Below are positions 1-62,587 of a DNA stretch of 62,587 nucleotides, piece after piece (within the stretch, counting starts at the first letter, position 1; each line of letters begins with the position of its first letter). The stretch comes from Clostridia bacterium (GTDB lineage Bacteria; Bacillota; Clostridia; Oscillospirales; CAG-272). Position numbers and translations under genes: made by a program. Below the pieces are notes generated by a model. It worked only from the letters and a program-made list of their open reading frames with translations. It was not told where the DNA came from and searched no databases. The DNA is taken from the NCBI GenBank assembly GCA_017547755.1, contig JAFYOX010000064.1, positions 1-62,587 of the forward strand, written 5' to 3'.

Positions 1-52
1 AAAACCTTTTTGCAAAAAGGTTTTCCCAAACCCTTTCCAAAAAACTTTATAC
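1..52 (-). repeat. Intergenic palindromic repeat, inverted copy, cut by window start
   Basis: Positions 1-24 form a perfect palindrome (AAAACC, T-run, GC, A-run, GGTTTT), followed by a tail to 52 that is the reverse of the shared tail GTATAAA-GTTTTTTGGAAAGGG. It faces the copy at 155-217 across a spacer, with both palindromic cores outward. The core may be cut by the window edge. Confidence 0.75.
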
Positions 53-83
53 AGAAAAATAAATTATAGAAATACTTTGGATA

Positions 84-120
84 TAGAAAAACGGTGAGTT
101 TGGTACTCACCGTTTTTCTA
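84..120. terminator. Strong hairpin, possible bidirectional terminator
   Basis: A 16-bp perfect stem (84-99 with 105-120, loop TTGGT) has an A-run at the base of one arm and a T-run at the base of the other. It could end transcripts from either side, including the GH92 gene on the minus strand. It lies in the spacer between two inverted palindromic repeats, so it may instead belong to that composite element. Confidence 0.55.
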
Positions 121-154
121 TTTCGAATCTGCACAAACTTTGTCCCTGTTTCCA

Positions 155-217
155 GTATAAAAGTTTTTGAAGATAGGGTTCGGGGAAGGAACTTTTTTCA
201 AAAAGTTCCTTCCCCGA
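155..217 (+). repeat. Intergenic palindromic repeat, forward copy
   Basis: Tail GTATAAAAGTTTTTGAAGAT followed by a 36-nt near-perfect palindrome at 181-216. This 63-nt unit matches 57947-58009 with a single difference (A175 against G). Just upstream, 128-144 carries TCTGCACAAACTTTGTC, which recurs exactly at 57920-57936. The copy abuts the 3' end of the GH92 gene and could act as its terminator. Confidence 0.85.
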
Positions 218-224
218 GAAAAAA

Positions 225-2189
225 TCACTTAATCTTGAATTCCTTGGCGATCGGAGCGATCTTGACCATTTCCTTTTCGCCGGGGTTGACGGGGTACATG
301 CCGAGGCAGGCGAAGATGTACCATGCAGCGGTGGTACCGTTGTCTTCGTCGCCCGGGAAGCCGTCGTCCTTCCAGGACATCGTTTCCTTCGCGAGACGGT
401 GTACCCAGTAGGTGGACTTGTCCGTGTCACCGAGCATAGCGAACAGGAACGGGATATGGAAGCTCGGCTGGTTGGAGATCGCGCACTGACCGAAGTCGAT
501 TGCCGCAAGTTCGGTCATTTCGTGGATTTCGCCGCCGTAGCCGAAGCAGCGGTAGTCCGGTTCGGTTGCGAACAGTTCGTCGAGCTTGGCGATCATCGTT
601 TCCTTGCCGCCGTAGAGTTCCGCGAGACCTTCGATGTCGTGCGGTACCGCGAAGGTGGACTGCCATGCACAGCCTTCGGTATATTCGTTGCCCCACTTCA
701 GCGGGTCGAAGTTGTCTGCCATTTCGCCCTTGGTGTCGCGGCCGCGCATGAAGCCGGTTTCCTTGTCGAACAGGTTGACGTAGTTCTTCGCACGGCGGAG
801 ATATTCCGGAACGATGTCGGTCTTGCCGAGCGCTTCCGCAACAACTGCGATGCACCAGTCCCCGTATGCCGCGTCGAGCGTCAGGTTGACGGATTCGCGG
901 TGTTCGTCACGCGGAACGTAGCCGTACTTGACGTAGGATTCCGCACCGTTTCTGCCGAAACGCGGGAGCGGACCGTTCTGGTTTGCGTGCTTGATCATAC
1001 CTTCGAGAGCGTCTTCCCAGGTCTTGCGGTCACCGATGCCGTTGACAACGGCGCAGGCGATGACAGCGTCAACCAGCGTGGACGGCATGCAGCCGACTTC
1101 GCCGATGGAGAGCCAGCGCGGGAGCCATCCGCATTCACGGTAGTCGTTTACGAAGCCTTCAAGCATTTCTGCGAATTCGTCGCGTGCGATGAGGGTGAAG
1201 AGCGGGTATACGGTACGGTAGGTGTCCCAGAAACCGTTGTCGGTGTAGCGTACGCCGTCGTGAACACTGCCGTCGATGGGAGTGTAGTGAACGTACTTGC
1301 CGTCCGCGTCGATTTCGTAGCACTTGTGCGGGAAGAGGAAGGTGCGCCACAGGCAGGTGTAGAAGGTGCGCATCATATCGTCTTCGTTTTCATCGAACTT
1401 CACGTCGATGCGGGAGAGACGTTCTTCCCAGATTTCGTTGTTTTCGGCGAGGAGCTCGTCGAAGGTCTTGTTTCCGCATTCGCGTTCAAGTGCGAGTTCC
1501 GCCATTTCCGCGGAGATATAGGAGGTACCGATCTTGTATTCCACGTCGCGGGAGTTCACGAATACGTGGAGAGACGTATTTTCGGTGTTGTTTTCCTTGT
1601 GGATCTTCGCGTTTTCAAGGTCAACGGAGCCTTCCGCGAACTTGACGGCGTAGTACATACGGAAGTTTTCCGCGATGTCGCCGGAGTGGCCGGTGGTTTC
1701 GCCGATGACGAGGTTCTTTTCGGGATATACGGTGTAGGTGTACGTACCTCTCAGCGGAAGGAAGGAGATGCAGGAACGGCGGTCGGTATCGAAATGGAGA
1801 CGTACGGCGCCGCCGCGTTCGGTGGGAGTGAGTTCGAAGTCACAGCGGGAACGCAGGAAACGGATCTTGAGGTAAGAGGGAGTCATGATCGCTTCCTTCT
1901 GGCGCCAGCCGCCCCATGCGCCGCCCGCTTCTGCAGCGATGACGTCGTTCTGGGGAGTCATGAGGAAGGTGCCGTAGTCACTGATCCACGGGCTGGGCTG
2001 GTGGGTCAGACGGATACCTTCGATGCTGTGGGAATCGGGATGGAAAAACCAGCTTCCGTTGCGCTCGGTCTGCGGTGCGAACGCCGCCATACCGAACGGA
2101 CGCTGAACGAGGGGCAGGGTGTTGCCGGCGGAGAAGCGCGGAACGGATTTCGTACCCTGCTTGATGTTGACAAGCTGAATTCTGCTCAT
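225..2189 (-). CDS. GH92 family alpha-mannosidase
   Basis: Predicted exo-acting alpha-mannosidase of glycoside hydrolase family 92, calcium-dependent enzymes that trim alpha-linked mannose from N-glycans or yeast mannan. The C-terminal half carries family signatures: WGNEYTEGCAWQSTF near residue 500, NQPSFHIPFLF near 575, and GDEDNGTTAAWYIFACLGMYP near 615, with acidic residues expected at the active site. The N-terminal third should be the beta-sandwich domain. There is no signal peptide, so the 654-aa enzyme is probably cytoplasmic, and it is somewhat short for the family. A GGAGG lies 12 nt before the ATG. It stands alone with its own promoter (2228-2256). Specificity (alpha-1,2, 1,3 or 1,6) cannot be read from the sequence. 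Confidence 0.9.
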   Translation of the reverse strand: MSRIQLVNIKQGTKSVPRFSAGNTLPLVQRPFGMAAFAPQTERNGSWFFHPDSHSIEGIRLTHQPSPWISDYGTFLMTPQNDVIAAEAGGAWGGWRQKEAIMTPSYLKIRFLRSRCDFELTPTERGGAVRLHFDTDRRSCISFLPLRGTYTYTVYPEKNLVIGETTGHSGDIAENFRMYYAVKFAEGSVDLENAKIHKENNTENTSLHVFVNSRDVEYKIGTSYISAEMAELALERECGNKTFDELLAENNEIWEERLSRIDVKFDENEDDMMRTFYTCLWRTFLFPHKCYEIDADGKYVHYTPIDGSVHDGVRYTDNGFWDTYRTVYPLFTLIARDEFAEMLEGFVNDYRECGWLPRWLSIGEVGCMPSTLVDAVIACAVVNGIGDRKTWEDALEGMIKHANQNGPLPRFGRNGAESYVKYGYVPRDEHRESVNLTLDAAYGDWCIAVVAEALGKTDIVPEYLRRAKNYVNLFDKETGFMRGRDTKGEMADNFDPLKWGNEYTEGCAWQSTFAVPHDIEGLAELYGGKETMIAKLDELFATEPDYRCFGYGGEIHEMTELAAIDFGQCAISNQPSFHIPFLFAMLGDTDKSTYWVHRLAKETMSWKDDGFPGDEDNGTTAAWYIFACLGMYPVNPGEKEMVKIAPIAKEFKIK

Positions 2190-2227
2190 TATAGGGGAAT
2201 ACCTCCAATGTATTTTTGATCGCTTCC

Positions 2228-2256
2228 ATTATACTATGGAAACGTGAAAATTGCAA
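2228..2256 (-). promoter_or_regulatory. Promoter of GH92 gene
   Basis: On the minus strand TTGCAA (2251-2256) and TATAAT (2228-2233) are separated by 17 nt, placing the start about 35 nt before the GH92 ATG. Confidence 0.6.
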
Positions 2257-2402
2257 GGGCAGAGAAGAGGGGATAAGAAATTAAGTTGGCAAAAAAACAG
2301 AAATATCCTGAAAAAGAGAAATTGAGCGGATATATCCAAAAGAGTCCGTTTCCGGCGGATTCTTTTTTTGCGATTATGTGAAAGAAAACAGAGAAAAAAC
2401 AC

Positions 2403-2431
2403 TTGACAACAGAATTAAAAAGTGGTATAAT
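2403..2431 (+). promoter_or_regulatory. Promoter of rpsF-ssb-rpsR operon
   Basis: TTGACA (2403-2408), 17-nt spacer and TATAAT (2426-2431): a consensus housekeeping promoter, as expected for a ribosomal protein operon. The stretch 2257-2402 between this and the GH92 promoter shows nothing recognisable. Confidence 0.85.
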
Positions 2432-2442
2432 TTCTATTCGAA

Positions 2443-2541
2443 CGGGTAAAAATTACCCGTCTCTCTGCCGTCAAAAAATTGGTTGACGGCCGATAAAAAG
2501 GGGGCTCCACCCCCGAAAGTCCACAGGGAGGTATAAAACAA
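2443..2541 (+). promoter_or_regulatory. Structured 5' leader of rpsF operon (possible S6:S18 autoregulatory site)
   Basis: The roughly 100-nt leader can form three consecutive hairpins: ACGGGTAA/TTACCCGT (2443-2460), GCCGTCAA/TTGACGGC (about 2468-2491) and GGGGG/CCCCC (about 2499-2513), followed by GGGAGG before the rpsF ATG. Many bacterial rpsF leaders bind the S6:S18 complex through a bulged CCG. A GCCG occurs here at the base of the second hairpin, but I could not fit the published structure with confidence. Confidence 0.4.
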
Positions 2542-2865
2542 ATGGAAAAGATTGTAAACTCTTACGAAACCCTTTTTGTTATTGACGCTGATCTTACGGA
2601 AGAAGAAACCAAGGCTCTCGTTGAAAAGTTCCAGAAGCTGATCGCTGACCACGGCGAAATCAGCGAAGTAAACGAATGGGGCAAGCGCAAGCTCGCATAC
2701 CCGATCAACGACAAGGCTGAAGGCTATTACGTTCTGATCAACTTCAAGAGCGAAGGCACTCTTCCGCTCGAACTCGAAAGAATTTTCGGTATCACCGAAG
2801 GCATTCTCCGTTCTATCGTGATCCGTCACGAAGATAAGAAGGCAGCTGCTAAGACCGAAGCGTAA
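2542..2865 (+). CDS. rpsF: 30S ribosomal protein S6 (bS6)
   Basis: bS6 binds the central domain of 16S rRNA together with S18 in the small-subunit platform. The 107-aa sequence has the family pattern: N-terminal YETLFVIDADLTEEE, NEWGKRKLAYPINDKAEGYYVLINF in the middle, and an RIFGITEGILRSIVIR strand near the C-terminus. Length and position as first gene before ssb and rpsR are the canonical Bacillota arrangement. GGGAGG lies about 10 nt before the ATG. Expected to be autoregulated with S18 through the leader RNA. Confidence 0.98.
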   Translation: MEKIVNSYETLFVIDADLTEEETKALVEKFQKLIADHGEISEVNEWGKRKLAYPINDKAEGYYVLINFKSEGTLPLELERIFGITEGILRSIVIRHEDKKAAAKTEA

Positions 2866-2903
2866 GTTTCGCAGCGTTTTGAACTTTCAAGCAGGAGAAC
2901 AAA

Positions 2904-3440
2904 ATGGCAAACTTCAACTTTAATAAAGTCATCCTTGGCGGACGTCTCACAGCCGATCCGGAACTGAAGACCACCCCGTCGGGCATTTCTGTAACCTCTT
3001 TCACGGTTGCTGTCAACAGAAGATTCGGCGGCAAGAACGGGGAAGAAGCACAGGCAGACTTTTTTAACGTAACTGCATGGAGACAGACCGCTGAATTCAT
3101 CACCAGATACTTCCGTAAGGCAAGTTCCATCTGTGTGGTAGGCTCGATCCAGACCAGAACGTGGATGGACCAGAACGGTCAGAAGCGTTTTGCGACGGAA
3201 ATCGTAGCTGACGAAGCGTATTTTGTGGATGCCAAGAGCGAAAGTCCGATCGCCGTACAGCAGGCAGCAGCAAGCTATGCTGCAGGTGCAGGATACGGTG
3301 CAGTTCCGCCGCAGGCTCCGTCCTATGTTCCGGACGGCTATGGCTTCGGTGCCGCTCCTCAGGTATCCGGTGGTTCCTATGCGAACCAGTCCGCACCGAA
3401 ATTCGAAGATATTTCAGACGACGAAGAATTACCCTTCTAA
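2904..3440 (+). CDS. ssb: Single-stranded DNA-binding protein
   Basis: Binds single-stranded DNA during replication, recombination and repair. Residues 1-105 form the OB fold (MANFNFNKVILGGRLTADPE, TPSGISVTSFTVAVNRRF, then FFNVTAWRQTAEFITRYFRK), followed by a flexible linker rich in Gly, Ala, Pro and Tyr. It ends in the acidic tip DISDDEELPF, whose last residues recruit partner proteins. The 178-aa length is usual. It sits between rpsF and rpsR, 38 nt after rpsF, and is translated from its own GCAGGAG site. Confidence 0.97.
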   Translation: MANFNFNKVILGGRLTADPELKTTPSGISVTSFTVAVNRRFGGKNGEEAQADFFNVTAWRQTAEFITRYFRKASSICVVGSIQTRTWMDQNGQKRFATEIVADEAYFVDAKSESPIAVQQAAASYAAGAGYGAVPPQAPSYVPDGYGFGAAPQVSGGSYANQSAPKFEDISDDEELPF

Positions 3441-3481
3441 TCGTAGTTCAACAAAAATTTAACAGGAGGCTTTCATAAGCA

Positions 3482-3790
3482 ATGGATAACGAAAGAAACG
3501 AAGTAGTTGTAGAAGAAACTACTGCTAATACCGAAAGAACCGAAGCTGCTCCTCAGAGAATGGCTCAGCGCCCCAACAGAAACAGAAGAAAAAAGGTTTG
3601 CATGTTCTGCGCTGACAGCATCGATTACATCGACTACAAGGATACCGTAAGACTCAAGAAGTGCATCTCCGAACGCGCTAAGATCCTTCCCAGAAGAATC
3701 TCCGGCACCTGCGCTAAGCACCAGAGACAGCTCACCACCGCTATCAAGCGTGCACGCATTGTTGCTCTTCTTCCCTACATCTCCGACTAA
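3482..3790 (+). CDS. rpsR: 30S ribosomal protein S18 (bS18)
   Basis: bS18 pairs with S6 in the 30S platform. The S18 core is in the C-terminal 70 residues: [62 protein letters not shown]. The first 35 residues are a Glu-, Thr- and Asn-rich extension that makes the 102-aa protein longer than the usual 70-80. Cys40, Cys43, Cys59 and Cys77 resemble the zinc-binding (C+) form of S18. AGGAGG lies 12 nt before the ATG. It is the last gene of the operon, followed by a strong terminator. Confidence 0.97.
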
Positions 3791-3808
3791 GTTTTCAGAA
3801 CTTGTGAA

Positions 3809-3840
3809 AAGAGGAAACCGTTTGTGTTTCCTCTTTTTTT
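3809..3840 (+). terminator. Rho-independent terminator of rpsF operon
   Basis: A 10-bp perfect stem (3809-3818 AAGAGGAAAC with 3826-3835 GTTTCCTCTT) and 7-nt loop are followed by a run of T to 3840. Confidence 0.9.
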
Positions 3841-3895
3841 CATTCTCTCACGGGATCCGGAATTGCAAAAAATCACAAATATTTATTAGAAACAG

Positions 3896-3924
3896 TTGAA
3901 ATATCCTGCATAAAGCTATATAAT
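3896..3924 (+). promoter_or_regulatory. Promoter of nitroreductase gene
   Basis: TTGAAA (3896-3901), 17-nt spacer and TATAAT (3919-3924), 40 nt upstream of the nitroreductase ATG. Confidence 0.75.
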
Positions 3925-3964
3925 ATAAGGAAAGAAAAAACTATAAAAATTTACTGAAGGAAAG

Positions 3965-4549
3965 ATGAATATGATTCGGGATATTGTAATTGAATCCAGA
4001 AGTTACCGGAGCTTCGATGAAACACAGAAGCTCGGTGAAGAAGATCTGCGCACTCTGATCGATACGGCAAGACTTTGTCCGAGTGCCGTGAACCGTCAGC
4101 CGCTCAAGTACCGTCTGGTATTTGAAAAGGACGAAGTGGAAACCGTGGTTGCAAACACCGCGTGGGCAGGAATGCTGAAGGATATGACCTTCCCGCCGGA
4201 AGGACACCATCCGGCGGCGTTCATCGTTATGTGCTGCGACACTAAGATCTGCGAAGATCCGAACGGCTGCAAGGTGGATGTCGGCATCGCTGCGCAGACC
4301 ATTATGCTCCAGGCTGCGGAAGCAGGCTTCGGCGGCTGCATGATCGGCGCGTTCAATCCGGACACCATCGGCGAAAAACTCCGCCTGCCGAAGAAGATCG
4401 TGCCGGTTCTCATTCTTGCGCTCGGCGTACCGGACGAAACCGTTTTCATCTGCAATGTTGACGCAAACGGCAATACCATGTATTTCCGCGATAAGGCAAA
4501 TCTCCATTTTGTTCCCAAGCGTGCGCTTGACGATATTATCGTTGAATAA
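3965..4549 (+). CDS. Nitroreductase family flavoprotein
   Basis: Predicted FMN-dependent NAD(P)H oxidoreductase of the nitroreductase superfamily; the physiological substrate is unknown. The N-terminus IVIESRSYRSFDETQKLGEEDLRTLIDTARLCPSAVNRQPLKYR has the family's Arg-Ser/Asn FMN-binding pattern (R-SYRSF and CPSAVNRQP). The GFGGCMIGAF segment near residue 120 matches the second FMN contact. At 194 aa it is in the family range. A membrane-protein ORF follows with no gap, so the two are probably co-transcribed. Confidence 0.85.
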   Translation: MNMIRDIVIESRSYRSFDETQKLGEEDLRTLIDTARLCPSAVNRQPLKYRLVFEKDEVETVVANTAWAGMLKDMTFPPEGHHPAAFIVMCCDTKICEDPNGCKVDVGIAAQTIMLQAAEAGFGGCMIGAFNPDTIGEKLRLPKKIVPVLILALGVPDETVFICNVDANGNTMYFRDKANLHFVPKRALDDIIVE

Positions 4550-4550
4550 T

Positions 4551-5099
4551 ATGTATTATTTTTTCGCGGCTCTCCTTTTTTTCGGTTTTCTCATCCTGAC
4601 TGTGAGCGGTGAAAACGGGTGGGGAAGAAAAAATCTTCGGATTTTATTTTTCATCAACCTAGGTCTCGCCGCTGCCGGTGTACTGATCACCGCGTCCGTG
4701 TTTCTTGCTGCGTACAGCAGCATTTTCCGCAGCGGATTTGATGCTGATTTTTCCGGCTGGGCATGGGATATGCTGACTGTATTTTACCGGATCTCCGGCA
4801 TTCCTGCGGCAGTCTTTTTCCTCCTCGGAACGGCCGCGTTCCTTGTTGCGGCTGCCGATCCGAAGCAATGCTTGGGATTTCCGATGAAACTGCGTCTTGC
4901 TGTGACCGTTGTTTTTTCCGTCATTCCGCTTTTTCTCGCTCCCATCTACGCGATTCTGACGGTCAACGAGCGGATCGCGCTGGATGCGTACGTTTTATGG
5001 ACCGGATGCGGAGAGGCGCTTCTTCTGCGTGCACCGCTTCTGATCGAATACGGCAGACGTATCCGGAGAACTCCGGATATTTCCGTGACAGGGAAGTGA
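4551..5099 (+). CDS. Hypothetical multi-pass membrane protein
   Basis: I do not recognise a family. The 182-aa protein has about five hydrophobic segments: residues 1-15 (MYYFFAALLFFGFLI), roughly 30-55, 75-105, 115-145 and a last one near 155-165, with short charged loops. The chosen ATG lies 1 nt after the nitroreductase stop, which suggests translational coupling; an earlier in-frame start inside the nitroreductase gene is unlikely. No clear ribosome binding site of its own is visible. Confidence 0.6.
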   Translation: MYYFFAALLFFGFLILTVSGENGWGRKNLRILFFINLGLAAAGVLITASVFLAAYSSIFRSGFDADFSGWAWDMLTVFYRISGIPAAVFFLLGTAAFLVAAADPKQCLGFPMKLRLAVTVVFSVIPLFLAPIYAILTVNERIALDAYVLWTGCGEALLLRAPLLIEYGRRIRRTPDISVTGK

Positions 5100-5147
5100 C
5101 GGAATTCTTTACATCGGCTGAAATATGCGCGAGTAGTGCGATATCTA

Positions 5148-5176
5148 TTGAAAAAATCGTGATTTTATGGTAAAAT
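5148..5176 (+). promoter_or_regulatory. Promoter of surface-protein gene
   Basis: TTGAAA (5148-5153), 17-nt spacer and TAAAAT (5171-5176), 50 nt upstream of the ATG at 5226. Confidence 0.65.
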
Positions 5177-5225
5177 ATCCATATCTCCGCGCGACAATTA
5201 CCCATAAGAAAGGCAACAATTTGAA

Positions 5226-6164
5226 ATGAACATGATCCGACGCAAATTAACTGCGCTCATTCTCGTCCTCTGCACCGTTTTCACACTGTGTGCCGTGGTT
5301 CTTCCGGCGGACGTGCTGGCGGCCAATATCATCACAAAGACCGTCAACATCGCGATCGCCAACAAGAACGAACGCGGTCCCGGATATGACTGGGCAAACC
5401 GTTACGACGTTCTTACGCTTGACAATCTCCATATCGATACCACCGATCCCTACGGTCTGCGTCTTCCTGACAACTGCACCGTGGTCCTGAAGGGTGACAA
5501 CACCATCAAGGCTGCAAAATACGGTCTCGCATGCTCCGGTACCGTCGTCTTCAAGGGCACAGGTACTCTCACCATCGAAGCGGGAGACGTAGGTATCTAC
5601 CTCGTTTCTCAGGACAGCACCCATAAGATCCGTCTGATCGACGGGAAGTACACCATCAAGGCCGGTACTTACGGCGTATACAGCGAATATGCGGACTTCT
5701 CCTTTGTCGGCGAAACGATGAACATTGAAGTTACCGGGGAAAATTCCGCCGCGATTCTCGGCCGCCGTGTCAACCTCATGGGAGGCACCTTCACCGCGAA
5801 TTCTTCCGTAGAATCCACGCATGAACTTGCTGTCGAAGGCGTAAACCTCGATATTACGTCCGATCGTCCGGCATTCAGCGCAAAGATTCTCAGCATCAAG
5901 GACGTTGCCATGACTTCCGGCGGTGCTTCTGTCGAAGAATACAACGGCGAAACTTCCATTGTCGGTAAGTCCACTGCAAAGCGTGTACGCACCAGCGCCG
6001 TTTTTGGTGAAAGCGTTCCCGGATTTGTGGATTATATCTGCCTTGCTGTTCTTGCAGTCGGTGTGGCTGCGGGCATCTTCGGACCTGCACTCCACCACAA
6101 AAAGAAGAAAAAAGAACTTTACGAACGCCTTGCCCGCGAAGGCTACGACGTTCCTAAGGATTAA
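5226..6164 (+). CDS. Secreted, membrane-anchored repetitive beta-strand protein
   Basis: Probably an exported cell-surface protein of unknown ligand. Residues 1-33 are a signal peptide (MNMIRRK, hydrophobic core, then PADVLAA). The body, residues 34-265, alternates short beta-strands and turns such as TVVLKGDNTIKAAKYGLAC and GTLTIEAGDVGIYL, the pattern of a parallel beta-helix or carbohydrate-binding repeat domain. Near residue 270 a single membrane helix (YICLAVLAVGVAAGIFGPAL) is followed by HHKKKKKELYERL, a cytoplasmic anchor. There is no LPXTG motif. It has its own promoter. Confidence 0.7.
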   Translation: MNMIRRKLTALILVLCTVFTLCAVVLPADVLAANIITKTVNIAIANKNERGPGYDWANRYDVLTLDNLHIDTTDPYGLRLPDNCTVVLKGDNTIKAAKYGLACSGTVVFKGTGTLTIEAGDVGIYLVSQDSTHKIRLIDGKYTIKAGTYGVYSEYADFSFVGETMNIEVTGENSAAILGRRVNLMGGTFTANSSVESTHELAVEGVNLDITSDRPAFSAKILSIKDVAMTSGGASVEEYNGETSIVGKSTAKRVRTSAVFGESVPGFVDYICLAVLAVGVAAGIFGPALHHKKKKKELYERLAREGYDVPKD

Positions 6165-6189
6165 AGCGATCAGGAAATGAAATTTTCAG

Positions 6190-6221
6190 GGGAAGAGGCT
6201 TCTAAAAAAGTTTCTTCCCCG
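6190..6221. repeat. Degenerate palindromic repeat or terminator
   Basis: GGGGAAGAGGC and GTTTCTTCCCC flank an A-rich centre, a diverged form of the core of the local repeat family. It lies between the surface-protein gene and sdaA, 23 nt before the sdaA ATG. Confidence 0.5.
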
Positions 6222-6243
6222 ATGATTTAATGAGGTATCAAAA

Positions 6244-7446
6244 ATGAAATCAATCCGTGAAATTTACAAGGTAGGACACGGTCCGTCGAGCTCGCATACC
6301 ATGGGTCCGCAGAAGGCGGCGGCAATTTTTCTGAACGAAAATCCGGACGCGGCATCCTACAAGGCGATCCTGTACGGTTCGCTTGCCGAAACGGGGAAGG
6401 GACACCAGACGGACGTTGCGATCCTCGACACGCTCGGAAGAGACAAGTGCGAGATCGTGTTCAACGTTGACCGCACGCTCGAACTGCCGCACGAAAATAC
6501 GCTGGATCTGTTTGCGTACGATGAAAACGGTACGGAAACGGCGAAGATGCGCGTGATGTCCGTCGGCGGCGGCGATATCCGGATCGAAGGGGTATCTGCC
6601 TACGACCCGCCGGAAATCTACGAACATTCGAGCTACACGGAAATTGCGGAATACTGCAAGAACCGGAATATGCGTCTCTCGGATTACGTTTTCGAACACG
6701 AAGGCGAAGAGATCAAGGGATTCCTTCTCGAAATCTGGCACACGATGACGGCGGCGATCCGCGAAGGTCTGACCAAGCGCGGGATCCTTCCCGGCGGTCT
6801 GAACGTGGAACGCAAGGCGCAGTATCTCTACAACCAGCGCCACATCGACGAATCGCCCAGCACGCGCGAAAACCGCATCGTCTGCGCGTATGCCTTTGCG
6901 GGAAGCGAACAGAACGCGGACTGCGGCATTATCGTTACCGCACCGACCTGCGGTGCGTGCAGCGTTCTTCCGTCCGTTCTCCGCTATATGCAGGAGCAGA
7001 AGAATTTCACGGATGAACAGATCGTCAAAGCGCTTGCTGCCGGTGGTCTGATCGGCAACCTTATCAAGAAGAACGCATCGATTTCCGGCGCGGAATGCGG
7101 CTGTCAGGCGGAAATCGGCACGGCATGCTCGATGGCATCGGCGGCTCTCTGCGAACTGCACGAAATGTCCCTTGACCAGATCGAATACGCGGCGGAAGTT
7201 GCGCTGGAACATCACCTCGGTCTGACCTGCGACCCGATCTGCGGTCTCGTGCAGATCCCCTGCATCGAACGGAATGCCGTTGCGGCGATGCGTGCGATCA
7301 ACGCGCTCAGCCTTGCGAACTTCCTCTCCGAAACGAGAAAAATCTCCTTCGACATGGTCGTACAGACGATGTACGAAACCGGTCGTGACCTCCACTTCGG
7401 TTACCGCGAAACTTCCATCGGCGGTCTTGCGAAGATTTATCAGTAA
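6244..7446 (+). CDS. sdaA: L-serine ammonia-lyase, iron-sulfur dependent, one-chain type
   Basis: Converts L-serine to pyruvate and ammonia with a [4Fe-4S] cluster. The N-terminal beta domain (1-150) begins with the conserved VGHGPSSSHTMGP substrate loop. The C-terminal alpha domain carries the cluster Cys candidates in TAPTCGACSVLPSVL (about 238-252), GAECGCQAEIGTACSM (about 280-295) and LTCDPICGLVQIPCIERN (about 325-342). At 400 aa it is the fused form; many Bacillota use two subunits, SdaAA and SdaAB. The RBS is TGAGGT. It appears to be monocistronic. Confidence 0.93.
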   Translation: MKSIREIYKVGHGPSSSHTMGPQKAAAIFLNENPDAASYKAILYGSLAETGKGHQTDVAILDTLGRDKCEIVFNVDRTLELPHENTLDLFAYDENGTETAKMRVMSVGGGDIRIEGVSAYDPPEIYEHSSYTEIAEYCKNRNMRLSDYVFEHEGEEIKGFLLEIWHTMTAAIREGLTKRGILPGGLNVERKAQYLYNQRHIDESPSTRENRIVCAYAFAGSEQNADCGIIVTAPTCGACSVLPSVLRYMQEQKNFTDEQIVKALAAGGLIGNLIKKNASISGAECGCQAEIGTACSMASAALCELHEMSLDQIEYAAEVALEHHLGLTCDPICGLVQIPCIERNAVAAMRAINALSLANFLSETRKISFDMVVQTMYETGRDLHFGYRETSIGGLAKIYQ

Positions 7447-7456
7447 AATAAAGTTC

Positions 7457-7493
7457 TTTGAGGAAATCTTTTTTCGAAAAAGGTTTCCTCAAA
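7457..7493 (+). terminator. Terminator of sdaA, related to the local repeat core
   Basis: TGAGGAAA and TTTCCTCA arms enclose a T-rich/A-rich centre (7459-7492). The shape matches the dispersed repeat cores and is followed by AAATTCTTTATTTTT. Confidence 0.65.
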
Positions 7494-7515
7494 TTCTTTA
7501 TTTTTATAAAAACTC

Positions 7516-7544
7516 TTGTACATCGCGGAACATTGTGTTAAAAT
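7516..7544 (+). promoter_or_regulatory. Promoter of ABC exporter gene
   Basis: TTGTAC (7516-7521), 17-nt spacer and TAAAAT (7539-7544), 38 nt upstream of the ATG. Confidence 0.65.
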
Positions 7545-7582
7545 GGGCACAGAAATTCATCGGTTTACAGGAGTTTTTTATT

Positions 7583-9325
7583 ATGATTTGGCGAATTCTG
7601 AAACTGGCGAAGCCGTGGTACGGCTCGCTGGTAATCACAGTCATTGCGCTCATCGGTGCGTCCGTGCTGAGTCTGGTCACGCCGGAAGCAGTGCGTCGGC
7701 TGACCGCGCTTCTCGGAGATCCGGAAAACCTGACGACGTCCGTTCTGCTGACGTACGTCGTGATCATGGTCGGCGCGTATCTTCTGCGCGGGGTATGCCG
7801 TTTCTTTGCCATGTGGCAGTCCCATGTCGGCGCGTGGAATTTTGTCGGAAATCTGACATCCCGCTGTTTTGACAAGCTCGAGGCGCTCTCCATGCGCTAT
7901 TATTCCGACAAGCAGACCGGCGAGATCATGTCCCGTATGATCAACGACACCCGCCAGCTGGAAGTTCTGCTTGCCCATTCCGTACCGGATATGCTCACCA
8001 ACGTGCTGATGATCCTCGGCGTGTGCGTTATGATTTTCACGATCAACCCGTGGCTTGCGCTGTACACGATGATTCCGGTGCCGTTCATCATTATCCTGTC
8101 GCGTATTTTTATTACCAAGGTCGCTCCGCTGTTCAAGATCAATCAGGAAGTTCTTGCCGGACTCAATGGCATGACGCAGGACAATCTTGCCGGCATGAAG
8201 GAGATTCAGGCGTTCGGCAAGGAAGCCGCAGAGTCGTTCCGGATGGCGGAATACTGCAAAAAGTATATCTATGTCAATGTCCGTGCGAATTTCTATAACG
8301 CCATGTACCACCCGTCCGTGGAATTCATGACGTCCATCGGTACCGTGATCGTCATGGGTGTCGGCGGCGTATTTGCGATGCGCGGCACGATGTCCACCGC
8401 GGATATCGTTGGTTTCTTCATGTATCTGTCGCTGTTCTATTCGCCGCTGTCCGCGCTTGCGCGTCTGGCAGAAGATATTCAGGTGGCAAACGCCTGCTCC
8501 GCACGTGTTCTGGAGCTTCTGGATACCGAAAGTGAGATCAAAGAAGACGAACACGCCGAAGAACTCCCGCGCGGAAACGGCGAAGTGGTCTTCGAAAATG
8601 TAAAATTCAGCTACGACAAGGAAACGACCGTCATTGACAATGTTTCATTTACCGCAAAGCCCGGACAGATGATCGCACTCGTAGGTGCAACCGGCGTCGG
8701 CAAAACGACCATGGTCTCCCTGCTCGAACGTTTCTACGATCCCACATCCGGACGGATCCTTCTGGACGGGCACGATACCCGTCATGCAACGCTGAAGTCC
8801 CTGCGCGACAATCTGTCGATCGTTCTGCAGGACGTCTTCCTTTTCAACGGTTCCGTCTATGACAATATCGCGTACGGGGTCGAAAATCCTTCCGAGGAAG
8901 CCGTATACGAAGCGGCAAAGATCGCCTGCGCGGATGAATTTATCCGTGCGATGCCGGATGGATACCGTACAATGATCGGCGAACGCGGCGTACGTCTCTC
9001 CGGCGGTCAGAAACAGCGCATTGCCATTGCCCGCGCGGTGCTCCGCAATACGCCGGTGCTGATCCTTGACGAAGCGACCTCCGCCGTCGACAACAAAACC
9101 GAAGCGGAGATCCAGCGTGCGATCGAAAATCTGACCGGACGTCATACGCTGATCGTGATCGCGCACCGTCTGTCGACCGTCATGAAGGCGGACAATATCA
9201 TCGTCCTCAGGGAAGGAAAGATCGCCGAACAGGGAACCCATGACGAACTGCTCGCAAAGAACGGAATTTATGCCGGAATGTGCGGCATTCACGATACTGA
9301 CGCACTCATCAAACTGGAAGAATGA
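7583..9325 (+). CDS. ABC transporter, fused permease and ATPase (exporter type)
   Basis: Half-transporter that dimerises to export a lipid, drug or peptide; the substrate is unknown. Residues 1-310 hold six membrane helices of the type I exporter fold. The ATPase domain follows, with Walker A GATGVGKTT near 368, signature RLSGGQKQR near 471, Walker B PVLILDEATSA near 492 and the switch His in VIAHRLST near 530. CAGGAG lies 9 nt before ATG 7583; the longer reading frame upstream lacks support. The stop overlaps a possible ATG of the next gene, so the two are probably co-transcribed. Confidence 0.93.
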   Translation: MIWRILKLAKPWYGSLVITVIALIGASVLSLVTPEAVRRLTALLGDPENLTTSVLLTYVVIMVGAYLLRGVCRFFAMWQSHVGAWNFVGNLTSRCFDKLEALSMRYYSDKQTGEIMSRMINDTRQLEVLLAHSVPDMLTNVLMILGVCVMIFTINPWLALYTMIPVPFIIILSRIFITKVAPLFKINQEVLAGLNGMTQDNLAGMKEIQAFGKEAAESFRMAEYCKKYIYVNVRANFYNAMYHPSVEFMTSIGTVIVMGVGGVFAMRGTMSTADIVGFFMYLSLFYSPLSALARLAEDIQVANACSARVLELLDTESEIKEDEHAEELPRGNGEVVFENVKFSYDKETTVIDNVSFTAKPGQMIALVGATGVGKTTMVSLLERFYDPTSGRILLDGHDTRHATLKSLRDNLSIVLQDVFLFNGSVYDNIAYGVENPSEEAVYEAAKIACADEFIRAMPDGYRTMIGERGVRLSGGQKQRIAIARAVLRNTPVLILDEATSAVDNKTEAEIQRAIENLTGRHTLIVIAHRLSTVMKADNIIVLREGKIAEQGTHDELLAKNGIYAGMCGIHDTDALIKLEE

Positions 9326-9345
9326 TCCGAAAGGAGAAAAATGCA

Positions 9346-10254
9346 ATGAAACTTGCAACGACGACCTGCGATTTCGGGATTTATCCGTCGCATGAAGAAC
9401 GGATCCGCCATCTGTACGACGCGGGATTCCGGTACATCGACCTGAGCCTTTACACTGAGTCCGATATGAAGGAGTTTCTGGAACCCGACTGGGAAGACCG
9501 TGTGCTTCGGCTGAAGGAGTATGCACAGTCGCTCGGCATGACGTTCGTGCAGGCGCATTCGCCCGGCGGCAATCCGCTGTCCCGCGACGCAAAATGGGAC
9601 TGGCTGCTCGAATCAACGATCCGTTCCGTGGAAATCTGCGGGATTCTCGGAATTCCGAATACGGTTGTCCATGCCGGATGGGCTGGCGGCATCGGCAGGG
9701 AAGAGTACTACGAACGGAACCGCGATTTCTACGCACTGCTGTATCCCGCGATGGAAAAGAACAATGTCAATGTTCTGATCGAAAATTCCGCGAAGTCGAA
9801 TATGGGATCGAACTATTACTTCCTCGACGGTGCGGATATGAAGGAATTCCTGAAGTATGCCGGACATCCGCTGCTTCATGCGTGCTGGGACACCGGTCAC
9901 GCGAACATTGAAGGCCACCAGTATGACGACATCGTCGCGCTGGGAGACGATCTGCGCGCACTCCATATCAACGACAACCGCGGCAAGATGGACGAACACA
10001 TGATGCCGTACCTCGGCACGATGTGCATGGACGAAGTCATGCTCGGTCTGCGCGAGATCGGTTACAGGGGATGCTTCACGTTTGAAGGCGGCAGTACGCC
10101 CGTACGCCGGGCAAGCTGGCCGCTCAGCCGTACACCGTTCCGCGAAACGCCGCATCTGCAGGATCCGCCGGACTTCCTGTATGACGAACTGGAACGTGCG
10201 ATGTACAGAATTGGCGAATACATCCTGAAAACATACGATTGTTTTGAAGAATAA
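9346..10254 (+). CDS. Sugar phosphate isomerase/epimerase family TIM-barrel protein
   Basis: Member of the AP endonuclease 2 / xylose isomerase-like superfamily, metal-dependent TIM barrels that isomerise or epimerise sugars and inositols. Visible features are the N-terminal strand TTTCDFG, GFRYIDLSLY, FVQAHSPGG near residue 65, IENSAKS near 150, the metal-ligand segment HACWDTGHANIEGH near 185, LHINDNRG near 210 and FTFEGG near 245. ATG 9346 is preferred over 9322 because GGAG lies 9 nt before it. Substrate unknown. It follows the exporter by 20 nt. Confidence 0.82.
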   Translation: MKLATTTCDFGIYPSHEERIRHLYDAGFRYIDLSLYTESDMKEFLEPDWEDRVLRLKEYAQSLGMTFVQAHSPGGNPLSRDAKWDWLLESTIRSVEICGILGIPNTVVHAGWAGGIGREEYYERNRDFYALLYPAMEKNNVNVLIENSAKSNMGSNYYFLDGADMKEFLKYAGHPLLHACWDTGHANIEGHQYDDIVALGDDLRALHINDNRGKMDEHMMPYLGTMCMDEVMLGLREIGYRGCFTFEGGSTPVRRASWPLSRTPFRETPHLQDPPDFLYDELERAMYRIGEYILKTYDCFEE

Positions 10255-10259
10255 CAGAA

Positions 10260-10296
10260 ATGCCCGTCGCTCAGAAGAGCGGCGGGCATGTTTTTT
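10260..10296. terminator. Bidirectional terminator between isomerase and pdxY genes
   Basis: ATGCCCG-CGCTC (10260-10272) pairs with GAGCG-CGGGCAT (10277-10289) and is followed by seven T. The A-rich left flank would serve the convergent kinase gene. Confidence 0.88.
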
Positions 10297-11123
10297 TACA
10301 GCATTTTGATCAGATCGGGGATACATTCCTCGAATTTTACGCCGTACCAGTGGTTTTCGTCCCCCATGGAATGGCGGATGCAGTTTACGGTGTTGTCCAC
10401 GGCGATCTTCATGGATTCTTCCAGTGACTTTCCGCGCAGGAGAGCGCCGAACATGGTGGAAGAGAATACGTCGCCGGTGCCATGGCACTGGACGGGGAGA
10501 TTTTCGGTGAAATATTCGGTGAACTTTCCGGTGGTACGATCGTATCCGACGACGCCCTGACGTTTTCCGTCGTAGTTTACGCCGGTGAGGGCAGTCATCT
10601 TTGCGCCGAGTGCGGACAGACGGACGAGCACGTCGTGGATGTAAGCTTCGTCGTATTCGCCGGGACGGCGGTATTCATCGCCGAGCATGAACGACGCTTC
10701 GGTGAGATTCGGGACAATGATGTCCGCTTTGCCGCAGAGATGCTTCATTGCGGTGACGATCCGGTCGTCAAAGCCGGTGTAAAGTCTTCCGGAGTCGCCC
10801 ATGACAGGGTCGACAAAGACAAGCGGCGGTGTGAAATCGTCAATGAACTGTTCGATCATCGCGGCCTGTTCGGGAGAACCGAGGTAGCCGGTGTACAGCC
10901 CGTCGAAGACAAGCTTTTCTTTTTTCCAGTGCTCGGTGATCGCGGGGATATCCTCGCTGAGATCGCGGAAGGTGAAGCCGGTGAAGCCGCCGGTATGGGT
11001 GGACAGAACAGCGGTCGGGATCACCGCGCATTCGATTCCCATGGCGGAAATCAGCGGAAGGGCAACGGTGATGGAGCATTTGCCGAAACAGGAAATATCC
11101 TGAATGGTAACCGCACGTTTCAT
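10296..11123 (-). CDS. pdxY: Pyridoxamine/pyridoxal kinase
   Basis: ATP-dependent kinase of the ribokinase family that phosphorylates pyridoxal or pyridoxamine in vitamin B6 salvage. The N-terminus MKRAVTIQDISCFGKCSITVALPLISAMG is typical of the pyridoxamine kinase group. VFVDPVMGDSGRLY near residue 110 binds the substrate phosphate region, and CHGTGDVFSSTMFGALL near 220 contains the catalytic Asp and anion hole (GTGD). The 275-aa length fits. It stands alone, with its own promoter at 11169-11197. PdxK or ThiD-like activity remains possible. Confidence 0.88.
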   Translation of the reverse strand: MKRAVTIQDISCFGKCSITVALPLISAMGIECAVIPTAVLSTHTGGFTGFTFRDLSEDIPAITEHWKKEKLVFDGLYTGYLGSPEQAAMIEQFIDDFTPPLVFVDPVMGDSGRLYTGFDDRIVTAMKHLCGKADIIVPNLTEASFMLGDEYRRPGEYDEAYIHDVLVRLSALGAKMTALTGVNYDGKRQGVVGYDRTTGKFTEYFTENLPVQCHGTGDVFSSTMFGALLRGKSLEESMKIAVDNTVNCIRHSMGDENHWYGVKFEECIPDLIKML

Positions 11124-11168
11124 ATAGTTAAACCTCCGGAGTGTGAAAACAATCGAATTACAGGGAAT

Positions 11169-11197
11169 AGTATAAACCGATTTCTCTGAAAAATCAA
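11169..11197 (-). promoter_or_regulatory. Promoter of pdxY
   Basis: Minus-strand TTGATT (11192-11197), 17-nt spacer and TATACT (11169-11174). Confidence 0.6.
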
Positions 11198-11244
11198 TGC
11201 ACAGATTTTACAGGATGTGAGCATTTGCAGGACGGAAATTTTGG

Positions 11245-11282
11245 ATAAAAAATACACCGTTTGTGTTTCCACAAACGGTGTA
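11245..11282 (-). terminator. Rho-independent terminator of rplJ-rplL
   Basis: A 13-bp perfect stem (11253-11265 with 11270-11282) and GAAA tetraloop, read on the minus strand, are followed by a T-run (A-rich 11246-11252 on plus). Confidence 0.92.
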
Positions 11283-11304
11283 GGAAAAGTGAATCAAGTT
11301 TAAA

Positions 11305-11679
11305 TTACTTAACTTCAACTTCTGCGCCAACTGCAACGAGCTTAGCCTTGATGCCTTCAGCGTCTTCCTTGGAAGCGCCTTCCTTAACGGTCTTCGGAGC
11401 GCCTTCAACCATTTCCTTAGCTTCCTTGAGGCCGAGGCCGGTGATTTCGCGGATAACCTTGATAACGTCGAGCTTCTTAGCGCCGAAGGACTTGAGAACT
11501 ACGTCGAATTCAGTCTTTTCTTCAACGGGAGCTGCTGCTGCTGCTGCGCCTGCAACTGCTACGGGAGCTGCTGCGGATACGCCGAATTCTTCTTCAACTG
11601 CCTTTACGAGGTCAGCGAGTTCGAGGATGGTAAGAGCCTTGATGGATTCAAGAATCTGAAGAGACTTTTCGGATGCCAT
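11305..11679 (-). CDS. rplL: 50S ribosomal protein bL12
   Basis: Stalk protein that recruits translation GTPases. The N-terminal dimerisation helix pair is [33 protein letters not shown], then an Ala/Pro hinge ([19 protein letters not shown]). The C-terminal domain includes [42 protein letters not shown]. The ATG at 11679 is chosen because GGAGG lies 8 nt upstream, giving 124 aa. It follows rplJ by 86 nt and is co-transcribed with it. Confidence 0.98.
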
Positions 11680-11765
11680 TTTTATTTCCTCCAATAATGA
11701 GTAAGTTGTTTTTTGAAATTTAATTTATATAAAGGGGTTTTGCTGCGGGAACAAGTGGGCTGAAA

Positions 11766-12299
11766 TTACTCAGCAGGAGTTTCAGCAGGAGCTTCTTCGG
11801 AGCCTTCGTTTTCCTTGTCGACGATAGCCTGAAGAGCGTATGCGAACTTGTAAAGCGGGCTCTGGATGCTGCCGAGGAGCTTCGCAACAAGAATTTCCTT
11901 GGACGGGATGTCAGCGAGTTCGTTAACGGTTGCTGCGTCAACTACTGCGCCTTCGAGAAGACCGCCGCGGATTTCGAAAGTTTCGATCTTTTCTGCGTAT
12001 TCCTTGAGAATCTTAGCAGGAGCGATCGGATCATCAAAGCTGATTGCGAGAGCGTTCATGCCTTCGAGCTGGGGCTTGAGGGCTTCGAAACCGGTCTGGT
12101 CGCATGCCTTGCTGATGAGAGTGTTCTTGATAACAGCGTACTTAACGTTTGCTGCACGAAGAGCTGCACGCATCTTGGTGTCGTTATCAACGGTAATGCC
12201 TTCGTATTTTACAAGAACCGCGGAAGCTGCATTGCGCATATCTTCAGCCAGAGCTTCAACAACGGCTTTCTTCTGCTCTAAAATTTTTTCGCTGGGCAT
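11766..12299 (-). CDS. rplJ: 50S ribosomal protein uL10
   Basis: Anchors the L12 stalk to 23S rRNA. The 177-aa sequence begins MPSEKILEQKKAVVEALAEDMRNAASAVLVKYEGITV, then MRAALRAANVKYAVIKNTLISKACDQTG. The C-terminal helix carrying L12 dimers ends in an acidic Glu- and Ala-rich tail (NEGSEEAPAETPAE). GGAGG lies 5-9 nt before the ATG. It is expected to repress its own operon by binding the leader RNA as the L10-L12 complex. Confidence 0.97.
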   Translation of the reverse strand: MPSEKILEQKKAVVEALAEDMRNAASAVLVKYEGITVDNDTKMRAALRAANVKYAVIKNTLISKACDQTGFEALKPQLEGMNALAISFDDPIAPAKILKEYAEKIETFEIRGGLLEGAVVDAATVNELADIPSKEILVAKLLGSIQSPLYKFAYALQAIVDKENEGSEEAPAETPAE

Positions 12300-12310
12300 T
12301 GTGTTTCCTC

Positions 12311-12455
12311 CTTATAAGGTTATAAGCGGTAACAAAAAAGTCTTTTTTCACACTTCCGCGCGAAAAAAGACTTACAAAATCCATTGATTCTTATAAGGTC
12401 TCTCCTCGGCAGGAAGCAAATGCTTTTACTGTAACCTGCTGTCTTTGGTTCAACA
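12311..12455 (-). promoter_or_regulatory. L10-type ribosomal leader with terminator hairpin
   Basis: The minus-strand leader of rplJ contains AACCAAAGACAGCAGG followed by CTGCCGAGG, the conserved parts of the Bacillota L10 leader that bind L10(L12)4. Downstream, a 12-bp stem (12337-12348 with 12361-12372) followed by a T-run forms an intrinsic terminator or attenuator. The self-complementary CCTTATAAGG just before GGAGG (12311-12320) echoes a CCTTATAAG in the leader (about 12389-12397), a possible alternative pairing. Confidence 0.85.
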
Positions 12456-12463
12456 ACGTTATG

Positions 12464-12493
12464 TATTATAACACAGCGATAACCCTTTGTCAA
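12464..12493 (-). promoter_or_regulatory. Promoter of rplJ-rplL
   Basis: Minus-strand TTGACA (12488-12493), 18-nt spacer and TATAAT (12464-12469), placing the start just upstream of the L10 leader. Confidence 0.85.
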
Positions 12494-12515
12494 TAGGTTT
12501 TTGAAAAATATTTGA

Positions 12516-13097
12516 TTATTTTACAAGAAATTTTCCGCACTTATAGCAGGTATCGCGTTCCGCCTTGTTGATGTCGCCGCAGTAGGGACAGACGAACAGA
12601 GTGAGTGTGTCTTCGGTGTCGATATTGTACCGCATCGGGTATTTCATCCCGCGAAGGAAAACGACCGTATCACCGACCTTGTACGGAGCTTCGGTGAAAT
12701 ATTTGTTTTCACCGTCCATATCCTCGTGCAGGAGTTCGAATTTTCTCGGAGTTTTTTCGCCGCAGTCGATCGTGAGCACAACAATGAGCTTTTTGGTGAA
12801 TCCCTTGTTTTTTGTGCGGATGTGGTAATCTGCGTCGATTTCCGTGATTGTGCCGCTCCAGCTTTTCCGGAACAGAATCCGGTGCAGACCGGCGACCAGA
12901 CACGAAAGAACAAATCCGACGACCATAATCATGACCACGCCCATGACCGGATAACGGGTTTCGGAAAAATCGATGGCGGCGCAGAGAACCCCGGCGGTTG
13001 TAAACAGAGCAATGCTCGCGGAAATGCGGGAACCGATGTTTTTCCGGTACTGTTCCAGAAATTTCTGCGGAAGTTTGATGTTTTTGTCGATTGCCAT
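12516..13097 (-). CDS. Hypothetical membrane protein with C-terminal zinc ribbon
   Basis: I do not recognise a named family. The 193-aa protein has a basic N-terminus, two membrane helices (about 25-45, ISASIALFTTAGVLCAAI; about 53-72, VMGVVMIMVVGFVLSCLVAG), a beta-rich region with DTVVFLRGM, and a C-terminal zinc ribbon CPYCGDINKAERDTCYKCG (about 170-189, CxxC...CxxC). It starts 16 nt downstream of rarA and is probably in the same transcript. A role is not evident. Confidence 0.75.
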   Translation of the reverse strand: MAIDKNIKLPQKFLEQYRKNIGSRISASIALFTTAGVLCAAIDFSETRYPVMGVVMIMVVGFVLSCLVAGLHRILFRKSWSGTITEIDADYHIRTKNKGFTKKLIVVLTIDCGEKTPRKFELLHEDMDGENKYFTEAPYKVGDTVVFLRGMKYPMRYNIDTEDTLTLFVCPYCGDINKAERDTCYKCGKFLVK

Positions 13098-13112
13098 GGA
13101 AACCTCCTTGAT

Positions 13113-14348
13113 TTATTTTTCGTTTTTGATCTTGTCCCAGTACTGCTTTGCCGCCTGTTCGGTCTTGTTTTCGCCGTATTCGTAATATTTCCGTCCGGTG
13201 AGATCGTCCGGCAGGTACTGCTGCTTCACCCAGTGATTCGGGAATTCGTGCGGATATTTGTATCCCTTGAATTTCGGACTGCGGAGATGTTCCGGGATTT
13301 CCGCGCCCATGCCGCGTTCGATGTCGGCGGATGCGGCGTTGATGGCATTGTATGCGGAATTCGACTTCGGTGCGGTCGCAAGCATGACGGCGGCGTTGGC
13401 AAGCGGGATCCTTGCTTCCGGAAGACCGAGTTCCTTCGCGGATTCCACGCACGCCCGGGTGATGACGGCGGCCATCGGGTACGCCGCGCCGATGTCTTCG
13501 CTGGCGATCACCATCAGACGGCGGCAGGGGAAGATGAGGTCGCCGCCCTGCAGGAGACGCGCGAGATAGAACACGGCGGCGTCGGGATCGGAGCCGCGGA
13601 TGGACTTCTGCAGACCGGAAAGGAGGTCGTAGTGGACATCCCCGTCGCGGTCGAAGCCGCTCTGCGCCACGGACGGGATGAATTCCTTCACGGAGCGGAT
13701 GTGACGGATACCGTCTTCGTCGATATCGGCGGCACCTTCGGCAACTTCCAGCATGGTCAGCGCACGACGGACGTCTCCGCCCGATGCGTGGGAAATATCG
13801 TCGATCACGCCGTCGTCGATCCGGAGGTCGGGATAATGCTTTGCGAGAATTGTCGTCAGTCTGGCGGAAATATCGGCGGGAGAGACGTGTTTGAATTCAA
13901 AAACGGAGCATCTTGAGAGAAGTGCGTCATATATATAATAGTAGGGATTTTCCGTTGTGGACGCGATCAGCGTGATGCGGCCGTCTTCGAGATACTCGAG
14001 CAGGGACTGCTGCTGTTTTTTGTTGAAATACTGGATCTCGTCGAGGTAGAGAAGAACGCCGCCCATGCCGAGGATGCTGTCGGTCTCTTTGGCGACTTCG
14101 CGGATATCGGACAGGGAAGCGGTCGTGGCATTGAGCTTGTAAAGCGTTTTGCCGGAGGCTTTCGCAATGACGTTGGCGGCGGTGGTTTTGCCGCATCCGG
14201 GCGGGCCGAAGAAGATCATCGACGGGATCACGCCGCGGGTGAGCATTTTGCGGAGAATGCCGTTTCTGCCGAACAGATGAGCCTGACCGGCGATGTCGTC
14301 AAAGGTTTCGGGACGCACGCGGTCGGCGAGAGGCTGTAAGATAGACAT
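13113..14348 (-). CDS. rarA: Replication-associated recombination protein A (AAA+ ATPase)
   Basis: RarA/MgsA acts at stalled replication forks and on gapped DNA. Residues 1-170 form the AAA+ module: LADRVRPETFDDIAGQAHLFG, Walker A FGPPGCGKTT near 46-53, Walker B VLLYLDEIQYF near 100, and sensor 1 IASTTENPYY near 130. The C-terminal half has the RarA-specific DPDAAVFYLARLLQGGDLIFPCRRLMVIASEDIGAAYP and the KGYKYPHEFPNHWVKQQYLPD signature. The 411-aa length is normal. Confidence 0.95.
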   Translation of the reverse strand: MSILQPLADRVRPETFDDIAGQAHLFGRNGILRKMLTRGVIPSMIFFGPPGCGKTTAANVIAKASGKTLYKLNATTASLSDIREVAKETDSILGMGGVLLYLDEIQYFNKKQQQSLLEYLEDGRITLIASTTENPYYYIYDALLSRCSVFEFKHVSPADISARLTTILAKHYPDLRIDDGVIDDISHASGGDVRRALTMLEVAEGAADIDEDGIRHIRSVKEFIPSVAQSGFDRDGDVHYDLLSGLQKSIRGSDPDAAVFYLARLLQGGDLIFPCRRLMVIASEDIGAAYPMAAVITRACVESAKELGLPEARIPLANAAVMLATAPKSNSAYNAINAASADIERGMGAEIPEHLRSPKFKGYKYPHEFPNHWVKQQYLPDDLTGRKYYEYGENKTEQAAKQYWDKIKNEK

Positions 14349-14359
14349 GAAATTACTTT

Positions 14360-14409
14360 GGGGGATCTTTTTTTAAAAGACCTCCCCGGAATTCCTTTCA
14401 GAAAACTTT
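14360..14409 (-). repeat. Intergenic palindromic repeat, inverted, diverged copy
   Basis: The core GGGGGATCTTTTTTTAAAAG-ACCTCCCC (14360-14387) is followed by a tail that is the reverse of GATCAAAGTTTTCTGAAAGG. It lies between the divergent rarA and the gene at 14429. Confidence 0.6.
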
Positions 14410-14428
14410 GATCCGGGAGAAGAACAGG

Positions 14429-14812
14429 ATGGAATACAATGAATACGTGGTTGCGCAGGGAACGATGGATCGTGCGGACGGCGGCCGGGTGACGGCGAAT
14501 ATCATACTGCCGTGTTTTTACGGGGACGGCGCGGATTTTCAGGCGGCCGCACGCCTGAACGGTTTTTATACGTATGCCGCAGGGGTACTATATTCATATG
14601 CCGCTTCGGTGAGCGATCCGGAGGCACAGCAGATCGGCTATACCTGCCGGAGCGAGGTGGAGATCGACGACGAGAAGAATACCGTTGGGGTGACCCTGCA
14701 TATCCTCGAGCGGCGGACATACCGCGGACGAAAAAGCGAGGTGAAGCGGAAAACGCTGTTTCATCTCTTCCGCGACGGATACGCTGTCCGGCGGAAAACA
14801 CAGACCGGATGA
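14429..14812 (+). CDS. Hypothetical protein, 127 aa
   Basis: Not recognised with confidence. It is soluble, with no signal peptide or membrane segment. It has an alternating strand pattern: MEYNEYVVAQGTMDRADGG, then NIILPCFYGDGADFQAAARLNGFYTYAAGVLYSYA, then EVEIDDEKNTVGVTLHILERR. The P-x-F-x-G...aaaRLNGFY segment weakly recalls the DUF3298/RsiV-type domain. GGGAG lies 9 nt before ATG 14429, favoured over 14408. It may be transcribed divergently from rarA. Confidence 0.55.
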   Translation: MEYNEYVVAQGTMDRADGGRVTANIILPCFYGDGADFQAAARLNGFYTYAAGVLYSYAASVSDPEAQQIGYTCRSEVEIDDEKNTVGVTLHILERRTYRGRKSEVKRKTLFHLFRDGYAVRRKTQTG

Positions 14813-14941
14813 ATATATATAATATTGTAGTAAATTTTCGTGCGTTTGTCAATAGCCGGAAAACGAATGCGGCTGTGACGGAGCCGGTCAGGAACCTCCG
14901 GCGGAAAAACGGAAATTTTTTTCAAAAATCACAAAAAACTA

Positions 14942-14970
14942 TTGATTTTAACGGGGGTATACGTTATAAT
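14942..14970 (+). promoter_or_regulatory. Promoter of isomerase-oxidoreductase pair
   Basis: TTGATT (14942-14947), 17-nt spacer and TATAAT (14965-14970), about 100 nt before the ATG at 15075. Confidence 0.7.
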
Positions 14971-15074
14971 AGTATAAAAGAAAGTGTGCGGGCGACGACA
15001 ATTGACATCGGAAACCCGTGCAGACGTGTAATATTCCCGAAATTCAAACGGAAACTCATCAGGAGGATAATTAT

Positions 15075-15902
15075 ATGGCATTACCGGTAGCAGTGCAGGT
15101 TTACTCTGTACGTGACAGCGCCGAAGCAAACCTTGCGGATACTCTCCGTAAGATCAAGGAAATGGGCTATGACGGCGTGGAATTCGCAGGTCTTTACGGC
15201 TACGCCCCCGAATACATCAAGGGTCTGATCGACGCGCTCGAACTCATTCCCGTATCCGCACATATTCCGCTTGACGAAATGCTCGAAGATCCCCATAAGA
15301 CCTTTGCGGCATATCAGACCATCGGCGTAAAGTTTGCGGCAGTTCCGTACGTAACTCCCGAACGTCGTCCGGGTGCTGAAAAGTTCTTCGAAACCATCGA
15401 TGAAATCGCAAAGATCGGTGCGATCGCAAAGCAGTACGGCATCACCCTTCTGTACCACAACCACGACTTCGAATTCAAGAAGGTTGACGGCGAATACGGT
15501 CTCGACGTTCTGTACAGCAAGGTTCCGAAGGATTACCTCGAAACCGAACTTGACACCTGCTGGGTCAATGTCGGCGGCGAAGTTCCCGCAGAATACATCG
15601 CAAAGTACAGCGGACGTACCCCGGTCGTTCACCTCAAGGACTTCTACATGACCGGCAAGCTTCCGAAGCATCTTTATCAGCTCATCGGCATCAATGAAGG
15701 CGAAGCGGAAGAAGATACCGAATCCAACTTCGAATTCCGTCCCGTAGGTCACGGTATGCAGGATATGCCCGCGATCCTCGCAGCGGCAGAAGCAGCCGGC
15801 GCACAGTATGTTGTCGTTGAACAGGACGAACCTTCCATGGGTCTCTCCAGAATGGATTCCATCAAGACCAGCCGCGAATACCTCAAGTCCCTCGGCTGGT
15901 AA
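15075..15902 (+). CDS. Sugar phosphate isomerase/epimerase
   Basis: TIM-barrel isomerase or epimerase of the xylose isomerase-like superfamily, often acting on inositols or keto-sugars. Motifs are VQVYSVRDSAEANLADTLRKIKEMGYDGVEFAGLYG at the N-terminus, LLYHNHDFEFKK near residue 135 (metal-ligand region), ELDTCWVNVGG near 165, VVHLKDFYM near 190 and VEQDEP near 255. AGGAGG lies 8 nt before the ATG, giving 275 aa. An oxidoreductase follows in the same direction; together they suggest catabolism of a cyclic polyol or unusual sugar. Confidence 0.87.
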   Translation: MALPVAVQVYSVRDSAEANLADTLRKIKEMGYDGVEFAGLYGYAPEYIKGLIDALELIPVSAHIPLDEMLEDPHKTFAAYQTIGVKFAAVPYVTPERRPGAEKFFETIDEIAKIGAIAKQYGITLLYHNHDFEFKKVDGEYGLDVLYSKVPKDYLETELDTCWVNVGGEVPAEYIAKYSGRTPVVHLKDFYMTGKLPKHLYQLIGINEGEAEEDTESNFEFRPVGHGMQDMPAILAAAEAAGAQYVVVEQDEPSMGLSRMDSIKTSREYLKSLGW

Positions 15903-15936
15903 AACACACAAATCGCACTCACTCTGTTCTGTAACA

Positions 15937-15993
15937 GTAAAAAAGTTTTTGAAAGGGGTCCGGGGAAAACTTTTTCCAAAAAGTTTTCCCCGG
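15937..15993 (+). repeat. Intergenic palindromic repeat, forward copy
   Basis: Tail (AAAAAAGTTTTTGAAAGGGGT) then a 34-nt perfect palindrome at 15960-15993. It lies between two genes that are probably co-transcribed, so it may set their ratio or end part of the transcript. Confidence 0.85.
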
Positions 15994-16043
15994 GAGAAGT
16001 CCCCTTGAAATAAATAAAAAAATCATGAAAGGCGGACAAAATA

Positions 16044-17183
16044 ATGTCAGACGCAGTTCTCGGCCAGTTCAAGCAGGCTATCGTAGAAGAAAAGAAGATC
16101 GAAGGACGTAAGCTCAAGATCGGTATCATCGGTACCGGTTGGATCGCAGAATCCCACATTCAGAGCTACAAGATTCAGCCCGACGTTGAAATCGTTGCAG
16201 CAGCAGACCTCATCCCCGGCAAGGCTGAAAAGTTCATGGAAAGATTCGGTGTTTCCGGTGTTCGTTTCTATCCTTCCCACAAGGAAATGATCGACAACGA
16301 AGAACTTGACGGTGTTTCCATCTGCACTTACAACACCCAGCACGCAGAACCCACCATCTACGCTCTTAAGAAGAACATCCCCGTTCTCCTTGAAAAGCCC
16401 TTCACCGTAACTCTCGAAGAAGCTGAAGCAGTCTGCAAGGCTGAAAAGGAAAGCACCGCATTCGTATCCGTTGGCTTCCAGCCCAGATTCGATGCTAACA
16501 TGCAGATGATCAAGAAGATCGTTGACTCCGGCGTTCTCGGTAAGATCTACTACATCCAGACCGGCGGCGGCCGTCGTCGCGGTATTCCGGGATCTACCTT
16601 TATCGAAAAGTCCACCGGTGGTATCGGTGCGCTCGGCGATATCGGCTGCTACTCCCTCGACATGGTTCTCAACGCAATCGGTTATCCGAAGCCGCTGACC
16701 GTTTCCGGTTACGTTTCCGATTACTTCGGAAAGAACCCGAAGTACAACGGCGCAGACGCAGCTCGCTTCTCCGTTGACGACTTCGGCGCAGCATTCATCC
16801 GTCTCGAAGGCGGCATCATCCTCGACTTCCGTATTGCATGGGCTATGCATGTAAATACTCCCGGCGATACCATCATCTTCGGTACCGAAGGTGCTCTCCG
16901 TATCCCGTCCACTGACTGCTGGAACGGCTCCGTAGGCGGCCCCATGACCATCTACCACGACGTATGCGGCGCTCAGACCGAAACCGTTATTCCGATCCTT
17001 GCTAACTCCGGTAAGGGTGGCCTCTTCGACAAGAAGATCCGTTCCTTCCTCGACGCAGTTAAGACCGGCGGTCCCGCACCCGTTCCGACTTCCCAGATCC
17101 TCTACAACCAGGCTATCATCGACGGTATCAACAAGTCCTCCGCTCTCGGCAAGGAAGTTGAAATCGTATTCAACGAAGACTAA
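16044..17183 (+). CDS. Gfo/Idh/MocA family oxidoreductase
   Basis: NAD(P)-dependent dehydrogenase acting on a sugar, sugar acid or inositol. The Rossmann fold starts after a 24-residue N-terminal extension: LKIGIIGTGWIAESHIQSY with the GxGxxA motif near 31-36, then VAAADL. The family signature LEKPFTVTLEEAE is near 116, with catalytic Lys in EKP. GALGDIGCYSLDMVLNAIG near 190-210 holds the second active-site element. RBS AAAGGCGG. Codon use favours GCT/AAG/CTC more than its neighbours, suggesting high expression. It follows the isomerase by 141 nt across a palindromic repeat. Confidence 0.92.
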   Translation: MSDAVLGQFKQAIVEEKKIEGRKLKIGIIGTGWIAESHIQSYKIQPDVEIVAAADLIPGKAEKFMERFGVSGVRFYPSHKEMIDNEELDGVSICTYNTQHAEPTIYALKKNIPVLLEKPFTVTLEEAEAVCKAEKESTAFVSVGFQPRFDANMQMIKKIVDSGVLGKIYYIQTGGGRRRGIPGSTFIEKSTGGIGALGDIGCYSLDMVLNAIGYPKPLTVSGYVSDYFGKNPKYNGADAARFSVDDFGAAFIRLEGGIILDFRIAWAMHVNTPGDTIIFGTEGALRIPSTDCWNGSVGGPMTIYHDVCGAQTETVIPILANSGKGGLFDKKIRSFLDAVKTGGPAPVPTSQILYNQAIIDGINKSSALGKEVEIVFNED

Positions 17184-17198
17184 TCAAATAGAGTTTAT

Positions 17199-17253
17199 CG
17201 GGGAGGAACTTTTTGCAAAAAGTTCCTCCCCGAACCCTTCTTCAAAAACTTTT
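17199..17253 (-). repeat. Intergenic palindromic repeat, inverted copy (left end of a pair)
   Basis: A 34-nt perfect palindrome (17199-17232) is followed by the reversed tail. It pairs with the forward copy at 17374-17428; the interior holds two hairpin-like stretches with versions of the TCTGCACAAACTTTGTC motif. Confidence 0.85.
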
Positions 17254-17373
17254 GAACAAATATTTTGGACAGAGTTTGTGCAGAACGCCCGTTTTGCACG
17301 CTTTTTATTTTTACAGACAAAAAGTACGTCCAAACCGTTCGGTCTGCACGTACTTTGTTGATATAATAGTCCG

Positions 17374-17428
17374 AAGTTTTTTGAAAAGGGGTCTGGGGAA
17401 AAACTTTTTGCAAAAAGTTTTTCCCCAG
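17374..17428 (+). repeat. Intergenic palindromic repeat, forward copy (right end of a pair)
   Basis: Tail AAGTTTTTTGAAAAGGGGT then a 36-nt perfect palindrome at 17393-17428, directly abutting the 3' end of the DHHW-protein gene. May terminate both convergent genes. Confidence 0.85.
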
Positions 17429-17435
17429 AGTTTCT

Positions 17436-18551
17436 TTATCTGACTTTCAGCATCTCGCTGTCGTTGAGGATGCCGGTGCTGTAGAGGAAGAGGAGGTCGG
17501 CGTCTGCAGCGTCGAGGAACTGGGGGAGGAAGGTGAAGTCGATGTAGCGGAGGTCGACGAGGGTGATCCTGCTGTAGCATTCGATGAGCAGGGGAGCGAG
17601 GCTGCTGCCGTAGGAGTCGCGGAAAATGACGAGTTCACGATCGTTTTCCGCAATCGGATTCACGATCTCGACGAGCGGTACCGCGCCGCCGAGGAAAATG
17701 TCGTACATGTCCGTTCCTTCGACTTTGGAGAAGGTGTAGACCGTATTTTCTTCAATATCCGCGCCGGTATAGGTGACAACGGCGCTGTCGATCGATTCCG
17801 ACGTCAGATAGTACATGGTTTCCGCTTTGACGGGGAGTGCGGACTGTCCGGCATAGACACCTTTGAACTGCTGAAGCTGATCGGTGGTGTTATGGGTATA
17901 ATTTTCCGTCCGCTGTACGCCCATCGCTTCCGAAAGATGATCGGCAACTCCTTCGGCTTCGATCATTTCCTGACGCCAGTGCGAGTCGGTTTTGTAGAAG
18001 TCCCCGTAGGTGAAGGTGTCGAACAGGTCGATGTGCGTGAAATCCGGGCAGGATTCCCACATGATTTCCTGCAGATGTTCGTAATCCATGACGGGATGGC
18101 TGCTGTCGTACTTCCCGATGAAGTAATTCTTCGGCGGAATGATCGCTAAATACGCCGTGTGCCCTTCGGTCAGCAGACTTTCCTTCACTTTGTTCAGCTT
18201 TACAGCCGCTTTTTCGACGAGATTTTCCTTGAGTTCGTAATCCAGCGAAACAAGATGTCCCTGATATTCGTAGATGTCATTGCTGTCCAGACGGAGCGTC
18301 AGCTTTTCAAAGACCGCCTTCAGACTGCGGAAGCCTTCGCGCATCGGAAACTGGTCGGGAAGATATTTTTCGATATTCTGCATGAACGTGCCGTCGGTGA
18401 CCGTCGTCCAGGTGAGTTCGGGGAACTGCGTCAGATAGCGGCGTTCGCTTTTCGAGATTTCCGTATCCGGCAGAAGAACCGCTCCGGCACCGAAGGTCAC
18501 CAGAATCGCGCAGAAGAGAGTGATGGTAATCAGATTGCTCAGTTTTTTCAT
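17436..18551 (-). CDS. DHHW-family protein (AlgX-like SGNH acyltransferase partner)
   Basis: Predicted extracytoplasmic partner of the adjacent MBOAT, transferring acyl groups to an exported polysaccharide. An N-terminal membrane anchor or signal (NLITITLFCAILVTFGAGAVLL, residues 6-28) is followed by the AlgX/DltD-like SGNH fold. Catalytic candidates are TDSHWRQE near residue 200 (Asp-His pair) and FRDSYGSSLAPLL near 310 (Ser). At 371 aa it is typical of the DHHW family. It starts 9 nt after the MBOAT stop, so the two form an operon. Confidence 0.85.
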   Translation of the reverse strand: MKKLSNLITITLFCAILVTFGAGAVLLPDTEISKSERRYLTQFPELTWTTVTDGTFMQNIEKYLPDQFPMREGFRSLKAVFEKLTLRLDSNDIYEYQGHLVSLDYELKENLVEKAAVKLNKVKESLLTEGHTAYLAIIPPKNYFIGKYDSSHPVMDYEHLQEIMWESCPDFTHIDLFDTFTYGDFYKTDSHWRQEMIEAEGVADHLSEAMGVQRTENYTHNTTDQLQQFKGVYAGQSALPVKAETMYYLTSESIDSAVVTYTGADIEENTVYTFSKVEGTDMYDIFLGGAVPLVEIVNPIAENDRELVIFRDSYGSSLAPLLIECYSRITLVDLRYIDFTFLPQFLDAADADLLFLYSTGILNDSEMLKVR

Positions 18552-18560
18552 GGCGTCACC

Positions 18561-19943
18561 TCAGAAGCGGAAGTAAAGGAACGGATTGTAGGAACCGTCC
18601 ACAAGATAGGCGGTGGATACGATCATAACCGCGCAGACGAACACGGGAACGAGGACGTTCATGATGTTCTGCACCGTGCGGGAATCGGATTCGGCGAGTT
18701 TTTTTGCGGTATCGCGGAGAAGCGGCGTCGCACCGAGAACGGCGGCGGCCAGCGTACCTGCGTAACTGCGGAGATAATACAGCGAGACGGTATCCGTGGG
18801 GTTGGTGAAGTCAAACAGCGTGACGACACGGCGCGCGGCTTCCGAAATGGTGGGGGAATCGAAGATCATGAAGCTGACCATGACGACGAACAGAACAAGG
18901 ATACGGTTCAGTACCGGCGGGATTTTTGCGATCACCCCGGCGAGCAGTTTTTCGAGAACGAGGAAGATTGCAAAATACAGCCCCCACAGGACGAACGTCC
19001 ATTCCGCACCGTGCCAGAGGCCGGTGAGCATCCAGACGGTCAGAATGTTGAGCATCCAGCGCGGCTTTGAAACGCGGTTGCCGCCCATCGGAATGTAGAT
19101 GTAGTCGCGGAACCACGAGCCGAGGGACATATGCCAGCGGCGCCAGAACTCGGCAACGGATTTCGAAATGTAGGGATAGTTGAAGTTTTCCATGATATCG
19201 AAGCCGAACATTTTTCCGAGCCCGATGGCCATATCGGAATAACCGGAGAAGTCATAGTAAATCTGCAGTGCGGAAGCGATCGCGTATCCCCAGACGCCGA
19301 GCATGGAGGTACCGAGTTCTTTGCAGAGTTCGCCGAGAACGTTGGCGATCAGAACTTTTTTGCCGACACCGACGGAGAAGCGGAAAATGCCCTTCGTGAA
19401 TTTGTCGGCGGAATGCGTCCGGTTCACGAGCTGATCCGCAACGTCGGCATAGCGCACGATCGGTCCCGCGATGAGCTGCGGGAACAGCGAGACATACAGA
19501 GCGAGATGGAGCGGATTTTTCTGCGCGGGACAGCGTTTCATGTACACGTCCGCAGCGTAGCCGATGAGCTGGAAGGTGTAGAAGGAGATACCGATCGGCA
19601 GGGAATGCTTCGGGACGGGAAGATCCACGCCGGGCAGGAGATTGAGGTTTGCCGTGAGGAATCCTGCGTATTTGTACCATACCAGCGGGAGAACGGACAG
19701 GATCACCGTTACGACAAACCATAGTTTCCGGCGTTTCGTGTCACGTTCGGAGAGATTGACGAGCAGATACGACTGCGTGATGGAAAAAAGCATCAGCAGA
19801 ATGTAGACCGGTTCTCCGACCGCATAGAAGATCAGCGAAAACAGCAGGAGAACCATATTTTTTGCCGGCCGCGGTACCAGAAAATAGCACGGCAGCAGCA
19901 CCGGCAGAAAATAAAACAAAAACGGAATGCCCGAAAATACCAT
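18561..19943 (-). CDS. MBOAT family membrane O-acyltransferase (AlgI-like)
   Basis: Moves acyl (often acetyl) groups across the membrane for O-acylation of a surface polymer. About 11-12 membrane helices; key segments are FYTFQLIGYAADVYMKRCPAQKNPLHLALYVSLFPQLIAGPIVRY (about 95-165), WRRWHMSLGSWFRDYIYIPMGGNR (about 265-290) and TGLWHGAEWTFVLWG near 315 with the invariant His. The 460-aa length is typical. It is followed by the DHHW gene, the usual pairing. Confidence 0.93.
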   Translation of the reverse strand: MVFSGIPFLFYFLPVLLPCYFLVPRPAKNMVLLLFSLIFYAVGEPVYILLMLFSITQSYLLVNLSERDTKRRKLWFVVTVILSVLPLVWYKYAGFLTANLNLLPGVDLPVPKHSLPIGISFYTFQLIGYAADVYMKRCPAQKNPLHLALYVSLFPQLIAGPIVRYADVADQLVNRTHSADKFTKGIFRFSVGVGKKVLIANVLGELCKELGTSMLGVWGYAIASALQIYYDFSGYSDMAIGLGKMFGFDIMENFNYPYISKSVAEFWRRWHMSLGSWFRDYIYIPMGGNRVSKPRWMLNILTVWMLTGLWHGAEWTFVLWGLYFAIFLVLEKLLAGVIAKIPPVLNRILVLFVVMVSFMIFDSPTISEAARRVVTLFDFTNPTDTVSLYYLRSYAGTLAAAVLGATPLLRDTAKKLAESDSRTVQNIMNVLVPVFVCAVMIVSTAYLVDGSYNPFLYFRF

Positions 19944-19975
19944 AATGGAGTCCTTTTCTGTGAAAGATTATTTTT

Positions 19976-20010
19976 CGGGGAGGAACTTTTTCCAAAAAAG
20001 TTCCTCCCCG
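19976..20010. repeat. Intergenic palindromic repeat core
   Basis: A 35-nt near-perfect palindrome lies between the DUF4358-type lipoprotein gene and the MBOAT gene. The tail is not evident. It lies in the 5' leader of the MBOAT gene if the three genes share a transcript. Confidence 0.8.
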
Positions 20011-20026
20011 AGAGAAAATAAATCAA

Positions 20027-20632
20027 TTAACCGAACGTAACTACGGAACCGATGTTGTTGAACTTGCCTTCGGCTGCGGTGGTGACGGCATCCATGACCA
20101 TGTCAACCTGGTCCTTGGCGCCCATGATCAGAACAACGTCGTTGTCGAGGGTGATGGATGCGATGTATTCCGCACCGACGCAGACCCACTTGCGCGGATT
20201 GATGCTTTCGCCGAGGGTCTTCTGGATTTCTTCGGTGTTGGTGCCGTCGGTACGGAGGTAAACGAGGGAGTACGCGATGGAACCTACGCCGGATTCGGAA
20301 AGGATGATGTCGGTGATGCCGGCAACATCAGAGAGACCGGTGTGGTAGGTGATGCCTTCCATATCGTCCATCGGAAGAGCCATGGACATGAGCATCATCG
20401 GAAGGGATTCCGGCGGGCACTGGGGGTAAACATCGTTGTCAAGAAATGCGACAACATCATCCGCGGAAGCAATGATTCCGGCCGGTTCAGCGGTGCCTGC
20501 GTTTTCTTCGGTATCGGTGACGGTGATATCGGTCGGAGCATCTGCGCCGCCGATGGTTTCGTCGGAGCTGCCGCAGGAAGCGAGAAGGAGAAGAGATGCG
20601 AGAAGGGTTACGAGAATTTTCTTGAAGTTCAT
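20027..20632 (-). CDS. DUF4358-like lipoprotein
   Basis: Exported lipoprotein of unknown function. Residues 1-20 (MNFKKILVTLLASLLLLASC) are a lipobox signal peptide with lipidated Cys20, followed by a low-complexity Asp/Thr/Glu linker (to about 50) and a compact C-terminal domain ending FNNIGSVVTFG. Pattern and size (201 aa) fit DUF4358, which commonly sits beside MBOAT and DHHW genes; here it precedes them in the same direction. A role in presenting or sensing the acylated polymer is only inference. Confidence 0.72.
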   Translation of the reverse strand: MNFKKILVTLLASLLLLASCGSSDETIGGADAPTDITVTDTEENAGTAEPAGIIASADDVVAFLDNDVYPQCPPESLPMMLMSMALPMDDMEGITYHTGLSDVAGITDIILSESGVGSIAYSLVYLRTDGTNTEEIQKTLGESINPRKWVCVGAEYIASITLDNDVVLIMGAKDQVDMVMDAVTTAAEGKFNNIGSVVTFG

Positions 20633-20831
20633 GTTGTGTTGTTACCTTTCAGTTTCAATTTTATCAGTTGTATTATGTACGCTTGTTAGACGATTTATTC
20701 TATCGGAAAGTTGTGTATATATTGTAAATAAGATGAAAACGAAATGTAAATGTAATGGATGCGAGAGCGATATGCTGATATTTCAGATACGGCGTTGAAA
20801 ATTGTTTTCTATACGCCGAATGTGTTGTTTA

Positions 20832-21389
20832 TCAGGGATTCTGATCACGACGGATTTCGTTGAATTTCCATACTCCATCGGTGTCAGGGATCAGAACAAA
20901 AGTCCATGTCATTGTATCATTGTCGTTTTCGGGGACATACTGAAGAGAGTATTCAACATCAATGTCAATCCGGTTGTTTTCACGTGTGATATCGATGATT
21001 TCTCCGGGGATTTCAATACGTGTTCCCGCAGAACCCCAAGAGGCATATAAATTATCGTTTTCAGCGCAGAAAATTCCTGTCCGGAATTCCTGTTCCTGAA
21101 ATTCATCGGTGAAGTTTGCGTCCATGAATTCTTCGATTTCGCTGTACGTAAGAAAGGCTCCTTCTTTTACCCGGTAATAAGTATCTCCGTCGTCTTCCGC
21201 GATGGAGTCCGAAGGATCCATACTCCGCTCATAACCATAATAAAATCTGTCGAAGTCAACATAGTCCTGAAACATTCGGCGGATCTCCTCGTCGGTGGGG
21301 GCAGCGTTGGAGAAATTGCTGTCTCCGGTGGTACAGCCCGTCAGTGCCAGAATGGAAAGAAGGATTGCAGGAACAGGATATTTTTTCAT
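20832..21389 (-). CDS. Hypothetical lipoprotein, 185 aa
   Basis: Signal peptide and lipobox MKKYPVPAILLSILALTGC with lipidated Cys19. The body is acidic, with one predicted mixed alpha/beta domain and the tail VPENDNDTMTWTFVLIPDTDGVWKFNEIRR, which resembles the NTF2-like lumenal domains found in many Clostridia lipoproteins. The start is set at 21389 because it begins the signal peptide; a longer frame would bury it. It has its own promoter (21453-21481). I cannot name its function. Confidence 0.65.
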   Translation of the reverse strand: MKKYPVPAILLSILALTGCTTGDSNFSNAAPTDEEIRRMFQDYVDFDRFYYGYERSMDPSDSIAEDDGDTYYRVKEGAFLTYSEIEEFMDANFTDEFQEQEFRTGIFCAENDNLYASWGSAGTRIEIPGEIIDITRENNRIDIDVEYSLQYVPENDNDTMTWTFVLIPDTDGVWKFNEIRRDQNP

Positions 21390-21452
21390 AATACAGAACT
21401 CCGTTGTGTTTAATGATAAATACAGTATCTCTGATAGGGGATGGATGATTGT

Positions 21453-21481
21453 ATTATATATCATAAACTTTCGTTCGTCAA
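21453..21481 (-). promoter_or_regulatory. Promoter of 185-aa lipoprotein gene
   Basis: Minus-strand TTGACG (21476-21481), 17-nt spacer and TATAAT (21453-21458). The rest of the 325-nt gap 21390-21714 shows only the divergent promoter at 21608. Confidence 0.7.
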
Positions 21482-21607
21482 TCGTTTTCCGAGGAATATC
21501 AGCAACTATACATTGCTGTAAAGGGGTTGGCAGACCTCAATACTGCTGAATTCGTATACTGAGCGCCTGAAATCTGAATATTACATTGTTTTTCTGTGTT
21601 TTTCGTC

Positions 21608-21636
21608 TTGTAATTTCATCATATGTTTGCTATAAT
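21608..21636 (+). promoter_or_regulatory. Promoter of SGNH hydrolase gene
   Basis: TTGTAA (21608-21613), 17-nt spacer and TATAAT (21631-21636). A weaker second candidate is TTGATA (21656) with TATCAT (21678). Confidence 0.55.
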
Positions 21637-21714
21637 AAGCCCGATGACAACGGACTTGATATTATGCATTTTTATGGTATCATTGGTGCAGTATGATCTC
21701 AGGAGGAATTTATC

Positions 21715-22392
21715 ATGAATGTCAAAGGATTCAAAGTGAACTTTTTAGGCGACAGCATTACTTTCGGGGTCGGTGTTTCCGATATTCCGAACTGCCGCTA
21801 TGATAACCGCATTGCAAAAATGCTGGAGCTTTCCAAGGTAAACAATCACAGCGTGAACGGCAGCCGTCTGGCACATCAGACGTTCCCAAGTGCGAAGCCC
21901 TGGTACGACCTCTGCTTCTGCGGCCGTGCGTACGATATGGACACAAGTGCCGATATGGTCATCGTTTACGGCGGTGTCAACGACTATATCCACGGCGACG
22001 CTCCCTTCGGAGAATACGGCGACACGACCCCCGCGACCTTCTGCGGCGGTGTGTATTATCTTATGAATTATCTTCGTGAAATCTACGGTGACAAGCCGGT
22101 GATTTTCATGACACCTGCACGCTGCTTCCTGCGCCACGAAGTGGACGATCTGTTCCCGTCGGTTCATGCCGCAAAGCGTGTGCCCGGCAAGCCGCTGAAA
22201 GCATATGCCGACGCGATTCTGGAGACTGCCAAGCAGTTCGGCATTCCGGTGCTTGATCTGTATAATGACCTTGGCGTGGATCCGCACATTCCCGAACAGT
22301 TCGAAAAGTACACGACGGACGGTCTCCATCTGAACGACGAAGGCCACGCTCTGCTTGCAGAAAAACTGAAGGCCCTCATTGAATCGATCTGA
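21715..22392 (+). CDS. SGNH/GDSL hydrolase
   Basis: Small serine esterase, probably removing acetyl or other acyl groups from carbohydrate. It shows block I FLGDSITFGVG (Ser of GDS near residue 14), block III VYGGVNDYIHG near 83 (GxND) and block V DGLHLNDEGHALLAEKL near 201 (DxxH). The 225-aa length is normal and there is no signal peptide, so it is likely cytoplasmic. AGGAGG is 7-12 nt before the ATG. Possibly a deacetylase acting on imported sugars, in keeping with the glycosidases in the window. Confidence 0.9.
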   Translation: MNVKGFKVNFLGDSITFGVGVSDIPNCRYDNRIAKMLELSKVNNHSVNGSRLAHQTFPSAKPWYDLCFCGRAYDMDTSADMVIVYGGVNDYIHGDAPFGEYGDTTPATFCGGVYYLMNYLREIYGDKPVIFMTPARCFLRHEVDDLFPSVHAAKRVPGKPLKAYADAILETAKQFGIPVLDLYNDLGVDPHIPEQFEKYTTDGLHLNDEGHALLAEKLKALIESI

Positions 22393-22452
22393 CGAAATTC
22401 ACGCTGATTCCTTAAATTCACGGTATGTTTACGGTATGCGAAGGAATTTGGC

Positions 22453-22481
22453 TTGAATTTTTTGGCGCAACCTGTTATAAT
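22453..22481 (+). promoter_or_regulatory. Promoter of leader RNA and HD-hydrolase gene
   Basis: TTGAAT (22453-22458), 17-nt spacer and TATAAT (22476-22481). Transcription would begin near 22488, almost 190 nt before the next ATG. Confidence 0.7.
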
Positions 22482-22487
22482 TAAGAC

Positions 22488-22622
22488 CGAAAGGTCGGGA
22501 TACTATGTCGTCGTGTAGAGCCGATGATTCCGAAAAGGCACTGTTTTGCAGCCGGTGATCGACGATATGGACGATACAGAAGAAAACGACCTTGCACCAT
22601 CGTGGTGCGAGGTCATTTTTTG
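22488..22622 (+). ncRNA. Unidentified terminated leader RNA or small RNA
   Basis: Between a good promoter and an intrinsic terminator lies about 135 nt without a convincing ORF. It can fold with TCGTCG near 22508 pairing to CGACGA near 22560, enclosing GCC/GGC and GCACTG/CAG-GC stems. The terminator stem is GACCT-GCACCA (22588-22599) with TGGTGC-AGGTC (22603-22614), then ATTTTTTGT. This is the layout of a riboswitch or an independent sRNA; I could not match it to a known class. Confidence 0.5.
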
Positions 22623-22674
22623 TCCTTCCGCTGCCTTTCTGTGTATATTAAATATTGTATCAAAAAGAGGATAT

Positions 22675-23334
22675 ATGATTACCTACAACGACATCAAACA
22701 CAACGAAAATATCCGTACCTATATCAAAAAAGCCGACGAGGCGCTCATTGTGCTGGGATATACGGAACACAGTTTTGCCCACGTGACCCGTGTTGCGGAA
22801 ACTGCCGGCTATATTCTGACCACGCTCGGTCACAGCGAACACGAGGCGGAACTCGTGAAGATCGCCGGATACCTTCATGACATCGGAAATCTTGTCAACC
22901 GCGTGGAACATTCGCAGAGCGGTGCGGTCATGGCTTTCCGTATCCTTGACAAGCTTGGAATGCCGGCGGAAGATATTGCGGACATTGTGACTGCCATCGG
23001 CAATCACGACGAAGGAACCGCCGCACCTGTCAATGCCATTTCCGCAGCACTGTTCCTCGCGGACAAGTCCGACGTCCGCCGTACCCGTGTCCGCAACAAC
23101 GATTTCAGTACGTTCGACATTCACGACCGTGTCAATTATTCCGTTTCGAAGTCTTCGCTGATCATCAACGAAGAAAAAACAGAAATTTTACTGAATCTTG
23201 AAATCGATACGCAGTACAGCAGTGTCGCCGATTATTTTGAAATCTTCCTGCACCGGATGCTCCTCTGCCGGAAGGCCGCCGATCATCTCGGACTGAAGTT
23301 CCGCCTGATCATCAACGATCAGATCCTCATGTGA
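22675..23334 (+). CDS. HD-domain phosphohydrolase
   Basis: Metal-dependent hydrolase of the HD superfamily, acting on a nucleotide or phosphate ester. The conserved metal ligands are visible: HSFAHVTRV (about residue 34), VKIAGYLHDIGN (HD near 67-68), ...HSQSGAVMA (about 80) and AIGNHDEG (about 107). The last 80 residues form a small alpha/beta extension. ATG 22675 has AGAGGA 6-11 nt upstream, giving 219 aa. Expression may depend on read-through of the terminator at 22588-22622. The substrate cannot be inferred. Confidence 0.85.
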   Translation: MITYNDIKHNENIRTYIKKADEALIVLGYTEHSFAHVTRVAETAGYILTTLGHSEHEAELVKIAGYLHDIGNLVNRVEHSQSGAVMAFRILDKLGMPAEDIADIVTAIGNHDEGTAAPVNAISAALFLADKSDVRRTRVRNNDFSTFDIHDRVNYSVSKSSLIINEEKTEILLNLEIDTQYSSVADYFEIFLHRMLLCRKAADHLGLKFRLIINDQILM

Positions 23335-23874
23335 TCAGAACAGAAACACTCCGCACATTCCGGAAAACAGGATCACGGCGGCGGCAGGGAACTTCTGCGT
23401 AAACATCAGCAGGGACGTACCTGCGAAGAGCATGACAGAAACCGCATTCGGCGTTCCCGAAGAAGGTTCGATGAGTGCGATGGAAACAATGGTCATAAAA
23501 GAGGAAGCAATCATCGCGCAGACCGCCGGACGTACGGCGGCGAGGATGTTGGAGAACAAAGCACACTTCCGGTATTTCATGTAGAGGACCGCGAGAACGG
23601 AAACAAGGATACAGGACGGTGCGGCACATCCGAGCGTTGCGGCGATGCTTCCGGCGATGCCTGCCGTACGGAATCCGGCGAAAGATGCCGCGTTCAGTGC
23701 GATCGGACCGGGCGTGATTTCGGAAAGTGTCAGGATGTCTGCAAATTCCGCACTTGTCAGCCATCCCTGTTTTTCGACAACGGTGCTTTGGATCAGCGTA
23801 AGGGAAGCGTAGCCTCCACCGAAAGACAGCGCACCGATGAGAAAAAACTGAAAAAATAAGGCAAGATACAGCAT
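23335..23874 (-). CDS. Chromate transporter family protein, second half
   Basis: Half-size member of the CHR family (about 180 aa each; single-chain ChrA proteins are about 400). Membrane helices alternate with the signatures LIGALSFGGGYASLTLIQSTVVEKQGWLTSAEFADILTLSEITPGPIALNAASFAGFRTAGIAGS. In many Clostridia two such halves form a heterodimer. Its ATG at 23874 (RBS GAGGAA) lies just past the stop of the first half, indicating coupled translation. Substrate in anaerobes is uncertain. Confidence 0.88.
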   Translation of the reverse strand: MLYLALFFQFFLIGALSFGGGYASLTLIQSTVVEKQGWLTSAEFADILTLSEITPGPIALNAASFAGFRTAGIAGSIAATLGCAAPSCILVSVLAVLYMKYRKCALFSNILAAVRPAVCAMIASSFMTIVSIALIEPSSGTPNAVSVMLFAGTSLLMFTQKFPAAAVILFSGMCGVFLF

Positions 23875-23881
23875 AAATTCC

Positions 23882-24352
23882 TCAGAAAACAAGCATAGCA
23901 AGCAGGATGACGGCGAAAATCAGAAGATGAACCGGCTTTTTTACAGCGGATTTTGTCATGCCGAAGACGGTATGCAGAAGAACTGCCGCCATACCGCACT
24001 GCATTCCTGTCAGCAATCCGGCGATCCATGCCGTTTCGTGGAATGTACCGTACAATGCCGCAAGAACGGACATGATCAGAAGAGGCGGAAGCAGTGTACC
24101 GAGAACGGCTGCTGCTGCACCGGACATTCCGTGAAGGCGATAGCCCGTCAGGACAGCGGCATTCACGGCGGATGCACCGGGAGCGGTCTGCGCCAGCGCG
24201 GTGATGTCGAGCATTTCTTCTTCGGTCAGCCAGCGGAGACGTTCGGTGTAGATCCGCCGCATCGCCGCGATCAGGATATATCCGCCGCCGATCGTGGAAG
24301 CGGACAGGCGAAGAGAGATGAAGAAAATCGTGAAAAGAGAGTTTTTCGTCAT
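23882..24352 (-). CDS. Chromate transporter family protein, first half
   Basis: Partner of the downstream CHR half. Visible are LSASTIGGGYILIAAMRRIYTERLRWLTEEEMLDITALAQTAPGASAVNAAVLTGYRLHGMSGA and later hydrophobic helices ending ILLAMLVF. The ATG at 24352 is preceded by GGAGAAAAAG; the earlier in-frame start is poorly supported. 156 aa. It is transcribed divergently from a LysR-type gene, with overlapping promoters and a palindromic operator between them, so LysR control is likely. Confidence 0.88.
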   Translation of the reverse strand: MTKNSLFTIFFISLRLSASTIGGGYILIAAMRRIYTERLRWLTEEEMLDITALAQTAPGASAVNAAVLTGYRLHGMSGAAAAVLGTLLPPLLIMSVLAALYGTFHETAWIAGLLTGMQCGMAAVLLHTVFGMTKSAVKKPVHLLIFAVILLAMLVF

Positions 24353-24421
24353 ACTTTTTCTCCGTGTGTGAGCGGAATTTATCAAGGATGGATGATTTCC
24401 GCGAGGATTGTTTCTGATATC

Positions 24422-24450
24422 ATTATACTCCTTGATGTCTGATATGTAAA
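24422..24450 (-). promoter_or_regulatory. Promoter of chromate-transporter pair
   Basis: Minus-strand TTTACA (24445-24450), 17-nt spacer and TATAAT (24422-24427). It overlaps the divergent lysR promoter. Confidence 0.6.
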
Positions 24451-24460
24451 ATGATATAAT
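24432..24460 (+). promoter_or_regulatory. Promoter of LysR-type regulator gene
   Basis: TTGATG (24432-24437), 17-nt spacer and TATAAT (24455-24460). It is interleaved with the minus-strand promoter, so one bound protein could affect both. Confidence 0.65.
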
Positions 24461-24472
24461 TTAATGGAATCT

Positions 24473-24488
24473 ATAAGCGATTGCTTAT
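24473..24488. promoter_or_regulatory. Probable LysR-type operator
   Basis: Perfect inverted repeat ATAAGC-GATT-GCTTAT, 12 nt after the lysR -10 box and therefore near its transcription start. It fits an autorepression site of the T-N11-A type (a T and an A 13 positions apart occur within it). Its position also permits control of the divergent transporter genes. Confidence 0.6.
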
Positions 24489-24509
24489 GACAGGATGGAG
24501 TGATCCGCG

Positions 24510-25409
24510 ATTACCATACGACATATCAAAATTTTCGAAGCCGTGTGCGACTGCGGCTGCAATACGACCAAAGCGGCGGAACAGCTGCACATGACCCAGC
24601 CGGCGGTCAGTTTGGCGATCGCCGAACTGGAGAATTATTACGGCGTGCGGCTGTTTGACCGCATTGCACGCCGGCTTTACCTCAGCGAAGCCGGACGGAG
24701 ATTCCGCGAATATTCGCGCAGCATCTCGCTGACCTTTGACGACATGGAAAAAACGGTGCGCGAATGGGAGAAAAACGGCGTGATCCGCGTCGGCGCGAGC
24801 ATTTCGATCGGTTCGATGCTCCTGCCGGAGTATGCGGCGCAGTTCCGTGAAACGCATCCCGAAACGTCGGTACGTGTCAAAGTTGACCGTTCCGACCGTC
24901 TGGAAAGTGCGGCTCTGCAGAATGAGATCGATTTTGCTCTGATGGAAGGGATCGTTCACGATGAAAACCTTGTTTCGGAGGATTTCATGGAGGACAGTCT
25001 CGCCGTCATCGCGTCGTCCGAACAGTTTGAAAACGGCACGGTGATCGCGCCGGAAGACTTCCTTCGGATGGATTTTCTTCTGCGCGAACACGGCAGCGGT
25101 ACCCGCGAGGTGTTTGATAGTACCCTTGCGGCGTTGGAATATCCGCTTCCCGAACCGGTCTGGGAGAGCCTCAGCACCGCCGCGCTCATGAATGCCGCGT
25201 GTGCCGGGTTGGGCGTTGCGATCATCCCGAAACGGATGGCAGACGAAAAAATTGCCGGCGGACGGGTGGCGCAGCTCTTCGTCGAAGGGATCGAATTCCG
25301 AAGAAAATATAAGATCGTGTACCACAAAAACAAGCATCTGACGGCGGCCGCGCTCGATTTTCTCGAACTGTGCCGCACACTCGGAGGAAAAAACGATGGT
25401 CATACTTGA
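24510..25409 (+). CDS. LysR-family transcriptional regulator, apparent ATT start
   Basis: Regulator with an N-terminal winged helix (TIRHIKIFEAVCDCGCNTTKAAEQLHMTQPAVSLAIAELENYYGVRLFDR, residues 2-51) and a periplasmic-binding-like effector domain (about 90-295). The full family N-terminus is present only if translation begins at ATT 24510: an in-frame TGA lies at 24501 and no ATG, GTG or TTG occurs before GTG 24543, which would delete the first helix. GGAG ends 9 nt before the ATT. A sequencing error is the alternative. It probably controls the divergent CHR genes and perhaps the overlapping GxGYxYP gene. Confidence 0.82.
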   Translation: MTIRHIKIFEAVCDCGCNTTKAAEQLHMTQPAVSLAIAELENYYGVRLFDRIARRLYLSEAGRRFREYSRSISLTFDDMEKTVREWEKNGVIRVGASISIGSMLLPEYAAQFRETHPETSVRVKVDRSDRLESAALQNEIDFALMEGIVHDENLVSEDFMEDSLAVIASSEQFENGTVIAPEDFLRMDFLLREHGSGTREVFDSTLAALEYPLPEPVWESLSTAALMNAACAGLGVAIIPKRMADEKIAGGRVAQLFVEGIEFRRKYKIVYHKNKHLTAAALDFLELCRTLGGKNDGHT

Positions 25410-27129
25410 TATCAACAACGCGCTCAAAGGCCGCGACAGCGTAACGCGGTACGATCTGTTCCGGTTTACGACCTGTCTGCAGGGGCTTTTGAACCGCGAA
25501 AAGCCGCAGCTTTTTCTGCTCTGGGAGGAGCATGACCGGTTCTGGCTCGATTACATGACCGGAGAGGGAAAATTTCTGGAGCATGAACCGCTCCGGACGG
25601 CGGAATCCGTGGAAGAAATCCTTGCGATGTTCGCGGATTTTATCCGTTCCTGCGGACTGATTTACTGGGACGAAGACGTTCCGGCGACGCTCAATGCCGC
25701 GACGACGGCGTGCGCGGTGCGGGGATATCTTCCGATCCGCGCCGGAAATGCGGCGAATATTGTGCAGTCCGTTACGGGTGCGGACGTGCGGATCGACCTG
25801 CGCGGGCGCTTTACCGGAAGCGGAACCGTCTGGGAAACGGACGAACCGTCCACGGGCAGTGCGAAGTGCGACGCGTATGTCTGGGCACTTACGAAATTTA
25901 TGGAGGACTGCGCGGACGATCTGCTGGAACTTTCTCCCGACGGCATGAAGTGGCGGGACAGCGAGCCGTTCTATCCCGATATGGGAAATGCGTTCGTTCC
26001 GAACATGGACTACGCCGTTGCACGGCGTGCGTTTACGTTTGATCTCTTCTGCTTCGGCGACGAAGCACCGTCCGACGATCCGACGCAGCCGGTCGGCTGT
26101 GATCTTGCGATGATGAAGCGGATCCTGAACGAACAGTACCGCCGGACAAACGGCGAAAAAATGATCACCGTATGCGGATTCAACCCGTGGCACATCAAAT
26201 ATACCACGCACGGCGGCCGCGGAAGTCACGAACCGGTGGAATCGGAATGGAGGCTGTCCGAAATTCTGTCGGCATACAACTGCATCAAGGATGCGGATGC
26301 CGCCGGATATTGCGGACTTGCCAATGCTTCGGTTTACCGTCACTATCCGCTGAAAAAACGATACACCAACCGTCCGCCGAAGCCTCCGGCAGACGGTTAC
26401 GACCGGAACAAAACCTACATTTTGTTCTATGTCGGGGACTATGATTCCGCCGCATGGACGGCGCGGTTCATTCCGCGCTGGTCGAAGGACCCGAATCTCG
26501 GGAAGCTTCCTCTGATGTGGTGCTTCAATCCGAATCTGTCCGACCGCATTCCGATGGCGTTCGATTATGTTTACGAGCACTTCACGGACAACGACTGGTT
26601 TGCCGCCGGAGACTCCGGTGCGGGCTACAACAACCCGCGTCTGCTGTACGAACCGCGGATTCATTCCGAGCTCCCGTCCGGTGCGCAGGCGAATATCGTA
26701 CATAACCGGAAGTATTTCGAGCAGTTCGATCTTTCCATCATCGGGTTTGTCATCAACAGCGTTTATCCGCTGGACAACCGGCAGAAATATGACCTTGCGG
26801 AATTTGCGAAGGAAGGGGTCGGGTATCTCGGACACGGCGATCCGGCGAGTGTCGTGAACGGAACGCCGTTCATTCCGCATACCTGCGACATTGCCGCCGA
26901 AAATGCCGATCCTCAGAAGGCTGCACGGCAGGCGGTGGACTGGATGAACACCCGGCATCCGGACAAAAAGTTCCATATTTTCCGCACAATTCTCGTTTCG
27001 CCGACGAATCATGCGGCGATTTATGAAGAGATCAAGCGTCTTGCACCGGAAAAGGACATCGAGCTTCTCGATCCGCGGACATTCTTTGCCTATCTGAAAA
27101 CCGCCGTAACGAACGGCGAAACATTCTGA
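25396..27129 (+). CDS. GxGYxYP family putative glycoside hydrolase
   Basis: Large soluble 577-aa protein matching the GxGYxYP family, proposed carbohydrate-active enzymes of unproven activity. The name motif is seen as AAGDSGAGYNNPRLL near residue 410. Other conserved-looking parts are the N-terminal GLLNREKPQLFLLWEEHDRFWLDYM (about 29-53), VCGFNPWHIKY near 257, and ILFYVGDYDSAAWTARFIPRWSKDPNLG near 340. No signal peptide. The start overlaps the lysR end by 14 nt, with GGAGGA just upstream, so the two are translated from one transcript, an unusual pairing for this family. Confidence 0.75.
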   Translation: MVILDINNALKGRDSVTRYDLFRFTTCLQGLLNREKPQLFLLWEEHDRFWLDYMTGEGKFLEHEPLRTAESVEEILAMFADFIRSCGLIYWDEDVPATLNAATTACAVRGYLPIRAGNAANIVQSVTGADVRIDLRGRFTGSGTVWETDEPSTGSAKCDAYVWALTKFMEDCADDLLELSPDGMKWRDSEPFYPDMGNAFVPNMDYAVARRAFTFDLFCFGDEAPSDDPTQPVGCDLAMMKRILNEQYRRTNGEKMITVCGFNPWHIKYTTHGGRGSHEPVESEWRLSEILSAYNCIKDADAAGYCGLANASVYRHYPLKKRYTNRPPKPPADGYDRNKTYILFYVGDYDSAAWTARFIPRWSKDPNLGKLPLMWCFNPNLSDRIPMAFDYVYEHFTDNDWFAAGDSGAGYNNPRLLYEPRIHSELPSGAQANIVHNRKYFEQFDLSIIGFVINSVYPLDNRQKYDLAEFAKEGVGYLGHGDPASVVNGTPFIPHTCDIAAENADPQKAARQAVDWMNTRHPDKKFHIFRTILVSPTNHAAIYEEIKRLAPEKDIELLDPRTFFAYLKTAVTNGETF

Positions 27130-27156
27130 GAAAACAAAATTCTACATTATTATATA

Positions 27157-27215
27157 GTATAAAGGTTTTTGAAAGGGGTGCATGGGAAGTTTTTCCTTGA
27201 AAAGTTTCCTATGCG
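27157..27215 (+). repeat. Intergenic palindromic repeat, forward copy in hslO leader
   Basis: Tail GTATAAAGGTTTTTGAAAGG then an imperfect palindrome (27180-27214, GCAT-GGGAA...TTCC-ATGC). It ends 9 nt before the hslO ATG, where no clear Shine-Dalgarno sequence is visible. Confidence 0.8.
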
Positions 27216-27224
27216 AAAAATATT

Positions 27225-28127
27225 ATGAACAGCATCATCATGCGCGCGATTTCGTCCGATGGCGGGATCCGCGTGATCTACTGCGACAGCACCGAAATTG
27301 TAAAGAAATCCTGTGAGATCCACCACACCTCCAAAACGATGACCGCGGTTCTCGGCCGTGCGCTCACCGGAACTTCGCTGATGGCGAGCCTTCTCAAGGA
27401 CAAGGACAACACGCTGACGTTCCAGCTTCGCGGCGACGGTCCCTGCGGCAGTGTTGTCTGTGTCGGCGACTACATGGGCAACGTACGCGGCTACGTGGAT
27501 GATCCGTCCGTGGAACTTCCTCCGAATGCGGTCGGCAAACTGGACGTCGGCGGCGCGGTCGGACGCGGATCCATGTACATCATCAAGGACCTCGGCATGA
27601 ACGAGCCCTACGTAGGGGTTGCGCCGATCGTTTCCGGCGAAATTGCGGAAGATCTCACGGAATATTTTGCGACCAGTGAACAGACGCCCACCGTCTGCGC
27701 GCTTGGCGTTCGTGTGGATCACGACAACATGTGCTACGCGGCCGGCGGTTACCTCGTTCAGCTGATGCCCGGCTACTACGAAGAAGACATTCCGATCCTC
27801 GAAGGCAACATCAGCAAGATGGAATCCGTTTCCAAGCTGATCGCCGACGGCAAGACCGGCGAAGAGATCATTGCCATGATCCTCGAAGGCATCGGCTACG
27901 AAATGTTTGACGAATTCGACATCGACTATCTCTGCCCGTGCGACCGCGAAAAGTACCTCCGCGCGCTCATCGGTCTGAACGAAGAAGACATGAACGAGCT
28001 CCGCGAAGCCGGCGAACCCGTCGAAACCAACTGCCGTTTCTGCGGCAAAAAGTTCGTTTTCGAACTCGACGAGCTCGATGCCGCCCGTGCGGAAGCCAGA
28101 CGCAAGTCTGCTGACTCCGAAGAATAA
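27225..28127 (+). CDS. hslO: Redox-regulated chaperone Hsp33
   Basis: Holdase activated by oxidation and unfolding that protects proteins during oxidative stress. The N-terminal domain starts NSIIMRAISSDGGIRVIYCDSTEIV, with TGTSLMASLLKDKDNTLTFQLRGDGPCGSVVCVGDYMGNVRGYV near 45-90. The redox switch is in the C-terminal zinc region: CPC near residue 237 and CRFC near 269, matching CxC...CxxC. The length, 300 aa, is typical. A palindromic repeat fills the space immediately upstream. Terminated at 28138-28175. Confidence 0.96.
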   Translation: MNSIIMRAISSDGGIRVIYCDSTEIVKKSCEIHHTSKTMTAVLGRALTGTSLMASLLKDKDNTLTFQLRGDGPCGSVVCVGDYMGNVRGYVDDPSVELPPNAVGKLDVGGAVGRGSMYIIKDLGMNEPYVGVAPIVSGEIAEDLTEYFATSEQTPTVCALGVRVDHDNMCYAAGGYLVQLMPGYYEEDIPILEGNISKMESVSKLIADGKTGEEIIAMILEGIGYEMFDEFDIDYLCPCDREKYLRALIGLNEEDMNELREAGEPVETNCRFCGKKFVFELDELDAARAEARRKSADSEE

Positions 28128-28137
28128 TTCAATCCTT

Positions 28138-28175
28138 ACCTCCCGGGACTTATGTTTCGGGAGGTGTTTTTGTTT
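28138..28175 (+). terminator. Terminator of hslO
   Basis: ACCTCCCG (28138-28145) pairs with CGGGAGGT (28158-28165), followed by GTTTTTGTTT. Confidence 0.85.
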
Positions 28176-28197
28176 GTGAGTGCGGGTTTTTCGTTTA

Positions 28198-28873
28198 GGG
28201 GATACGGGGGATACGGGGGATACGGTCGCTTTTTGAAAAAAGCTCCGCAAAAACTTTTATACGGTGTAGCCGGTTTGTTGGGTTGATATGGGAGAGAAAA
28301 AAGAATTTTTTGATGGGGCTGTGCGCTGACATTTGGGATATCCCAGCCTATAAAATGGGAGCGATCCAAAACCTATGTAGTAGTGGAGACGGAAGTCAGG
28401 GGCCGCCGAGACCCTGACTTCCCACGCCGTATGGGATAACCGTGATTTCGTGCAATCGATTGAAATCCTTCTACATTTTGTCAGCTTCCGCGCGGCTTGG
28501 CTATACCGCCGTCCGCGCTTTCCGTCAGTTCTATCGGCTGACGTATCGTCTGCACAAACATAAAGCACGAACGGCGGTAGCCAAGGAGTGCGGATGCTGA
28601 CAAAATGCAGAAGGGTATCTTCACTTCGCACGATATCCCGGTTATCCCATACGGCGAGGGAAATCAGGGTCTCGGCGGCCCCTGATTTCCGTCTCCACCC
28701 TTCCTCAGGCTTTGGATCGCTCCACTCCTGTCAACTGGGATAAACTAAATGGCTACGCACAGACCCATCAAGAATCCCCCTTTCAAACCCATATCAGCCC
28801 CACAAACCGGCTACATCGTATAAAAGTTTTTGCGGAGCTTTTTTCAAAAAGCGACCGTATCCCCCGTATCCCC
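28198..28873. repeat. 676-bp imperfect palindromic element, non-coding
   Basis: Left arm 28198-28521 and right arm 28562-28873 are inverted copies of each other over their whole length, leaving a 40-nt centre that itself holds CGTCAG/CTGACG (28523-28528, 28538-28543). The ends carry GTATAAAAGTTTTTGCGGAG plus a palindrome, related to the short repeats elsewhere. Each arm contains a conserved 11-bp hairpin (28391-28422; 28659-28690). No significant ORF lies inside. The left arm is also homologous to 62304-62587. It could be a non-autonomous mobile element or a large structured RNA. It fills most of the 886-nt gap 28128-29013. Confidence 0.9.
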
Positions 28874-29013
28874 TTTCCAAACGATCCGCACACTCTCCCC
28901 CATGCAGTTTTTTCAAAAAACTTTTCCCGGAAACCGTCGATTTTTAACCCCGTTTATGTTATAATGGACGCAACTTAATTCCAAGCTGTACGGCTTGACA
29001 ATGCGAGGTTTTT

Positions 29014-29907
29014 ATGGCTAATCTGCTTGTTGTTCTTCTGATCCTGCTGTATACGTGCCAGTCGGGTTTCGCGAATATGTTCCAGCGGAACTATCCCGGC
29101 GACAAACGGTACGCATCGCAGGTGTACTCCGTGTTTTACGGAGTGATCGTCTCTCTTGCGACCTTCATTTTTGCCGGATTTTCCATCCGTCCGTCGCTCA
29201 CGACCGCTCTGCTCGGCATCGCCAACGGCGCGGTTCTGGTGACCTATAACGCCATGCTTATCAAGGCTTCGGCGGCCGGTCCGTTCTCGATCGTCATGAT
29301 CTTCAACCTCTCCGGCGGTATCCTGATCCCGATGTTCCAGTCGATCCTGCAGGATCCCACCCAGCTTTCCGCGCTCCAGTACGGCGCGATCGCCCTCATG
29401 CTCGTTTCCTTCGTCTTCCTCAATCTGGAAGATAAAAAGAGCGGCGAAAAAACCGTCTCCGCGAAATTCCTGATCTACTCTCTCCTGCTCGGTCTCGCGA
29501 ACGGTATTTACGGTACCCTTCTCAATGTCCAGAAATCCCTTATGAACGAAGCCGAAAGCGCGGAAATGATCGTCTGCACGTTCCTTTCCTCCGCCGTCTT
29601 CGCGTTCGTTCTTCTGATGATCCAGGCCGGCAAGTCCGCTCTCCCGAGCTTCCGTCAGAATACCAAATCCGCGATCTTCGTCACCGCGGCATCCGTTTCC
29701 GCGGCAGCGGCAGTCAATCTCCTGATGTACGCTCTCAGCCTCGTCAACGTCGCGGTCCTCTACGCGATGGACAACGGCGGCGTCCTGCTCGTGTCGGTCC
29801 TGTGGTCGGTCGTCATCCTCAAGGAAAAGATCGGCCGCAACAAGATCATCGGTCTCGTGCTTGCCCTCATCGCCATCTTCGCGCTCGGCTTCCTGCACGG
29901 AGTCTGA
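29014..29907 (+). CDS. EamA/DMT-superfamily transporter
   Basis: Integral membrane protein of the drug/metabolite transporter type with about ten helices, made of two five-helix halves (about 1-140 and 150-297). The first half reads LLVVLLILLYTCQSGFANMF and LLGIANGAVLVTYNAMLIKASAAGPFSIVMIFNLSGGILIPM; the second half ends DNGGVLLVSVLWSVVILKEKIGRNKIIGLVLALIAIFALGFL. The substrate is unknown. RBS GCGAGG; a TATAAT is at 28960-28965. The hydrolase gene follows 4 nt downstream. Confidence 0.88.
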   Translation: MANLLVVLLILLYTCQSGFANMFQRNYPGDKRYASQVYSVFYGVIVSLATFIFAGFSIRPSLTTALLGIANGAVLVTYNAMLIKASAAGPFSIVMIFNLSGGILIPMFQSILQDPTQLSALQYGAIALMLVSFVFLNLEDKKSGEKTVSAKFLIYSLLLGLANGIYGTLLNVQKSLMNEAESAEMIVCTFLSSAVFAFVLLMIQAGKSALPSFRQNTKSAIFVTAASVSAAAAVNLLMYALSLVNVAVLYAMDNGGVLLVSVLWSVVILKEKIGRNKIIGLVLALIAIFALGFLHGV

Positions 29908-29911
29908 TTCC

Positions 29912-30838
29912 ATGAAAACAGAATTTTTTACGTTCGAAAGTCACGATAATATCTCCCTTCCCGCGGTTCTGTGGATCCCCGAAGGAACTCCCAAAGCCGT
30001 TCTGCAGATCACGCACGGCATGACCGAGCACATAGGCCGGTATGACGCCCTCGCGGAAGCCCTGACTGCACGCGGGATCGCCGCTGCCGGATTCGACCTG
30101 CGCGGTCACGGGAAGAATCCCGGAGACCCTGCCTGCGCCGCGTTCGGCGAACACGGCTGGGAAGCGTCCCTTGAGGATATGCACCGTTTTTCTGCTGTCC
30201 TCACGGAACGTTTTCCGGCAATCCCGCGTTTTCTGCTCGGCTTCTCGCTCGGTTCGTTCCTTGTCAGAGAATATCTGAACCGGTACGACGATTCCCTCAC
30301 AGGTGTACTGATCGCCGGAACCGGTCATCAGCCGGGGTTCGTCCTGTCGGTCATGGCCGCCGTCGTGAAAACGCAGGTGAAGAAAGCCGGATTCGACCGC
30401 ACCACGCCTCTTGTGGAAAACCTATCGTTCGGAACGTACAACAAAAAATTTGCGCCGAACCGTACGCCGTCCGACTGGCTCTGTTCGGACGATGCACAGC
30501 TCGACGCCTACCGTGCGGATCCGCTCTGCCGTCCGGCGATCTCTTCCGGTCTGTTTCTCCGGCTTCTCGAATCCATGAAGCGAACGGGAAACCCGGAAAT
30601 TTACACCAATGTGCGCCGTGATCTGCCCGTTCTGCTTCTCTCCGGGGAAGACGATCCGGTCGGCGACAGCGGCAAAGGCGTACAGCGCGTGGAACAGGCT
30701 ATGCGTAAAGCCGGAATGCAAAACGTTTCCGCAAAACTCTTCCCCGGCGCAAGACACGATATTTTCCACGAAGAATCCGGCAGACAGGCATTCCAGGTAC
30801 GGGATGTACTGACCACGTGGATCTTAAACCATTGCTGA
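29912..30838 (+). CDS. Alpha/beta hydrolase, monoacylglycerol-lipase-like
   Basis: Serine hydrolase resembling lysophospholipases or monoglyceride lipases (Hydrolase_4 type). It has the oxyanion motif ITHGMTEHIGRYDALAEALTARGIAAAGFDLRGHG (about 30-65), nucleophile elbow LLGFSLGSFLVREYL near 103-108 (GxSxG), acid LLSGEDDPVGD near 247 and His FPGARHDIFHEE near 276. The ATG at 29912 follows the transporter stop by 4 nt, implying one operon. No signal peptide. Terminator at 30850-30885. Confidence 0.9.
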   Translation: MKTEFFTFESHDNISLPAVLWIPEGTPKAVLQITHGMTEHIGRYDALAEALTARGIAAAGFDLRGHGKNPGDPACAAFGEHGWEASLEDMHRFSAVLTERFPAIPRFLLGFSLGSFLVREYLNRYDDSLTGVLIAGTGHQPGFVLSVMAAVVKTQVKKAGFDRTTPLVENLSFGTYNKKFAPNRTPSDWLCSDDAQLDAYRADPLCRPAISSGLFLRLLESMKRTGNPEIYTNVRRDLPVLLLSGEDDPVGDSGKGVQRVEQAMRKAGMQNVSAKLFPGARHDIFHEESGRQAFQVRDVLTTWILNHC

Positions 30839-30849
30839 ATATCATAAAA

Positions 30850-30885
30850 ACAGCCTCGATCACAAAGGATCGAGGCTGTTTTGTG
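30850..30885. terminator. Terminator between hydrolase and FAD oxidoreductase genes
   Basis: ACAGCCTCGATC (30850-30861) pairs with GATCGAGGCTGT (30868-30879), then TTTTG. The upstream A-run lets it serve the convergent gene too. Confidence 0.88.
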
Positions 30886-30901
30886 TATCCGGGAATCCGT
30901 T

Positions 30902-32140
30902 TTAATGATATTCTGCGGGAATCAGCGCGTCGTCAAAGTGAATCATGACATTTTCGCTTTCCAGAACCGACTGCACCTTCCGGATATCGCAGTCCGTGAC
31001 CGCGCAGTTTTCATCGATCGCATGGCTTGCCGCGACCGCCGCCGCCTGACCCGTGAGGATCGCCGGAGGAATCACGCGGAAGACATCCCATGCATAACCG
31101 TCCGCGGACGCACTCCGTCCTGCGGTGATGATGTTGTCAAATCCCCGTCTGGTCAGCGAACGGAGCGGTACTTCGTAAAGGAAATCGCGGCGGTCAAAGT
31201 CGCAGATCGCACAGACCGAGTCGTCGAAATGCCTGTATTTATCTTCTTCGTGCACGGTGATGTCCCCGTCGATGCGGCGCGTCGTGCGGAACTGCGGCAT
31301 CATCGGAAGGGTCGTCACTTCGCGGAACAGACGGTCGTCCTTCTTCAGCTTTTCGAGCATATCGATCTGGTTGCGGATGAGGTAATCGCTCACGTTTTCC
31401 ACGCTCGTACCCCAGTACAGCGGGACGTTGTCCGGCTGACCGCCGCCGTAGAGGTTCGCACTGCCGCCGGCAATCGTCGTGACCGCACGGTGTGCCTGTC
31501 CGCTTTCGATCGCGCGCTTGCAGCTTTCGATGGAAATCTGACGCGCAAAATACGAATAGAAATTGCGGCCGTCCACGGTCGGGATGCCCGCACGCTGAAC
31601 GATGTCGCAGTCCCCGGTCGTGTCGATGACCTGCTTTGCAACGTAGAATTCAAGCCCCGACTTGCTGTCGGTGATGATGCCGGTGCAATGACCGCCGTCC
31701 ATGACCGGATAGGACGCAAGGCAGTCGAACAGGAGTTTTACGCCTGCGTCACGGAGAAGTTCCGTGAGCTGCATCGCAAAAATGTACGGTGAGTATGCGG
31801 TATCGTAGCGCCGTCCGATGTCGGCGGGAGCGTCCGCGTTCGTTTCCTTCCAGAACGGATGCAGGGTGTCGTAGCCGTATCTGATCGACAGGCGCAGGAA
31901 TTCTTCCGCCATGCCTTTGCAGATCGGGATCCCGCGGCCGTTGCACATCGGGACGAAATAATTGATCAGCCCCATCGTCGCAAGTCCGCCGAGCACGGTC
32001 GATTTTTCGAGAAGCATCACTTTTTTGCCGTGTCTGGCACCTTCGAGAGCCGCCGCGCATCCGGCGATCCCGCCGCCGCAGACGATGATATCGTACGAAT
32101 CCCGCACGGGAACCGGCATTCTAAAATCGATTGTATTCAT
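30902..32140 (-). CDS. FAD-dependent oxidoreductase
   Basis: Flavoprotein of the FAD_oxidored type (fumarate reductase/FixC-like fold). The dinucleotide-binding motif IIVCGGGIAGCAAALEGARHGKKVMLLEKS spans residues 18-47. IDTTGDCDIVQRAGIP near 175 is the second FAD contact, and GRSASADGYAWDVFRVIPPAILTGQAAAVAA near 345-375 the C-terminal one. Related proteins often lie in polysaccharide-use loci. It overlaps nothing and begins 31 nt after the phosphoesterase gene ends, so it is probably its operon partner. Confidence 0.88.
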   Translation of the reverse strand: MNTIDFRMPVPVRDSYDIIVCGGGIAGCAAALEGARHGKKVMLLEKSTVLGGLATMGLINYFVPMCNGRGIPICKGMAEEFLRLSIRYGYDTLHPFWKETNADAPADIGRRYDTAYSPYIFAMQLTELLRDAGVKLLFDCLASYPVMDGGHCTGIITDSKSGLEFYVAKQVIDTTGDCDIVQRAGIPTVDGRNFYSYFARQISIESCKRAIESGQAHRAVTTIAGGSANLYGGGQPDNVPLYWGTSVENVSDYLIRNQIDMLEKLKKDDRLFREVTTLPMMPQFRTTRRIDGDITVHEEDKYRHFDDSVCAICDFDRRDFLYEVPLRSLTRRGFDNIITAGRSASADGYAWDVFRVIPPAILTGQAAAVAASHAIDENCAVTDCDIRKVQSVLESENVMIHFDDALIPAEYH

Positions 32141-32171
32141 AAAGCAATCCTTTCTTTCATTTTTTCATCAT

Positions 32172-33218
32172 TCAGTCGATGTCGCGGATGTAGTATTTGT
32201 CGCCGCCTTCGAAGAAATCCTTCCGGCGCATCGCTTCCTCGCCGAGGAGTTCCATCAGCCGGATCTGGCGTGTTTCCATCCTTCCATCTTCATAAATATC
32301 GATCACGCGGCCGCCGCGCATATCGTCATGCGCGGACATATCGTACCCGACGCATCCGTCGTATGCCATCGTGATGCCGCAGTATTCTCCCTGAAAATCA
32401 CAGAGATGTTCGTGTCCGCAGAAGATCCCCTTCACGTCGCCGCGCTGGAGACACGCCATGAACAGACCGGAATTCAGCTCTCCGGAGCAGATCGCCTCAC
32501 GCTTGCGCCCGATGAAGTTCGTCACTTCGGGGTTGCGGTAGAGGAGCTGGTATTCGATGAGCGGCACGTGCATGAACATCAGCGCCGGAATCTTCCGTCC
32601 GGCTTCGGTTTCACGCCGCACGGATTCATTATAATACCACATTACCTGATCGAACATCGGCGACGCCTGCACGCTTCCGCTTCCGAAATGCTTCGGCAGG
32701 ATCACTCTTGTATCCGCCGGGAGTCCGAAATTTTCAAGATAATCCGGGAATTCCCGGTGCGAGTCCATCGCCCAGAGGTGGTACGCCGGAACATCCGAAT
32801 CCGCTGCACGGATCGTCAGGCAGTAGTTCCCGACGCCCGAAATTTCTTGCGGACCAGCCTGCGACAGACACAGCGGAAACCGTTCGTACACCGGCTGCAT
32901 TTCTTCCTTCGTCATCGGCTGTTCCGCGTCGTGGTTGCCGTACACGTGCGCCCACGGAATGTTCCGCCGCTGAACAGGTTCCATCGCCCGTTCCAGAAAA
33001 TCGTACAGGACGGTTTCGTCAATACCACAGAGCTGGTCACCGCCGAGCATCACAAAATCCGGCTCCGTATGTGCGACGAGCGCTTCGATCCCCGCCGTCA
33101 GTTTGGGATTGAAATCCGGTTTTCCGTGGAAATCGGAGATCATCAGGATGCGGAAATGTCCGTCCGGATGAAACCGCAGGACCGGCTTTTCGATTGTCTT
33201 TGCATTGTCATCGGTCAT
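32172..33218 (-). CDS. Metallophosphoesterase (calcineurin-like)
   Basis: Dinuclear metal phosphoesterase. The five signature blocks are present in order: ILMISDFHG near residue 25, VMLGGDQLCG near 58, AHVYGNHDAEQ near 94, LMFMHVPLIEY near 187 and GIFCGHEHLCDFQG near 246. The 348-aa length and no signal peptide suggest a cytoplasmic enzyme of the Icc/purple-acid-phosphatase-like group; the substrate is unknown. First gene of a two-gene operon with the FAD oxidoreductase. Confidence 0.92.
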   Translation of the reverse strand: MTDDNAKTIEKPVLRFHPDGHFRILMISDFHGKPDFNPKLTAGIEALVAHTEPDFVMLGGDQLCGIDETVLYDFLERAMEPVQRRNIPWAHVYGNHDAEQPMTKEEMQPVYERFPLCLSQAGPQEISGVGNYCLTIRAADSDVPAYHLWAMDSHREFPDYLENFGLPADTRVILPKHFGSGSVQASPMFDQVMWYYNESVRRETEAGRKIPALMFMHVPLIEYQLLYRNPEVTNFIGRKREAICSGELNSGLFMACLQRGDVKGIFCGHEHLCDFQGEYCGITMAYDGCVGYDMSAHDDMRGGRVIDIYEDGRMETRQIRLMELLGEEAMRRKDFFEGGDKYYIRDID

Positions 33219-33300
33219 ATCGTACCTCCCGTGACTGTTTTTTACAGCATACCATACAAATATGAATACTTCATGAATTCACACAAATTCCCGGAAAATC

Positions 33301-33329
33301 TTGCAAATTCTTCGTTCATCTGTTATAAT
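33301..33329 (+). promoter_or_regulatory. Promoter of GH116 gene
   Basis: TTGCAA (33301-33306), 17-nt spacer and TATAAT (33324-33329). The predicted start near 33336 leaves about 97 nt of leader, over half of it occupied by a palindromic repeat. Confidence 0.7.
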
Positions 33330-33365
33330 CAAGCCAACCGGAAACCTCGGTTTCCAATCCATTTT

Positions 33366-33420
33366 TAAGTTTTTTGAAAGGGGTTTGGGGGAATTTTTTC
33401 CGCAAAAAGTTTCCCCCAAG
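33366..33420 (+). repeat. Intergenic palindromic repeat, forward copy in GH116 leader
   Basis: Tail TAAGTTTTTTGAAAGGGGT then a near-perfect palindrome (33385-33419), ending 13 nt before the ATG at 33433. Placed between promoter and start codon, it would form a hairpin in the mRNA leader. Confidence 0.85.
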
Positions 33421-33432
33421 AAATTCACTTCC

Positions 33433-35985
33433 ATGAAAAGAACCACCTACGAAGGACATCGCACAGACTATATCTCGTTCCCGCTCGGCGGCATCGGCAC
33501 CGGATCGGTCGGACTTGCCGGAAACGGCCGCTTTGTGGACTGGGAAATCGCCAACCGTCCCGCAAAAGGCTCCACGCTCGGCAACTCGCACCTTGCCATC
33601 AAGGCGGAAACTGCCGACGGCACGCTCATCGACGCGCGCGTTCTCAACGGCGACTGCCATCTGAATTACGCCGGTCAGTACGCCATGAACTACGGGCACG
33701 GCATGCCCGGCTCCACGATGGCAAGTTTCCCGCACTTCCGGGAGTGCGTGTTTGACGGACGCTTCCCCGTTGCCGGCATCGATTTCGAAGATTATCACTT
33801 CCCCGGCAAGCCGCATCTGACCGCGTACAATCCGTTCATCCCGCGCAACGACCGCGATTCGAGCATCCCGGCGGCATTCTTTGAAATCACCGTCACCAAC
33901 CCGACGGACAAGCCGGTTGTCTACACGGGCGTCTTCGCGCTCTGCAATCCGAACGGAAACGGGGTCAACAGCCTCATCGATACGGACGGTATGCACGGCA
34001 TTTTCCTCGGTCAGGACAACGTCCCCGATGAAAACATCGACAAATACGACCTCACCGTTGCCACGCCCGACGCGGACGTCAGCCGTCAGCAGGCATGGTA
34101 CCGCGGCGGATGGAGCGATGCGCTCGAAACCTACTGGCGTAACTTCACCGAAAAGACCGAATTCCCCGCACGTTCCTACGGCAATCCCGGCCGTGACCAC
34201 TGCACCCTCGCCGTCCGCAAGACCGCAAAGCCCGGCGAGACCGTCACCCTCCGCTTCGTCATGACGTGGAGCAAGCCGAACAACTTCAACTACTGGAATC
34301 CCATGAAGGACGAAAACGGCAGGGACGTCACGTGGAAGAATTACTACGCGACCCTGTTCCGCGATTCGAAGGACAGCGCGGCGTACTGCATCGCCAACTG
34401 GGACCGTCTGTCCGCCGAAACCCTCCGTTTCCGCGACGAACTGTTCGCTTCCACCCTTCCCGAAGAAGTCATCGAAGCGGCGTCCGCGACCATGTCCGTC
34501 CTCAAGACCGCGACCGTTCTCCGTCTTGAAAACGGCGAATTCTACGGCTGGGAAGGTCTGAACCAGAACAGCGGTTCCTGCGAAGGTACCTGCACACACG
34601 TATGGAACTATGCGTACGCCCTCTGCTTCCTCTTCCCGTCGCTCGAACGCAGCATCCGCGACACCGACTACAGGTACAACATCGACGAAAACGGCCGGAT
34701 GCAGTTCCGTATGCAGCTCCCGCTCGGACGTCCGCAGGGCGGCTGGCGTGCCTGCGTCGACGGACAGATGGGCGGCATCATCAAATCCTACCGCGAATGG
34801 AAAATCTCCGGCAACGACGAATGGCTGAAATCCAACTGGCCGGCGATCAAAAAATCCCTCGAATACGCATGGAGCCCCGACAACTTCGACGGCTGGGATG
34901 CGGACGGCGACGGCGTTCTCGAAGGACGTCAGCACCACACCCTCGACATGGAACTCTTCGGTCCGTCCTCGTGGCTCGAAGGCTTCTACCTCGCGGCACT
35001 GAAATGCGGCGCGGAAATGGCAGAACACCTCGGTGAAACAGAATCCGCCGAAAAATACCGCGAACTCTTCGCAAAGGGGCAGAAATGGTCGGACGAAAAC
35101 CTCTTCAATGGCAAGTGGTATATGCAGAAGGTGGACCTGACCGACCGCTCCATTCTCGAAAAGTACAAGGTCTGCGGCGATGCCATGAGCTACTGGAACG
35201 ACGAAGCCGGCGAGATCAAGTACCAGATCGGCGAAGGCTCCGAGATCGACCAGATGCTTGCGCAGTGGCACGCGAATATCCTCGGCATCGGCGATATTTA
35301 CGACAAAAAACAGCGCACGGCTGCCCTGAAGTCGATGTTCGAAAACAACTTCAAGGAAGATATGCGCGAATTCTACAACCCGTTCCGCCTCTACAGCGTC
35401 AACGATGAAGCGGGCGCGGTCATCTGCGATTACCCGGACGGCACGAAAAAGCCGGCGATCCCGATCCCGTACTGCCAGGAAACCATGCACGGCTTCGAAT
35501 ACGCCCTCGCGGGTCTGATGATCTCCGAAGGCATGATCGACGAAGGGCTTGCCATCGTCCGCTCCGTCCGCGACCGCTACGACGGCGAAAAGCGCAATCC
35601 GTGGAACGAAATCGAATGCGGCTCCAACTATGCCCGCAGTATGGCAAGCTTCTCCTTCCTCCCGATCTTCGCGGGATTTGCGTTTGACATGACGAAAAAG
35701 CACATCGGCTTCGCACCGATCACCGGACGCCGCGGCTTCCGCACGATCTGGTCGCTCGACTGCGGCTGGGGCAATGTACGCTTCGGCGAAGAGACCGACT
35801 GCATGAAGATCGACGTCATCGACGGAACCCTGCCGCTCCGCAGCATCGGTGTTCCCGAAGACATGACGGTCAACTACGTTGTGATCGACGGTCTCGCGGT
35901 TCCGTTCACCCGCGAAAAAGACGGCGGACGGATCGTTCTCGCACGTGAAATCACCGCAGAAAAATCCGTTATCGTTACCCAGTAA
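33433..35985 (+). CDS. GH116 family glycosidase (GBA2-like)
   Basis: Predicted beta-glucosidase or beta-xylosidase of GH116, the family of bile-acid beta-glucosidase GBA2. The N-terminal beta domain starts FPLGGIGTGSVGLAGNGRFVDWEIANRP (about residues 15-42). The (alpha/alpha)6 catalytic domain includes CTHVWNYAYALCFLFPSLE near 390 and GRQHHTLDMELFGPSSWLEGFYLAALKCGAEMAE near 500, whose Asp is the likely acid/base. No signal peptide; 850 aa. The ATG at 33433 lacks a clear Shine-Dalgarno sequence and follows a palindromic repeat. Confidence 0.9.
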   Translation: MKRTTYEGHRTDYISFPLGGIGTGSVGLAGNGRFVDWEIANRPAKGSTLGNSHLAIKAETADGTLIDARVLNGDCHLNYAGQYAMNYGHGMPGSTMASFPHFRECVFDGRFPVAGIDFEDYHFPGKPHLTAYNPFIPRNDRDSSIPAAFFEITVTNPTDKPVVYTGVFALCNPNGNGVNSLIDTDGMHGIFLGQDNVPDENIDKYDLTVATPDADVSRQQAWYRGGWSDALETYWRNFTEKTEFPARSYGNPGRDHCTLAVRKTAKPGETVTLRFVMTWSKPNNFNYWNPMKDENGRDVTWKNYYATLFRDSKDSAAYCIANWDRLSAETLRFRDELFASTLPEEVIEAASATMSVLKTATVLRLENGEFYGWEGLNQNSGSCEGTCTHVWNYAYALCFLFPSLERSIRDTDYRYNIDENGRMQFRMQLPLGRPQGGWRACVDGQMGGIIKSYREWKISGNDEWLKSNWPAIKKSLEYAWSPDNFDGWDADGDGVLEGRQHHTLDMELFGPSSWLEGFYLAALKCGAEMAEHLGETESAEKYRELFAKGQKWSDENLFNGKWYMQKVDLTDRSILEKYKVCGDAMSYWNDEAGEIKYQIGEGSEIDQMLAQWHANILGIGDIYDKKQRTAALKSMFENNFKEDMREFYNPFRLYSVNDEAGAVICDYPDGTKKPAIPIPYCQETMHGFEYALAGLMISEGMIDEGLAIVRSVRDRYDGEKRNPWNEIECGSNYARSMASFSFLPIFAGFAFDMTKKHIGFAPITGRRGFRTIWSLDCGWGNVRFGEETDCMKIDVIDGTLPLRSIGVPEDMTVNYVVIDGLAVPFTREKDGGRIVLAREITAEKSVIVTQ

Positions 35986-36004
35986 AAAAATTCCGGAGGG
36001 ATGC

Positions 36005-36922
36005 TCAGTGCATCCCTCCGTTTTCCGTAAGCCGGATGATCGCTTCCCGCAGATCCGCAACACTGCGGAAAACTCCGCAGTCACCGAACAGATCGCGGAT
36101 GATATGCCCGCCGAACCGGTGCAGACAGAACCCGTACGTCAGCTTTTCCGCAACGTCTGCTGCCGTCCATTGATCTTTGCCGAAAAATCCGTCGAGATAT
36201 GCTTTTTCCATCCGGAACAGTCCCGGAAACAGCGACGCATATTCGTATTCCGCCGGTGCCGTCACGGAATCCGCAAAATCGAGGATCCACGCCCGTCCCT
36301 GCCCGTCTAGGATCGCGTTGTCGATGTGGATATCACCGTGGACGTACACCGGCGTCCCGTGTGCATATCCGCGGAGATATTCCTCTCGGGAACGGCGGAA
36401 TTCTGCGGTGAAATCCTCCCATTCGTCCTCGTCGGCGATGGCATCTTCGGGAAAATCGTAATCGTTGAACCGCTCGCACGGGACGTTCATTTTGTCACAG
36501 ATCTCCCTGAGCTGCTGTCCGACCGCGTATTTTTCCTCGGAGGTCAGTTCCGCCTTTCCGAATTCCGTCCCGTGAACGAACGTCTGGATCAGGTAGCGGA
36601 ATTCGTACCGGTCATAGATCCGTCCGTGGGCGATCAGCTCCGGTACGGCGATTCCGAGACGGTTCGCGTGCCGCATCGCCGCGATCTCGGTGAGAAAATC
36701 GCTCTCACACGGCCAGCCGAACGTATCGGGCGCATAGACCTTGACGATATAGCCGCCCGTCCGGAAAACGGCATGGGAACCGGGCGTGGTATTTTCAACC
36801 GCCGTCTGCGGAAGTCCGTGGAGATCGAGGATGTGCCGGACAAGGGGCTCAAATGCTTCGGTGTTCTGAAAGATCTTCGACCACGCGTCCAGCGAAGTGA
36901 TCGTATGTTCAAAAAGGTTCAT
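36005..36922 (-). CDS. Aminoglycoside-phosphotransferase-family kinase
   Basis: Small-molecule kinase of the APH/choline kinase fold; the substrate is unknown and resistance should not be assumed. The N-lobe contains SHAVFRTGGYIVKVYAP (Lys near residue 60). The catalytic loop is VYVHGDIHIDNAILD near 200 (HGDxxxxN) and the metal site WILDFADSV near 220. ATG 36922 has GGAGGG 8-13 nt upstream; a longer frame is not needed. It is convergent with the GH116 gene, with 19 nt between stops. Confidence 0.85.
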   Translation of the reverse strand: MNLFEHTITSLDAWSKIFQNTEAFEPLVRHILDLHGLPQTAVENTTPGSHAVFRTGGYIVKVYAPDTFGWPCESDFLTEIAAMRHANRLGIAVPELIAHGRIYDRYEFRYLIQTFVHGTEFGKAELTSEEKYAVGQQLREICDKMNVPCERFNDYDFPEDAIADEDEWEDFTAEFRRSREEYLRGYAHGTPVYVHGDIHIDNAILDGQGRAWILDFADSVTAPAEYEYASLFPGLFRMEKAYLDGFFGKDQWTAADVAEKLTYGFCLHRFGGHIIRDLFGDCGVFRSVADLREAIIRLTENGGMH

Positions 36923-37049
36923 GGGAAACCCTCCGGAATCGTTCGTGATTTTCTCCCATTTTAGCACATTTCAGCCGATTTTACAACATGACTCCGCAAG
37001 AGTTTGTATTTTTTGTGAACTATTGAAGGCGTATTTTTGAATTCTCCGC

Positions 37050-37078
37050 TTGACAGGCGTACACAGGAGTGGTATAAT
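37050..37078 (+). promoter_or_regulatory. Consensus promoter upstream of short ORF and methyltransferase operon
   Basis: TTGACA (37050-37055), 17-nt spacer and TATAAT (37073-37078), both perfect matches to consensus. Confidence 0.88.
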
Positions 37079-37119
37079 ACGTTCAAATTTTTCAAATTCA
37101 GCGAAAGGAACCCGTCACG

Positions 37120-37260
37120 ATGGATAAGACCCTGCATATCTGCATGAATGTCAAAGTGAATATGAACGTGATTTCTTATCCCGCGTGGAATGCCGATGAT
37201 GCGTATTTCCACCGTCCGGGTTTTCCTTTTTATACCCAGAATTTTCTCATAATCCCATAA
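37120..37260 (+). CDS. Short ORF, possible leader peptide (46 aa)
   Basis: ATG 37120 has GAAAGGA 12-18 nt upstream and lies 42 nt after a consensus promoter. The product begins MDKTLHICMNVKVNMNVISY, is not hydrophobic at its start, and matches nothing I know. It is followed by an intrinsic terminator (37288-37328) and then the methyltransferase gene. This arrangement suggests a leader peptide that controls the operon by attenuation, or simply a small independent gene. Confidence 0.45.
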   Translation: MDKTLHICMNVKVNMNVISYPAWNADDAYFHRPGFPFYTQNFLIIP

Positions 37261-37287
37261 TTCTGTAAGTGTAAAATTCATAAACCC

Positions 37288-37328
37288 GACGGTATTTTGA
37301 TAGCTTTTATCGGAATACCGTCTTTTTA
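37288..37328 (+). terminator. Terminator or attenuator before the methyltransferase gene
   Basis: GACGGTATT (37288-37296) pairs exactly with AATACCGTC (37314-37322), followed by TTTTTATA. It lies after the short ORF and 29 nt before the methyltransferase ATG, with no other promoter visible in between. Confidence 0.75.
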
Positions 37329-37356
37329 TATTCATTTTTACAGGAGGTACACCACC

Positions 37357-38151
37357 ATGACCAGCACATTCGACTTTCTCAACGGCTACTACACCGTCTA
37401 CAACGAAAACGGCCGCCTTGCATCCCGCCACGGCTCCGTCGAATTCCGCACGACCGTCCGCTATATCGAACGGTATCTGAAACCCGGGATGAACATCCTC
37501 GAAATCGGCGCGGCGACCGGACGGTATTCGCACTATTTCGCCCGTCAGAGTTACGCCGTGGACGCCGTCGAGCTGATTCCGCACAACATCGAGCTGTTCC
37601 GCGAACATACGCAGGACGGCGAAAATGTCCGCATTTTTGAGGGGAACGCGGTCGATCTGTCCATGTTCGCGGACGATTCCTACGATATCGTCCTCCTGCT
37701 CGGACCGATGTACCACCTGTTCACCGACGAAGACCGTACCGCCGCCCTCTCCGAAGCTGTCCGCGTGACAAAACCGGGCGGCGTGATGATGGCGTCCTAC
37801 TGCATGAACGAAGGGACGGTCATCAATTACCTCTTCGGGAAGCACAAAATTTTTGAAGAAAGCCTTCAGCCGCTGATCGACCGCGAAACGTTCAAACTCG
37901 ATTCCGTGCCGGAACAACTGTTTGTACTGTGGAGACAGGAGGATATCCGGAAATTCACGGACAGGCTCCCCGTCGAACGCCTGCATTTTGTCGGGACGGA
38001 TATGTACACGAAGTATTTCCCGGACATGGTCGATTCGCTGGACGACCGGGAATTCGCGGAATACCTGAACTACCATTTCGCCGTATGCGAGCGTGCGGAC
38101 ATGGTGGGAATCTCGCATCATACGCTGGATATTTTACGAAAGAGAGGATAA
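37357..38151 (+). CDS. SAM-dependent methyltransferase
   Basis: Class I methyltransferase with unknown acceptor. Motif I is NILEIGAATGRYSHYFARQ (about residues 48-66), motif II YAVDAVELIPHNIELF, then DIVLLLGPMYHLFTDEDRTAALSEAVRVTKPGGVMMASYC (about 111-150), typical of Methyltransf_11/25. The start is set at 37357 by AGGAGG 9 nt upstream, giving 264 aa. It is the first gene of a run continuing with GNAT and nucleoside phosphorylase genes. Confidence 0.88.
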   Translation: MTSTFDFLNGYYTVYNENGRLASRHGSVEFRTTVRYIERYLKPGMNILEIGAATGRYSHYFARQSYAVDAVELIPHNIELFREHTQDGENVRIFEGNAVDLSMFADDSYDIVLLLGPMYHLFTDEDRTAALSEAVRVTKPGGVMMASYCMNEGTVINYLFGKHKIFEESLQPLIDRETFKLDSVPEQLFVLWRQEDIRKFTDRLPVERLHFVGTDMYTKYFPDMVDSLDDREFAEYLNYHFAVCERADMVGISHHTLDILRKRG

Positions 38152-38155
38152 TCTC

Positions 38156-38647
38156 ATGAAACTCACAATCCGCCGTGCGGTCATGGACGACCGCATCCGA
38201 ATCATGCCCCTGCAGAAGGAAATTGCCGCTCTGCACCACGCCGGACGTCCGGATTTATTCCGCACGGAAGCACATTACTACAGCGAAGACGAGTTTTTCA
38301 CCCGGCTGACCAACCCCGACCACCATATTTTCCTCGCGGAAGCGGACGGAATCATCGCCGGATACGTCTTTGCGTCAGTCAAGCACGTCCGGAATCACCC
38401 GACCTACATGGATTTTGACACGTTCTATATCAACGACCTCTGCGTTGCCGAATCGTACCGCCGTCACGGCATTGCGTCCGCGCTGTTTGAGCGATGTATC
38501 ACGCAGGCACGCGAAGCCGGATGTCACAGCATCGAGCTTGGCGTGTACTGCTTCAATGAGGATGCGATTGGATTTTACAGGAATATGGGAATGAAACCGG
38601 TAATGCAGAGAATGGAATTGAACTTTGGAAAGGAGAAGGAGTCATGA
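38156..38647 (+). CDS. GNAT family N-acetyltransferase
   Basis: Acetyl-CoA-dependent acyltransferase. It has the GNAT core: KLTIRRAVMDDRIRIMPL at the N-terminus, IIAGYVFASV near residue 64, FYINDLCVAESYRRHGIASALFERCITQAREAGCHSIEL (about 88-128) with the CoA-binding R-R-H-G-I-A loop, and GFYRNMGMKPVMQRMEL near the end. It starts 4 nt after the methyltransferase stop and overlaps the next gene by 4 nt. The acceptor is unknown. Confidence 0.9.
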   Translation: MKLTIRRAVMDDRIRIMPLQKEIAALHHAGRPDLFRTEAHYYSEDEFFTRLTNPDHHIFLAEADGIIAGYVFASVKHVRNHPTYMDFDTFYINDLCVAESYRRHGIASALFERCITQAREAGCHSIELGVYCFNEDAIGFYRNMGMKPVMQRMELNFGKEKES

Positions 38648-39408
38648 TTATCAAAAACGAAATTCCGCTTCTGGAATTTGACACGGATCGCACGGCCGTC
38701 CTCATGCCGACCCACGAACACCTCGATCTGCCTCTTCCCGAAAAGGCGGTGTTCGCCTTTCTCGGAGAGCACATCGACGATTATGCCCGGGCACACCGCG
38801 CGGTCGTTCTCGGTACCTTCGAATCGACGACTAAAAACTACCCGATCTACGCCGTCAAACATCATGGTGAAACCGTTTGTCTCTGTCAGGCTCCCGTCGG
38901 TGCCGCACCTGCCGCACAGCTGATGGACTGGCTGATCGGCTACGGCGTACGGAAGATCATCACCGGCGGATGCTGCGGCGCGCTGGCGGATTTTGAGGAA
39001 AATCAGTTTCTCATCCCCTACAGGGCACTGCGCGACGAGGGAACGTCGTACCACTACATGAAGCCGTCCCGTTTCGTGGATATCCATCCGGCGGCGAGAG
39101 CGGCGATCGCCGGAACGCTGACCGCGCACGGACTCGATTACCGGGAAATCATCACGTGGTCGACCGACGGATTCTACCGCGAGACCCGTGAAAAAGTCCT
39201 GTACCGCCGTGCGGAAGGATGCGAAGCCGTGGAAATGGAATGTTCGGCACTCGCCGCCTGTGCCGCGCTCCGTGATGCCGTCTGGGGATGCCTGCTGTTC
39301 ACCGCCGATACGCTGGCGGACATCGAGAACTACGACGAGCGCAGCTGGGGCGAGGATTCGTTCGCCGTCACGCTGGAACTGTGTCTGGACGCGGTTCTGA
39401 AACTGTAA
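38644..39408 (+). CDS. Nucleoside phosphorylase family protein
   Basis: Member of the PNP/UDP phosphorylase (MTAP-like) superfamily, which split nucleosides with phosphate. Recognisable parts are VLMPTHEHLDL, VVLGTFESTTKNYPIYAV, CLCQAPVGAAPAAQLMDWLIGYGVRKIITGGCCGAL (about 78-113), and EGCEAVEMECSALAACAALRD near residue 195-215, the base-binding EMEC segment. The ATG overlaps the GNAT stop (ATGA), so translation is coupled. It may be a purine or uridine phosphorylase; base choice cannot be decided. Confidence 0.88.
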   Translation: MIIKNEIPLLEFDTDRTAVLMPTHEHLDLPLPEKAVFAFLGEHIDDYARAHRAVVLGTFESTTKNYPIYAVKHHGETVCLCQAPVGAAPAAQLMDWLIGYGVRKIITGGCCGALADFEENQFLIPYRALRDEGTSYHYMKPSRFVDIHPAARAAIAGTLTAHGLDYREIITWSTDGFYRETREKVLYRRAEGCEAVEMECSALAACAALRDAVWGCLLFTADTLADIENYDERSWGEDSFAVTLELCLDAVLKL

Positions 39409-39438
39409 ATTTTATTATAAAAAAAAGGAGACCACATC

Positions 39439-40008
39439 ATGTTAAACCACAAAGGAACAAAAACCATCGCAACGCCGCGCCTGCTTCTGCGGCCGTTCAT
39501 TGTCGAAGACGCGCACGATATGTTCACCAACTGGGCATCCGACCCGAACGTAACGAAATATCTCACATGGGAGCCGCACGTTTCTCCGGAAGCCACCGCC
39601 GAACTGCTCGCGCTGTGGATCCCGAACTACGAAAATCCCGCCTACTACAACTGGGTCATCACCATGGACGGACATGCCATCGGCAATGTCTCGATCGTCC
39701 GGCACTCCGACAAAAGTGAGTACATGGAGTTCGGCTACTGCCTGTCCGCCGCGTACTGGAGACAGGGCATCATGCCTGAAGCGGTGTCGGCTGTCCGCGA
39801 TTTTCTCTTCCGCGAGGTCGGCGCGCACCGTCTGGTGATCCGCCATGCAGCAAAAAATCCCGCATCCGGCAGAGTCGCACGGAAATGCGGGTTTACATGG
39901 GAAGGCCGTCAGCGCGAGGAATTCCGCTCGGCATGGGGAGAATATCTCGATATCGAGGCGCTGTCCCTGCTCCGGCAGGAATGGGAAGAAATTGTGGATG
40001 AGAGCTGA
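39439..40008 (+). CDS. GNAT family acetyltransferase, RimJ/RimL-like
   Basis: Acetyltransferase of the Acetyltransf_3 group. IATPRLLLRPFIVEDAHDMFTNWASDPNVTKYLTWEPH opens the sequence; GNVSIVRHSDKSEYMEFGYCLSAAYWRQGIMPEAVSAVRDFLFREVGAHRLVIRHAAKNPASGRVARKCGFTWEG follows (about 75-155), with CoA-binding R-Q-G-I-M-P. 189 aa; AAGGAG lies 9-14 nt before the ATG. It closes the run begun by the methyltransferase gene. Confidence 0.9.
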   Translation: MLNHKGTKTIATPRLLLRPFIVEDAHDMFTNWASDPNVTKYLTWEPHVSPEATAELLALWIPNYENPAYYNWVITMDGHAIGNVSIVRHSDKSEYMEFGYCLSAAYWRQGIMPEAVSAVRDFLFREVGAHRLVIRHAAKNPASGRVARKCGFTWEGRQREEFRSAWGEYLDIEALSLLRQEWEEIVDES

Positions 40009-40024
40009 CCAGGTCAGCTCTCAT
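39998..40024. terminator. Palindrome spanning two convergent stop codons
   Basis: ATGAGAGCTGACC (39998-40010) is the exact inverse of GGTCAGCTCTCAT (40012-40024), so the last codons and stops of both convergent genes form one hairpin. No long T-run follows on either strand. Confidence 0.6.
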
Positions 40025-41636
40025 AAAGTATCGTGCACGCCGCGCCGAGGTTGTCCGGCTTTGTCAGGCGGCCGGTGCTCATCAGGTGCCACAGGATCGC
40101 CTGATACGGGCTGAACGACGTACGGTAGTGTGCCCTCTCGTTCGCGCTGACGTAATCGGGAATGAATCCGTCGATATAGTTCGCGTATCCGGTGAATCTT
40201 GTATAGATCTCTTCCCTGTCCGCCGTTTCTGCCGCACGTTCGAGGATGTCGTCGAGTTTTGTGCGTTCCTCCGCCGTGAAATACGGCAGATTCATCCGGA
40301 TGTGTCCGTCCGTAATGTCGATGTATCCGCTTCCGGCAAGATTTGCGAAAAATTCCCGGTCAACGCCGTCCGCAGGTGTGCCGCGGCGTTCAAGATCGGC
40401 GGCTTTGCAGAGCGCGGTCACGGCCCCTTGGTCAAAAAACGGACGTCCGACCTCTTCATAACTGCCGAACATGGAAAGATCAAACTGGTACGCCCGCACC
40501 GTCCCGCTCGGATTGCTCATCCCCTTGATGCCGTAGCCGCCGGAATTTGCGTAATAGGTCCACAGTTCCCCATCGGCCAGATATTCCATGATTTCTTCGT
40601 TCGATACCGACGCACGGACCCAATGTTTTGTCCCGTCCGGACGCATCGGCGAGCCGTGCTGAAGTCCGAGGTCGGCGATCATGCGGTCGTCGTTTTTTCC
40701 GACTTCGCTCATAAGGAAATACGCAAGGATATCCCATAGAAGTTCGTTTTCCGGCAAATCACAGCCGACAAAGCCGATCCCGCGGATGTCCGGAAGAGCC
40801 GCTTTTACAACTCTGTAATATTCCTCCGCGATAAACGGGACGTGTTCCATGGAATATCTCACCCGTGCGGCCTCATATTCCGCGTCGCGGATAAAGAAAT
40901 TCGTCCGGTATTTTCCGCTGATCTCCACCATATAGTCCATCGACAGCAGTCCGGAAATCTTGTCTTCCAGATACACCGCCGCCACGCCGAGCGTGCGCGA
41001 AATGTTCTCAAGGGATAAGGGTTCTTTCCTGCAGAGCCAGCAGATATTCTGCATAAGAATATCCGATTCCAGCGCGGCGTACACCCTGCTGTTCCACCAG
41101 CCGCTATGTCCTATAATAAGTTTCTTCGGTCTGTAGATTTCGTCCGTCATGGTAATTCTCTCCTTTAAGTCTCTGCGGATTTTCGAAAGGTGCCACCGTA
41201 CCGTGGACGGTGCAAGTCCGAGCCGCTTTCCGATTTCCGATGCATTCATCCGGTCATAATAATACAGGACAATGATCTCGCGCCGGATCCCAGAAAGATA
41301 CATGACCTCCCTGCGCAGACGGTCGTACGTCTCCCGCTCGATCACGCGGTCTTCCGGCGTTTCGTGCTCCGTGAAATCCACGTAATCCGACACATCCCCC
41401 GATACCGTCACCGCATCCCACGCCGGTTTGTTCTTCCGCAGGAATTTCGACCACGTGTACCGGCAGACGGTATGGATGAAGGCATTCATGTTCTCCACGC
41501 CGGAAAAATCACAGGTACACAGATTCAGCAGGATTTCCTGCGAGAGATCGGCGGCATCGGCGGAATTCCCGGTCTTCGAATACGCGAATCCGTAAATTTT
41601 TTCGGCATATTCGCGGATCAGTGTGTCGTCCGGCAT
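40014..41636 (-). CDS. Sigma-70 family factor with large C-terminal domain
   Basis: RNA polymerase sigma factor of ECF-like layout with a long C-terminal extension. Region 2 is IYGFAYSKTGNSADAADLSQEILLNL (about residues 14-40); region 4 is LSGIRREIIVLYYYDRMNASEIGKRLGLAPSTVRWHLSKIRRDLKERI (about 113-160). The remaining 380 residues have a possible winged-helix segment (LSLENISRTLGVAAVYLEDKISGLLSMDYM, about 205-235) and a mixed region without known motifs. ECF sigmas are usually under 200 aa, so this tail may sense a signal in place of an anti-sigma factor. No anti-sigma gene is adjacent. Confidence 0.85.
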   Translation of the reverse strand: MPDDTLIREYAEKIYGFAYSKTGNSADAADLSQEILLNLCTCDFSGVENMNAFIHTVCRYTWSKFLRKNKPAWDAVTVSGDVSDYVDFTEHETPEDRVIERETYDRLRREVMYLSGIRREIIVLYYYDRMNASEIGKRLGLAPSTVRWHLSKIRRDLKERITMTDEIYRPKKLIIGHSGWWNSRVYAALESDILMQNICWLCRKEPLSLENISRTLGVAAVYLEDKISGLLSMDYMVEISGKYRTNFFIRDAEYEAARVRYSMEHVPFIAEEYYRVVKAALPDIRGIGFVGCDLPENELLWDILAYFLMSEVGKNDDRMIADLGLQHGSPMRPDGTKHWVRASVSNEEIMEYLADGELWTYYANSGGYGIKGMSNPSGTVRAYQFDLSMFGSYEEVGRPFFDQGAVTALCKAADLERRGTPADGVDREFFANLAGSGYIDITDGHIRMNLPYFTAEERTKLDDILERAAETADREEIYTRFTGYANYIDGFIPDYVSANERAHYRTSFSPYQAILWHLMSTGRLTKPDNLGAACTILYES

Positions 41637-41729
41637 GATACGAGGCTCCTTTCGAATTGTTTTTGCGGTTCTGTTATATAAGTACCGCGGAAAACGGAAG
41701 TGCTGGCGGAATTTGCGGATTTTTTCTTT

Positions 41730-42092
41730 TTATTTCACCACTTCCGCGCCGAACGGCATCAGGGCGAGTTTTGCCAGTTTGAAATGCTGTTTTCCGAAGG
41801 GGATCCCCACGATCGTCACGCACAGGATCAACCCCATCGTCAGATGTTCGATCGCCAGCGGAACGCCGGAGAGGATGATCCACAGGATGTTGACGATCAG
41901 CGAGACCGCGCCGTCGCTCCAGCGGACGTGCTTTCCGAACGGACAGCAGGACAATTTCGCAAATTTGAAGCACTGCACGCCGACCGGAATACCCACGATC
42001 GTCACGCACCACAGCAGTCCGCAGCCAAACCACGACAGCCCGCTGAGAAATCCGCCGAGAACAAACCATAAAAGATTACCGAGAAATTTCAA
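41730..42092 (-). CDS. YccF-domain membrane protein
   Basis: Small membrane protein with the YccF domain in duplicate: LLWFVLGGFLSGLSWFGCGLLWCVTIVGIPVGVQCFKFAKLSCCPFGK and ILWIILSGVPLAIEHLTMGLILCVTIVGIPFGKQHFKLAKLALMPFG. Each repeat has a hydrophobic helix and the shared CVTIVGIP-G--F-KLA motif. 120 aa, function unknown in all organisms. It lies downstream of the GH2 mannosidase gene from 42108 in the direction of transcription, or may be separate. Confidence 0.92.
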   Translation of the reverse strand: MKFLGNLLWFVLGGFLSGLSWFGCGLLWCVTIVGIPVGVQCFKFAKLSCCPFGKHVRWSDGAVSLIVNILWIILSGVPLAIEHLTMGLILCVTIVGIPFGKQHFKLAKLALMPFGAEVVK

Positions 42093-42107
42093 TTTTTACC
42101 TCCGTTT

Positions 42108-44348
42108 TTATTTTCTGTATTCGTCAAAAAAGTCAAGTACCGGCGTTTTGTCCGCTTTTCCTTCGCCGTCCGCGATCAGGAAGAGGTAGACGTTTCTGTC
42201 CGTACTGCCGTCCGTACCGGTGAGTTCGCATTCCACGCGGAACGAACGACCTTCCGGTACGATGAAATTGATCCCCTGTGTGCGTTCCTCATGTTCGATC
42301 GGCGCACCGTCGTCCCCGTATACCCGGATCGTCACGGATTCCGCACCCGTACCGGGATCATCGTGGACGTAAATGGAGGCGAGGAACCATTCGCCCGGTT
42401 TCCACAGCAGTTTGTCGTACTGCATCGACACGTGCAGCGGCGTCTGCGCTTCCCGGAAGAAATCGTACGCCAGCTTCGGTTCGCCGTAGTAATCGACCAT
42501 GCACGTGCAGGAAACGCACGGCCACGGTTCGTTGAACTGCCATACGATCGCGCCGATGTTTTCCTGACGCGGCCAGACGCAGACATTGTCTCCGTCGAGT
42601 GACCACGGATGCGCCGTCTTCGAACGGCGGCGGTGCGATTCGATGGCGTAGCGGATGCCTTCCGCCTGCATGAACTGGCTGAGCTTCACAAGCTCCCCGA
42701 GATCGGAAAGTTCGCCGAACAGCGGACGTTCGCGGTAAACATACGTATCCCACCATTCGCCGTGGTGCCGCCAGGTCAGATTCTCGCCCATCGTCGTGAC
42801 CTTCCGGTTTTCCGGCGCGAGAACGCTTTCGATCGCCGGCAGATTCGACATGCCATCCACGCCGAATTCGCTGTGCAGAAGGATCGTCGAGGAATTGTAC
42901 AGATTATAGTGCCCTTCCGTGCCTTCGTATTTCCACGGGCCGTGGATGTCCTGATTCCGTTCCGGATGTGCGGGGTCGAACCATTCCGTCGGACCGGACG
43001 CGGATGTCGGGAGCATCAGGATCTCCGGCGACAGCTCCCGCACGATCTCCCGGAGCATGGCGATGTTCGGGTCGTCGAACGTGGACGGGATGCCGTGTTC
43101 GTCCATCAACTCATTGCCGCCGCTCCAGTAAGTGAGCGAAACGTGGTTCCGCTTTTCCGTGACAGCCGCACGCGCGGTCGCTTCACAGAGCGCGAGGAAT
43201 TCCGGACGTTTCGACGGGATATTGTCGATCCCCGACGAGGACTGGATGAATTCCTGCCAGACCATGATGCCGTACCGGTCGCAGAGGTCGTAGAAATCCT
43301 CTTTTTCGATGATGCCGCCGCCCCAGACGCGGATGAGATTGACATGCGCCTGTGCCGCCATTTTGATAAACTGCTCATATCGTTCGCGGGTCACGCAGCC
43401 GTACATATGATCGAGCGGCGTCATATTCACGCCCTTGATGTAGATCTCCCGGCCGTTGATGACGGGGATGTACGGCAGGACGGTTCTGTCCGCGCACTTC
43501 GGCTGACGGTATTCGACCGTACGGAAGCCGACGCGGTACGTCTTTTCGTCATCGTCCGTCGTGAGTTTCAGATCGTACAGCGGCTGTTCTCCGTACCCGT
43601 TCGGGTACCACAGCTTCGGCATGGGATCGTGAAGCAGAAGTTTGCCATCCTGTGCGGGTCCCATTGCACAGACCCATCCGTTATAGGAAAGCGTCCCCGT
43701 GAACTCCGGATTTTCCGCCGTGATTTTCAGCGTTCCGTCGCCGATATACCGGATATGCACATCCTTCAGCGGATCGCTGCATACGTCAAGGTATACCTCG
43801 TCGTACAGTCCGAGGTTGACGAGGCGCGTACCGAAGTCCCATTTGTAGCCGAACCGCGCTTTCTGCGTGAACGTACGGCTCGTGTAGCCGATCTGCCCCA
43901 TTTCGTCCGGTGCATTTTCGAGAACCACCGTCAGCGTGTTCGCTTCGCCGTATTTCAGCGCGTCCGTAATATCGGTGACGCACGGGACATACATGCCGGT
44001 ATGTTCGGCGATTTTCCGGTCGTTCAGATAGATGTGCGCGTGGTAGTCGATCCCCTTCAGCACCAGACGGACACGCTTTCCGCGGATGTCCGGTGATACC
44101 TCAAACGTGTTCTGATAGCTCCAGAAACGGTTCGCCACCCATTCGCAGAGAAGCGAATTCCGTTCATAATACGGATCTTCGATCAGTCCCGCGCACAGCA
44201 GATCGTCGTACACGCTGCCCGGTACCTTCGCGGGAATCACGGGAGTCACGGCGGTGAATTTCGCACCGGTTTCCACGGACGCTCCCTGCATGACGGTAAA
44301 CGGCCACGATCCGGCAACCGTCCAGTCTTTTTCCAGTCGGATTTTCAT
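42108..44348 (-). CDS. GH2 family beta-mannosidase
   Basis: Exo-beta-mannosidase-like enzyme of glycoside hydrolase family 2. The N-terminal sugar-binding domain contains PAKVPGSVYDDLLCAGLIEDPYYERNS and RFWSYQNTFEVSPDIRGKRVRLVLKGIDYHAHIYLN (about 40-125). The TIM barrel contains VNLIRVWGGGIIEKEDFYDLCDRYGIMVWQEF near 345. The acid/base Glu is in LTYWSGGNELMDEHG near residue 415, and the nucleophile candidate in ILLHSEFGVDGM near 490. No signal peptide. ATG 44348 has GGAGG 8-12 nt upstream; 746 aa. Together with the GH92 enzyme it suggests degradation of mannose-containing glycans. Confidence 0.93.
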   Translation of the reverse strand: MKIRLEKDWTVAGSWPFTVMQGASVETGAKFTAVTPVIPAKVPGSVYDDLLCAGLIEDPYYERNSLLCEWVANRFWSYQNTFEVSPDIRGKRVRLVLKGIDYHAHIYLNDRKIAEHTGMYVPCVTDITDALKYGEANTLTVVLENAPDEMGQIGYTSRTFTQKARFGYKWDFGTRLVNLGLYDEVYLDVCSDPLKDVHIRYIGDGTLKITAENPEFTGTLSYNGWVCAMGPAQDGKLLLHDPMPKLWYPNGYGEQPLYDLKLTTDDDEKTYRVGFRTVEYRQPKCADRTVLPYIPVINGREIYIKGVNMTPLDHMYGCVTRERYEQFIKMAAQAHVNLIRVWGGGIIEKEDFYDLCDRYGIMVWQEFIQSSSGIDNIPSKRPEFLALCEATARAAVTEKRNHVSLTYWSGGNELMDEHGIPSTFDDPNIAMLREIVRELSPEILMLPTSASGPTEWFDPAHPERNQDIHGPWKYEGTEGHYNLYNSSTILLHSEFGVDGMSNLPAIESVLAPENRKVTTMGENLTWRHHGEWWDTYVYRERPLFGELSDLGELVKLSQFMQAEGIRYAIESHRRRSKTAHPWSLDGDNVCVWPRQENIGAIVWQFNEPWPCVSCTCMVDYYGEPKLAYDFFREAQTPLHVSMQYDKLLWKPGEWFLASIYVHDDPGTGAESVTIRVYGDDGAPIEHEERTQGINFIVPEGRSFRVECELTGTDGSTDRNVYLFLIADGEGKADKTPVLDFFDEYRK

Positions 44349-44617
44349 GAAAAATACCTCCCTGCGGTCAGTCAGATAAGATGATTTTATTATACCATAC
44401 CGTCCGGCAAAACGGGACGGATTTTTTATATTCTCATGAAATTCTAATCCGCACCTTCCCGTTTTCCCGTCAGAATGTACCAGTCGCACATGGAAAAATC
44501 CTTAAGGTCATGAAAAATTTCTGTTTTGTGCTATTTATTTGTCATACAATTTGTGATATAATATAAGATGTATGAAATCATCACCTGAAAATCTCGTTAT
44601 CGAAAGGTTTAAAATAT

Positions 44618-46483
44618 ATGTGCGGTTTTATCGGATTTACCGGAATCATTGACCGCCGCGAGGACGTCATCCGCCGCATGGCGGAGCGCATCGTCCATCG
44701 CGGTCCCGACTCCGGCGGCTTTCATCTGAGCGGCGAAACGGACGCAGATGCCGTCACGCTCGGCTTCCGCCGTCTTTCCATCATCGACCTCGCGGACGGT
44801 TCCCAGCCCATGTACAACGAAGACGGTTCCGTCGTCATCACCTTCAACGGCGAAATCTACAACTTCATGGAACTGCGCGAACAGCTCCTTGCCGCAGGAC
44901 ATACCTTCAGGACCCGCTGTGACACGGAAGTCCTTATTCACGGCTACGAACAGTGGGGAGAAAAACTCGCGGAAAAGCTGCGCGGAATGTTCGCGTTCGT
45001 CATCTGCGACATCAAAACCGGCACGCTCTACGGTGCCCGTGACCCCTTCGGCATCAAACCCTTCTATTATTATAAGACAAACAAAGGCGCTCTCCTGTTC
45101 GGCTCGGAAATCAAGAGCTTCCTCGAACATCCCGATTTCCATCCCGCCGTCAACGAAAATGCGCTCCGTCCCTATCTGACGTTCCAGTATTCCTCCATGG
45201 AAGAAACCTTCTTCAAGGATACCTACAAGCTGCCCCCGGCACATTATTTCACCTACAGAAACGGCACGCTCACCAAAACCCGCTACTGGGATGTCGACTT
45301 TTCGAAGAAGACCGATCTTTCCTACACGGAATGTGCCGAAAAGATCGATGCGCGCGTGCATGAATCCGTTGCCGCGCACCGCATCAGTGACGTAAAGGTC
45401 GGCGCGTTCCTCTCCGGCGGCGTTGACTCCTCCTATATCACCGCCGTTCTCATGCCGAACGACACCTTCTCCGTCGGCTTCAACTACGAAAAGTTCGACG
45501 AAACCAGCGAAGCGGCGGAACTTTCGAAGCGTCTCGGCGTACAGAACTACCTCCGCCACATCTCCGCGGACGAATGTTTCGACGCCTTCCCGACCATCCA
45601 GTACCACATGGACGAACCGCAGTCGAATCCGTCCTCCGTGCCGCTGTACTTCCTCTCCCAGCTGGCAGCCGAACACGTCACCGTCGTTCTCTCCGGCGAA
45701 GGTGCGGATGAGATCTATGCGGGCTACGAAGAATACGACGTCCGCGGTCTGTCCGCAAAATACCGGAAGATCCCCGGCTTCATCCGCAGAGGTGCCGCCG
45801 GAATCGCAAAGAAGCTCCCCTACTTCAAGGGTCACGACTTCATCATCAAGAACAGCGGACGTCCGGAAGACCACTTCATCGGTCAGGCGCTCGTATTCCC
45901 CGAAGACGAAGCCGTCGCCATCCTGAAGGACAAGTACAAAAACGGTCCGTCCGTCAAGGACATCACCCGTCCGGTCTATGACAAGGTAAAGGATCTCCCG
46001 GAACTCGAAAAGAAGCAGTACCTCGACATGAACCTGTGGCTGCCAGGCGATATTCTCCTCAAGGCGGACAAAATGAGCATGGCGCATTCGCTCGAACTGC
46101 GCGTTCCCTACCTCGACAAGGAAGTCATGCGCGAAGCACAGGAACTGCCGCACCGCTACAAGATCGACGGAAACGATACCAAGGCGGTCCTCCGTACGGC
46201 GGCAAACAAGACCCTGCCCGACGAATGGGCGCACCGCCCGAAGAAGGGCTTCCCGGTGCCGATCCGTCAGTGGCTCCGCGAAGACAAGTATTACAACATT
46301 GTCAAGGAATATTTCACCTCCGATGCGGCGGCGGAATATTTCGACACCGATGCGCTCGTGAAGCTGCTCGACGATCACAAATCCGGCGCGGCGAACAATC
46401 AGCGCAGAATCTGGACGGTCTTCACCTTCCTGACCTGGCATAAAGAGTTTATCGAAGGCGACGCAATGCGCCGCGCAATGTGA
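44618..46483 (+). CDS. asnB: Asparagine synthase, glutamine-hydrolysing
   Basis: Class II glutamine amidotransferase joined to an ATP-dependent synthetase. Cys2 is the glutaminase nucleophile (MCGFIGFTG); IVHRGPDSGG and FNGEIYNFMELR bind glutamine. The PP-loop of the synthetase is FLSGGVDSSYITAV near residue 265. At 621 aa it is the long asnB/asnO type. It is the first of four co-directional genes with D-aspartate ligase, aspartate racemase and murE, so here it may amidate D-Asp (or another residue) in peptidoglycan precursors, as AsnB/AsnH homologues do in lactic acid bacteria. Ordinary asparagine synthesis is the alternative. Promoter near TATAAT 44557-44562. Confidence 0.93.
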   Translation: MCGFIGFTGIIDRREDVIRRMAERIVHRGPDSGGFHLSGETDADAVTLGFRRLSIIDLADGSQPMYNEDGSVVITFNGEIYNFMELREQLLAAGHTFRTRCDTEVLIHGYEQWGEKLAEKLRGMFAFVICDIKTGTLYGARDPFGIKPFYYYKTNKGALLFGSEIKSFLEHPDFHPAVNENALRPYLTFQYSSMEETFFKDTYKLPPAHYFTYRNGTLTKTRYWDVDFSKKTDLSYTECAEKIDARVHESVAAHRISDVKVGAFLSGGVDSSYITAVLMPNDTFSVGFNYEKFDETSEAAELSKRLGVQNYLRHISADECFDAFPTIQYHMDEPQSNPSSVPLYFLSQLAAEHVTVVLSGEGADEIYAGYEEYDVRGLSAKYRKIPGFIRRGAAGIAKKLPYFKGHDFIIKNSGRPEDHFIGQALVFPEDEAVAILKDKYKNGPSVKDITRPVYDKVKDLPELEKKQYLDMNLWLPGDILLKADKMSMAHSLELRVPYLDKEVMREAQELPHRYKIDGNDTKAVLRTAANKTLPDEWAHRPKKGFPVPIRQWLREDKYYNIVKEYFTSDAAAEYFDTDALVKLLDDHKSGAANNQRRIWTVFTFLTWHKEFIEGDAMRRAM

Positions 46484-46491
46484 GGTACATC

Positions 46492-47724
46492 ATGAACAAG
46501 AAAATCACTCCCGTACTGCTCGGTGCGGACTTGAACTGCTACAACATCGCCCGTGCGTTCCATGAACAGTACGGCGTAAAGTCCTACGCATTCGGTCGCT
46601 ATGCCGTTTCCGCGACCAAATATTCCAAGATCATCAACTTCACCTGCGTTCCGAAGATCGACGAAGAACCCGTCATGATCGACACCCTTCACCGCTTCGC
46701 GGACGCACATCTTGGGGAAAAGCTCATCCTTTTCGGATGCACCGACGAATACGTTGCGATGATCATCCGCAACAAGGAAGAACTCTCCGATTTCCTCTGC
46801 CCCTATCCGTCGCTCTCCGTTCTCGAAACCGTTGCGAAAAAGGCGGAATTCTACGAAACCTGCGACAAGTTCGGCATCCCCTATCCGGATACCGTTGTTC
46901 TGACCGGTAAAACGCCTGCATCCGAACTGACCGCCGAAAAGCTCGGCTTCAAGTACCCGATCATTGTCAAGCCCTCTTCTTCCGCGGATTACTGGAAGTT
47001 CCCCTTTGACGGCATGAAGAAGGTCTACACCGCCGACGACCCCGCCGAAGCCGAAAAGATCATCAATGAAATCTACGGCGCGGGCTACCCCGACAAGATG
47101 ATCCTCCAGGAATTCATCGACGGCGGCGACTCCCAGATGCGCGTGTTCACCGCGTTCTCCGACGAACACGGCAAGGTGCGCGCAATGTGCCTCGGTCACA
47201 CGATGCTCGAAGAACATACCCCGAAGGGTCTCGGCAACCATGCCGCCATCGTCACCGAACCGGTTTCCTCCTTCCCGCTTTCCGAAAAACTGAAGGATAT
47301 GCTCGAAGACATGGGCTACACCGGCTACTCCAACTTTGACATCAAGCTCCGCGAAGGCACCAAGGACGACTACCGCGTCTTTGAAGTCAACCTCCGTCAC
47401 GGTCGAAGCAATTATTATGTCACCGCTGCCGGCATCAACATCGCAAAGCTTGCCGCAGAAGTCTTTGAATCCGAAGGCGACGACTGCGTCCGCTGTGACA
47501 AGAGCGTATTCTGGCACCACATCCCGCGCAGCACCGTATATGCCTACACCGACGACCGTCAGCTCGTTGAAACCGCGAAAAAGCTCGACCGCGAAGGTAA
47601 GGAAAGCTCCTCCGTCTGGTACAAGCCCGACTTTGTCATGAATCCGCTCCGCTTCATCTGTGTCCTTGAACAGCTCCGCCGTCAGAAGAAAAAATACAAG
47701 ATCTACTGCGTCAAAAAAGGTTGA
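46492..47724 (+). CDS. D-aspartate ligase-like ATP-grasp enzyme
   Basis: ATP-grasp ligase resembling the enterococcal D-aspartate ligase Asl(fm), which adds D-Asp to the side chain of Lys in UDP-MurNAc-pentapeptide. Matches in kind include PVLLGADLNCYNIARAFHEQYGVKSYAFGRYAVSATKYSKI at the start, YETCDKFGIPYPDTV near 125, YPIIVKPSSS near 155, ILQEFIDGGDSQMRVFTA near 205 and FEVNLRHGRSNYYVTAAGIN (metal site) near 300. The ATG at 46492 has GTGAGG 6 nt upstream; it starts 8 nt after asnB. The neighbouring racemase would supply its D-Asp. 410 aa. Confidence 0.87.
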   Translation: MNKKITPVLLGADLNCYNIARAFHEQYGVKSYAFGRYAVSATKYSKIINFTCVPKIDEEPVMIDTLHRFADAHLGEKLILFGCTDEYVAMIIRNKEELSDFLCPYPSLSVLETVAKKAEFYETCDKFGIPYPDTVVLTGKTPASELTAEKLGFKYPIIVKPSSSADYWKFPFDGMKKVYTADDPAEAEKIINEIYGAGYPDKMILQEFIDGGDSQMRVFTAFSDEHGKVRAMCLGHTMLEEHTPKGLGNHAAIVTEPVSSFPLSEKLKDMLEDMGYTGYSNFDIKLREGTKDDYRVFEVNLRHGRSNYYVTAAGINIAKLAAEVFESEGDDCVRCDKSVFWHHIPRSTVYAYTDDRQLVETAKKLDREGKESSSVWYKPDFVMNPLRFICVLEQLRRQKKKYKIYCVKKG

Positions 47725-47727
47725 TTT

Positions 47728-48465
47728 ATGAGCACAACTGAAAAACGTCAGCTCCTCGGCATCCTCGGCGGTCTCGGTCCGATGGCAAGCGCGTATTTCT
47801 ACGAGCTGATCACCGAACATACCCTTGCCGCCTGTGACCAGGATCACATCGACATCATCCTGTCGAGCCGTGCGACGACCCCCGACCGTACCGATTACAT
47901 CGTCGGCAGAAGCGATAAAAATCCGCTTCCCGCCATGATCGACGATGCGCGTTCGCTCGAACAGTACGGCGCGACAGCGATCGTGATCCCCTGCAACACC
48001 GCGCACTACTTCATTGACGCGGTGCGCGATTCCGTGAATGTTCCCATGCCGAGCATCATCGCCGAAACGGTCCTTCACCTGAAACGGTGCGGCTTCCAAA
48101 AGCCCGTCATTCTTGCGACCGCCGGAACCGTATCCACCCATACCTACCAGCGCGAACTTGAGAAAAACGGTATGGAATGGGCCGTCCCGGACGAAGCCGG
48201 ACAGCAGACCATCATGGACATCATCTACGGCAAGGTCAAAAGCGGCGTGATCCCCGACCCGGCAGAACTGTATGCCGTGATCGATCCGCTGTTCGCGGAC
48301 GGCTGCGACTGTGCCATCCTCGGCTGCACGGAACTCTCCCTCATCGGCAAAAAAATGACGGATGATCCCCGCATCGTCGACTCGCTCACCGTGCTCGCCG
48401 CCTGTGCCATCCGTCTCATGGGACATAAAACGACCGGATTCCCGGCATCCTACGACATTCCGTAA
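47728..48465 (+). CDS. Aspartate/glutamate racemase family protein
   Basis: Cofactor-independent racemase with two catalytic cysteines: VIPCNTAHYF near residue 88 and LGCTELSLI near 200. The N-terminus RQLLGILGGLGPMASAYFYELI is typical of aspartate racemases (RacD/YgeA group). 245 aa, starting 3 nt after the ligase gene, so the two must be co-translated; this coupling of ligase and racemase is the established pattern for supplying D-Asp to peptidoglycan bridges. Glutamate racemase (MurI) is less likely from the motifs. Confidence 0.92.
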   Translation: MSTTEKRQLLGILGGLGPMASAYFYELITEHTLAACDQDHIDIILSSRATTPDRTDYIVGRSDKNPLPAMIDDARSLEQYGATAIVIPCNTAHYFIDAVRDSVNVPMPSIIAETVLHLKRCGFQKPVILATAGTVSTHTYQRELEKNGMEWAVPDEAGQQTIMDIIYGKVKSGVIPDPAELYAVIDPLFADGCDCAILGCTELSLIGKKMTDDPRIVDSLTVLAACAIRLMGHKTTGFPASYDIP

Positions 48466-48485
48466 CATAACAAAGGAGTTTCTCC

Positions 48486-49973
48486 ATGTCCATCCGTCTC
48501 TCCGAAATCACGCAGAATTATGACTGCCGTGTCCTCGGCTGCGGGGATCCCGTGATCACCGCGGTCGAATACGACTCCCGCAAAACCGGTTCCGGTGCCC
48601 TCTTCTTCTGTATGCCCGGTGCCAATTTTGACGGACATACCTTCGCGCCGCGCGTTTACGACGCGGGATGCCGTGCCTTTGTCGTGGAACATCCCGTGGA
48701 TCTTCCCGACGATGCGGTGCAGGTGATCGTCCCCTCTTCCCGTGCCGCACTTGCCGCGTTTTCCGCGAAATTCTACGGCGAACCCGCGAAGGAACTGACC
48801 CTTCTCGGCATCACCGGCACCAAGGGCAAGACCACAACGTCCCTGCTCGTCAAGGAAATCCTCTGTTCCTGCGGCATCTGCTGCGGCTACATCGGCTCCA
48901 ACGGCGTCTCCTACCGGACGCATTACGAAGATACCGTCAATTCCACGCCCGAAAGCAGAGAACTCCACCGCATTTTCCGCGATATGGTAAACGCGGGCGT
49001 CACCCATGTCATCATGGAAGTTTCTTCGCAGGCACTCTGCACCCACCGTGTGGACGGTCTGCATTTCGATACTGTTCTCTACACCAATCTCGGACGCGAC
49101 CACATCAGTCCGGTGGAACATGCCTCCGTCGAGGAATACCGCGACGCAAAACGCCGTCTGTTCACGGATTTCGATGCGGAAAACATCATCTGGAATGCCG
49201 ACGACGAACACGGCGCCTATATGGTGGACGGTTCCCGCGGTCAGCGCATTTCCTATGCCATCCGCAGTGACGCGGATTTCCGCGGCTCCGGTCTCCGTCC
49301 GTACCGCGACGAAACCTCGCTCGGGATCGAATTTGAGCTGGAACACGGTCAGACCCGGACGGAAGTCCGTCTGCGGACGCCCGGTGCGTTCAGCATCTAC
49401 AACGGCATGGCCGCTATCGCCGCCTGTACCCGCTACGGCGTCACCGTTCAGGAATGCGCCGATGCCCTGCGCACCATTTCCGTCACCGGACGTTTTGAAG
49501 TCGTGGACGCCGTCCCCGGCGCGACCTTCCTCATCGACTATGCCCACAACGGCATGAGTCTGACCTCCGCTCTGACCGAACTGCGTGCCTATCAGCCGAA
49601 ACGTCTGATCTGCATTTTCGGTACGGTCGGCGGACGTACGCAGGAACGCCGGAAAGAACTTGCGGAAGCGGCATCCCGCTGTGCGGACTACTCGATCATC
49701 ACGTCCGACAACCCGAATTTTGAAAATCCGGATGCCATCATCGCGGAAATCGTTTCCCATATGGACGAAAACGCGCTGTACACCACCATTTCCGACCGGA
49801 ACGAAGCGGTACGCTTCGCCGTACGCCTCGCGGAAGAAGGAGATATCCTCCTCTTCGCCGGAAAAGGGCACGAGACCTATCAGCTCATCGACGGAGAAAA
49901 GATCCCCTTCTCCGAGCGCGCCATCATTCTCGACGAATCCGCAAAGGTACAGGAAAAACTGCTTCTTCTCTGA
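48486..49973 (+). CDS. murE: MurE ligase, predicted L-Lys (non-DAP) type
   Basis: ATP-dependent ligase adding the third residue to UDP-MurNAc-L-Ala-D-Glu. The P-loop LGITGTKGKTTTSLLVKEIL is near residue 108, UDP-MurNAc-binding VNSTPESRELHR near 155, and the C-terminal domain contains FGTVGGRTQERRKELAEAA near 378. The residue-selecting motif is D408-N-P-N411; in DAP enzymes this reads DNPR, whereas D(D/N)P(N/A) marks L-lysine-adding enzymes. AAGGAG is 8 nt before the ATG. 495 aa. It is the last gene of the asnB operon. Confidence 0.9.
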   Translation: MSIRLSEITQNYDCRVLGCGDPVITAVEYDSRKTGSGALFFCMPGANFDGHTFAPRVYDAGCRAFVVEHPVDLPDDAVQVIVPSSRAALAAFSAKFYGEPAKELTLLGITGTKGKTTTSLLVKEILCSCGICCGYIGSNGVSYRTHYEDTVNSTPESRELHRIFRDMVNAGVTHVIMEVSSQALCTHRVDGLHFDTVLYTNLGRDHISPVEHASVEEYRDAKRRLFTDFDAENIIWNADDEHGAYMVDGSRGQRISYAIRSDADFRGSGLRPYRDETSLGIEFELEHGQTRTEVRLRTPGAFSIYNGMAAIAACTRYGVTVQECADALRTISVTGRFEVVDAVPGATFLIDYAHNGMSLTSALTELRAYQPKRLICIFGTVGGRTQERRKELAEAASRCADYSIITSDNPNFENPDAIIAEIVSHMDENALYTTISDRNEAVRFAVRLAEEGDILLFAGKGHETYQLIDGEKIPFSERAIILDESAKVQEKLLLL

Positions 49974-49981
49974 AAATATAT

Positions 49982-50016
49982 ACGGGAGATACCGGATATC
50001 CGGCATCTCCCGTTTT
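49982..50016. terminator. Bidirectional terminator after murE
   Basis: ACGGGAGAT-CCGG and CCGG-ATCTCCCGT arms (49982-50012) around ATAT are followed by TTTTCTTT; serves murE and the convergent GH2 gene. Confidence 0.85.
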
Positions 50017-50018
50017 CT

Positions 50019-51758
50019 TTATTTTTCCACAGCCGCCTTCGTCATGTTGGCTTCGCGGATCTTTTCGTAGGTTTCTCTGCTGAACTTCGGACTGCGGTCG
50101 TAGGCGTACAGACCGTTCTGCTCCTGTTCGATGTCGGTGAGCTGCGTGTAGCAGAAGCCGCAGACTCGCGGACATTCGAGAAGCACCTTCGTCAGGCCGG
50201 CATACCGTTCGGCAAACGCCGCTTCGGACGCGGGCGTGCTTCCGTAGCCCCAGCCGTCCGTGTTGTCGCCCGGCTTCCAGTACGTTCCGCCGTATTCGCT
50301 GACCCAGAAAGGCTCGCCGCGGTAAACATGCTTTTTCAGCTGTTCCTGATGGATCGGATTGTGCAGGTAGGTCGGATCTTCGACCATGCGCGCCAGATTC
50401 TTCCGGAGGCTGTCCGGATTCTGGTCGTAGTCATGGATATCGAACATATCCGTCTTCCAGTGAACGCCGCCCGACGCGTCGATGACGGGACGGTAGGGGT
50501 CCATCTGCTTGGTCACATCGTAGAACATCGTCTGGCAGATCGGGTTGTTGTCCTTCTTCCAGTAGGATTCGTTTTCGGGACACCAGCCGATCAGTGCGGG
50601 GTGGCTGTAATCGCGGCGGACAACTTCCATCCATTCGGGCAGGAAATTGCCGATGCCGCTTTCGTCGCAGAGGGCAACGCCGTTGGCATATTCGCCCCAG
50701 ACGATATAGCCGAGCTTGTCCGCCCAGTACAGCGTCCGTTCTTCGAACACGCGCTGATGCAGTCTCGCGCCGTTGAAGCCGAGTTCCATCGACAGTTCAA
50801 TATCGTGCTTCAGATAGTCGTCGCTCGGGAAGGTGTAGACGCCTTCGGGATTGAAGCCCTGGTCAAGGACGGTGCGCATGAACAGCGGCTTTCCGTTGAG
50901 ATACAGCGCATCCGGCTTCAGTTCGACGGAACGCATGCCGAAATAGCTGTTCAGCGTGTCCGTATCGTCGAGGGTCAGCACAAGATCGTACAGTTCCGGC
51001 TGTCCGACATCCCAGAGATGCAGTTCATCCACCGGAAGCGTGATCGCCGCGATGCCGTACACAGCTCTTGCGGACGCTTTTCCGACCGGACGTCCGTCGT
51101 AGAACGCTTCTGCCGTGACCGTCGTTCCTCCGGAAACCTCCGCTTCGATGCGGACGCAGCTTTCGTGGATGAACGGCGTGATCTTTGCGTACCGAATATA
51201 ATTTTCCGGAACGAATTCGAGCCACACGGTCTGCCAGATCCCGGTCGTACGGGTATACGAGCAGGCATAGGACTGGTAGCGGTCGGACTGCTTGCCGAAC
51301 GGCTGCTTTCCGCTGCGGAGATCGTCTTCCGCGTACAGGGTGAGACGGTTCTCGCCTTCGTGTACAAAATCGGTGATGTCGTAGGTGAAGGACGAATAGC
51401 CGCCCTTGTGTTCACCGGCGCGCTGTTCGTTCACCCACAGAACGGAATGGTAATCCACCGCGCCGAAGTGGATCAGGACACGGCCCTTCACCTGTTCGGC
51501 GGTGAGATTCACGGTACGGCTGTACCATACGGCGGCGATCCAGTCGGTATAGCCGATGCCGGACAGTCTGCTCTCGGGGCAGAACGGCACCGTGATCGAA
51601 CGGACATCGCCGTCTTTGAAGTTGTCGTAGCGATGGAATTCGCGTTCGAGACCGGAATTGCCGAGATCGAAGCGGAATTCCCATTCGCCGTTGAGATTCA
51701 TCCAGCTGTCACGCACGAACTGCGGACGCGGATGTTCGGGACGGGGGATGCTTGTCAT
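50019..51758 (-). CDS. GH2 family beta-glycosidase
   Basis: Glycoside hydrolase of family 2 with beta-galactosidase or beta-glucuronidase-like architecture: sugar-binding domain (PRPQFVRDSWMNLNGEWEFRFD through YSRTVNLTAEQVKGRVLIHFGAVDYHSVLWVN, residues 8-135), immunoglobulin-like domain, then a TIM barrel. Acid/base Glu lies in IGWCPENESYW near 395, and nucleophile Glu in FWVSEYGGTYW near 485. 579 aa, no signal peptide, exact sugar unknown. It is downstream of and co-directional with the solute-binding lipoprotein gene (stop to start 36 nt apart), which suggests use of an imported glycan. Confidence 0.92.
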   Translation of the reverse strand: MTSIPRPEHPRPQFVRDSWMNLNGEWEFRFDLGNSGLEREFHRYDNFKDGDVRSITVPFCPESRLSGIGYTDWIAAVWYSRTVNLTAEQVKGRVLIHFGAVDYHSVLWVNEQRAGEHKGGYSSFTYDITDFVHEGENRLTLYAEDDLRSGKQPFGKQSDRYQSYACSYTRTTGIWQTVWLEFVPENYIRYAKITPFIHESCVRIEAEVSGGTTVTAEAFYDGRPVGKASARAVYGIAAITLPVDELHLWDVGQPELYDLVLTLDDTDTLNSYFGMRSVELKPDALYLNGKPLFMRTVLDQGFNPEGVYTFPSDDYLKHDIELSMELGFNGARLHQRVFEERTLYWADKLGYIVWGEYANGVALCDESGIGNFLPEWMEVVRRDYSHPALIGWCPENESYWKKDNNPICQTMFYDVTKQMDPYRPVIDASGGVHWKTDMFDIHDYDQNPDSLRKNLARMVEDPTYLHNPIHQEQLKKHVYRGEPFWVSEYGGTYWKPGDNTDGWGYGSTPASEAAFAERYAGLTKVLLECPRVCGFCYTQLTDIEQEQNGLYAYDRSPKFSRETYEKIREANMTKAAVEK

Positions 51759-51794
51759 GGAAATCCTCCTTATTTTTACGCAGAAACCTGCGGA

Positions 51795-53306
51795 TTAGTC
51801 TTCAAAACCGTAGAGAGGATAAAGTTTCTTTTCAAGGCTCTTGTTCAGAGACTTTTCGATCTTCTTGTATTCGGAGGCAATGTTGGGATTGTTGTCCTGG
51901 ATCTGACCGCGGAGCATATACGGAATCATGACAAAGAGGCTGTTGCCGAACTGGAACGCAAAGTCGAACTTACGTCCTGCCATGATCAGGTCGACCATGT
52001 CCGCCGTCTGACGGTCGGTGGAGTACTTGCCCTTGAGTGCCTGGTCGTAATATGCGGGGTAAACGGTCTTGTAGGATTCCGCGCAGAGCGCTTCAAAGAT
52101 CATGGAAACGAATTCGAGGCTGTTGTAGGAAGGCGTGGGCATGCCGAATACGGTGAACTTGTCGTCCGCGTTGGTATAGTATTCCGCCTGTTCTTCGTCC
52201 CACTTCGGGTAAGGAAGCATGGTGTATTCGTCTTCCATGTCTCTTAGTTCGATGTAAGCCGCCTGGAAGCGCATCGGCGCAAAGACGAGCTGACCGCCTG
52301 CGAAGTAATCTTCTTCATCGTACTGATTTGCGAGGCTGATGAATCCGGGAAAATTGAAGTGGAAGGAGAAGAGCTTTTCCAGCATGGAAACGGTCTTTTC
52401 GCTCATGAAGGTAACGTCCAGCCTGCCGGTTTCGTTGATCGTGGTGATCTGTCCGCCGAACGCGGTGAACCATACGTCTGCAGGGTTCCATACGGAGTAG
52501 CCGAAGCCGTACAGGTCGGAGGTATCGGACTTGCCGTTCCCGTTGGTATCCTGATACATTTCGCCGATCATGGAAATGAACTGGTCAATGGTCCACTTTC
52601 CTTCCAGAACGAGGTTATACAGGTCTTCTCTCATATGACCGTACTGGTCAAGGAGATCGAGATTAGCGAAGATGGTATGGGTAAAGGTCATGGACGTATA
52701 GGAAAGGTCGGAGCAGATCGCGTACAGACGGTTGTTGATCGTTGCGCCGTCGTTCGCCAGCTTGTTGTGCCACGGCTTGTCCAGATCCTGATACGGTGCT
52801 TCCATCCAGTTCAGAAGAGCTTCCGCGGAGATCGGCACGTTCGCCTGATAATCATAGAACGCGACGAGGTGGTAGTCGTCGGTACCGGCGTGCGCCAGAG
52901 TCTTGGGCATATTCCACGGGGTCGAGTCGGAACTTACGGACATCTTCACTTCGAAGCGTTCTTCGATCCTGATGTTGCGGTTGTAAACGGCGTCGTTGCA
53001 GGCGTCACCGGTAAGTTCTTCCGCGATGATTTCACCTTCATAGTCCGCCCATGTCGCATCGGAGGTATAAACACGGAAATCCGCGCCGTCCCAGGTCATT
53101 TCCGGCAGATCGTCGGAGATCCGCTGGCGCAGTTCCAGATCGCTCAGTTCTTCTTCCACAGCTTCTTCGGCGGCAGGTTCTGCGCTGACTGCGGCGGAAG
53201 AGGTGGTTTCGTCGATATTTGCTTCGGTGTTGGATTCGCTGCAGGCCGTAAAGGAGGTGCTTAACAGCAGAGCAGCAAGAAGTGCGCTCAGAATTTTCTT
53301 GGACAT
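51795..53306 (-). CDS. Extracellular solute-binding lipoprotein (ABC sugar type)
   Basis: Binding lipoprotein of an ABC importer for oligosaccharides. Lipobox MSKKILSALLAALLLSTSFTAC with lipidated Cys22, then a Ser/Thr/Glu linker to about 70. The ligand fold includes GDACNDAVYNRNIRIEERFEVKMSV (about 115), DTNGNGKSDTSDLYGF near 255 (calcium-loop-like) and a C-terminal FDFAFQFGNSLFVMIPYMLRG. 503 aa. No permease or ATPase gene lies in this window, so it works with components encoded elsewhere. It is paralogous to the protein at 54560 and in one operon with the GH2 gene. Confidence 0.87.
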   Translation of the reverse strand: MSKKILSALLAALLLSTSFTACSESNTEANIDETTSSAAVSAEPAAEEAVEEELSDLELRQRISDDLPEMTWDGADFRVYTSDATWADYEGEIIAEELTGDACNDAVYNRNIRIEERFEVKMSVSSDSTPWNMPKTLAHAGTDDYHLVAFYDYQANVPISAEALLNWMEAPYQDLDKPWHNKLANDGATINNRLYAICSDLSYTSMTFTHTIFANLDLLDQYGHMREDLYNLVLEGKWTIDQFISMIGEMYQDTNGNGKSDTSDLYGFGYSVWNPADVWFTAFGGQITTINETGRLDVTFMSEKTVSMLEKLFSFHFNFPGFISLANQYDEEDYFAGGQLVFAPMRFQAAYIELRDMEDEYTMLPYPKWDEEQAEYYTNADDKFTVFGMPTPSYNSLEFVSMIFEALCAESYKTVYPAYYDQALKGKYSTDRQTADMVDLIMAGRKFDFAFQFGNSLFVMIPYMLRGQIQDNNPNIASEYKKIEKSLNKSLEKKLYPLYGFED

Positions 53307-53383
53307 TTTGTTTCCCCTGTTTTCTGATAAAGTCTGGTTGGATCCTGTCAAATTTATAAACATAATTTAAATATGCGAGGATA

Positions 53384-53412
53384 ATTATATCGGAAAACAA
53401 GCCGTTTGTCAA
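53384..53412 (-). promoter_or_regulatory. Promoter of solute-binding protein gene
   Basis: Minus-strand TTGACA (53407-53412), 17-nt spacer and TATAAT (53384-53389). The divergent esterase promoter starts 35 nt away. Confidence 0.8.
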
Positions 53413-53446
53413 CCGCTCCGTTCTTTTCAAAACACACTCATTTTCC

Positions 53447-53475
53447 TTGAAAATCCATATTTTTTATGCTATAAT
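53447..53475 (+). promoter_or_regulatory. Promoter of esterase and second binding-protein genes
   Basis: TTGAAA (53447-53452), 17-nt spacer and TATAAT (53470-53475), 41 nt before the ATG at 53517. Confidence 0.8.
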
Positions 53476-53516
53476 GAACAAAAAGATTCCCGATTTTTCA
53501 ATACGGAGGTATTCTC

Positions 53517-54527
53517 ATGAACACTCAGCCTTTGCAGCATCATATCGCCCTGGGCCGCAGCGTACGTCCGTCCATGCGTTACGACGGCGTATCCGACTTT
53601 GCGGCATGGCAGGACGCCTGCGAAAAGACCCTGCGCGATCTGCTCGGAATGGACGAATTTGCCGAATGCGAACCGATCTTTGAAATCACGGAAGACGGCG
53701 AACTGAACGGAAACCGGCATATTCACTTCACGCTCCAGACCGAAGAAGGATATTTCACGCACTGTGACCTGCTCCTGCCGAAGAACCAGAGCATCCCGCT
53801 TCCGCTCTGTGTCTGCCTGCAGGGACATTCGAAGGGGTCCCACATCTCGCTCGGTCTTCCGCTCTATCCCGGTGACGAAGAAACCATCAAGGGCGGCGAC
53901 CGTGACTTCGCCGTACGCGCGGTCAAAGAAGGCTACGCGGCGCTCGCGATCGAACAGCGTGCCTTCGGCAAATGCGGCGGTACGGCAAACGGTCCGGCGT
54001 GCGAACGTCCGGCAATGACGGCATTCATGCTCGGCCGCACGCTCATCGGCGAACGCATCTGGGACATCAGCCGGGTACTTGACGCAGTACTCGATTATTT
54101 CGGCGACCTTGTGACGACCGACGGCTCCGTACTCACGGGCAACTCCGGCGGCGGTACGGCGACATACTATGCGGCGTGCCTTGAACACCGTTTCGACGGA
54201 TACATGCCGTCCTGCGCGGTCTGCACCTATCAGGATTCCATCATCAATCTGCACCACTGCTCCTGCAACTACGTCCCGCGGATCGCAAAATTCTTCGACA
54301 TGGGCGACCTCGCGGCGCTGATCGCGCCGAAGAAGCTGGTCGTTGTCTGCGGCAAGGATGACCCGATCTTCCCTCTCGCCGGTGTGGAAGAAACTTTCGG
54401 AATCATCAAAAATCTGTACGAAGCGGCAGGCGTTCCGGACAACTGCGCGATGGTCGTCGGCGACGGCGGACACCGTTTCTATGCGGATGCCAGCTGGAAA
54501 GCCATGAAGGAACTTCTTGCAAAATAA
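53517..54527 (+). CDS. Alpha/beta hydrolase, putative carbohydrate esterase
   Basis: Cytoplasmic serine esterase, likely removing acyl groups from sugars. LPLCVCLQGHSKGSHISLGLPLYPGDEETIKGGDRDFAVRAVKEGYAALAIEQRAFG (about 95-155) is the oxyanion region; nucleophile elbow VLTGNSGGGTATYYAA near residue 204 (GNSGG); acid VVCGKDDPIFP near 283; His VVGDGGHRFYADA near 320. The pattern resembles acetyl-xylan-esterase-like hydrolases. 336 aa, AGGTATTCTC spacing before the ATG. It sits between two paralogous binding-protein genes and is co-directional with the second. Confidence 0.85.
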   Translation: MNTQPLQHHIALGRSVRPSMRYDGVSDFAAWQDACEKTLRDLLGMDEFAECEPIFEITEDGELNGNRHIHFTLQTEEGYFTHCDLLLPKNQSIPLPLCVCLQGHSKGSHISLGLPLYPGDEETIKGGDRDFAVRAVKEGYAALAIEQRAFGKCGGTANGPACERPAMTAFMLGRTLIGERIWDISRVLDAVLDYFGDLVTTDGSVLTGNSGGGTATYYAACLEHRFDGYMPSCAVCTYQDSIINLHHCSCNYVPRIAKFFDMGDLAALIAPKKLVVVCGKDDPIFPLAGVEETFGIIKNLYEAAGVPDNCAMVVGDGGHRFYADASWKAMKELLAK

Positions 54528-54559
54528 CATAAACACTCTTCCACCGAAAGGAGACCGAC

Positions 54560-56038
54560 ATGAAAAAATCCGGAAAACTCATTACCCTTCTTCTGCTTTG
54601 CTCCATGCTGTCCGGAACCTTCCTTACCGCGTGCAGCGAAACCACCTCCGGTGAATCCGCCCCCGTCGGCAGCGAAGCGTCTGCGGAATCCCCGGAAGCC
54701 GTCCCGGAAGAAGAGGAGATCAATCCGCTCAACGAACTTCCGGTCAATGACTACGGCGGAGCGACCTATCACATTCTCGGCGATACCAACTCGAACTGGT
54801 GGATCATCTCCCTGAACAGCGAAGAGATCACCGGGGAAATCATCAACGACACCGTCTACGAACGGAATCAGTTCGTGGAAGAACGCTATAACGTAAATGT
54901 CACGTCGCAGGAAACCACGTCCGCCGTTCAGGAAATCCAGAGAGCGGTGCAGGCGAACAGCGACGACTATTCCGTCGTCTGGGAACGGATCAACAACCTG
55001 ATCCCGGCGGCGCAGGCAGGTCATCTGAAGAATCTGAACACCATCTCCGCGTTCGATCTGGATGCGCAGTGGTGGGATGTGGACTCGGTCAAGGCACTGG
55101 CGATCAACGACAAGCTTTTCTTCGCGTGCAACGACATCAACGTTCACACGATGGAAGGGTGCAGCGCCATGTACTTCTCCAAACTTCTGATCAGCAACAA
55201 CCAGCTTGAAAATCCCTATGATCTCGTTCGGGAACAGCGCTGGACGCTGGATAAAATGGGCGAAATGATGCAGACCGTCTCCTCCGACACCAACGGCAGC
55301 GGTCAGCGCGACGAAGGGGATACCTACGGTCTCGTCACCGGCATCGGTCAGTACCTGTCCCTTGTCAACGGCGGCGGCGTACAGCTCGTTATTCTCGAAA
55401 ACGGCGAGGAAGGGGACAATTTCATCCTCAATATCGCCTCCGAACCGGTCATTCAGGTCACGGAAAAGGTCAGCAGCCTGCTGAACGACAAGAACCTGAC
55501 CGTCATCGTCAACGATGACAACTGGGGATACAATGCCTTCTACACAGACAAGAGCCTGTTCTACATCATGCAGCTCGGCTCCGTCATCGGCATCCGCGAC
55601 AACATGGAAAACGACTTCGGTATCCTTCCCTTCCCGATGTGGTCGGAAGATCAGGGATACTACACCACCTCCATGGAAGCGACCGCGCAGGCAATGTGCA
55701 TTCCGCTCAGTGCTGCCGACACGGACATGGTCGGTACGGTCACGGAAGCCATGGCGGTCTACTCCGATCTGTATCTGATCGACGCATACTACGACACCAC
55801 GCTCAAGGGAAAGATCGCGCGTGACCAGGATACCACGGAAATGCTCGACATCCTGACCGGCAACCGTACCTTTGACTACTCCACCTGCTACGGTTCGTGG
55901 AACGTCTACACCAACTATCTGGCAAGCGTTCAGACCAGCGGCGCGGAAAACCTTGCTTCACTGTATTCCAAGAATGCCAAGTCGTTCGAAAAGATCGTGC
56001 AGAGAGTCATCGAAGCCTATCAGAATATTCCGGACTGA
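54560..56038 (+). CDS. Extracellular solute-binding lipoprotein, paralogue
   Basis: Second oligosaccharide-binding lipoprotein. Lipobox MKKSGKLITLLLLCSMLSGTFLTAC with Cys25, acidic linker to about 55, then EEITGEIINDTVYERNQFVEERYNVNV (about 93-120) aligning with the protein at 51795, DTNGSGQRDEGDTYGL near 245 in the same place as its calcium-like loop, and FDYSTCYGSWNVYTNYL near 435. 492 aa. It follows the esterase gene by 32 nt (AAAGGAG before the ATG). No membrane components are nearby. Confidence 0.87.
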   Translation: MKKSGKLITLLLLCSMLSGTFLTACSETTSGESAPVGSEASAESPEAVPEEEEINPLNELPVNDYGGATYHILGDTNSNWWIISLNSEEITGEIINDTVYERNQFVEERYNVNVTSQETTSAVQEIQRAVQANSDDYSVVWERINNLIPAAQAGHLKNLNTISAFDLDAQWWDVDSVKALAINDKLFFACNDINVHTMEGCSAMYFSKLLISNNQLENPYDLVREQRWTLDKMGEMMQTVSSDTNGSGQRDEGDTYGLVTGIGQYLSLVNGGGVQLVILENGEEGDNFILNIASEPVIQVTEKVSSLLNDKNLTVIVNDDNWGYNAFYTDKSLFYIMQLGSVIGIRDNMENDFGILPFPMWSEDQGYYTTSMEATAQAMCIPLSAADTDMVGTVTEAMAVYSDLYLIDAYYDTTLKGKIARDQDTTEMLDILTGNRTFDYSTCYGSWNVYTNYLASVQTSGAENLASLYSKNAKSFEKIVQRVIEAYQNIPD

Positions 56039-56057
56039 TCCTCCAGAGATCCGCTTT

Positions 56058-56132
56058 CCCGCGGAACTTTCCCAAAAAAGTTCCGCGGGATTTTTTCCGG
56101 AAAATTCATTTTCCGTCTTTCCAAAAACTTTT
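56058..56132 (-). repeat. Palindromic repeat, inverted copy; probable terminator
   Basis: Core CCCGCGGAACTTT...AAAGTTCCGCGGG (56058-56089) is followed by ATTTTTTCC and a reversed tail (TTTCCAAAAACTTTTAT) to 56132. It would terminate the binding-protein gene. Confidence 0.75.
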
Positions 56133-56185
56133 ATCTGTGATATAATGAATATTATTTAAAAATCCACCGAACAGGAGTATATAAA

Positions 56186-56455
56186 ATGAAAGCTGTTATC
56201 ACCGTTATCGGTCACGATACCGTCGGTATTCTCGCAAAAGTCAGCACCCGCTGCGCCGAATACAACGCAAACATCATCGAAGTTACCCAGTCCGTCATGG
56301 AAGACCTCTTCGCCATGGTCATGCTCGTGGACATCACGAAGATCTCCTGCGAATTCACCGATCTTCAGAGCGCGCTCATGGATCTCGGCGAACAGATCGG
56401 CATGAAGATCCACGTCATGCACGAAGACATCTTCAACTCCATGCACCACATCTGA
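56186..56455 (+). CDS. ACT-domain protein (UPF0237 type)
   Basis: Single ACT domain of 89 aa: [50 protein letters not shown], with the Gly after the first strand that usually contacts an amino acid ligand. Related to GcvR-type regulators. It lies 13 nt before the DUF711 gene; this pair is conserved in Clostridia and suggests a shared, still unknown amino-acid-linked role. CAGGAG is 11 nt before the ATG; a TATAAT is at 56141-56146. Confidence 0.92.
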
Positions 56456-56468
56456 GCGGAGGACTGTC

Positions 56469-57827
56469 ATGCTGAACACCAAAGATATTCTCGAAACCGT
56501 CCACATGATCGACGCGGAGAACCTTGACATCCGTACGATCACGATGGGCATTTCCCTGCTCGACTGCGCGGACAGCGACATTGACATCTCCTGCCGCAAG
56601 GTTTACGACAAGGTCTGCCGTCTTGCGGAACGTCTCGTTCCCGTCGGCTGTGAGATCGAAAAGACCTACGGGATCCCGATCATCAACAAGCGGATCTCCG
56701 TTACCCCGATCGCGCTTCTGACGGCGGTTTCCGGCGGCAATCCGGTAAAATACGCACAGACGCTCGAAAAGATCAGCCAGACGGTGGGCGTAAACTTCAT
56801 CGGCGGCTACTCCGCGCTCGTTCACAAGGGCTTCTCCGCCGGCGACCGCGAACTGATCGAATCCATCCCGGAAGCGCTCGCCTGCACGTCCCATGTCTGC
56901 TCGTCCGTAAACATCGGCTCCACGAAGGCCGGCATCAACATGGACGCGGTCGGCATGATGGGCAAGGTCGTCCGCCGTGCAGCGGAACTGACGAAGGATG
57001 ACAACTGCATCGGCGCGGCAAAGCTGGTCGTATTCTGCAACGCACCGGAAGACAACCCGTTCATGGCGGGTGCGTTCCACGGCATCGGCGAACCGGACTG
57101 CGAAATCAACGTCGGCGTATCCGGCCCTGGCGTTGTGCGTCACGCACTGCAGAAGTGTCCGGACGGCGACCTGACGGAAGTTGCGGACATCATCAAGAAG
57201 ACGGCATTCAAGATCACCCGTATGGGTCAGCTCGTCGGCACGGCGGCATCGGAAAAGCTCGGCGTACCGTTCGGCATCGTCGACCTGTCTCTCGCTCCGA
57301 CCCCGGCGGTCGGCGACTCGGTCGCACACATTCTCGAAGAAATGGGTCTGGAAATCTGCGGCACGCACGGTACCACGGCGGCGCTCGCACTCCTGAACGA
57401 CGCGGTCAAGAAGGGCGGCGTCATGGCGTCCTCGCACGTCGGCGGTCTCTCCGGCGCGTTCATTCCGGTATCGGAAGACGCAGGCATGATCGCGGCGGCA
57501 CGTTCCAAAGATCTTTCCATCGAAAAGCTCGAAGCAATGACCGCGGTCTGCTCCGTCGGTCTTGACATGATCATCATCCCGGGCGACACCCCGGCGTCCA
57601 CCATCTCCGCCATCATCGCGGACGAAGCGGCCATCGGCATGGTCAACAGCAAGACCACCGCCGTCCGCGTCATCCCCGCAATCGGCAAGCAGCCGGGCGA
57701 AGAACTCGAATTCGGCGGACTCCTCGGCAGCGGTCCCATCATGAAGCTCCACAACGACCGCTCCTCCGAAAAATTCATCTCCCGCGGCGGACGTATCCCT
57801 GCTCCGATGCAGGCACTGAAGAATTAA
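56469..57827 (+). CDS. DUF711 / PFL family protein (UPF0210)
   Basis: Conserved 452-aa enzyme-like protein related in fold to pyruvate formate-lyase/glycyl radical proteins but without the radical Gly domain. Typical stretches are [23 protein letters not shown] near the start, [17 protein letters not shown] near 115, [16 protein letters not shown] near 213, [27 protein letters not shown] near 265-295 and [13 protein letters not shown] at the end. Function unknown. GGAGGA precedes the ATG; co-transcribed with the ACT gene. Confidence 0.93.
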
Positions 57828-57834
57828 TGTTTTT

Positions 57835-57888
57835 GCGGGAAACCTTTTTTGAAAAAAAGGTTTCCCGCACCCTTCCCAAAAACTTTCC
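57835..57888 (-). repeat. Intergenic palindromic repeat, inverted copy (left end of a pair)
   Basis: A near-perfect palindrome (57835-57868, GCGGGAAACC and GGTTTCCCGC arms) is followed by the reversed tail. It pairs with the forward copy at 57947-58009. The interior carries a 12-bp hairpin (57899-57910 with 57928-57939) and the motif TCTGCACAAACTTTGTC. Confidence 0.85.
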
Positions 57889-57946
57889 GGCAACAAGAAA
57901 AGACAAAGTTGGGTGCAAATCTGCACAAACTTTGTCTTTCTTTTTT

Positions 57947-58009
57947 GTATAAAAGTTTTTGAAGATGGGGTTCGGGGAAGGAACTTTTTTCAAAAAGTTC
58001 CTTCCCCGA
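57947..58009 (+). repeat. Intergenic palindromic repeat, forward copy (right end of a pair)
   Basis: Matches 155-217 at 62 of 63 positions, including a 36-nt core (57973-58008). It abuts the 3' end of the sulfotransferase gene, as the other abuts the GH92 gene. Confidence 0.9.
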
Positions 58010-58019
58010 TAAACTTCAC

Positions 58020-58739
58020 TTATTCAAATTCGTAACCCTGTTCCTTCATGTCGCCTTCGAAGAAGTCGTACATGTGGATGCCGGTATCGGTCTTGTAGCG
58101 GCCGACGGAATCGGGACGCATTTCGATCTTTGCCATGGGGATGCCGAGGTAATCGGAGATACGCGCGAGGGTATTGTCCTGATCGAAGACCATATCTTCG
58201 AAGCGGACGTAGAGCGCGTTCTTCGGTGCGGGCGTTGCGCGGACGATCTCGCGCTGGTAGTACCAGCTGAGTGCGCGGTTGCGGCGGACGTCGTCGGTCT
58301 TTTCGTACTGGATGCCGAAGGTATTGAGGTCGTCGGTGACATGGCCGCCGAGGATGCAGTCGCGCGGGTCACGTACCCAGAAGATGTACTTGATGTCGGG
58401 GAACATACGGACGATCCAGGGATAAATGAGGGTGGTTTCGGGAATCTTCCAGCCCTTGTTTTCTGCGGGAGAATTCAGAACGCTGTGGAGGTATTCTTCG
58501 ATCAGGGTGGTGAATTCGGTCGGGATGGGACAGGTCTGGACCTGACTGAAATCCCACTTGTTATTGCCTTCGTACTTCACGTACTTTGCGAAGACGCGGC
58601 ACGCGTCATACATTTTTTCCGGAGGAATGAGGTCGCCGGAACCGTTGAGCGGTTCACCCATATACACACCGCTTGCGGTAAGGGTATGGGACATGGAACG
58701 GGTACCGGAGTGTCCTCTGCCGATAACGGTAATAAGCAT
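58020..58739 (-). CDS. Sulfotransferase family protein
   Basis: PAPS-dependent sulfotransferase-like protein; the acceptor is unknown. The 5'-phosphosulfate loop is VIGRGHSGTRSMSHTLTASGVYMG (residues 4-27), and the 3'-phosphate site YIFWVRDPRDCILGG near 120. The last 60 residues, with VRFEDMVFDQDNTLARISDYLGIPM, are typical of the family. 239 aa, cytoplasmic. It stands alone, with a promoter at 58778-58806. In a gut anaerobe, sulfation of a surface glycan or lipid is plausible; no PAPS genes are nearby. Confidence 0.87.
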   Translation of the reverse strand: MLITVIGRGHSGTRSMSHTLTASGVYMGEPLNGSGDLIPPEKMYDACRVFAKYVKYEGNNKWDFSQVQTCPIPTEFTTLIEEYLHSVLNSPAENKGWKIPETTLIYPWIVRMFPDIKYIFWVRDPRDCILGGHVTDDLNTFGIQYEKTDDVRRNRALSWYYQREIVRATPAPKNALYVRFEDMVFDQDNTLARISDYLGIPMAKIEMRPDSVGRYKTDTGIHMYDFFEGDMKEQGYEFE

Positions 58740-58777
58740 TGCTGTAATCTGCCTTTCGATGATTTTTGGTTATCTTT

Positions 58778-58806
58778 AGTTTATCACACTCGCCATAGGA
58801 TGTCAA
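58778..58806 (-). promoter_or_regulatory. Promoter of sulfotransferase gene
   Basis: Minus-strand TTGACA (58801-58806), 17-nt spacer and TAAACT (58778-58783). Otherwise 58807-58980 shows nothing recognisable. Confidence 0.5.
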
Positions 58807-58983
58807 TGGGAGAATTTTATCGGGGACTCAATTTTTTGAGAACGGCAGTATCCGCTCCGGACGTCCTGTAAAATAGCACCAAAAGCATCCCGCTTTCCCG
58901 AAAGTTTCCGCTTCTTTTTTGTTCAACCCTACAAAGTTGAAAAAAATCCCCAAGTTGCCTGTCAAAACCCGTTCGACGTATGG

Positions 58984-58989
58984 TATAAT
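58984..58989 (+). promoter_or_regulatory. Extended -10 promoter of 141-aa protein gene
   Basis: TGG-TATAAT, an extended -10 element; the -35 box is unclear. It lies 43 nt before ATG 59032. Confidence 0.5.
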
Positions 58990-59031
58990 ATAAAGCAGTG
59001 CAATTCAATACATATAATGGAGGCTATTACT

Positions 59032-59457
59032 ATGGCTATGAAAATGAGAGTTATGTACTCTTCCAAGAAGGGTAAGGTTGTAACCTACGCTGAAGCAATC
59101 GGACAGGCATGCGGCTGTCTCGTAAACGATATTCCCCCGGCATATCCGGCTGACAAGGAACGTCTCGTTCTCATCGTTGTCACCATGAACGGCGAACCCA
59201 ACGACGCTGTAAGACGTTTCTGCAGCGAACTTTATCCGAACCGTGCTCAGAACGTTGCCCTCATCATTGACGGTCCCGAAAAGAGCGCAGGCGAAGCTAC
59301 CCTCCGCAACATCCTCAAGCAGGCCGGCACCAACGTTCTCGAAGAAGCGTACTATCTCAAGAAGTGCGGCATCTTCGGCAAGAAGATCACCCTCGAAGAA
59401 CGTCAGGCAATCGTTGACTGGGCCCGCAAGATGCAGACCGTCGTTGCTGACGCGTAA
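59032..59457 (+). CDS. Hypothetical protein, 141 aa, possibly flavodoxin-like fold
   Basis: No family recognised. The N-terminal MKMRVMYSSKKGKVVTYAEAIGQACG and the following alternating strands and helices (RLVLIVVTMNG, NVALIIDGP, GTNVLEEAYYLKKCGIFGKK) resemble a small flavodoxin-like alpha/beta fold, but the phosphate loop S/T-x-T-G-x-T is not conserved, so flavin binding is doubtful. ATGGAGG at 59017 is best read as the ribosome binding site for ATG 59032. Codons such as AAG, GTT and GCT suggest strong expression. Monocistronic, ended by a repeat-like terminator. Confidence 0.7.
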   Translation: MAMKMRVMYSSKKGKVVTYAEAIGQACGCLVNDIPPAYPADKERLVLIVVTMNGEPNDAVRRFCSELYPNRAQNVALIIDGPEKSAGEATLRNILKQAGTNVLEEAYYLKKCGIFGKKITLEERQAIVDWARKMQTVVADA

Positions 59458-59474
59458 GTTTATACAGATTTTCA

Positions 59475-59512
59475 AGGGGAACCTTTTCCGTGAAAAGGTT
59501 CCTCTCGTTTTT
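59475..59512 (+). terminator. Terminator, repeat-core-like
   Basis: AGGGGAACCTTTTC and GAAAAGGTTCCTCT arms (59475-59505), then CGTTTTTTCC. Same style as the dispersed repeat cores. Confidence 0.75.
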
Positions 59513-59576
59513 TCCGCAAGTCTCTGAAAAGGGAGTGCGGAAGAACCTGATTTCCAGGGAAATTTTTTCCACGCAC

Positions 59577-59605
59577 TTGCAAAATCCCGATCCATGTGCT
59601 ATAAT
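59577..59605 (+). promoter_or_regulatory. Promoter of tRNA-Glu
   Basis: TTGCAA (59577-59582), 17-nt spacer and TATAAT (59600-59605), 13 nt before the mature tRNA. Confidence 0.8.
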
Positions 59606-59618
59606 ATTCCCGTAGGAA

Positions 59619-59690
59619 GGTCCGTTGGTCAAGCGGCTAAGACGACGCCCTCTCACGGCGTAAACAGGAGTTCGATTCTCCTACGGATCA
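59619..59690 (+). tRNA. tRNA-Glu (anticodon CTC)
   Basis: A 72-nt cloverleaf: acceptor GGTCCGT pairs with ACGGATC (one G-T), discriminator A, D-loop with TGGTCAAGCGGCTAAGACG, anticodon stem CGCC/GGCG with loop CTCTCAC (anticodon CTC), and T-stem AGGAG-TTCGATT-CTCCT. CCA is not encoded. It reads GAG; a second tRNA-Glu for GAA is expected elsewhere. Confidence 0.95.
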
Positions 59691-59692
59691 GT

Positions 59693-59725
59693 ACACCATC
59701 TGCTGAAGCAGGTGGTGTTTGTTTT
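59693..59725 (+). terminator. Terminator of tRNA-Glu
   Basis: ACACCA-CTGC (59693-59703) pairs with GCAG-TGGTGT (59708-59718) across TGAA, then TTGTTTTT. The kinase gene ATG is 15 nt later, so some read-through is likely. Confidence 0.85.
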
Positions 59726-59740
59726 TACACGGAGGTTGTC

Positions 59741-60706
59741 ATGGATACGGGGATTCGGGAAGATCTGGAAAAGACATTCGGCATGAAAATTCTGCGTTCG
59801 GAGGAAATTGCCGGCGGATGGCTGAACCGGAAGTGGAAGATCATAACTGCGGACGGGATTTTTCTTGTCAAGCAGTTCAGCCGGAAACGGTTCGGAGACC
59901 GGCAGCTTCTGCAGATCCGGGATGCGCTTGTCCGCCAGACGGCGGTGCGCGGAGACGGAGTTCCCTGCCCTGCGATCCTGTATGCGGACGGACAGCCGAT
60001 GCGTTTTCTGGACGATGACGCAAAAAACGTGTATATGGTTATGACGTTCTGCGAAGGACATATGGAAATGCCGGAGACCGTGACTGCGGAACAGATGTAC
60101 AGTCTCGGGGAAACCTGCGGAAAAATGCACCACGCCTTCCGGCGTTTTTCACCGGACGGCGTGAAAGGCTATCCCATCGACGGAAAACGTCTGCTGGATG
60201 AACTGCGTGAAAATTTCCGCGTACGGCGTAACGATCCGTCTCCGTCGCCGGAATATCATGCCGCCGTCGCCGCACAGGAAAAAATCCTCGATTCGCTGGA
60301 TCACTCTTTCTTCGAACGCCTGCCGAAAGGGATCGCTCATGAGGATTTTTCGCCGGACAATCTCCTGTTCGACGCGCACGGCGTCACCGCCGTTCTCGAT
60401 TTCGACCGCTGCTGCTACAGCTTCCGGTATCACGACATCGGACGCGCGCTGATGTCCCTTGCGTGGAACCGCGGGAGCCTCGATCCGGAAAAAACGCTCG
60501 CGTTTCTGAACGGATATGCCGCCTTTCTGCCGGTCACGCCGGCGGACGTGCCGGACATTCTGCGGATCACGTGGTGCATCGAAGCCCCGTGGTGGATCCG
60601 TCCGGAGTTTTTTTCGGACTGCTCCCCGAAGGTCGCACGTTTCCGCGACGAAATTCTCTTTCTGACGGACAACTGGTTCTCACCGGACGCCTTCATCCTG
60701 CGGTAA
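59741..60706 (+). CDS. Phosphotransferase-family kinase
   Basis: APH/homoserine-kinase-II-like small-molecule kinase. N-lobe GGWLNRKWKIITADGIFLVKQF (Lys near residue 45). Catalytic loop GIAHEDFSPDNLLFD near 200 (the usual HGD is HED here), and metal site VLDFDRCCYSFRYHDIGRALMSL near 220. GGAGG is 5-9 nt before the ATG. 321 aa. It is directly behind the tRNA terminator and its 3' end overlaps the convergent flippase gene by 14 nt. The substrate is unknown. Confidence 0.85.
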   Translation: MDTGIREDLEKTFGMKILRSEEIAGGWLNRKWKIITADGIFLVKQFSRKRFGDRQLLQIRDALVRQTAVRGDGVPCPAILYADGQPMRFLDDDAKNVYMVMTFCEGHMEMPETVTAEQMYSLGETCGKMHHAFRRFSPDGVKGYPIDGKRLLDELRENFRVRRNDPSPSPEYHAAVAAQEKILDSLDHSFFERLPKGIAHEDFSPDNLLFDAHGVTAVLDFDRCCYSFRYHDIGRALMSLAWNRGSLDPEKTLAFLNGYAAFLPVTPADVPDILRITWCIEAPWWIRPEFFSDCSPKVARFRDEILFLTDNWFSPDAFILR

Positions 60707-62258
60707 CAGGGGAAATTTCCCCTGTTTTTTCTTTCCCGTTTTCCGCCGTACAGAAAATATACACGCACAGGATATACAGGGCCGCGAAAATCAGCACCGC
60801 GCAGAACGGCGGCATACACCGCAGAAAAATCTGCCGTACCGCCGTCAGGATCCCGCAGATCATCCCCGGAACAAGGCAGAACCGTACCGCCGACCGGATG
60901 CCTTCCCCGGTAAGTTTCCCGAGACGCCCGATGCTCGCACGGAGATTCCCGAGTTCGCAGATCCAGATCGTCAGCAGATAGCCGCAGATCCCCAGTTTCG
61001 GCGTAAGAAGGCAGACCAGCACCAGTCCGGATGCCGCGTCGGCGATATTGACCTTCATGGTATAGACCTGTTCGCCCATCCCCTTGAGCAGTGCGTCGAC
61101 GGCGGTATCGAGGTACATGAAAGGAACGAGCAGACCGAGCAGGAAGGTATACCGTGCCGCGTCGGCCGAGCCGTAGACCATGGTACCGAGTTCTTCCGCA
61201 AAATTGACGAAGATCCCGCACGCTCCGATGGAAAACAGCGCGGAATAGCGGTAGACCTGTCTGGTAAGACGCACAAGCGCGGCATGGTCGCCGCGTTCTT
61301 TCTTTTCTGCTGTTTCCGGAATCAGCAGAGCCGTGAACGAACCGATGACGGCATACGGAAACATGACGAGCGGAAAAGCGATCCCCTGCAAAGTCCCGTA
61401 AACGGCGAGCGCCTTCTCCGGCGTGAGGCCGCTTTTTTTCAGTCCGGCGGGGATGGCGAGATGTTCGAGGGTGGTGAGTCCCTGTCTTGCGTACGCACCG
61501 ACCGCAGACGGAAGCGCGATTCCGGCGGCATCCCGTAGACCTGCGGACAGCCGGACGGAGCACTTCCCGAACCTTTTTCCGTTCCCTGCAGGTGAACGGG
61601 AATCGGTGAGCCAGAAAATCACGTTCATGACCAGCGACCATGCTTCCGCGATCGCCGATCCGCCGACAACGGCGAGGCAGGCGGACTCGACGTTCCCCGG
61701 CAGGATCATTGCCAGGGCGGTGGAGGTGACGAGGATCTTCATGAACTGTTCCGACACCGTGATCACAGCATTTTTGCTGACCTTGCGCAGGCCGGTAAAA
61801 TACCCGGACAGCGCGGAGGAAAGCGAGATCGCCGGAAGGCTGACCGCCAGCACGCGCAGAGACCGCACCGTCCGCAGATCCTTCAGCAGAAAACGTGCCG
61901 CCGGTTCCGCGGTGAGAAACAGCAGAACGCCCGCCGCGCCGCCGAAAATCAGGCTGTACCTGCAGGAAGCTCCCACGACCTTCCGCATGGCGAACCGCCA
62001 CGACGCCCGGTCAGCACCGCAGTCCTCCAGTGCCGCGCACCGTTCCGACGTCAGCCGCACCGCCGCCAGATTCACGCACGACAGCGCCACCGTCACCGCA
62101 AATCCGTACACGCTCATCACCAGCGTGAACAGCCCCATTGCCTCCGCACCCGTCTTCCGGTGAATATACGCATTGAAACTCACCGCAATCCCGCGTATGA
62201 CAATACTCACCACGGACATCAAAACTGCATTTCCGAGAAACATACTTCTTCTTTTCAT
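60693..62258 (-). CDS. Polysaccharide/lipid flippase, SpoVB/MurJ-like (MOP superfamily)
   Basis: Membrane flippase with about 14 helices. The N-terminus MKRRSMFLGNAVLMSVVSIVIRGIAVSFNAYIHRKTGAEAMGLFTLVMSVYGFAVTVALS is like stage V sporulation protein B. Further signatures are GYFTGLRKVSKNAVITVSEQFMKI near 145 and LLIPETAEKKERGDHAALVRLTRQVYRYSALFSIGACG near 310. 521 aa. The ATG at 62258 is chosen because AAAGGAG lies 6 nt before it. Likely role: moving lipid-linked peptidoglycan precursors, in sporulation or a surface polymer pathway. Confidence 0.88.
   Translation of the reverse strand: MKRRSMFLGNAVLMSVVSIVIRGIAVSFNAYIHRKTGAEAMGLFTLVMSVYGFAVTVALSCVNLAAVRLTSERCAALEDCGADRASWRFAMRKVVGASCRYSLIFGGAAGVLLFLTAEPAARFLLKDLRTVRSLRVLAVSLPAISLSSALSGYFTGLRKVSKNAVITVSEQFMKILVTSTALAMILPGNVESACLAVVGGSAIAEAWSLVMNVIFWLTDSRSPAGNGKRFGKCSVRLSAGLRDAAGIALPSAVGAYARQGLTTLEHLAIPAGLKKSGLTPEKALAVYGTLQGIAFPLVMFPYAVIGSFTALLIPETAEKKERGDHAALVRLTRQVYRYSALFSIGACGIFVNFAEELGTMVYGSADAARYTFLLGLLVPFMYLDTAVDALLKGMGEQVYTMKVNIADAASGLVLVCLLTPKLGICGYLLTIWICELGNLRASIGRLGKLTGEGIRSAVRFCLVPGMICGILTAVRQIFLRCMPPFCAVLIFAALYILCVYIFCTAENGKEKTGEISPVTAG
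60705..60730. terminator. Bidirectional terminator between kinase and flippase genes
   Basis: AACAGGGGAAATTTCCCCTGTT (a perfect palindrome, 60705-60726) followed by TTTT. It overlaps the end of the kinase gene and the 3' end of the flippase gene. Confidence 0.8.
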
Positions 62259-62303
62259 AACGCTCCTTTGCATAATCGATGGGATGTGCGGGGGTGGAGG
62301 ATA

Positions 62304-62587
62304 GGGGAGACGGGGGAAACGGTCGCTTTTTGAAAAAAGCTCCGCAAAAACTTTTATACGGTGTAGCCGTTTTGTGTAGTTGATATGGGGAGAAAAAAGA
62401 ATTTTTGAGGGGTTTGTGCGTAGCCATTCAGTTTATCCCAGTTGACAGGGGTGGAGCGATCCAGGACCTATGTAGTAGTGGAGACGGAAATCAGGGCATT
62501 CGCTCCCTGCTTTCCCACGCCGGCTATGGATACGATGATATCGTGCGCCTTTTTAGAATTCAGCTACATATTATTGGTTATCCGCAC
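62304..62587 (+). repeat. Half of a large palindromic element, truncated by window end
   Basis: Homologous throughout to the left arm of the 28198-28873 element: GGGGAGACGGGGGAAACGGTC, then GAAAAAAGCTCCGCAAAAAC, TTATACGGTGTAGCCG, GTGGAGCGATCCAGGACCTA and the hairpin at 62486-62515. It lies just upstream of the flippase gene. The inverted partner arm should follow beyond the window. The remaining 62259-62303 shows nothing else. Confidence 0.85.

What the first reader, a model, noticed from the sequence alone, without database searches (positions are those of the whole stretch)
28198..28873. A 676-bp non-coding near-palindrome with related copy at the window end
Both arms (28198-28521 and 28562-28873) are inverted copies over more than 310 bp with a 40-nt centre, and no plausible ORF is inside. 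A third homologous arm starts at 62304. Such a long interrupted palindrome is normally unstable, so its persistence suggests selection, recent insertion, or sequence divergence between arms that limits hairpin extrusion. It could be a non-autonomous mobile element, a large structured RNA or a nucleoid or partition site.
Basis: seen in the sequence. Interest (0 to 1): 0.82.

Follow-up and report, generated by a model that had tools for sequence, protein, structure and literature searches.

The report
Giant two-ended hairpin repeat between genes
The sequence is one copy of a DNA element of about 650-700 bases, without genes, that folds back on itself and is scattered in dozens of copies between the genes of a few related bacteria; it looks like an oversized relative of the small hairpin pairs that spread through bacterial genomes.

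Summary
The palindrome is real (261 of 311 aligned arm columns identical; score 198 against at most 16 in 200 shuffles) and is one member of a family. The window's genome holds 63 arms and two sister species 74 and 122; 16 of 25 genus genomes hold none, and of 294 other genomes of the order one gave a single weak match. Copies are built alike: one A-type and one B-type inner end (25 of 26 pairs), a nearly fixed central gap, and at each end a hairpin with a CAAAAACTT-like tag, the ends facing each other. Shorter facing pairs lie elsewhere in the same window. One site is empty in two sister species. No target duplication was found (0 of 25 palindromes; 11 of 15 for a different element used as control), and no mobilizer. 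Single arms fold no better than shuffles, which speaks against a structured RNA. Best reading: a non-autonomous mobile element of REPIN-like architecture with an unknown mobilizer and strong within-species homogenisation. The link between the two halves of the window copy may be an assembly switch; the family does not depend on it.

The parts
28198..28873 (.). long imperfect palindrome, one copy of the family (repeat traceable to about 28180-28891)
28198..28521 (+). A arm (inner end of A type)
28562..28873 (-). B arm (inner end of B type)
28522..28561 (.). centre between the arms
28226..28256 (+). end motif M: small hairpin plus CAAAAACTT tag, 31 nt, identical in most copies
28824..28854 (-). 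end motif M of the other end, facing the first
28391..28422 (+). local hairpin H2 of the A arm
28490..28518 (+). local hairpin H3 at the inner end of the A arm
28659..28690 (-). local hairpin H2 of the B arm
28565..28591 (-). local hairpin H3 at the inner end of the B arm
62299..62587 (+). second copy, one arm, cut by the contig end
28137..28166 (+). terminator-like hairpin of the upstream gene, about 30 nt before the element
27225..28127 (+). flanking gene, Hsp33
   Evidence: Pfam PF01430
29014..29907 (+). flanking gene, EamA-like transporter
   Evidence: Pfam PF00892
1..217 (.). short facing pair of tagged hairpins (cut by the contig start)
17198..17429 (.). short facing pair of tagged hairpins
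57834..58009 (.). short facing pair of tagged hairpins

Best explanation
A non-autonomous, once-mobile intergenic element. Shown: its two ends are small hairpins with a CAAAAACTT-like tag that face each other, as REPs do in a REPIN; between them lies a long body made of an A arm and a B arm in inverted order. Inferred: the two facing ends are recognised by an enzyme supplied elsewhere, probably in a single-stranded or cruciform state, and the whole unit is copied into neutral sites between transcription units without duplicating the target. Once there, copies recombine with one another and between their own arms, which homogenises them within a species, and they decay by internal deletion to short hairpins. 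The enzyme is not known.
For: Copy number: 63 arms in the window's genome, 74 and 122 in two sister species; 65 copies of the 34-nt end motif with up to 3 mismatches, 0 for the reversed control. Unit structure: one A and one B inner end in 25 of 26 pairs; central gap 34 nt in 11 of 13 pairs of the own genome and 31 nt in 26 of 29 pairs of a sister, with no outward or tandem pair among the 45 of 63 and 80 of 122 arms whose rows I copied. Facing ends: 19 facing, 3 back-to-back, 1 tandem neighbour pair in the own genome's fetched stretches; 12, 1, 0 in a sister. Insertion: at the L047 site two sisters carry the terminator tail running straight into the next intergenic stretch, and the own genome has the element between. 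Site choice: 29 of 66 outer flanks hold an outward promoter-like site, 6 an inward one, shuffles 11.6 sd 3.5; terminators point at the element in 5, away in 1. Decay: short remnants with both ends at several sites.
Against: No target duplication in 0 of 25 palindromes, so there is no direct signature of transposition. No mobilizer: the RAYT-like gene of the genome lies beside GTAG REPs, not beside these ends, and DDE_Tnp_1 genes lack the ends. Only one clear empty site was read in full; several other sites are shared between species (L048, L054, L055), so much of the family is old. The genome is 75% complete, in 117 contigs. The same end motif occurs unpaired in other taxa, so it need not be a mobility signal. 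The RNA-model control gives 2 pairs with changes on both sides against 1.5 in shuffles.
Confidence: 0.68

Rival explanations
1. A domesticated boundary element: the palindrome sits between transcription units and works as a two-way insulator or terminator, or protects transcript ends, and is kept by selection.
For: Copies lie between terminators and outward promoters (29 of 66 outward promoter-like, 5 of 66 terminators pointing in). The end motif is nearly invariant in the own genome, and in other taxa it often stands unpaired after a stop codon and before a terminator-like hairpin (by eye).
Against: Gene-order-conserved sites are empty or reduced to remnants in sister species. 16 of 25 genus genomes have no arm. 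Neither strand of the end motif carries a T run after its hairpin, and the scan finds no terminator inside the element. The same placement is expected from selection against harmful insertions.
Confidence: 0.15
2. A MITE mobilised by a DDE transposase that leaves target duplications, now too old to show them.
For: In three other genomes of the genus the same end motif sits inside an ordinary element of 234-282 bp with TAGCCGATTGCAAAAC ends; 11 of 15 copies have a 10-14 bp duplication.
Against: 0 of 25 palindromes have a shared flanking word of 9 or more, the level of mismatched flanks. The TAGCC ends have 0 matches in the own genome and the two sisters with the palindromes.
Confidence: 0.1
3. 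A large structured RNA or a regulated RNA hairpin.
For: Two local hairpins are kept in 448 of 450 cells of 25 arms, with a two-sided change in 10 and in 12 of 25 arms.
Against: Single arms fold like shuffles. The second two-sided change is the A/B split, one old event. No promoter-like site in 28050-29050. No Rfam match. Five rows with inserts or a divergent hairpin were dropped before the count; one search has all 30 rows.
Confidence: 0.04
4. An assembly artefact (inverted chimeric join).
For: 33 of 58 loci lie at contig ends. In the window the Hsp33 and EamA sides are not neighbours in two sisters; the missing partners lie next to broken copies at the ends of two other contigs, one of which shares 43 nt with the window copy.
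Against: Arms differ by type in 25 of 26 pairs; flanks of 10 of 13 uninterrupted copies are neighbours in at least one sister, where full copies also occur.
Confidence: 0.03

Closest known systems
REPINs (REP doublets forming hairpins; Bertels and Rainey 2011, PMC3116915, passages seen)
   Same: two tagged hairpins in inverted, facing order around a spacer; predicted to form one hairpin; extragenic; many copies; unpaired ends also occur; no coding content
   Different: the tag here is CAAAAACTT-like, not GTAG; the long form has a body of about 560 nt with its own A and B arms; no RAYT lies beside it
TIR families beside TIRYT genes (Di Nocera et al. 2013, PMC3733652, passages and section 16 seen)
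   Same: long inverted repeats in moderate copy number, some self-complementary and in dimers; their GGGGWSAS motif fits the GGGGAGAC variant just outside the end motif here
   Different: no tyrosine transposase with these ends was found; the motif fit is a resemblance, not a test
ERIC, YPAL, NEMIS/Correia and other bacterial MITEs (named in PMC3733652; details recalled)
   Same: intergenic, non-coding, imperfectly palindromic, dispersed
   Different: that paper gives MITEs as 70-300 bp with 15-30 bp TIRs; this is about 650-700 bp, palindromic over nearly its whole length, and without target duplication
Foldback elements (recalled)
   Same: long inverted arms around a short centre
   Different: no transposase link and no target duplication

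Membership tests
REPIN | two hairpin-forming repeats in inverted, facing order | tested here: met
   19 facing, 3 back-to-back, 1 tandem; sister 12, 1, 0
REPIN | GTAG-tagged REP at the ends | tested here: not met
   end motif is TCGCTTTTTGAAAAAAGCTCCGCAAAAACTT
REPIN | cognate RAYT gene flanked by the same repeats | tested here: not met
   RAYT-like genes of nine loci: GTAG-type repeats at 5 of 9, the palindrome's ends or arms at 0 of 9; genomes incomplete
REPIN | mobility as a unit | tested here: inconclusive
   unit structure, one empty site, no recent insertion seen
MITE | dispersed, non-coding, with terminal inverted repeats | tested here: met
MITE | target-site duplication | tested here: not met
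   0 of 25 with a shared word of 9 or more; control element 11 of 15
MITE | autonomous partner with the same ends | tested here: inconclusive
   none near DDE_Tnp_1, Y1_Tnp or REP transposase loci; other transposase families were not searched
Structured RNA | fold more stable than shuffles | tested here: not met
   single arms z -0.90 and 0.05; the whole is extreme only because it is a palindrome
Structured RNA | transcript | not testable with these tools
   no expression data
Partition or nucleoid site | bound protein and regular position on the chromosome | not testable with these tools
   draft genome in 117 contigs

The most novel reading that the evidence does not exclude
A class of mobile doublets distinct from REPIN and MITE: CAAAAACTT-tagged hairpins, present unpaired in several bacterial groups, that in one genus became the facing ends of both short (about 100-230 bp) and giant (about 600-700 bp) palindromes. 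The giant form flips by recombination between its own arms and exchanges modules with other copies, so that copies at the same site in two species are no more alike than copies at different sites.
Probability: 0.3. Interest if true: 0.7.

Novelty: new variant of a known kind. Interest (0 to 1): 0.5.

Why it matters
Long palindromes are held to be unstable in bacteria (general knowledge). Here dozens of copies of several hundred bases persist in one genome, at sites shared by sister species, with arms that keep about 72% identity while exchanging modules. That offers a natural test of how bacteria tolerate, copy and homogenise long palindromes, and of whether hairpin doublets other than GTAG REPs are mobile. 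It also has a practical side: these repeats break draft assemblies (33 of 58 loci at contig ends).

Tried and rejected
Led nowhere: blastn against phages and plasmids gave no match; the exact 28-mer of the end motif and a pattern of the centre gave 0 viral contigs. Rfam gave only a tRNA and an L10 leader in the window; with a lax threshold on six loci only two overlapping mir-2300 matches below the gathering score, taken as chance. Paper searches for this family listed nothing that describes it; I saw listings, and passages or one section of two papers only. Rejected: mobilisation by the RAYT-like gene, because its neighbours are GTAG REPs; compensatory arm-to-arm evolution, because the arms of one copy are no more alike than others; element-driven chromosome rearrangement at the window site, first favoured, then withdrawn because an assembly switch between copies explains the same facts. 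The weak hit in G229 (24.8 bits) was looked at as raw sequence and taken as chance. In notebook entry 3 I wrote 12 of 16 for the duplications of the TAGCC element; recounted it is 11 of 15. Not done: a synteny control for gene pairs without an element; transposase families other than PF01609, PF01797 and NF047646.

Full report
What is there. The repeat 28198-28873 has two inverted arms and a 40-nt centre; 261 of 311 aligned columns are identical, score 198 against at most 16 in 200 dinucleotide shuffles. It lies between the gene of Hsp33 and that of an EamA-like transporter (Pfam), about 30 nt after a terminator-like hairpin. Three overlapping ORFs have no Pfam match.

A family. The left arm finds 59 pieces in its own genome, with 40 of 120 candidates scored. 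The 34-nt end motif has 65 copies with up to 3 mismatches; the reversed control has 0. Grouped, this is 58 loci, 33 of them within 500 bp of a contig end, where 3.8% is expected. A model of the inner 146 nt of the arm, built from 25 arms after dropping five rows with inserts or a divergent hairpin, finds 63 arms here, 122 and 74 in two sister species (G004, G013), 13, 7, 5, 2, 1 and 1 in six others and none in 16 of 25 genus genomes. In 295 genomes drawn from the order only the own genome and one weak match (24.8 bits) appear.

A unit with polarity. Inner ends come in two kinds, A and B. In 25 of 26 pairs of inner ends one is A and the other B; the exception is a weak A/A pair in G004. The gap between the two model matches is 34 nt in 11 of 13 pairs here and 31 nt in 26 of 29 pairs of G004; no outward or tandem pair occurs among the rows I copied, 45 of 63 and 80 of 122 arms. 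An inverted assembly join would give two like arms, so the family is not such an artefact.

Ends. Each end carries a small hairpin followed by a CAAAAACTT-like tag. In this genome the end motif is mostly the one called M here, TCGCTTTTTGAAAAAAGCTCCGCAAAAACTT, but some ends have another hairpin with a similar tag, and the sister G004 uses that other type at its ends in the copies read. A scan for hairpins with such a tag finds three more, shorter facing pairs in the window (1-217, 17198-17429, 57834-58009) among 11 tagged hairpins; three shuffled windows give 0 and the reversed window 1. In the fetched stretches of the own genome neighbours closer than 800 nt are facing in 19, back-to-back in 3 and tandem in 1; in G004 12, 1, 0. 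In Desulfoluna, two Oscillospiraceae MAGs and a Ruminococcus MAG the tagged hairpins are not in facing pairs (0 facing of 17, 10, 11 and 9 hairpins). This is the arrangement of REP singlets and REPIN doublets (passages of PMC3116915).

Evolution. The arms of one copy are not specially alike: A_i-B_i 0.723, A_i-B_j 0.716, permutation p 0.18; A-A 0.790, B-B 0.754 among 14 copies, some of them partial. Between this genome and five copies of G004, A-A is 0.552 and B-B 0.595, less than A against B within the genome. At a site occupied in both species (L055 and L245) identity is 0.51 and 0.55, no higher than elsewhere; at L048 and L243 it is 0.54 and 0.64, while flanking genes are about 80-92% identical. 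Both loop variants of hairpin H2 occur in A and in B arms. So copies are homogenised within a species, and outer parts of the arms are exchanged between A and B sides; recombination between the arms of one copy would do this while keeping one A and one B end. That step is inferred.

Local hairpins. Two short hairpins per arm are paired in 448 of 450 cells, one pair switching A-T to G-C in 10 of 25 arms, another in 12 of 25, the latter being the A/B split. Cells with two-sided changes exceed all 500 shuffles, but the number of such pairs (2) does not exceed shuffles (mean 1.5), and relatedness is not controlled. Whole single arms fold like shuffles (z -0.90, 0.05). I read this as hairpin DNA rather than as a structured RNA.

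Sites. Flanks of 13 uninterrupted copies were searched in G013 and G004. The two flanks are neighbours in at least one of them for 10 of 13 (9 in G013, 6 in G004); not for the window, L030 and L039. Of seven sites read in full, L047 is empty in both sisters, which carry the terminator tail running straight into the next intergenic stretch; at L044 I see no element in either. L055 has a full copy in G004 and a short hairpin remnant in G013; L048 has a full copy in G004 and a remnant in G013; L054 has a full copy in G004 and none in G013; L037 and L041 have remnants in G013. Sites with longer gaps (L027, L035, L058) were not read. No target duplication: 0 of 25 palindromes have a shared flanking word of 9 or more, against 11 of 15 for a TAGCC-ended element of other genomes in the genus, which carries M inside in 11 of 15 copies. 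Outer flanks hold outward promoter-like sites in 29 of 66, inward in 6, shuffles 11.6 sd 3.5, which fits insertion surviving only between transcription units.

Mobilizer. The genome has a RAYT-like gene (166 aa; NCBIfam REP_Tyr_transpos 68.9 bits under a cut-off of 80; Pfam Y1_Tnp 23.6 over a cut-off of 23). It is followed by two inverted GTAG hairpins, a REPIN, and the same REPIN sits inside a palindrome copy in contig C23. Of nine RAYT-like loci in the genus, five have GTAG-type repeats and none the palindrome's ends or arms. Nine DDE_Tnp_1 loci have none either. The mobilizer is unknown.

The window copy. In both sisters Hsp33 is followed by rubrerythrin instead. In this genome rubrerythrin lies beside a broken copy at the end of contig C15, and the gene that precedes EamA in G004 lies beside a broken copy at the start of C59. 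C59 begins with 43 nt identical to the window copy; other contig ends share 20 to 104 nt with other copies in 23 of 34 ends examined. This is what a reciprocal exchange between two copies would leave, but also what an assembly switch would. I do not claim a rearrangement.

Verdict. A genus-restricted family of giant, polar, two-ended palindromes, most likely non-autonomous mobile elements of REPIN-like architecture. It fails the defining tests for REPIN (tag, RAYT) and MITE (duplication), so it is filed as neither.

Noticed in passing
window 1-217, 17198-17429, 57834-58009; singles 7451-7491, 15943-15993, 33367-33411: Shorter facing pairs and unpaired copies of hairpins with a CAAAAACTT-like tag between genes.
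   Followed up: partly
L103, L109, L111, L118, L127, L144 and others: The exact 28-nt core of the end motif recurs in Desulfoluna and in Oscillospiraceae; in 21 of the 96 loci GCCTCCGGCGG stands just before it, in two phyla.
   Followed up: partly
L121, L125, L152, L171, L173: The end motif follows the same gene tail (...MTVAVAVAIEEASK, or the same bases) in several MAGs; in L121 that tail stands in a different context.
   Followed up: no
L303 977-1477 (G000 contig C89): RAYT-like gene followed by a GTAG REPIN; the same REPIN is nested in a palindrome copy (L022).
   Followed up: yes
L304 about 1400-1580 (G004 contig C113): A RAYT-like reading frame with two GTAGGGACA-type hairpin halves inside its coding sequence.
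   Followed up: no
L078-L087, L251, L253, L266-L268: A 234-282 bp element with TAGCCGATTGCAAAAC ends, 10-14 bp target duplications in 11 of 15, carrying the end motif M in 11 of 15.
   Followed up: partly
L037, L044, L068, L057, L078, L244: Small extra hairpins inserted at several points of the arms.
   Followed up: no
window 12325-12466 and 59619-59690: L10 leader (RF00557) and a tRNA gene, as expected.
   Followed up: no
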